Source of the DNA: a virus
Reading direction: 5' to 3' (one strand)
IMG/VR virus record: IMGVR_UViG_3300030098_000055
Coordinates: 1-22,956 of that record
DNA length: 22,956 nucleotides
Under the pieces are notes generated by a model that ran no database searches, was not told the DNA's origin, and saw only the letters and a list, made by a program, of their open reading frames with translations. A program made the translations under genes and the position numbers. Every line of letters begins with the position of its first letter. The first letter of the stretch is position 1. Below, piece by piece: positions 1-22,956 of the stretch.

Positions 1-42
1 GCCTGCGTATGCTTTGTAAATCGCTTCGTGATCTAGTGCCAT
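1..42 (-). CDS. 5' fragment of a small downstream gene, cut by window edge
   Basis: An ATG at 42-40 opens a frame reading MALDHEAIYKAYAG for 14 codons, with no stop before the left edge. It lies 31 bases after the stop of the preceding fibre gene and in the same orientation, so it looks like the next gene of the fibre cluster. From memory, small proteins starting MALDxxAIYKAY occur beside fibre genes in marine phages; that is recollection, not a search result. There is no clear Shine-Dalgarno sequence before the ATG. Function unknown. Confidence 0.5.
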   Translation of the reverse strand, partial: MALDHEAIYKAYAG

Positions 43-73
43 AGTGTTTTAGCTTAATTATAAGAGATAGCCA

Positions 74-694
74 TTATGCTGCTATCTCCATTGCTGTAAT
101 AGTTGATTGAAAACGCCCAGTTTGAGCATTGCCACCATCGCTGTAAGTACGATTAAGATACATTGTTCTGTCTGAACCTGTACTGCTTGCTAATCCAACA
201 GAGTAAGATTTTTGATTTGTATTTCCTAATGAAGTATCTAAAAAATTTATTACACAAGTAGCCTGATCCCAAGAATGAGCACTGAAACCTGCCGACATAA
301 CACCCAATCTGCTTCCCACTACATTGCCATTTGCTGCTGCATATATAGAATTATCCCTATATAAAGCTAAATAAAACGCTTCATTACCGTCATGTTGAAA
401 GACAACATGACCAGAAATTAATATCTTATTTGAAGCTGAAGCAGGTGTAATGTCAACTTTAAAAATACTAGTTAAATTCCAAAAGTCTCCAAGTCCTACA
501 TTATTTTGTGACGCTGTATCTGTTTTAGTAGTAGAAACAACTTGAAGAATTTTACCTGTAGCAGAGTTTGTAGTAAGGATAGTACCATCACCATCACTAG
601 GTAATTTAAGAGTGCGATCAGATGCAGGGTTACTATCTGGTGCAGCTATGATTACTGAATTACCACCGCTATGTTTTAGTTTGATCTGGCTCAT
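74..694 (-). CDS. Small tail fibre / receptor-binding-type protein (206 aa)
   Basis: Residues 1-45 carry a marine-phage fibre leader (SQIKLKHSGGNSVIIAAP, then a TLKLPSDGDGTIL segment) that I take as the attachment part. From GKILQVV at about residue 47 to the C-terminal ITAMEIAA runs one beta-rich domain. The same domain, with the same GKILQVVS opening and a MEIxA end, forms most of the 173-aa protein at 1044-1565, so the two are paralogues. I infer a virion fibre or head-binding role from composition and position; no enzymatic motif is visible. The start ATG at 694 follows the previous stop in the string TAATTATG. No signal peptide or membrane segment is seen, as expected for a virion protein. 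Confidence 0.75.
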   Translation of the reverse strand: MSQIKLKHSGGNSVIIAAPDSNPASDRTLKLPSDGDGTILTTNSATGKILQVVSTTKTDTASQNNVGLGDFWNLTSIFKVDITPASASNKILISGHVVFQHDGNEAFYLALYRDNSIYAAANGNVVGSRLGVMSAGFSAHSWDQATCVINFLDTSLGNTNQKSYSVGLASSTGSDRTMYLNRTYSDGGNAQTGRFQSTITAMEIAA

Positions 695-696
695 AA

Positions 697-1047
697 TTAG
701 CTAGGTTCAGAAGGAAAAGTAACAGATGACATATCTAAATTACCATTTGCGTCTAACTTTGGCGATGCACTAGTTGGTAAATCACGCAAACTTTGACGAT
801 ATGTTTTCCAATCGTCTGCAAGTGTTAAATCAGAACTAGCTCTCCAATCTGTTAATGCAAGCCTTTTATTTCTTTCTAGTCTTAACAATCTCATAGGTTC
901 TGCATTATTTAATCTTGTAACTTCAGCATCTATTTCAACCTCAGTTGGTTTATCACTTCCTATTAAATTTGCGTAGTCCGTTCCAACCCAAGTAAACTCT
1001 CCATTAGGTTTTAAAGAAAGAAGTGCGTCAAATTTATTGTGAATCAT
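697..1047 (-). CDS. Tail (fibre) assembly chaperone, APC-like (116 aa)
   Basis: The segment from residue about 50 to 92 (AEPMRLLRLERNKRLAL, then TDWRASSDLT, W and YRQSLRDLP) matches the pattern of the phage tail assembly chaperone family (R-x-x-RN..L..TDW....W..YRQ.LRDLP). Members help fold or trimerise tail fibres and are encoded next to them, which fits its position between two paralogous fibre genes. Its ATG overlaps the stop of the upstream fibre gene in an ATGA tetranucleotide (1044-1047), implying translational coupling. Length is normal for the family. The N-terminal 40 residues, with NGEFTWVG, are typical of the variable part. I am confident in the family; the exact fibre client is inferred. 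Confidence 0.8.
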   Translation of the reverse strand: MIHNKFDALLSLKPNGEFTWVGTDYANLIGSDKPTEVEIDAEVTRLNNAEPMRLLRLERNKRLALTDWRASSDLTLADDWKTYRQSLRDLPTSASPKLDANGNLDMSSVTFPSEPS

Positions 1048-1565
1048 GCTTCAATCTCCATTAAAACTATATGTGAAGGATTGCTACCATCTTGCGCTCT
1101 CCACTCACCAGAACTAGCTGCTGCAGTTGTTTTATAAGTATGTGTAGCGGCACTTGCAGGTGAGTCTAAGAATACAAAACTAGCCATTTGTTTATTAATA
1201 ATAAAGCTAGCATTAAGATCGTAGATTAAAATATTGCTACTTCCGTCAGATATAACAGTTGAACCACGAACTAAATCCCAACTTAATGATGCACTTACTC
1301 CGCTTGTATTTCTTACATATAAAGATTGAGAAACTGCTACATAAACCTTACTACTAGCTGATGTGGTAGTAATTGAACAAGATAATCCAGTATCTACATG
1401 GGATGCAGATGAAGATGATACTTGTGTTGTTGATGTAGCTGAAACAACTTGAAGAATTTTACCGCCAACACCACTAGCTAAATCGTCAGCAGTAATACAT
1501 CCATCAGGTAATCCCCCTGCCGAGATTCCTGTAATAGTTCCGTTTCCGTTAATTGTTACTGGCAT
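1044..1565 (-). CDS. Small tail fibre protein, paralogue of the 206-aa protein (173 aa)
   Basis: A short N-terminal stretch (MPVTINGNGTITGISAGG, residues 1-18) is of the kind that recurs in fibre proteins; a similar ALTGISAG motif sits near the C-terminus of the 680-aa fibre. From GKILQVVSAT at about residue 35 to the end (VLMEIEA) it aligns with the domain of the 206-aa protein at 74-694, including a SASSKVYV/SASNKILI strand and a FLDSP/FLDTS strand. It is rich in Ser, Thr, Ala and beta-branched residues. Likely an adsorption-related virion protein. The stop overlaps the chaperone start by 4 bases; the start follows the previous stop as TAATTATG with no Shine-Dalgarno sequence. Confidence 0.72.
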   Translation of the reverse strand: MPVTINGNGTITGISAGGLPDGCITADDLASGVGGKILQVVSATSTTQVSSSSASHVDTGLSCSITTTSASSKVYVAVSQSLYVRNTSGVSASLSWDLVRGSTVISDGSSNILIYDLNASFIINKQMASFVFLDSPASAATHTYKTTAAASSGEWRAQDGSNPSHIVLMEIEA

Positions 1566-1567
1566 AA

Positions 1568-3610
1568 TTAAAGAATAACAAGAGTTGCCCCAGATGGCAC
1601 TGTAATAGTAACACCTGAGTTAATTTGAGGACTTATAGTAACTGCATTTTTATTAGAAGTTAAAGTATATGAAGTTGTAACTGTTTGCGATGTCTCAACA
1701 AAAACTTCATCACTTCCTCCTCCTGTAGCTCCCGCAGATATACCTGTTAATGCTGATCCATCAATAGCTGGTAACGCTCCAGTTAATGCTGATGAAGGTA
1801 AGTTAGTTAAACTCGCTCCAGAACCACTAAATATAGTTGCTGATAATAATCCTGTGGCAGAGTTAAATGTAAGATTCGATCCTGATTTTAATCCCAAGTC
1901 TCCTGTAGCAGCAGTAGCAAATAATGGAAAGCAAGTAGTATCAGAACTTTCATCAGCAATGGTAGAGGTAGTTGAATTACCAATAGCTATTTGAGTTCCC
2001 ATATTAATGATGAAATATGTAGAACCACTTGGAGGAGCAGAATCAAAAATAATATCTGTACCACTTACAACATATCCATCTGTCATATCTCCCTGACCAG
2101 TTCCATCATTAGGTTGTTGCATAACACCATTGATTGAAACTCGTAAGATTTCTGCATTTACAGGTGTAATAGCTGTGCTTGTTCCTTTAGTTACAAGCTT
2201 AAATCTATAAGCAGTCCCATTAAATGTTGCAGATCCTCCACCAGTTCCAGAAGAAGATGCAATATCTAAAAGATCAGCATTTCCAGAACCGCCACTAGAG
2301 CCACCAATTTCTCCCCAAGAACTTCCGTTATAACCTTCAAACTCATTAGAAGTTGTATTAAATCTGAGCATCCCTGATGAAGGAGAGCCAGGTCTTTGTG
2401 CTGTTGTACCCGCAGCTATATCAATAGCTCCTGTACCTGTCATTAAAATATTTCCACTTACAGTCAAGCTTGATAATGTTCCAATGTTGGCAGTAGAAGA
2501 ATTTGTCTGAACAGCATTACCCATTAGCCCATGAGCCGAGCATTGGTAATGAAGAACCATAGGTGTGTTATCTACTATGGCAATCTGTGTATATGCACCA
2601 CTAGAACCTGGAGTTCCATTTGTGGTTACATTAGTTGTATAAGCAGTTGTCTTATCAGACTCAAGATAAAAACGAAGAGGATGTCCACTATTACTACTAT
2701 CTGATTGATCGAACTTATATGTTCTTCCTGGTGTGAGAGTTATAAACGGAGCAAATTTGCCATCAATTTTATAACCATTACTAGATCCGCTTCCGTTATA
2801 TCTATGAGTTGCATCCTTTGAAGCAACTGTGACTGTGAAAGTTTTAACCGATCCAGTATAAGTAGCAGCAAGACTAGCAAAGCCTCTTATATTTCCGTCA
2901 TCAGTAAGAGTTAAATTACCTGTAAAGTCTGGACTAGCACTTTGACCCGCTTGAACCCAAGACAAGACTCCGCTTGCATTACTTGATAGGACATATCCAC
3001 TTACGCTTGCATCTGCTGAAGGTAAAGTCCAAACAATATTTGATGTGACTGTAGATGCTGATTTAAAACCAACATAATGAGAAGAATCACTATCTAAATA
3101 CCTAATTTCTTTTTGTGCAGAAACAGATAAGTGTTCACTACTTGTCCAAGAATCTGTTGCATTAACCCAATTAAATGTTTTATCTGAAGCCCCCTTAAGT
3201 GTTAAACCACCTCCATCAGCAGTAGTATCACTTGGAGTAGAGACTTTTCCAAGGGTAATATTTTTATCTTCAACATCAAGATTGGTGGTATTAATAGTTG
3301 TAGTCGTTCCACTGACAGTAAGATCACCTGGAATAGTCACAAGGCCAGCAGAACTTATAGTCATTCGACCAACTCCTGCTGTACTGAAAGTTAAAGTATC
3401 AGAACCACCACTTATTCCAGAATTATTATCTGAATTGAAACTAAAAGCGGGTGCGGAAGCCGATCCGTCAGGTGCTTTACTTAGTAAATTTGCATAAGTT
3501 ATTTTATTGTTTGTTCCTGTGCCACCACCACTTACGTCAATGATAGGTAACACATCAGTACTAGCTGGTGCAGTTAAAGCAGTAAATTCTGTTATTTTGC
3601 GATTTGTCAT
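1568..3610 (-). CDS. Large modular tail fibre with cupredoxin-like insert (680 aa)
   Basis: A mosaic virion protein. Residues 1-45 (TEFTALTAPASTDVLPIIDV) resemble the N-terminal attachment segment common in marine phage fibres. Residues 96-121 hold the LTVSGTTTTINTTNLDVEDK module typical of cyanophage structural proteins. Residues about 255-369 form a plastocyanin-like insert with H310, C357, H360 and M363 in type-1-copper-like order. Residues 385-436 are a GTTAQRP/FEGYNGSSWGEI module also present in the neighbouring 304-aa fibre. The C-terminal part has an ALTGALPAIDGSALTG repeat (609-624), the kind seen in trimeric shaft regions, and ends in a short beta-rich tail. The start is TAATTATG with no Shine-Dalgarno sequence. 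Fibre role is inferred from modules and location; receptor unknown. Confidence 0.8.
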   Translation of the reverse strand: MTNRKITEFTALTAPASTDVLPIIDVSGGGTGTNNKITYANLLSKAPDGSASAPAFSFNSDNNSGISGGSDTLTFSTAGVGRMTISSAGLVTIPGDLTVSGTTTTINTTNLDVEDKNITLGKVSTPSDTTADGGGLTLKGASDKTFNWVNATDSWTSSEHLSVSAQKEIRYLDSDSSHYVGFKSASTVTSNIVWTLPSADASVSGYVLSSNASGVLSWVQAGQSASPDFTGNLTLTDDGNIRGFASLAATYTGSVKTFTVTVASKDATHRYNGSGSSNGYKIDGKFAPFITLTPGRTYKFDQSDSSNSGHPLRFYLESDKTTAYTTNVTTNGTPGSSGAYTQIAIVDNTPMVLHYQCSAHGLMGNAVQTNSSTANIGTLSSLTVSGNILMTGTGAIDIAAGTTAQRPGSPSSGMLRFNTTSNEFEGYNGSSWGEIGGSSGGSGNADLLDIASSSGTGGGSATFNGTAYRFKLVTKGTSTAITPVNAEILRVSINGVMQQPNDGTGQGDMTDGYVVSGTDIIFDSAPPSGSTYFIINMGTQIAIGNSTTSTIADESSDTTCFPLFATAATGDLGLKSGSNLTFNSATGLLSATIFSGSGASLTNLPSSALTGALPAIDGSALTGISAGATGGGSDEVFVETSQTVTTSYTLTSNKNAVTISPQINSGVTITVPSGATLVIL

Positions 3611-3612
3611 AA

Positions 3613-4527
3613 TTAAAATTTAATTACATACATAAGAGCTACGTTCTTAGGTCTATTTTCTGTGCCACCATCATTTGATAAAGAAATACCTGTATTTGCG
3701 TTACTCATAGAAAAATCTTGACCTGGATAACTACCCGCACCACCAAAACCTACTTGTTGTGTACCTCCTACAAGGAAAACTCTTTTATTAAGTAAGCTTG
3801 TAGCATGATTATGACCTGGATCTGTTACAGAGTGAGCATGACTTTTGTTTTGATCTGTTTGACTTGACGCAAAACTTCTACCGCTATCTACACCTCTTCC
3901 ATTATCAAAACCTCTCACAAATTGACCTCTTAAATCAGGAAGATTAAAAGTAGAACTTCCGTCACCTGATCCATGAGTTGTTCCTATTGCAGAGAATAAA
4001 CTTGCGTATGTTGATCTACTAACGGTTGCTCCATTACATTCCAAATAACCTGATGGAACAGTTGTTGATGCAAATGTTAATACAGAGCCTGGTGGTACAC
4101 CATTTGCTATTTCACCCCATGCAGAACCGTTATATCCTTCAAATTGTGTAATACTTGTATTAAATCTGATATCACCTGTTGCAGGAGTTGGCCTTTGTGC
4201 TGTTGTTCCAGTGGGAAGTTGTAATGAACCATTTCCAGACATTACTATATCGCCTGCTGAAGTTATAGTTCCTGTAAAGCTTGGAGATGCGGTAGTTGCA
4301 TGTCCCATTTCAGCAGTATCAACTTTTCCTAAATTTATAAAATTCGTACCATCATAAATATTTAATGTATTGTTATTACTATTTACCCATAATTTTCCTG
4401 TGACTTTCGTAGTTGGCTCACTTGATCCTCTGTTTGTTGATTGAACATCTCCAAGGCAAACATTTAAGTCTGCCCTAAAGGTTGCTCCTACTGCATTAGC
4501 AATATCATAATCACTACCATTACTCAT
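3613..4527 (-). CDS. Tail fibre with phage tail collar domain (304 aa)
   Basis: The C-terminal half, from about residue 144, is a phage tail collar domain: PPGSVLTFAS, PSGYLECNGATVSRSTYASLF, the STFNLPDLRGQFVRG core, and the family-typical ending ENRPKNVALMYVIKF. Two HxH pairs (H230/H232 and H239/H241) lie just after the core; in T4-type long fibres such pairs bind iron, so metal binding is possible here. Residues 92-140 repeat the AQRP/FEGYNGS module of the 680-aa fibre, and residues 42-70 (GKLWVNSNNNTLNIYDGTNF) are a common fibre repeat. It directly follows the gpJ-like gene, sharing one base, and has a perfect Shine-Dalgarno sequence. Likely a side or tip fibre for adsorption. Confidence 0.88.
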   Translation of the reverse strand: MSNGSDYDIANAVGATFRADLNVCLGDVQSTNRGSSEPTTKVTGKLWVNSNNNTLNIYDGTNFINLGKVDTAEMGHATTASPSFTGTITSAGDIVMSGNGSLQLPTGTTAQRPTPATGDIRFNTSITQFEGYNGSAWGEIANGVPPGSVLTFASTTVPSGYLECNGATVSRSTYASLFSAIGTTHGSGDGSSTFNLPDLRGQFVRGFDNGRGVDSGRSFASSQTDQNKSHAHSVTDPGHNHATSLLNKRVFLVGGTQQVGFGGAGSYPGQDFSMSNANTGISLSNDGGTENRPKNVALMYVIKF

Positions 4528-7500
4528 TATGTGACCTCCTTACCAAAACCTGATGCAGCCCATACAAAAGATCTTGCAACTGCTGATGAAGCATTTTTAA
4601 AAGTGACTTGAAAACCTGTCCTACTTATATTAGCAAGTTCAAAAAAGTCTCCTGTTTGTTGATTTGTTGGAGTCACAACAACTGTAGGTGTTTGTTTGAA
4701 AGGATTAGTAAAAGATACAGTGTATTGTTGAGATCCAGTGGTTACTGGAGTAGAAATACTTTCTGTTCTTCCTTGTAATTCTAGTTTAGCTCCTAACTCT
4801 GTAACAGCTATGTTTTGGTTTGTGTCACCACTTGTTAATATTGCCTTAAATTGAAAAGCTCTTCCAGTTATAAGAACATTACTAAATTCTTTGTATTCAC
4901 TCCATGTTGGAGAACCCGATGGATTATCACTTGTTGATCTTACATATAAAGCAGCATTACAAGCAGTAGCTTCTGTTAAACCTCCAACTGCATCAATATA
5001 CCCCCAACTATCAATTAGATCTGTTCTTGAATCCCATAAACTATTAAGAATAAAATTACTTGCTTTCAAGACTTTTCGTAAATTTACATCATAAGGTTGT
5101 GTTAGATCTATAGAATTTGCAAATAAATATTCACCAGAATTAGCAGTTGCACTATTTGTTTCGACTAATTTTAAAGCATCAATAGATGCGTCATAAATTG
5201 TATTTGTTTTAGAACCTGTAAAATTAGCTGTATGTTCATCTACCGTACCAACAACAAGTCTTTCAGAAGGTGCAGGTAGATTTGTTGTAACTCTAGTATT
5301 ATTCCAATCAGAATCACTTGATCCAGGTGCAGGAGATTGTCTACCGCCATCGTCTTCAAACTTAATTAAATAAGTCCCTTCTAATAATGGTACGATTTTT
5401 TGTGTTTGGTTTCCAGCCGCAGCAACTACAATTTCTTGTGCATCTTTCCACTGAGCTAATGAAGTTAAAGAAGAATGTCTTATTAAAGTTTTACCTCCTA
5501 ATAAAACATCAAGTTCTGTGGCACGATTCCAACTTAATATTGCACTTGATTCATCAATAGGCAATAAGCTAACTCCACTTACATTTGTAGGTAATGCAGT
5601 TTTACCTACAGCAACAAAAAAAGGATCTGCAGGTTTTGTTGGTAATACAGATCTTAATCCAGAAGAACTCACGCTATAAACTTCAATTTCATAATTGCCC
5701 TCAATAGTATCTAAAATTTCAAAACTCTTAGATCCTTCTACAGTACGAGAAGTATAATTTCCATCTTGTAATCTAAATCTTATATATGCACTATCAGTAT
5801 TAGTTGTCCATGTAACTATTATTTTTGTTCTTGCAATACCAGTGTCTTCATAAATGACCTCCTCTGCTGTAACTGTTGATGGAGACGAGGGTGCAACATT
5901 TAAGTTTGTAATATCTCTTTGAGGAAGTGTAATACCACTTTCTACATGATTATATTTACCCGCATTGTATTCACTAGCTGATATTGAATAAAAAGCTCTA
6001 TCCTTTTCTTCAACTGTTAAAACTCTCCACGTTGAGCTTTGTATATCATTAGATTCATAGACCCAAATTGAATTGACATTTGGAATAGTTGAAAAGCTCT
6101 GTCCAAGACTAATAAGTTTACCACTTATACCTGATATGCTCTTTGATTCAACACTTCCATCAGCCATAACAACGGATAATGTTGCTCCCGCTTTAAAAAC
6201 TAAATCCGTATCATCATCAGCAGTAACGGTATTGATTGTTGCTGCTGATATTCTTCCACTTCTTCTCTCGCCCGCAACCATTGGATCTGATATTTCAATA
6301 ACTTGACCAGGCCTTACGACAACACCCGCATCAATGGCACAACTAAAATTAACTACACTTCTTTCTACATTTGACATATAGAGCATCCACTTTGCTAGTC
6401 GAGAAGCCTGACCTCTGCTAGTTGTAGCAAAACTATCAATATTTTTAATAACTGTTCCGTACCTTGCTTGGTTTGCGGTATCAATTTGTTCAACGTAATT
6501 AATATCACGCAATTCCATATCTAAATATTTTGCAATTACAACTGTTGGTCTTTGTTTTTGACTTACATTAGAATAACTAAAACCAGGCTCTAGTACGTTT
6601 GCTAATGAAAATAAATATGTCGTATCTTTTGGTGAATCTTGTGTTATAGATAATGATCCCGCACTCCATAAAGGCATAGCTCTGAAAACAGAACACATCT
6701 GATTAATTACGTTATATGCTTCTTGTTGATTTTGAAGAGAGACATTACAACTGAATCTTGGTTCTGTTGTTCCATTACCAGTTCCATCATCAACTTGTTC
6801 ATTACAATAAACTGATGCTGCATAAAAACTAAATTTATCTAAATCCGCTTCAGATAAATGATCTCCTAGCCCATACCTAGAGCTAGTAAGTAAATCATAT
6901 AAGCACCAAGCAGGATCGCTTGTCCACTGTGCTGCACCTAATGTTCCATTGAATACTCCAGAATAAGACAAACTACCATCTGCGTTTACAGTTGCATTAT
7001 GTGGAATCTTTACTTTTATACCTTTTATTAAATATTTTCTTGATGGAATTGAGTTAAATTGTTCTGCATCTACTTTTAATCCAACAAGTGCTGTATTTGG
7101 ATATGTAAGTTTATCGTATTTTATTTCAACATAATTTAAAAATTGAAAAGCGTTTGTTAATTTACTTGAACTGCTATCTGCTGTTATTCTTGTTACCTTT
7201 ATATTTACAGGAAAACTACCGCTTAAATTAATTAAATAATCTCTTATATAAGTATCAGGAGTTCTTCCTGTTATTTTGCCTTTATTGCCAGAGACTACTG
7301 TTTGATATGAACCTCCTTGATATTGAACTGCAATTTCTAACTGTATTTCAGTTCCGAAAATATCACCTTTGTCACTAAATCTTTGTAGCGTGGGAACAGT
7401 TATTTGTATAGAGACAGCATCAACATCTGAATCTGTTATCTGTATAATTTTAGGTGTTGCTTGCGGAACTGTTGAAAAACCAGTTAGTTTTGTCGTTGCT

Positions 7501-7781
7501 ATATCTCTAGTTATCGGAATAGTTGTTTGACTTGAAGTCCCTGTCCTTGCCTCAAAAGTAACATCTTTAAAATTAAAAGATCCATCTGAGGCTTGTAATG
7601 GTGTGTTATTTAAAAATATAGATTTTGCACCATCTTCAAGTCCTTGTATTTCTCCCTCTCCAATAACATCTAGTACTCTTGCAAAACTTTTTGAATCTAA
7701 ATTATCTTTTGCTTCTGTAGGTGTACCACCACCATCATTACCACCTTTTCCACCACCGCCAGAGCCTAAAATCTTACTCAT
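4527..7781 (-). CDS. J: Tail tip attachment / central hub protein, lambda gpJ-like (1084 aa)
   Basis: The homologue of lambda gpJ, which forms the tail tip and contacts the receptor. Length is close to lambda gpJ (about 1130). The Gly-rich N-terminus (GSGGGGKGGNDGGGTPTEA), then SFARVLDVIGEGEIQGL and later QRPTVVIAKYLD, fit the conserved hub part. Two fibronectin-III-like units follow at about 628-720 and 733-830 (IIVTWTTNTDSAYIRFRLQ; AILSWNRATELD). The last about 80 residues (FKQTPTVVVTPTNQQTGDFF, then ISRTGFQVTF) form a separate beta domain that faintly resembles an H-type lectin; this is tentative. The start ATG overlaps the gpI-like stop as ATGA, with a GGTGG element upstream. Position after I is exactly as in lambda. 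Confidence 0.92.
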   Translation of the reverse strand: MSKILGSGGGGKGGNDGGGTPTEAKDNLDSKSFARVLDVIGEGEIQGLEDGAKSIFLNNTPLQASDGSFNFKDVTFEARTGTSSQTTIPITRDIATTKLTGFSTVPQATPKIIQITDSDVDAVSIQITVPTLQRFSDKGDIFGTEIQLEIAVQYQGGSYQTVVSGNKGKITGRTPDTYIRDYLINLSGSFPVNIKVTRITADSSSSKLTNAFQFLNYVEIKYDKLTYPNTALVGLKVDAEQFNSIPSRKYLIKGIKVKIPHNATVNADGSLSYSGVFNGTLGAAQWTSDPAWCLYDLLTSSRYGLGDHLSEADLDKFSFYAASVYCNEQVDDGTGNGTTEPRFSCNVSLQNQQEAYNVINQMCSVFRAMPLWSAGSLSITQDSPKDTTYLFSLANVLEPGFSYSNVSQKQRPTVVIAKYLDMELRDINYVEQIDTANQARYGTVIKNIDSFATTSRGQASRLAKWMLYMSNVERSVVNFSCAIDAGVVVRPGQVIEISDPMVAGERRSGRISAATINTVTADDDTDLVFKAGATLSVVMADGSVESKSISGISGKLISLGQSFSTIPNVNSIWVYESNDIQSSTWRVLTVEEKDRAFYSISASEYNAGKYNHVESGITLPQRDITNLNVAPSSPSTVTAEEVIYEDTGIARTKIIVTWTTNTDSAYIRFRLQDGNYTSRTVEGSKSFEILDTIEGNYEIEVYSVSSSGLRSVLPTKPADPFFVAVGKTALPTNVSGVSLLPIDESSAILSWNRATELDVLLGGKTLIRHSSLTSLAQWKDAQEIVVAAAGNQTQKIVPLLEGTYLIKFEDDGGRQSPAPGSSDSDWNNTRVTTNLPAPSERLVVGTVDEHTANFTGSKTNTIYDASIDALKLVETNSATANSGEYLFANSIDLTQPYDVNLRKVLKASNFILNSLWDSRTDLIDSWGYIDAVGGLTEATACNAALYVRSTSDNPSGSPTWSEYKEFSNVLITGRAFQFKAILTSGDTNQNIAVTELGAKLELQGRTESISTPVTTGSQQYTVSFTNPFKQTPTVVVTPTNQQTGDFFELANISRTGFQVTFKNASSAVARSFVWAASGFGKEVT
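4534..4541 (-). promoter_or_regulatory. Perfect Shine-Dalgarno sequence for the collar-domain fibre
   Basis: Read on the minus strand this is AAGGAGGT, complementary to the 3' end of 16S rRNA over 8 bases, 6 nt before the ATG at 4527. It is embedded in the last codons of the gpJ-like gene (..GKEVT). It is the strongest ribosome binding site noticed in the window; the next three fibre genes have none. Confidence 0.85.
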
Positions 7782-8404
7782 ACTTCCACCTGTTCATTTT
7801 CAATGTTAGCTGATACAGTTATTGATCCAGTTATAACACGACCATAATGTATAGGAACAGCAACCCCAGCTTTTGAGGTGTTTTGAATACCACTAAAGTT
7901 AAAAGACTTTCTAGGATCTTGACTTTCTTCTGGTATATCAGGTGTTGGTGTAAGCATTTGATTTATACCACCTAAAACCATAGAAGCACCCATAACAGAA
8001 ACGTAAGTTCCCATCTTTGTGAAAAATGCACCCGCACCTGTTTTAATTAGTTCTTGTCCAAATACACTTTTAGCTCCAAACATACCCGCACCAGGAAACA
8101 TAAAGCTTGCTCCTATAAGAATCGCACCGAATAATATTTGCCTTCCTGATGATCCTCCCGCACCTCCTATAACAGGAACAATTTGTATATCATTTTGACC
8201 TGTAGGATAATGCAATTCTTTTTCTTCAAGTTCCCAATTATCAATAATTACCTTGTAATACTTATCTGACATATATTTTTCTACAGTTGGAAAATTAGTA
8301 ACTAAAAATCTAACTGCTTGTGCAGCATTATTTACTTCAGCTTCAAAAGTTTTCTGACCTACAAACTTTGCAAGTTCTCCGTATAGCTTAATTTTCCGTA
8401 GCAT
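7778..8404 (-). CDS. I: Tail tip assembly protein, lambda gpI-like (208 aa)
   Basis: Residues 1-80 have the beta-grasp (ubiquitin-like) layout of lambda tail protein I: short strands IKLYGELAKFV, a helix around AAQAVRFLVTNFP, and the closing NDIQIVPVIGGAG. Two Gly/Ala-rich hydrophobic segments (about 88-106 and 122-148) follow, then the conserved C-terminal VAVPIHYGRVITGS motif. Lambda I acts with K, L and J in forming the tail tip. The start has a good AAGGA sequence 6 nt upstream and lies 17 bases inside the end of the gpK-like gene; its stop overlaps the gpJ-like start. Length is close to lambda I (223). Confidence 0.88.
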   Translation of the reverse strand: MLRKIKLYGELAKFVGQKTFEAEVNNAAQAVRFLVTNFPTVEKYMSDKYYKVIIDNWELEEKELHYPTGQNDIQIVPVIGGAGGSSGRQILFGAILIGASFMFPGAGMFGAKSVFGQELIKTGAGAFFTKMGTYVSVMGASMVLGGINQMLTPTPDIPEESQDPRKSFNFSGIQNTSKAGVAVPIHYGRVITGSITVSANIENEQVEV

Positions 8405-9095
8405 AACGAATCCTTTTTCCTGTGCATTTTAGCAACCATTCATCTAATAAATCACGACTTGATAATCTATTTTGCAAATGATGTAAAAGTGTCTGCTCTC
8501 CTAAGTAAACACCAATATGGTTTAATCCGCTACTACATATAGACATTAATAATAAATCTCCTTTTTCTAAATCTTCTTCTGGTAACAATTCTCTAAAACC
8601 TGTTTCTTCATAACAGCCATTGAACATAGGATTTTTTAAAAAGTCATTATGATCGTTTGGACGTTCCCAATCTCTTAAATGTATTCCAAGTTCTTGCTCA
8701 TACCAATCTCTACATAAACTCCAACAATCAGTTAAACCAAAAACCCATTTTCTTCCTATCAATGGTGCTTTATATCCACATGGTTCTAAAGATGTCCATT
8801 GATTTAAGTTTGGCTGAACTATCCACCATTTAATACCTGATTTTTCGCAAGCTACTTTATCAGCTTGACTAGGTTCTGGACTTGTAACAGGATGACTATG
8901 AATTACAGCAGTTATCTCTCCTTGATCTTCTGCTTTTACCCAATCATGAGGATCTAAAATAAATTGATCTGTAGGATTTGGAGCAAGATTTTTACAAGGA
9001 AAATAAATTTCTTTTCCTTTTTTTATCAACAAAAGTCCGCATGATTCATTCGGATCAGATTCTTTAGCGTGTTTTAATGCAAGTTCTTTCCACAT
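8388..9095 (-). CDS. K: Tail tip peptidase, JAB/MPN plus NlpC/P60, lambda gpK-like (235 aa)
   Basis: Two enzyme domains are visible. N-terminal JAB/MPN metallopeptidase: E17 in ESCGLLL and a complete zinc-binding JAMM motif H66-x-H68-x7-S76-x2-D79. C-terminal NlpC/P60 cysteine peptidase: C124 in LTDCWSLCRDWY, H193 in LNHIGVYLG, with H205/H206 as candidate third residue. All key residues are intact, so both domains may be active. Lambda gpK homologues sit in the tail tip and are thought to cleave peptidoglycan cross-links or process tip proteins during infection. Gene order L-K-I-J and the 1-base TAATG overlap with the gpL-like gene support the call. Confidence 0.93.
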   Translation of the reverse strand: MWKELALKHAKESDPNESCGLLLIKKGKEIYFPCKNLAPNPTDQFILDPHDWVKAEDQGEITAVIHSHPVTSPEPSQADKVACEKSGIKWWIVQPNLNQWTSLEPCGYKAPLIGRKWVFGLTDCWSLCRDWYEQELGIHLRDWERPNDHNDFLKNPMFNGCYEETGFRELLPEEDLEKGDLLLMSICSSGLNHIGVYLGEQTLLHHLQNRLSSRDLLDEWLLKCTGKRIRYATEN

Positions 9096-9718
9096 TAGAA
9101 GAAGCTTCCAACACCAGGAAAATCTTGAGGTAATATTTGTCTTTTTGGTAATCTGACTCCTTGCAAATCAAAGCTTGCTGCAAGTTCAAATTCTACAACT
9201 GCTCTATTTTCAGCAGCCTTACGATCTATAAAGAATACTTCATCAGGAAAAGTTGCTGTTGGATCTGGAGTCCCAAATGGATTTATACCTGATTCTAAAT
9301 TTATAGCTGTACCATCTTCTTGTAAAATATTTGAGCCATCTTCTAATAATATTTCTCCTCCTCTAAAATTTGTATTATCAATAAATTGTCTAAGAGTTCT
9401 TATTCTTGTTACCTTTGCACCTTCTAAACCTTGAGGAAGTGTTAAGAGAATAGTTGTTATAGTTCCTAAAATATTAGAAATTTTTAATGTTGGTCTTGGT
9501 AATTGTTTGCCATTGTATTCAAAACCTGATGCTTCAATAGGCATCCTTACATATTCAATATTGTTAAATATTAGATTTACATCATTATTACTACTTACAC
9601 CATTATGAAAATAATACGTTTGAGAAATACCATGCATTTTTGTATTTAGTTCTAATTGAAAAAGCTCAATAATATTATCTACATTTGGCTTTTGTAACTG
9701 CGATACAGGTGTTGCCAT
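9095..9718 (-). CDS. L: Minor tail protein, lambda gpL-like, lacking the Fe-S domain (207 aa)
   Basis: Matches the N-terminal domain of lambda tail tip protein L: LQKPNVDNIIELFQLELN at the start, EYNGKQLPRPTLKISNI in the middle, and ASFDLQGVRLPKRQI near the end. The family's C-terminal extension carries four cysteines holding an iron-sulfur cluster. Here there is no cysteine at all, and the protein ends about 20 residues after LPKRQ. A repetitive acidic insert, ILLEDGSNILQEDGTAINLE (about 123-142), interrupts the domain. Placed between M and K as in lambda and joined to both by TAATG overlaps. Role: tail tip assembly with J, I and K. Confidence 0.88.
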   Translation of the reverse strand: MATPVSQLQKPNVDNIIELFQLELNTKMHGISQTYYFHNGVSSNNDVNLIFNNIEYVRMPIEASGFEYNGKQLPRPTLKISNILGTITTILLTLPQGLEGAKVTRIRTLRQFIDNTNFRGGEILLEDGSNILQEDGTAINLESGINPFGTPDPTATFPDEVFFIDRKAAENRAVVEFELAASFDLQGVRLPKRQILPQDFPGVGSFF

Positions 9719-10065
9719 TAGGGTTCAAATACTTCTTTAAAAGTGACAGTAATTGTAGCTAGGCCTGGAAATTTTATTTGTTTTGTTCTGTTTAAAGCAC
9801 GATATTTACTAGCTGATGCCTCGTCAGGTGCTTGCCAGTTAAAATAATCTCCATCTTCTATTCTTGAATTTAAAAAATTTTCAATAGTATCACTTTGAGC
9901 CTCAGTTATATTATTAAAATTAAGATTATATTCTTTTGGATTTATATTTAATCCAAATTTTATTACTTGCTCAAAGCCATCTTGAAATCTTGTTGTAGTT
10001 ACATTTGGCTGTGTTTTTTTTGTAACTCCAAAACTAGCTTCTATAGAGGGAAAAGTTTCTGCCAT
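9718..10065 (-). CDS. M: Minor tail protein, lambda gpM-like (115 aa)
   Basis: Matches the lambda tail tip protein M family (109 aa in lambda): PSIEASFGVTKKTQPNV, RFQDGFEQVIKFGLN and a DGDYFNWQAPDE motif followed by KFPGLATITVTFKEVFEP. M caps or stabilises the tip around the tape measure and hub. It lies directly after the tape measure gene and before L, with 1-base TAATG junctions on both sides. Full length; nothing unusual. Confidence 0.9.
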   Translation of the reverse strand: MAETFPSIEASFGVTKKTQPNVTTTRFQDGFEQVIKFGLNINPKEYNLNFNNITEAQSDTIENFLNSRIEDGDYFNWQAPDEASASKYRALNRTKQIKFPGLATITVTFKEVFEP

Positions 10066-12350
10066 TAACCTAATAAACCTCCTGGTCGTTTTTGTCTAAT
10101 AAGTTCTGCTTGTATAGCAGCACCAAGAATGTTTCCAAGTTCTTGAGATTGATTGGTGTCGCCTTCTACAGAAGAACCTGACGCATCTACATTCACAGTT
10201 ATATTACCAATATTTCCGCCTGATGCTTCTACTCCAAGTTTTCCATCTCTACCTCTACGCAAAGGCATGATTGCTTCAACACCAGCTTCCCCTGCTAACG
10301 CTGCCCCATTTGATAAAGGAAATAATTGAGGACGAGTAATTAGACCCCCTTTGGCATAAGGTACAATTTTGTTATTTGCAATTACATTGCCTAATGCGTT
10401 TCTATTTCTACCTTGTTCTATATCATTTATACCTTCCATAATCTTTGTAAAATCTGGATTAACAAAATTACTTATATCAGGTGTATTACCACCTCTCCTT
10501 CCCATTTCTATATCATTTATACCTTCCATAATATTTGTAAAATTAGGAGTAACAAATTTAGAAACATTAGGTGCAATATTAGAAACAACAGGTGCAATAG
10601 TTTTAACTACATTGTTACCACCACCTCCAAATATATTTTCAAGTCCTCCCACTAATGGAGCTATGATTTTTGTCCTTATCATTATTCTCGTAATATCTGC
10701 AATTATAGATTTCGCAAGTTTTTTGAAGTTAAATGTTCCTTGTAATACAAACTCTACAAGTGCATCTTCCATCTTTTTAAATGTATTGACGAAACTATTA
10801 GCTATTTGTGTATTAATATCTTTTACTGTCTCTAAATATTTAGCTAAAATTTTCTGTCCTTTCTTTGCATCATCCTCAGTTAGTTTTGGTAAGCCCTCTG
10901 TTGTTGTATTAGCTCCACTACCTTCTCCAACCTCAGGAGGTTGTACACCAAAAGCAATATCTTTTAATAGTTGTATGTCTTTTTCAAAGTTAATTGCTAT
11001 ATCTTTAAATCCCTTACTCATTACCTCTCCTGCCGCTTTAAAATCTTGCATCATCACAATATGAAATAGAATTTTACTTAAATCAACTAAAGTTCTTACT
11101 AATGTCCGAACAAGAGCTACTGTTGAAACTAAGAAGCCACCAAAAATCTTTATACTTTCAGTTAAAGCAACAACAGCACCATCATTACCTTGAAAACCAA
11201 GAAGAATTTCAGAAAATTGTTTTTGCAGAGCAGCACCAATTGGAATTAAATCTTTACCTATTGCTATTGATAAATTATTTATTTGTGTTTGTAATCTTTG
11301 ACCCGCATCTGCTGATGAATTTGCAACTCTTTCTGCTGTTTCTGCAAAATCAACATTTAACTTTTGTGCAAATTTAATAACTTGATCTAAACCAACAGTT
11401 CCATCTCTCAAATCTTTTTGTAATTTCTGCAAACTACTACCATTTGCTTCTGCAAATTTTACAACTGCACCTGCCAAGCGTTCACCGAGTTGGCCTTGTA
11501 ATTCTTCTGCCGAAACCTTACCTTTACCAAATATCTGGCTCATCGCTCTTATAGCAGATTGCACATCTTCTGCATTACCACCAGTTGCCTTAATTGAGTT
11601 AGAAACTCCTTCAAAAACAACTTGAGCATCCTCAATAGATCCACCCGCACCTACAACAGAAGCAGCTAAAGTTGTAAATTGTTTTGTTGATGCAGCTATA
11701 GGTACATTTAATCTTTTAGATGTGTCAGCAATTATTTTTAAACCTTTTTGAAAATCTGCTTCTGTTTTGACAGCACCTCTCAATGCTATTTCTAATTTCT
11801 GTACTTGTGATGCTTGTATTGCAGCTTGCCTAGCAAACTGAACTCCACCCGCTACAGCATCAATACCAAGACCAATCGCACCACCCGCTATTGCACCTTT
11901 TGTTCCTCCTTTTGCAAAACCCGCTATACCTCCTATCTGTGCTGACGGTGGGAGAAATCTACCAACAGCACCAGTTAAAGCTGCACCTCCTCCAGCTTTA
12001 AATCCCGCACCTACTTTGCCAAAGAAAGTTTGTTTTTTTCCTGACGCATTAAGAGCATCCATACTTGCTCTTACTTGATCTATTTCTTTTCCAAGACGAT
12101 CATATTCCTGAGTGCCAATTCCTACAGCATTTCTAAGTTTTGTTAAAACACCAATTTGTCCTTCAAAAGAATTTTTGCTTAACTGAGTTGTCTTATTTAC
12201 TTTTTTTAATCTTTCTAGTAACTTATCTAATTCTTTAGGAGTAAATTTTACTGTATTTGTAAATTTATCAAAATCTTTACCTATACTTTTTATTGCAGAA
12301 AAACCTTCAAGTTCTAATTTGAGCTTTACTTTATCAACAGTTCTTGCCAT
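10065..12350 (-). CDS. H: Tail length tape measure protein, lambda gpH-like (761 aa)
   Basis: Sets tail length and is packed inside the tube; in lambda-like phages its C-terminus also helps DNA enter the cell. Features: charged helical N-terminus (1-100); Gly/Ala-rich stretch (about 110-175, GAIAGGAIGLGIDAVAGG); tape measure core (about 190-370, with SRxxF-like GSIEDAQVVFEGVSNSIKA and GKVSAEELQGQLGER); a hydrophobic membrane-competent segment around 395-435; a 30-residue duplication near 590-645; and the family-typical C-terminal AGEAGVEAIMPLRRGRDGKL. Located just after G/GT. At the usual 1.5 angstrom per residue, 761 residues predict a tail near 114 nm (inference). Long antisense frames across it are shadows. 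Confidence 0.95.
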   Translation of the reverse strand: MARTVDKVKLKLELEGFSAIKSIGKDFDKFTNTVKFTPKELDKLLERLKKVNKTTQLSKNSFEGQIGVLTKLRNAVGIGTQEYDRLGKEIDQVRASMDALNASGKKQTFFGKVGAGFKAGGGAALTGAVGRFLPPSAQIGGIAGFAKGGTKGAIAGGAIGLGIDAVAGGVQFARQAAIQASQVQKLEIALRGAVKTEADFQKGLKIIADTSKRLNVPIAASTKQFTTLAASVVGAGGSIEDAQVVFEGVSNSIKATGGNAEDVQSAIRAMSQIFGKGKVSAEELQGQLGERLAGAVVKFAEANGSSLQKLQKDLRDGTVGLDQVIKFAQKLNVDFAETAERVANSSADAGQRLQTQINNLSIAIGKDLIPIGAALQKQFSEILLGFQGNDGAVVALTESIKIFGGFLVSTVALVRTLVRTLVDLSKILFHIVMMQDFKAAGEVMSKGFKDIAINFEKDIQLLKDIAFGVQPPEVGEGSGANTTTEGLPKLTEDDAKKGQKILAKYLETVKDINTQIANSFVNTFKKMEDALVEFVLQGTFNFKKLAKSIIADITRIMIRTKIIAPLVGGLENIFGGGGNNVVKTIAPVVSNIAPNVSKFVTPNFTNIMEGINDIEMGRRGGNTPDISNFVNPDFTKIMEGINDIEQGRNRNALGNVIANNKIVPYAKGGLITRPQLFPLSNGAALAGEAGVEAIMPLRRGRDGKLGVEASGGNIGNITVNVDASGSSVEGDTNQSQELGNILGAAIQAELIRQKRPGGLLG
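10417..10556 (-). repeat. In-frame 90-bp tandem duplication in the tape measure gene
   Basis: Two 50-base copies, 10417-10466 and 10507-10556, differ at 4 positions and are offset by 90 bases, i.e. exactly 30 codons. They encode NFTNIMEGINDIEMG and DFTKIMEGINDIEQG, each preceded by SK/NFVT/NP. The high DNA identity indicates a recent duplication or homogenisation. Confidence 0.9.
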
Positions 12351-13020
12351 TATTTTTTATCCTTATTAATTTCAACAAGAGCTACAGATTCCATAAGTTG
12401 TAAGCCCTCAAACATTTCTTGTCGGTTTTCTATATTGTATAGGTCAAATAGTCCACCAGCAAGCAGTAAGACTTCATATTTTAAACCTATCATACCTCCA
12501 AAAGAACAGTCCCATTGTGTAGTCATTCTTAAAAACATCATAACTATTTCCCAATTTTCTTCCAAAACTTCAAACTCTTCTTTTTCTTCTGGTTGCTTCT
12601 CTATCTGAATACCAAAAACTTCTGCATCTTTAGCGGTTTCATCTATAACTTTTTTGCTACCCGAAGCCCAATATAAAGCAGCATCAGTTAGTTTTTTGCT
12701 TGTGCATTACTGTAGAAATCTTTAAACGCTTCTAATACACCTGCTACAAAATCTGTATCTTCAGAAAATTCTTTTAATACTGCTTGTGTAAATTGAATAG
12801 GTGTTCCATCTTCTTCATTAACATCTTCCCAACCTACTAAAACTTTTTGCAAAGCATCGTATTCAGTAGCTTCCTCAAAATTTGTAAGTTCTGTCCTTGA
12901 TAAACGATTAAACTTGCCTGTAAATTTTGTAGTTTCAAACTCTCCTACTTTTGTTGTAGATGGTGTTTGTACTTTTACAGGCCAAGAGTAAACCTTAGTT
13001 TTTTTTCTTACAAAAGGCAT
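12350..13020 (-). CDS. GT: Tail assembly chaperone G-GT fusion made by -1 frameshift (about 223 aa)
   Basis: Programmed frameshift product of the gene below. Reading frame 0 from 13020 to AAC at 12693-12691, then slipping back one base and continuing from 12691 to the stop at 12350-12352, gives 110 + 113 residues with no interruption. The T part begins LTDAALYWASGSKKVIDE, has an acidic linker (EKQPEEKEEFEVLEE), and ends with the lambda-T-type core W..I...FLRMTTQW.....GGMIGLKYEVL. In lambda-like phages G and GT bind the tape measure and recruit tube subunits, and only the fusion carries T. The T frame has no ATG of its own upstream of this core (a TTG at 12565 could be mistaken for a start). 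It abuts the tape measure gene by TAATG. Confidence 0.88.
12655..12697 (-). promoter_or_regulatory. -1 ribosomal frameshift signal: A_AAA_AAC plus downstream stem
   Basis: The heptamer A_AAA_AAC occupies 12697-12691 in the correct frame (GCA AAA AAC), immediately before the TAA stop of G. It is the canonical X_XXY_YYZ type, permitting full re-pairing of tRNAs. Seven bases downstream a 6-bp stem can form: TGCTGC (12683-12678) with GTAGCA (12660-12655), one G-U pair, 17-nt loop. The heptamer is certain; the stem is weak and inferred. Confidence 0.88.
12688..13020 (-). CDS. G: Tail assembly chaperone, lambda gpG-like (110 aa)
   Basis: The unshifted product. Composition and motifs fit the tail assembly chaperone family: LSRTELTNFEEATEYDALQK, then LVGWEDVNEEDGTPIQFT and a C-terminal helix LKEFSEDTDFVAGVLEAFKDFY. 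It lies between the tail tube and tape measure genes, as in lambda, and its last codons (..QAKN) are the slippery site. It should be the major form, made in excess over the fusion. The 55 bases upstream (13021-13075) contain no obvious ribosome binding site or promoter. Confidence 0.85.
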   Translation of the reverse strand: MPFVRKKTKVYSWPVKVQTPSTTKVGEFETTKFTGKFNRLSRTELTNFEEATEYDALQKVLVGWEDVNEEDGTPIQFTQAVLKEFSEDTDFVAGVLEAFKDFYSNAQAKN

Positions 13021-13075
13021 AAATTAAAATATATTCTTTCTTACTCTAACTCAGTAGTCAATACTTAGTCAGTAT

Positions 13076-14005
13076 CTATGTATAAGTTATTGTGAGTTCA
13101 TCATTTGCTGATGTTGGGACTAATGTGTAAGGAATCTCTAACATTTGTATTCCATCTTCTTCTGCATAAGCAACATCACCAATATCAGCTTTTGTAGAAG
13201 ATACTTGTACCTTGTTACCCGCAGTTGTTCCATGTAGGAATGTTAGGTTTCCTGTTGTCTCAGCAACAGCAGCCGCAAAGAAATCTTTAGTTGCTAGTGG
13301 TACAGCTTCAATCGAAACAGAACCAGTAATATTTCTATTAACTAATAATGTTTCTTGAGTCCCACCAACTAACTCACGATAAACAAGTTCATTACCTATA
13401 TCTAAAGAAATAGAAGATAATGCACCAGAATGTGAGAGCAACTGGAAACTACTTGTATTACCTTGCTTAAATATTAAAGGTGTTGCTTGATCTCCATAAG
13501 TAACTGTAGGTAAAGCTGTGTCTGTTGGAGGAATATATATACCTTGAAAAGTAAAGTCGATTGTAGGTATCTCACCAACAGATCCATTAATTACAAAACT
13601 TCCTCTTGCACCAACAACTTTGTGTCTAACACCATCTGTGTTGTAGTGAATAGTAACTGAAGAAAAACTTGTTGAAACAGGTGCATAAGTAACACTTGTT
13701 CCACTACTAACAGTCTCGCTAAAGCCACAGGCTTTGAGGGCATCTCCATACCTAGGGGCTGTGCCTGCTGCACCACTCCCCGCAAGTTCTACGCTGAAAG
13801 TCACCTCGACATTTGTGTTTGCAAGTAGTTGTTGGAAAGCTCCTAAAAAGGGTCTTACAACATCTCTACTTACAACATCACTTGATTGTGGTGTAATACT
13901 TAGATCTCGTACAAGAACAGCATCAGCAGCAACTATACCTGGATCTGATCCATAGCTGCTTTCTGCCTCAATTAGAATTACTCTTTTTCTTGTCAGTAGT
14001 GCCAT
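13076..14005 (-). CDS. V: Major tail tube protein (309 aa)
   Basis: Starts with the phage tail tube pattern MALLTRKRVILIEAESSYGS, continues with VLVRDLSITPQ and a conserved SRDVVRPFLGA segment, and is almost entirely beta-strand, with ITGSVSIEAVP and LEIPYTLVP near the end. The long, probably two-domain form (309 residues versus 246 for lambda V) suggests an extra C-terminal domain, a common variation. It polymerises as rings around the tape measure. Position between the gpU-like gene and G is diagnostic. A GAGG ribosome binding site 8-9 nt before the ATG lies inside the overlapping 50-codon ORF. Confidence 0.88.
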   Translation of the reverse strand: MALLTRKRVILIEAESSYGSDPGIVAADAVLVRDLSITPQSSDVVSRDVVRPFLGAFQQLLANTNVEVTFSVELAGSGAAGTAPRYGDALKACGFSETVSSGTSVTYAPVSTSFSSVTIHYNTDGVRHKVVGARGSFVINGSVGEIPTIDFTFQGIYIPPTDTALPTVTYGDQATPLIFKQGNTSSFQLLSHSGALSSISLDIGNELVYRELVGGTQETLLVNRNITGSVSIEAVPLATKDFFAAAVAETTGNLTFLHGTTAGNKVQVSSTKADIGDVAYAEEDGIQMLEIPYTLVPTSANDELTITYT

Positions 14006-14120
14006 CTTTAGTTACCTCAGTAGGGGGTTCTGCTTTTTTAGTTTGTTGTACTAGCTTTGCTTTGCCAGTTTTGGGGTCAAGTATGTAAGTACCGCCCTCA
14101 GTTGGATTTTCATTTACCAT
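13968..14120 (-). CDS. Small hypothetical protein overlapping the tail tube start (50 aa)
   Basis: ATG at 14120 opens a 50-codon frame: MVNENPTEGGTYILDPKTGK, then AKLVQQTKKAEPPTEV and a Lys/Ser/Asn-rich end (TDKKKSNSN). It fills the 157-base gap between the gpU-like and tube genes and runs 38 bases into the tube gene in another frame. The GGTYxxDPKTGKxxLV stretch resembles short proteins I remember beside tube genes in other phages; unverified. There is no Shine-Dalgarno sequence. The charged tail suggests a short, flexible or basic protein. Function unknown. Confidence 0.6.
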   Translation of the reverse strand: MVNENPTEGGTYILDPKTGKAKLVQQTKKAEPPTEVTKDGTTDKKKSNSN

Positions 14121-14162
14121 ATTAGACAATAAGGGTTGTTAGGGTCTTAATTAAAGTATAAA

Positions 14163-14591
14163 TCATGTTGATAAATCGTTATAGTCAGATCTGTAATCTA
14201 TCTCATATTCACAAAATACAACTCCCGCAGGTTGATCTGCTTCTATAACATCAAAAGTCACAGTTGATGGTCTTACATCTATAGCAAGTCCACCAAGAGT
14301 AGGATCGCTAACAATTTTAGTATGTAAACTTTCAATAGTTGGATCTGCTGATGTATCTGGTGTTTGAGATCTAACGACAACAACAATTCTTACTCTTAAA
14401 GTCCAATCCAGTTTTAAATATGTAGCACTATTTATAGTTGGTTGATCTGTAACAAACTCAATAACCAAACTTGGAGATTCAGCCCTTGTTAAAGGTTCAG
14501 ATCTAGACCTAAAAATCCTAGAACCAACTCCAGTAGTACCAGTAAGATTTGTTTTTATTTTTGCTAATATTTGTTCTCTTTTACTAGTCAT
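14163..14591 (-). CDS. U: Tail terminator, lambda gpU-like (142 aa)
   Basis: Begins MTSKREQILAKIKTNLTG, a helix followed by RIFRSRSEPLTRAESPSLVIEF, strands with LDWTLRVRIVVVVRS, and a C-terminal VIEADQPAGVVFCEYEIDYR. This strand-helix order and length (lambda U is 131 aa) fit the minor tail protein U / tail terminator family, which caps the growing tube and joins it to the head. It sits between the FII-like and tube genes; lambda has Z between FII and U, and no Z counterpart is seen here. A GAAGG ribosome binding site lies 6 nt before the ATG. Confidence 0.75.
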   Translation of the reverse strand: MTSKREQILAKIKTNLTGTTGVGSRIFRSRSEPLTRAESPSLVIEFVTDQPTINSATYLKLDWTLRVRIVVVVRSQTPDTSADPTIESLHTKIVSDPTLGGLAIDVRPSTVTFDVIEADQPAGVVFCEYEIDYRSDYNDLST

Positions 14592-14592
14592 T

Positions 14593-14871
14593 TTATACCT
14601 TCATTAAAGAAACAATACATAAGCTACCGTCATCTATTTTTCTAGCACTTCTAACTTTATAAGAAACAGAATTTACTGTAATTGCATCATCAAAGACAAG
14701 GCCACCAAGATCACTTGACTTAGCTGTTAGTTGATAATCAGTAGTCAAAACTCTATCGTCTGCAACTATTTCATCAGGTTCATCTAATATTCCTTTATAA
14801 GTAGTGCTATTAAACACAACGGTATCTGAAAAATCAGCAAAAAATGTACTTAAATCTTCAGTAAATGCCAT
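14593..14871 (-). CDS. FII: Head-tail attachment protein, lambda gpFII-like (92 aa)
   Basis: Matches lambda FII in outline: a short N-terminal helix (EDLSTFFADFSDT), then a beta barrel with TYKGILDEPDEI (lambda has a VFDDPENI strand at the same place), YQLTAKSSDLGGLVFDDAITV, SVSYKVRSARKIDDGSLCIV. FII forms the head side of the head-tail junction that accepts the finished tail. The gene begins 3 nt after the T-tract of an intrinsic terminator, so it depends on read-through; the stem's GGGG lies 10 nt before the ATG and is the only purine-rich stretch available for ribosome binding. Confidence 0.82.
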   Translation of the reverse strand: MAFTEDLSTFFADFSDTVVFNSTTYKGILDEPDEIVADDRVLTTDYQLTAKSSDLGGLVFDDAITVNSVSYKVRSARKIDDGSLCIVSLMKV

Positions 14872-14873
14872 AG

Positions 14874-14897
14874 TAAAAAAGCCCCAATATAGGGGCT
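14874..14897 (-). terminator. Intrinsic terminator between capsid and connector genes
   Basis: On the minus strand: AGCCCC, a 6-nt loop TATATT, GGGGCT, then a run of T (six T's at 14880-14875, the first pairing in the stem). The GC stem is striking in this AT-rich DNA and has the complete hallmarks of a rho-independent terminator for leftward transcription. It lies in the 32-base gap between the decoration-like gene and FII. The opposite strand has a weaker T-run, so terminator activity there is possible. Confidence 0.92.
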
Positions 14898-14903
14898 ATG
14901 TTT

Positions 14904-15287
14904 TTATCCGTATTTTTTAGCTGCGATAAGTGAGACTCCATATACAAAGACAGGTGATGAACCACCTACTGTTTGTACAATTTTAATAAATCTTTTGCAC
15001 TCATCTTTGTTCACTTCAAGTGTTTGAAGTGATGCTGAAGTTGTTACTTGTGTGAAAGTTGCACCAGACAGATCTCCATAAGTACCACCTGTTTCATCAG
15101 AATCTTGAACTTTAATATCTAAAGTTGGAGATGAACCTGTACCCGCTGCACAGTTCAGAACAAGAATTACATCTCCATCAAATTCTTTTAAATCAATAGC
15201 ACTTGATGTAGCTGTAGCTGTTACAGAAGCAGATGCTACTGCTGCCGTTACATCTAACTTCTCTAAGTTTTGTTGAATAATCGCCAC
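14904..15287 (-). CDS. Probable capsid decoration / head protein (127 aa)
   Basis: A small, beta-rich, Ala/Ser/Thr-rich protein: MAIIQQNLEKLDVTAAVASA, SAIDLKEFDGDVILVLNCAAG, PTLDIKVQDSDETGGTYGDL, KRFIKIVQTVGGSSP and VYGVSLIAAKKYG. This is the pattern of an all-beta head protein encoded close behind the major capsid gene, similar in general layout to cement/decoration proteins of other tailed phages; the exact family cannot be fixed by eye. It is the last gene before the terminator, in the same transcription segment as the capsid gene, which suits a protein needed in hundreds of copies. Confidence 0.6.
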   Translation of the reverse strand: MAIIQQNLEKLDVTAAVASASVTATATSSAIDLKEFDGDVILVLNCAAGTGSSPTLDIKVQDSDETGGTYGDLSGATFTQVTTSASLQTLEVNKDECKRFIKIVQTVGGSSPVFVYGVSLIAAKKYG

Positions 15288-15288
15288 T

Positions 15289-15513
15289 TTAAGTTTCCTC
15301 GGTTGTAGTAGTCTGTTTTTTCTTAGATTTTTGCTTTGCTTTTGGCTTTTCTTCTACAACTTCTTCCTCAACTACAGGAGTCGTTTCTGAAGCTTCTTTA
15401 GCTTTACCACTAAAAACAAGCAAACGACCAACATTATTATCTACCTCGATAATAGAGCCAGAGTCCGTTGGGACTCCAGCTATCATTGTTGATCTTATAA
15501 GTTCAACTTTCAT
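15289..15513 (-). CDS. Small Lys-rich protein following the capsid gene (74 aa)
   Basis: Start chosen at ATG 15513, which follows the capsid stop directly (TAATATG). A longer frame to 15579 would overlap the capsid gene by 65 bases without reason. The folded part (MKVELIRSTMIAGVPTDSGS, then IIEVDNNVGRLLVFSGKAKEA) resembles small proteins of unknown function often found beside major capsid genes. The rest is low-complexity: an acidic VVEEEVVEEK patch followed by KPKAKQKSKKK and TTTTEE. It could bind DNA or the capsid, but no function can be assigned. Confidence 0.75.
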   Translation of the reverse strand: MKVELIRSTMIAGVPTDSGSIIEVDNNVGRLLVFSGKAKEASETTPVVEEEVVEEKPKAKQKSKKKQTTTTEET

Positions 15514-15514
15514 A

Positions 15515-18262
15515 TTATGTTCCGAAGCAGAACGCAGTTGGTTGCTTAATCGCAAAGTCAACATCTTGCAACGCAACAATCTTAACTGTACCGCTACCCG
15601 CTTTTGTGATTGTATCTACTGTTAGATCTAAACCACTCCACATACCAATACAGAACTGGCTGAAGTCTCCAAACAAGGCATCGTTATTAACAAGTTGATT
15701 TGAAACAATAACTGGATAGCCATTAATTTCATTGTTCTCAAAAACGAACTTACCTGTATTTGATGCAACTTCAGTACTCTTTAACGCACCTCTAGCAGAA
15801 GCATTAATGATGTAGAACATATTTGCGACATCAGCGTTTGCTGCGGCTACATCTGTTTCCATTCCGATGTACTCAGCGAATGTACCGAATGTAGTAATGG
15901 TTTGTGTTCCAACACCAGTTGTATCTTTAATACCTAATGGTTGGTTTGAAGAACCTGTACCATAAATAGCTGCGTTATCTAACTTAGTAGCAATAACTCT
16001 CGCAATATCATCTCTAATCATTGACTCAACATCAATGCTTGACTGTAATAGAAGTCTTCTTGTGAACTCAACAACTCCACCAACTGTCTTAGGTGTCATG
16101 TTGACCTGATCGAAGGCTTGCTGTGATTCTGTAGGCTCAGATCCTTCTCCCACGAAAAACCCTGTCGCTGTCTGAGTCATTCTTGGAATCGCAATGTTAC
16201 CAGAAAGTCCTGTAAGCATTGTAGGATTCGTTGCCATAACAGCCATTCTTTTACGAAGAATATCTATAAAAGAACCAGAAAGTAATTCTGTAGGAACTAA
16301 GTTACCACCCGCAGTTGCAGTACCAACATTCAAGTCTCTTTGTAAAACTTCGTTAGGAACTAAGATGCCATTTGCTGGTTTTTCATAACGCTTAGATGCT
16401 TCGTCTGAAACTTCTCTTTCAAATGCAGCAGCTTCTTGTGCTGATCTGTCATTAGGATTTGCTAGTGCATTTAAAGCTCTTAAGAAAGAAAACTTCTTAA
16501 CTTCTTTTGGTTCTAAACCAACTTCATTAGTTGTCATGTCTGTTGAACGAATAGGGGTATTATTGACCTCTGCCTTGTTTTTAACAAGATCGAGGATGGC
16601 TGCTCTTGCTTCAACAACAGATTTGTTGCCTTTAATAAGAGTTTCAGCTATGTCTTCTGCTCCATACTCTCCAAACTCACGACATAAAGAAGTGATAGAT
16701 GCTGTACGAGCGTTGTTTTCATCAATAGCACGTTGAACTTCGGCTTTGATGTCGATTTCAACGGATTTCTCCGCTTCAACCTGAGTTTCTTTAATAGGTT
16801 CTTCCATAGTGCGAACAGAGGGTGATGCGGAATCATCCGCAGAATTAAGTTCCATAGTAGGTGACTTATCTTCCATAGTAATACTATTACCTTGAGAGGG
16901 TGTAATTAAACTTCTTCCGAAGCCGATTGTAGGATCTGCTGGAACAGTTACAACCGATAATTCGTGTACTGACCATGACCTTGCGAGCATACCTTCTTCA
17001 GTCTCATCAATATCATTTATAGAATATCCAAAGCTAATACCTCGAATAATTCCATCTTTGACATCTTCTAAGATTTCAGATGCAAACTTACTTCTTGAGA
17101 AACGAATCTTTGCGTAACCTCTTTTGTCTTCACCAATATATGCAGATTCAACTACACCTATTGGTTTATCCATATTGTGATTAAACAAAACTGCACCGCC
17201 ATCATTCAGTCTTGAAAGATCAGCAGCCCCACGTTCATGGCTTAATATTTCGTTACCAAAATATCTTTTTACTGGATATTCAGAACTAAAAGGAAACTCA
17301 AATGTTCTTGATTTCACATTTTTGAAATCAGTTACTTCTTTTCTTTCCAATTTGTCATCAGATTCTATTGTTCTGATAGCTGCGATCTTAGTCAAAGTAG
17401 AAAACTTATGACCGACCTTACGATCTGTAGCCTCACCATTTCTATAAAGAGTAATGAGTGCAGCAGGATCGTCTGCTGTTCCTGTAATAGTAAAGGAACT
17501 ATCTGGTACATCTATTGATCCATCTCTTACGATGCGATCAATTTTTCCTCTAGCTGTACCACCACTAGAGTTCCACCTGACAAAATCACCGACCTTCAAA
17601 CCATCAGGCTCGGCTCTTTTCTCAACTGTTGTTGATTCAGTCATAGATTTTTCGTTAGTAGCGGGTTCAAACTTGATGGGATCAAATTCGTTTCTATCAA
17701 GCCAAGATTTAGCTTGGGAGACAGAATATTCAGACAGTCTGAATCTTATTGATTGAAGTTCAGCACCCTCTTCATTATTCTTTATACCAAAAATAAAGTC
17801 TACCCCTTGTGAACCCTCATTGTTTGACCGCCTAAATGTATCATATTGTTCTGGATTTGTAATAGTAGCTGCGTGTTCATTTGGATATGGCCTTGATAAT
17901 TCTATAGGTTCTGCTCTTTCTCTGGCTTTTTTTATAGCAGCAGCTTTACCTCTACTCCAACTAAAACCTGCATCACCTCCCCAGGCAGCCCAAGCAACCC
18001 TGCCTTTTGACGGATAACCCTTTTCACCAGGACTAAAACCTTCTGCTTTTTTGTCAACCTCATGCCTGCTGAAAAAACTAAACATACGCAAGGTCACATC
18101 TGGGGAAAGCTCTGAGCCACTTAATATCTGAGTTGCTCTTACTGCTGCTACTTGCGTACCACCTGCTCTACCTTCTTTTTTCCAATCTTTATATCTTTGT
18201 GCTTCCGTCTTCATCCCATCTGTAGGTTTGAGATTAATCTCAGTTCCGCTTACATTTGCCAT
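15515..18262 (-). CDS. Prohead protease - major capsid protein fusion (915 aa)
   Basis: One uninterrupted frame with several modules. Residues 20-115: RAGGTQVAAVRATQI, HEVDKKAEGFSPGEKGYPS and AWAAWGGDAGFSW, a segment I have seen before prohead proteases. About 153-200: a short alpha/beta piece (SIRFRLSEYSVSQAKSWLDR). About 220-293: a tudor-like DUF2945 domain (LKVGDFVRWNSSGGTARGKI). About 305-450: HK97-type prohead protease (family S78) with candidate catalytic H362, S410 (RGISFGYS) and E434. About 485-635: charged helical, delta/scaffold-like region. About 640-915: HK97-fold capsid protein (NVGTATAGGNLVPTEL, GFFVGEGSEP, AAIYGTGSSNQPLG). The protease would mature the shell from within. No internal ATG with a good ribosome binding site separates the two parts, and no separate capsid gene exists here. 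Confidence 0.92.
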   Translation of the reverse strand: MANVSGTEINLKPTDGMKTEAQRYKDWKKEGRAGGTQVAAVRATQILSGSELSPDVTLRMFSFFSRHEVDKKAEGFSPGEKGYPSKGRVAWAAWGGDAGFSWSRGKAAAIKKARERAEPIELSRPYPNEHAATITNPEQYDTFRRSNNEGSQGVDFIFGIKNNEEGAELQSIRFRLSEYSVSQAKSWLDRNEFDPIKFEPATNEKSMTESTTVEKRAEPDGLKVGDFVRWNSSGGTARGKIDRIVRDGSIDVPDSSFTITGTADDPAALITLYRNGEATDRKVGHKFSTLTKIAAIRTIESDDKLERKEVTDFKNVKSRTFEFPFSSEYPVKRYFGNEILSHERGAADLSRLNDGGAVLFNHNMDKPIGVVESAYIGEDKRGYAKIRFSRSKFASEILEDVKDGIIRGISFGYSINDIDETEEGMLARSWSVHELSVVTVPADPTIGFGRSLITPSQGNSITMEDKSPTMELNSADDSASPSVRTMEEPIKETQVEAEKSVEIDIKAEVQRAIDENNARTASITSLCREFGEYGAEDIAETLIKGNKSVVEARAAILDLVKNKAEVNNTPIRSTDMTTNEVGLEPKEVKKFSFLRALNALANPNDRSAQEAAAFEREVSDEASKRYEKPANGILVPNEVLQRDLNVGTATAGGNLVPTELLSGSFIDILRKRMAVMATNPTMLTGLSGNIAIPRMTQTATGFFVGEGSEPTESQQAFDQVNMTPKTVGGVVEFTRRLLLQSSIDVESMIRDDIARVIATKLDNAAIYGTGSSNQPLGIKDTTGVGTQTITTFGTFAEYIGMETDVAAANADVANMFYIINASARGALKSTEVASNTGKFVFENNEINGYPVIVSNQLVNNDALFGDFSQFCIGMWSGLDLTVDTITKAGSGTVKIVALQDVDFAIKQPTAFCFGT

Positions 18263-18264
18263 GA

Positions 18265-19818
18265 TTACTTAGTTTTTTTGCGTGTTTTCTTTGCTCTTGT
18301 TGGCTGTACTGTAGGCAAATCAAGTTCTAATTGACCTACCTCTACCTCAAGATCAAGATCTTTATCTAATGTAACTCCTAAGTCTTTAGCGACTTCTTGT
18401 TCTCTTGATATTTCTGAAATAATATCGTCATAATCACCTCCATTCGTAGCAGCTATAACTTGTGCCTTGCTCATATAACCCGCTTGTTCTGCTTCTCTGA
18501 AAGCTTTTACTTCTTTTAGTGGATCTACATAATGCTGTGCGGGTGGAGTCCATCTTGGCTTTATATATCTTTCTGGTCTTACTGCAAAATCGTCAAAATC
18601 TAATTCCCCAACAAGAACAGCTAACTTCATCCATTCTTTAAATACTCTTAGATGTAAATTATTTATCATATACTTTTGACAAAACTTCCAATGTTCTCTG
18701 TCTTCTAAAAGACTTAATCTTGAACTTGAATAATTAGTTTCACTAAAGTCTTTACTTATAGTTTCAAAACTACAACCAATACCTGTAGCAAAACGTCTAA
18801 TCTTATTTTTTACAAACATCTCATACTGCTGAGATGGATAATCTATATCTGGAATATTAATACTTTCGTTTGGTGCTAGATAACGAAACTCACCTGGCGA
18901 AAAGGATTGTATTCTTTGATTATTTTGTACTTCATCACCAATTAACTCTCCTTGATCGTTTTGTATAAATCCCATTATGCTCGCTCCCGCTCTTGCTCTG
19001 ATAACGGCTGCTTCTTCATAACCTTCTAATTGGTGCATATCAGCCATGACACTATGAAACCAAGGTACACCACGATTCTGGCCTGGTCTTTCTGGAAGAT
19101 ATAGGTGAATTATGTCTTCTGCATTTATAAAAATATGTAACTTTTGATTATTAGAAAAATCTAAATAATAAGCATCACCTGGATGCTTAGTAAGGATGGC
19201 ATAACGTACTGGTCTTCCCCACTCATCAATTTCCACTCCGTTTCGCCATTCATTTTTTATTTTTAAAGTTTTACCTGTATATTCTTCATCTAATAAATCA
19301 GACTCAATAAGTTGTAATGCAAGAGGTACTTTTGAGTTGCCAAACTGTTGTCTTACTATTCTAAATATTGCTTCACCTGATTCACATAATGCACCCGCAG
19401 CTAACCATTCAAATTCATGGAAACTGTACCTTCCCGCACAGTCACAACTATTAGCACCAGACCATTCAGCCCACTTCTGTTCTATAAGATTATTTATTCT
19501 TTGATCTCTTCTATTACCTCTTATCTGTAAAACCCTTGACTGAAACTTCATGCCAGTTCCAACTATGTTTATTTGAGTAGTTCTCTTAGCTTGTCTTGCA
19601 TAAGGATTATTTCTTACAAGTTCTCTTGATCTATCTCTTAACTTTCTAAGACTATTCCTAATCTCAGCATCAGCACTAAGTTGACTTGCCATCCAATCTG
19701 ATGTAAGCCTTGAGACTAAAGCTCCTTGATAAGCTCTTATATTTTTAAGAGGATTAGCTTTTTGTCCAAAACCTAAAACTCTTTTTACTGCATTAGTAAT
19801 ATTAGATCTTATTCCCAT
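18265..19818 (-). CDS. B: Portal protein, lambda gpB-like (517 aa)
   Basis: Fits the lambda-type portal family: VSRLTSDWMASQLSADAEIR near residue 35, RDRSRELVRNNPYARQAKRT, the Cys-containing WSGANSCDCAGRYSFHEFEW around 126, then GALCESGEAIFRIV, a RPGQNRGVPWFHSVM segment, and a Lys/Arg-rich C-terminus (RAKKTRKKTK). The portal is the dodecameric ring at the capsid vertex through which DNA is pumped and to which the tail binds. A GGAG ribosome binding site lies 7 nt upstream of the ATG, and the start shares a base with the preceding stop (TAATG). Length is close to lambda B (533). The 2-base gap to the fusion gene implies one transcript. Confidence 0.93.
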   Translation of the reverse strand: MGIRSNITNAVKRVLGFGQKANPLKNIRAYQGALVSRLTSDWMASQLSADAEIRNSLRKLRDRSRELVRNNPYARQAKRTTQINIVGTGMKFQSRVLQIRGNRRDQRINNLIEQKWAEWSGANSCDCAGRYSFHEFEWLAAGALCESGEAIFRIVRQQFGNSKVPLALQLIESDLLDEEYTGKTLKIKNEWRNGVEIDEWGRPVRYAILTKHPGDAYYLDFSNNQKLHIFINAEDIIHLYLPERPGQNRGVPWFHSVMADMHQLEGYEEAAVIRARAGASIMGFIQNDQGELIGDEVQNNQRIQSFSPGEFRYLAPNESINIPDIDYPSQQYEMFVKNKIRRFATGIGCSFETISKDFSETNYSSSRLSLLEDREHWKFCQKYMINNLHLRVFKEWMKLAVLVGELDFDDFAVRPERYIKPRWTPPAQHYVDPLKEVKAFREAEQAGYMSKAQVIAATNGGDYDDIISEISREQEVAKDLGVTLDKDLDLEVEVGQLELDLPTVQPTRAKKTRKKTK

Positions 19819-20402
19819 TAGTATGCTCCATCAAAACGAACAAAAGTAGCTCTTGGATTTCCAAGACCATTATCAATAAGTTCTGCTTGTTTTTCTCTTA
19901 TAACCTCTGCCTTAAGTTGACTCTTCAACATTATTAATTCTGATAATTCATATTTCTTAGCTGTTCTTGTTCCAATCTTATATTCCTGTATTACACCGCC
20001 ACTAAGAATATTTCTTATTGCTGCTTCAATAAGATCTAAATCTTTTTGTAATTGTGTTCGACCATCAAAAGCAGTTGGTGTTCCAGTATATGCTTGTGAA
20101 GCTAATACTTTAAATGATCCTCTAAATATAGTCTGACTTTCTTGACCTGATTTGTTTGCAACAGCTTGATAAAACCAATCACCCGCATCAAAATTTACTG
20201 TGGTAGTTGCGGGAATACTAAATTCAAAACCACTTAGATAAGCAGAACTATTTACTGTTGCACCTTCAGCAGATGTATTTGTTCTTAGGTAGTAAATTAC
20301 AGACCAATCAGGACTACTAATTCTGTTACCAAAAACATCTTGTGTCTCAGGAATCCTCCATTGAACAAGATCTCCTGCAATAATTTGTTGGGGAAAAGTC
20401 AC
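19818..20402 (-). CDS. W: Head completion protein, gpW-like, with an added N-terminal domain (194 aa)
   Basis: Residues 113-194 match lambda gpW (68 aa): helix QLQKDLDLIEAAIRNILSGG, a beta hairpin VIQEYKIGTRTAKKYE, helix SELIMLKSQLKAEVIREKQA and a C-terminal NPRATFVRF (lambda ends RRRGPAGFYV). gpW plugs the portal after packaging and prepares the site for FII. Residues 1-112 are an additional beta-sandwich-like domain (AGDLVQWRIPETQDVFGN, SVIYYLRTNTSAEG, FDAGDWFYQAVANKSG); I recall such domains as separate small proteins next to gpW in other phages. Position between the large terminase and portal is exactly that of lambda W. It starts 6 bases after the terminase stop. Confidence 0.82.
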   Translation of the reverse strand: MTFPQQIIAGDLVQWRIPETQDVFGNRISSPDWSVIYYLRTNTSAEGATVNSSAYLSGFEFSIPATTTVNFDAGDWFYQAVANKSGQESQTIFRGSFKVLASQAYTGTPTAFDGRTQLQKDLDLIEAAIRNILSGGVIQEYKIGTRTAKKYELSELIMLKSQLKAEVIREKQAELIDNGLGNPRATFVRFDGAY

Positions 20403-20408
20403 GATTAA

Positions 20409-22280
20409 TTACCAATTAGCGACAAAATTCGACTTTTTAGCCGATTTAGGACGATTTAAGTCTATCTTAGCCTCCTTTAGAGGTTCAGAAGGATAAATTT
20501 TTCTTTCAAACTGGTCATATATAGTTCTACGGTCATATTTTTGTAACAATCGCTGATATGCAGCCCATGAATACACCATTTCATCTAACGCTTCATTTCT
20601 AGCAGAACTTTTTTTGACCCATACACGCTCTTGATAACCATTCTTATATTTAAGAACTTGTCGCTCGGCTGTAAGCTCTTCAAAATAGTCTGGTGTAATT
20701 GTTGGATAGAAATGTATATAACCTTCTCCAATTTCAGCATCTTTCAACTTATTACTCAGAGTAGTTTTAATAACATCTACTCCTACAGGGAATAACTGCA
20801 CTCCTTTTTTTAATGCTTTACCAGAAAAATTAATATCAACCTTACTTGGCTTACCTAAAGCGGGTTTGCCTTTTTGACCAACACCTTTAATACCAATGAG
20901 TCCAATATGTGATCGTTCTCTGACATACTGATACACCTCATGGGTAAAGTGACCACCTGTATCAATAGCAGCACTTTCTATTTTTATCTCCTTCCCATCT
21001 ACATTTATAAACTTACCTAGTAATATCTCATCTAATTGTTTCCAAACATCTGCCCTAGAAGGAGAACCATATATAACTTGCCTATCAATAAGAAACATCT
21101 CCTCATTACGTCCAAAACCAAAAACAGACATACTTAATCTGTCATCCTGTGTATCAATACCCGCAGTTAAAAACAAAACTTCTTTTGGCGGTTTTGCTCT
21201 TTCATACTTAGCTTCTGATGCCCTAATCATCAAGGCATCAGCACCAACCTTCGCTTGATATTGATCCTCCCATGTCTCACCTAAAATAGTATTGATCCAC
21301 GTTTTTAATTGTTCTGGGTCATCTTTACTTTCTAAAAACTCTTCTACTAAATTAGGCCAACTCGCATTAGGTGAATATGAATATGCAGCCCATATATGAA
21401 AACCAACGTGTTTTGATTTACCTGGTGCAGTTGCTCGCCATTCTCCACGTTCTACCATATATCTTTTCTTTGTATCTGGAATTAGATGGTTACATGACTC
21501 ACATTTATATTTAACAGTATCAGGATCATCATTTTGCCATGTAAATTGCGACCATCTTAAATATTGCATGTGACCACACTCAGGACATGGACAGTAATAT
21601 CTCATCTGATTTGTCTGTAAAAACATTCTCTCTATACGAGAAAAATCTTTAATGGTAGGTGTAGAACCAGAAACTATTTTTCTGTTCCAGTAATACTCTG
21701 TTCTTCTTATACCAAGCTTAATTTGATCTCCTTCAGTACCCGCACCGCCAAGTGGATAACCATCAACCTCATCAAAAAGCACAACTCTACGACTAACTCT
21801 TCTAAATCCTCTAGGTGAGTTAGCACCAACTAAAGATAATGTTCCACCAGGAAAGTTTTTCTGTAGTAATGTATTAGAACCATCTTTTGCTTTTGGATCA
21901 CTTATCAATCCCTCTAAACATTTACTGTCACGAATCATAGGGGCTATTTCTTCTTTTGAATAACCAGTGGCATCTTCAATAGTTGGCTGTACAACCATTA
22001 TTGGACATGGATCTTGGTGGATGTGATAACCAATAATATGATTCAAAATCTTTGTATATCCAACCCTAGCTGATTTCATAACTGTCACCTGTTCTATATC
22101 AGGATCAGTTATCGCATCCATAATCCCTTTCTGATATGGCAATGTTCTCCACCTACCACCTTCGGCTGAACTTTCTGTAGATAAATAGGCATATTGATCT
22201 GCCCAATCACTAAGACTAAGCTTCTCAGGAGGTTTAAAACTATTAAATGCAGTTTTTTCTAGTAATAAAAGATTACTCAT
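20409..22280 (-). CDS. terL: Terminase large subunit, lambda gpA-like (623 aa)
   Basis: The ATP-driven packaging motor and cos-type nuclease. N-terminal ATPase: Walker-A-like MKSARVGYTK (K69-K77; gpA has the same deviant form) and Walker B VVLFDE (167-171). A zinc-ribbon-like insert, CPCPECGH and CESCNH (C230-C263), follows. The nuclease domain starts at about 365 with acidic D376 (AGIDTQDDRL), D440 (AAIDTGGH) and a late EALDEMVYSW. Length is near lambda A (641). gpA-type motors normally package from cos sites. ATG overlaps the small subunit stop as ATGA, implying coupled translation of the holoenzyme. Confidence 0.96.
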   Translation of the reverse strand: MSNLLLLEKTAFNSFKPPEKLSLSDWADQYAYLSTESSAEGGRWRTLPYQKGIMDAITDPDIEQVTVMKSARVGYTKILNHIIGYHIHQDPCPIMVVQPTIEDATGYSKEEIAPMIRDSKCLEGLISDPKAKDGSNTLLQKNFPGGTLSLVGANSPRGFRRVSRRVVLFDEVDGYPLGGAGTEGDQIKLGIRRTEYYWNRKIVSGSTPTIKDFSRIERMFLQTNQMRYYCPCPECGHMQYLRWSQFTWQNDDPDTVKYKCESCNHLIPDTKKRYMVERGEWRATAPGKSKHVGFHIWAAYSYSPNASWPNLVEEFLESKDDPEQLKTWINTILGETWEDQYQAKVGADALMIRASEAKYERAKPPKEVLFLTAGIDTQDDRLSMSVFGFGRNEEMFLIDRQVIYGSPSRADVWKQLDEILLGKFINVDGKEIKIESAAIDTGGHFTHEVYQYVRERSHIGLIGIKGVGQKGKPALGKPSKVDINFSGKALKKGVQLFPVGVDVIKTTLSNKLKDAEIGEGYIHFYPTITPDYFEELTAERQVLKYKNGYQERVWVKKSSARNEALDEMVYSWAAYQRLLQKYDRRTIYDQFERKIYPSEPLKEAKIDLNRPKSAKKSNFVANW

Positions 22281-22789
22281 GCAGCAGATAATTCTTCTAA
22301 TGCTTCTCTTACAATGTCATCTATACAACTAACAGCATTAGTATCTAAGTCAGGTAATCTTTGTTTTGCTTTAGATGATATTCCTAATAGTTTTGTTCTT
22401 GCTGTTGTAATAATCTCAGTCCACTTAAGTTGTACTTCTTGCATAGAAACAAGTGAGTCTTCTTTTTGTTTACGTTCTAACTCTAATAATTCTGCTTTGA
22501 GATGTTCTGTCCTAGCTTTACTTTCCTCATATTCTGGAATTGAGTCTTTTGTAGAAGAATATCTTTTCTTTTTAGGTGATTTTGATGTAGTAGGCAAAAC
22601 TGCATTATTTTTCATTCTGCGATATTGTCCATTCTTTTTCATCTCAGCAACCATAGTGTCGCTATTTATAACGATATTTCCTTGACTATCTTCCATAGCA
22701 GTCAAACGACCTTGCTTTATAGCCATATATACAGCTTGTATAGTTATTCCCATCTTCTCTGCTGCTTCTTTTCTGGTGATAAGAGACAT
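22277..22789 (-). CDS. terS: Terminase small subunit, lambda Nu1-like (170 aa)
   Basis: Residues 1-50 form a winged helix-turn-helix of the Nu1/excisionase type: MSLITRKEAAEKMGITIQAV, YMAIKQGRLTAMEDSQGNIV. It recognises packaging (cos) DNA and loads the large subunit. A basic linker (about 52-80) and a long charged coiled coil (about 88-135, SKARTEHLKAELLELERKQK) follow, the latter ending in the region that contacts the large subunit in lambda. Slightly shorter than Nu1 (181). It is the first gene behind the promoter at 22839-22874. No Shine-Dalgarno sequence is seen before the ATG. Confidence 0.9.
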   Translation of the reverse strand: MSLITRKEAAEKMGITIQAVYMAIKQGRLTAMEDSQGNIVINSDTMVAEMKKNGQYRRMKNNAVLPTTSKSPKKKRYSSTKDSIPEYEESKARTEHLKAELLELERKQKEDSLVSMQEVQLKWTEIITTARTKLLGISSKAKQRLPDLDTNAVSCIDDIVREALEELSAA

Positions 22790-22804
22790 GTGTAAATTAG
22801 ATAA

Positions 22805-22829
22805 TACGCTTATTATTTACAATAGCGTA
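22805..22829 (-). promoter_or_regulatory. Leader hairpin before terS
   Basis: TACGCT (minus strand, 22829-22824) pairs with AGCGTA (22810-22805), 13-nt spacer, with a possible 3-bp extension after a bulge. It falls in the predicted 50-nt leader of the terS transcript. It could affect translation or RNA stability, or be a DNA-binding dyad. Modest evidence. Confidence 0.4.
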
Positions 22830-22838
22830 ATTGTTTAT

Positions 22839-22874
22839 ATATGGTATAATACCGCACTACGATTAAGGTTACAA
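22839..22874 (-). promoter_or_regulatory. Sigma70-like promoter for the packaging/late operon
   Basis: Minus strand: TTGTAA at 22874-22869 (4/6 to TTGACA), a 17-base spacer, TATTAT at 22851-22846 (5/6 to TATAAT). Predicted start of transcription near 22839, giving a leader of about 50 nt before the terS ATG. Optimal spacing and position support it. The -10 sits inside the palindrome GGTATAATACC, so an opposite-strand -10 (TATAAT) is also present, but without a matching -35. Confidence 0.6.
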
Positions 22875-22900
22875 AAATATAAAAATGTGATTTATTAAGC

Positions 22901-22921
22901 CATGTAAATTCCATTTACATG
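22901..22921. repeat. 21-bp palindrome upstream of the promoter (operator candidate)
   Basis: CATGTAAAT-TCC-ATTTACATG: 9-bp perfect arms with a 3-base centre, ending 27 bases beyond the -35 element. The dyad suits a dimeric DNA-binding protein. A terminator is less likely because the stem is AT-rich and no T-run follows directly. Its inner heptamer recurs at 22790-22796 and 22815-22821. Confidence 0.7.
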
Positions 22922-22956
22922 AAATGCCTAGAAAAATTTTGCGACCCGAAGTTACC

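Follow-up and report, generated by a model that had tools for sequence, protein, structure and literature searches.

In bacteriophage lambda, the protease gene C contains an in-frame internal start that yields the scaffold Nu3, and one locus thereby gives two products of head assembly. An initiator complex made of C, Nu3, and the portal has been described for this phage (PMC3224144). In HK97, the mature capsid protein is preceded by a covalently linked scaffold domain, which later shells no longer contain (PMC10275583), and a paper on Rhodobacter phages mentions one cluster whose capsid and protease are fused (PMC8601537).

Here, we analyzed a related locus on an IMG/VR contig from a marine phage (22,956 bases; hereafter, the window, meaning the whole stretch of DNA). 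The gene order is lambda-like, with a gpA-type terminase, a lambda-family portal, the polyprotein gene, head-tail connectors, and tail genes. The polyprotein gene is an ORF on the minus strand (15515–18262) that encodes 915 aa without an internal stop, in the order ND1, ND2, Tudor-like domain, S78 protease, coiled-coil scaffold, and HK97-fold capsid. The features of this gene, in window coordinates, are as follows:

15515..18262, minus strand: gene for the protease-scaffold-capsid polyprotein with N-terminal modules (915 codons; ORF translation)
17912..18226, minus strand: ND1 module, residues 13–117 (all-helical domain of ~105 aa with conserved RH(E) and WGGDxG)
17654..17911, minus strand: ND2 module, residues 118–203, with a PNEHAA... 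motif (separate ordered domain in the model)
17381..17608, minus strand: Tudor/SH3-like barrel, residues 219–294 (Pfam Hva1_TUDOR; fold match)
16916..17320, minus strand: putative S78 prohead protease, residues 315–449, with H362/S410/E434 (Pfam; 50-sequence alignment)
16643..16915, minus strand: strongly suppressed synonymous change, codons 450–540 (spanning the linker, the internal start, and the beginning of the scaffold)
16826..16841, minus strand: RNA hairpin 1, UGCGGA-UGAU-UCCGCA (covariation, synonymous shuffles, RNAalifold)
16805..16807, minus strand: candidate internal start codon, Met486 (conserved start codon; predicted 430-aa scaffold and capsid product)
16760..16775, minus strand: RNA hairpin 2, about 30 nt downstream of the internal start (RNAalifold)
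16523..16807, minus strand: helical scaffold domain, residues 486–580 (helices 505–568 in the model; PHROG and NCBIfam fusion models)
15518..16510, minus strand: HK97-fold capsid part, residues 585–915 (Pfam; fold match; R4C virion chain 8gta_A)

Like the lambda C/Nu3 locus, the window has a protease gene with a candidate nested in-frame start, along with a lambda-type portal (PF05136) and a gpA-type terminase nearby. In lambda, however, capsid protein E is encoded by a separate gene, whereas the nested product of the window would be a scaffold-capsid protein, and three extra modules stand ahead of the window's protease. The resemblance to HK97 gp4/gp5 lies in the S78 protease and in a scaffold placed covalently before an HK97-fold capsid; gp4 and gp5 are separate genes in HK97 and a single gene in the window, where the proposed 430-aa product would be the equivalent of HK97 gp5. 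Fusions of VP882, phiHAP-1, PPpW-3, ECO1230-10, RcCronus, R4C, and S-LBS1 share the S78-scaffold-capsid order and an internal ATG with the window (33–46% identity), but they are devoid of ND1, ND2, and Tudor, and most carry a Shine-Dalgarno (SD) sequence instead of a hairpin. As in the window, N-terminal modules precede the fusion in S-CBS1 and S-CBS3 (Synechococcus) and in CRP-811 and CRP-821 (Roseobacter), although their module sets differ from that of the window (ND1+ND2; ND1+Tudor; ND1+insert+ND2).

The polyprotein gene and its fusion class

An earlier note, made from the letters of this DNA, had described one continuous frame of 915 residues, and this frame was found intact on the minus strand at the coordinates given above. 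Open frames of equal length (915–916 aa, start to stop) were present in >30 independent IMG/VR contigs, and the isolates S-CBS1, CRP-811, and CRP-821 have comparable fusions, each annotated as one gene. An assembly or frame error that would split the ORF once corrected, which the earlier note had considered, was excluded as the cause of the fusion because the identical frame recurs across many independent contigs. Structure prediction of the full chain, also suggested at that time, gave discrete ordered modules joined by linkers: in an AlphaFold2 model built with 50 sequences, low-confidence linkers were located at residues 116–124, 204–217, 297–314, and 450–504, and helices were found at residues 505–568, between the protease and the capsid.

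Roseobacter phage CRP-823 (L100; 3483–4199 and 4159–6411) has the fusion annotated as a pair of genes that overlap, with the break within ND2; this may reflect either an error in sequencing or a true split, and its close relative CRP-821 keeps a single frame. In a contig binned as Akkermansiaceae (L190), a separate 218-aa ND1-Tudor ORF (3968–4621) lies immediately upstream of an S78-scaffold-capsid ORF (4835–6202), an arrangement that is a split version of the window's polyprotein gene.

Profile searches bore out the domain assignments of the earlier note, with the S78, Hva1_TUDOR, and Phage_capsid models all scoring above their Pfam cut-offs. Peptidase_S78 matched residues 356–444 (43.8 bits; cut-off 21), and the active-site residues H362, S410, and E434, whose numbering in the earlier note was exact, were invariant in an alignment of 50 diverse relatives. 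The Pfam score together with these His-Ser-acidic residues places the domain in the S78 family as a putative protease. Phage_capsid (PF05065) matched residues 652–914 (143.3 bits; cut-off 24.2), and a Foldseek search with the capsid part returned 8gta as the best match (E = 5e-21), followed by D3, GTA, and HK97. Based on both sequence and fold, this part is an HK97-fold major capsid protein.

The window protein also matched PHROG 617, a family of protease-capsid fusions, with E = 1e-157 over residues 315–914 (profile positions 22–621 of 626), and it belongs to this family. In contrast, the NCBIfam model NF045541 (prohead protease/major capsid protein fusion protein) gave 152.8 bits over residues 315–580 only, below its curated cut-off of 525 bits, and the window protein is thus related to, and outside of, the curated family. 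Using tblastn, 216 phage records matched at E ≤ 1e-5, and >50 of the best rows covered the protease and the capsid together in one place; the protease, scaffold, and capsid were matched as one gene in VP882, phiHAP-1, PPpW-3, ECO1230-10, RcCronus, R4C, and S-LBS1. The protease-capsid fusion is a known, named, and widespread class and by itself ordinary, and the former description of such fusions as uncommon does not agree with the 216 matching records or with the existence of PHROG 617 and NF045541.

A candidate internal start at the protease-scaffold boundary

Around the internal start, the linker is highly variable in length and sequence across the fusions. Nevertheless, an in-frame start codon was found before the scaffold helix in all 50 diverse metagenomic fusions compared (47 ATG, 3 GTG), and each of the three GTG exceptions has GGAG 9–10 nt upstream. 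The internal ATG was also present in 16 of 16 isolates examined, and it was conserved at Met486 in 62 of 62 close relatives, whereas ATG density elsewhere in the linker was 1.6% per codon. Assuming independence, which does not apply to these sequences, 47 of 50 fusions would carry an ATG within 25 codons with a probability of 6e-20. Other methionines were rejected as the internal start: in the close clade, conservation was 74% for M463 and 8% for M470 (compared to 100% for M486), and M576 was 100% conserved in this clade, but CRP-811 has no Met at that junction. A search for a second internal start ahead of the protease revealed no conserved Met there. In split-gene relatives such as L192, L193, L196, and L197, the capsid gene has its own start, followed by a helical-looking region and then the capsid domain.

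SD-like pairing (duplex ≤−4 kcal/mol) was found at 34 of 66 internal starts, compared to 16% of other in-frame ATGs. Proteobacterial phages usually have an SD before the internal start, with duplex energies (kcal/mol) of −9.5 in R4C, −9.1 in CRP-811, −8.2 in CRP-821, −7.1 in VP882, and −6.0 in ECO1230-10; the internal SD sequences are cggaggacgcaATG in R4C, aaggagaacactATG in CRP-811, cagaggtgcagaaATG in VP882, and tgaggattcacgaATG in ECO1230-10. At Met486 of the window, no SD was found (duplex +1.5 kcal/mol), and an SD is present at 10 of the 23 gene starts within the window. Some cyano-like relatives have a strong SD at the gene start and none at the internal start. With regard to a lambda C/Nu3-like nested gene, the window therefore has the conserved in-frame start codon expected where the scaffold begins, but the predicted ribosome-binding site at this codon is a property of its proteobacterial relatives. 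Judging from these sequence comparisons, internal initiation at Met486 is likely. A survey of an open literature library returned no report of an internal start or of two products in fusion phages, and no proteomic or ribosome-profiling data on any member.

The scaffold domain and the conserved internal start between protease and capsid had been overlooked in the earlier note, which had offered self-cleavage or an internal start as ways to obtain capsid protein. The second of these is strongly favored, in the form of a start at Met486, which would not replace processing. The accompanying claim, that all shell subunits come joined to a protease, probably does not hold.

Processing was considered using R4C, a 629-aa member of the class with an internal start at residue 189 and a strong internal SD. 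The capsid chain of the R4C virion (8gta_A) was modelled as residues 362–629, aligned to residues 652–915 of the window protein, the chain start being the first modelled residue and not a sequenced N-terminus. The mature capsid chain of the window thus probably starts at about residue 652 (position 16309 downward), and the R4C chain start fits a removal of the scaffold after assembly, as in the HK97 pattern. The available portions of the R4C paper describe a T=7 shell of 415 copies and do not discuss cleavage (PMC10276861).

Synonymous constraint, RNA hairpins, and the nested-gene explanation

Synonymous change was analyzed in 38 sequences of the window's clade, using an expectation fitted per sequence pair and per amino acid. 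The observed/expected ratio (O/E) was 0.44 in codons 450–485 and 0.37 in codons 486–540 (0 of 4000 permutations), compared to 0.87–1.24 in all other gene parts. Amino acids vary more in the linker, where identity reaches its minimum for this gene, than in any other part, and the constraint therefore acts on nucleotides. Among 24 more distant cyano-like relatives, in which synonymous differences occur at about half of the sites, the lowest synonymous window was again located at the internal start (O/E 0.65). The constraint extends to codon ~536, past both hairpins (16643–16750, codons 505–540), and codons 505–540 are likely to hold additional RNA structure or a different signal. A 62-aa ORF in the +1 frame of the minus strand (16648–16836) coincides with the constrained stretch.

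Hairpin 1 has a stem of 5–6 bp and ends 18 nt upstream of Met486, and the stems of distant relatives at the matching place are UGCGGA/UCCGCA, GCUGC/GCAGC, ACGGC/GCCGU, and UACGGC/GUCGUA. We found 18 double changes in this stem versus 3.9 in shuffles (0 of 500), with slid controls failing, in a set of sequences picked for having the hairpin, which left out L113, L153, and L183, where this position lacks the hairpin, as well as L071 and L075, whose loop is longer. Compared to synonymous shuffles, the hairpin was stronger than expected in the cyano-like group without SD (Fisher P = 6.5e-9), and the SD group showed no such excess (P = 0.89); this test and the others described here used related sequences that are not phylogenetically independent. 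The leader from the hairpin to the start codon is 18–30 nt long and G-poor. Hairpin 2 shows a change from A-U to C-G in 12 of 30 sequences, and RNAalifold on 30 unselected close relatives recovered both hairpins. No Rfam 15 family matched positions 16500–17050 at E ≤ 1. These patterns suggest that, in the cyanophage-like clade of the window, a conserved hairpin stands in place of the SD.

From these results, we infer that one gene gives rise to a nested set of head-assembly proteins, and we assign a probability of roughly 0.7 to this explanation as a whole. Initiation at the first codon would produce a small amount of the 915-aa ND1-ND2-Tudor-S78 protease-scaffold-capsid chain, and initiation at Met486 would produce a large amount of a 430-aa scaffold-capsid precursor, the bulk shell subunit. 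Long and short chains would co-assemble via their common scaffold and capsid parts, with the minority of long chains carrying the protease and the front modules into the prohead. After assembly, the protease would cut away the front modules, the scaffold, and its own domain, so that a capsid protein of ~264–270 aa remains; the front modules inside the prohead would be degraded or kept as cargo. The internal start would be marked by an SD in proteobacterial phages and by an upstream hairpin in the cyanophage-like clade, with the second hairpin just downstream of the start in close relatives. A more detailed proposal holds that the flanking hairpins are a cis-acting RNA element that drives SD-independent initiation (or makes its message) and sets the ratio of protease-bearing to plain subunits in cyanophage-like viruses, and that ND1/ND2/Tudor form a cargo slot loaded from genes that bacteria carry as an ND1-Tudor pair. 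This extended version is tentative, and its odds are well short of even.

Alternatively, the hairpins and the constraint may serve mainly in mRNA processing or stability, or mark an internal transcript start, with initiation as a consequence and not a result of recruitment by the hairpin. The succession of a hairpin and a G-poor leader of 18–30 nt before the start codon would suit such a role, as would the lack of an Rfam match and the reach of the constraint well past the hairpins; however, the pairing changes at a kept position suggest a role of the RNA without telling which, and we regard this explanation as unlikely. A second alternative is that only the full-length polyprotein is made, so that each subunit would bring a protease and front modules into the prohead, and cleaves itself in the linker and before the capsid, the RNA element slowing the ribosome for protease folding before scaffold synthesis. 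This agrees with the continuous frame, with the predicted disorder of the linker (450–504), where a self-cleavage site could lie, and with the missing SD at Met486 in the window. Nevertheless, a pausing or cleavage signal explains neither why the only exceptions to ATG are three GTG codons nor why good SDs in relatives sit at precisely this codon. The interior of each shell would also be heavily loaded, with several hundred copies of the protease plus some 450 additional residues (the T=7 shell of R4C has 415 copies), and we regard this scheme as quite unlikely.

Recoding was also considered because a stem-loop is a typical stimulator of frameshifting: a frame shift induced by the hairpin, followed by a stop in the linker, would release free protease, and frame +2 stops do lie near the hairpin in the window (codons 472 and 476). 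This is very improbable, given that the aligned linkers, inspected by eye, showed no conserved slippery sequence, that the alternative-frame stops are not conserved in position, and that the conserved start codon is left unexplained. Finally, we give almost no weight to an overlapping gene in the +1 frame as the cause of the constraint, because the 62-aa ORF, which in the window covers a large portion of the constrained codons and is open in close relatives, has a start and stop that are not conserved among the 38 close relatives, and many other relatives have this frame closed, with third positions still the most variable.

The front modules in phages and bacteria

The tudor-like module reported in front of the protease was recovered, but the N-terminal half of the protein consists of three modules and not of one Tudor domain. 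In ND1, the RH and WGG residues are invariant among relatives. No model in Pfam or NCBIfam covers ND1, which is matched by PHROG 2859 (function unassigned in PHROG); searches against the PDB gave no match for the ND1 sequence at E ≤ 1 and none for the N-terminal model at E ≤ 0.001. ND2 is missing in part of the relatives. Hva1_TUDOR (PF11160, which we take to be the former DUF2945) matched residues 225–273 (28.6 bits; cut-off 24.1), and in a second PDB search, which mainly covered the Tudor barrel, the model matched PHF1, PHF19, and NusG-type (KOW) barrels at Z 6–7. Both the gathering score and the barrel fold place this module in Hva1_TUDOR. Models of defence proteins gave no match.

The front modules had been singled out as the more unusual aspect of this gene, which is true of the literature but not of marine viromes, where an ND1 pattern scan of IMG/VR returned at least 600 rows. 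Among ND1-bearing proteins in which the protease, scaffold, and capsid were also detected, the module orders were ND1-Tudor (22), ND1 alone (13), ND1-ND2-Tudor (10), ND1-ND2 (9), and ND1-Tudor-ND2 (3), the last of which also occurs in L183. Close IMG/VR relatives of the window have either all three front modules or ND1 and Tudor. Across phages, the front modules occur in shuffled combinations. In CRP-821 (L084), residues ~115–215 form an extra module (VFRRGVGAYYTNPESVRP ... FLYALRNGK) inserted between ND1 and ND2, which, by eye, may be distantly related to ND1.

ND1 was also identified in other viral proteins. It lies inside the portal of archaeal virus HATV-3 (L093, residues 479–570) and in the portal/Mu-gpF-like protein of archaeal tailed virus HRTV-4 (L096, gene 30, residues 466–554), in both cases far from any protease-capsid fusion. 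It likewise forms part of the ‘capsid maturation protease’ of DSL-LC01 and of the phiPsal1 prohead protease, occurs in Vibrio phages in genes that adjoin those for the portal and the capsid, and is a stand-alone gene in PaBG and S-CBS4.

In bacterial chromosomes, ND1 is a stand-alone gene of ~110 aa, mostly from Rhizobiales among the loci listed. For 56 cellular ND1 loci (L203–L258), the surrounding ±4 kb was examined, and 25 of them had a Tudor (DUF2945-like) ORF in this range, with some of the Tudor matches being weak (E up to 6e-3). All 25 Tudor-like ORFs are directly adjacent to ND1 on the same strand (e.g., L206, 3732–3968 and 3965–4306; ORF starts were set mechanically). Apart from the Tudor gene, no recurrent family was detected among the neighbors of ND1 in the 56 loci. 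The window has the barrel domain in common with bacterial Hva1_TUDOR/DUF2945 genes but, unlike in the window, ND1 and Tudor are separate small genes in bacteria and lie outside of a capsid gene. Because the link to Tudor occurs both in bacteria and in phage polyproteins, this pairing suggests that ND1 and Tudor work together. In our view, it is somewhat unlikely that the front modules act as functional cargo and not as parts used in assembly.

Two aspects of this locus look new: the conserved nested start with alternative signals (SD or hairpin), and the shuffled ND1/Tudor modules common to phages and bacterial genes. An internal start with two interchangeable signals would be a simple answer to how many shell subunits and few proteases are obtained from one gene, and this answer would apply to a widespread class of phage heads. 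Under the internal-start model, a second product goes unnoticed when such genes are annotated as one ‘major capsid protein’. Given its presence in portals, proteases, and archaeal viruses, and beside bacterial DUF2945-like genes, ND1 appears to be an unnoticed module that has repeatedly been placed in head proteins.
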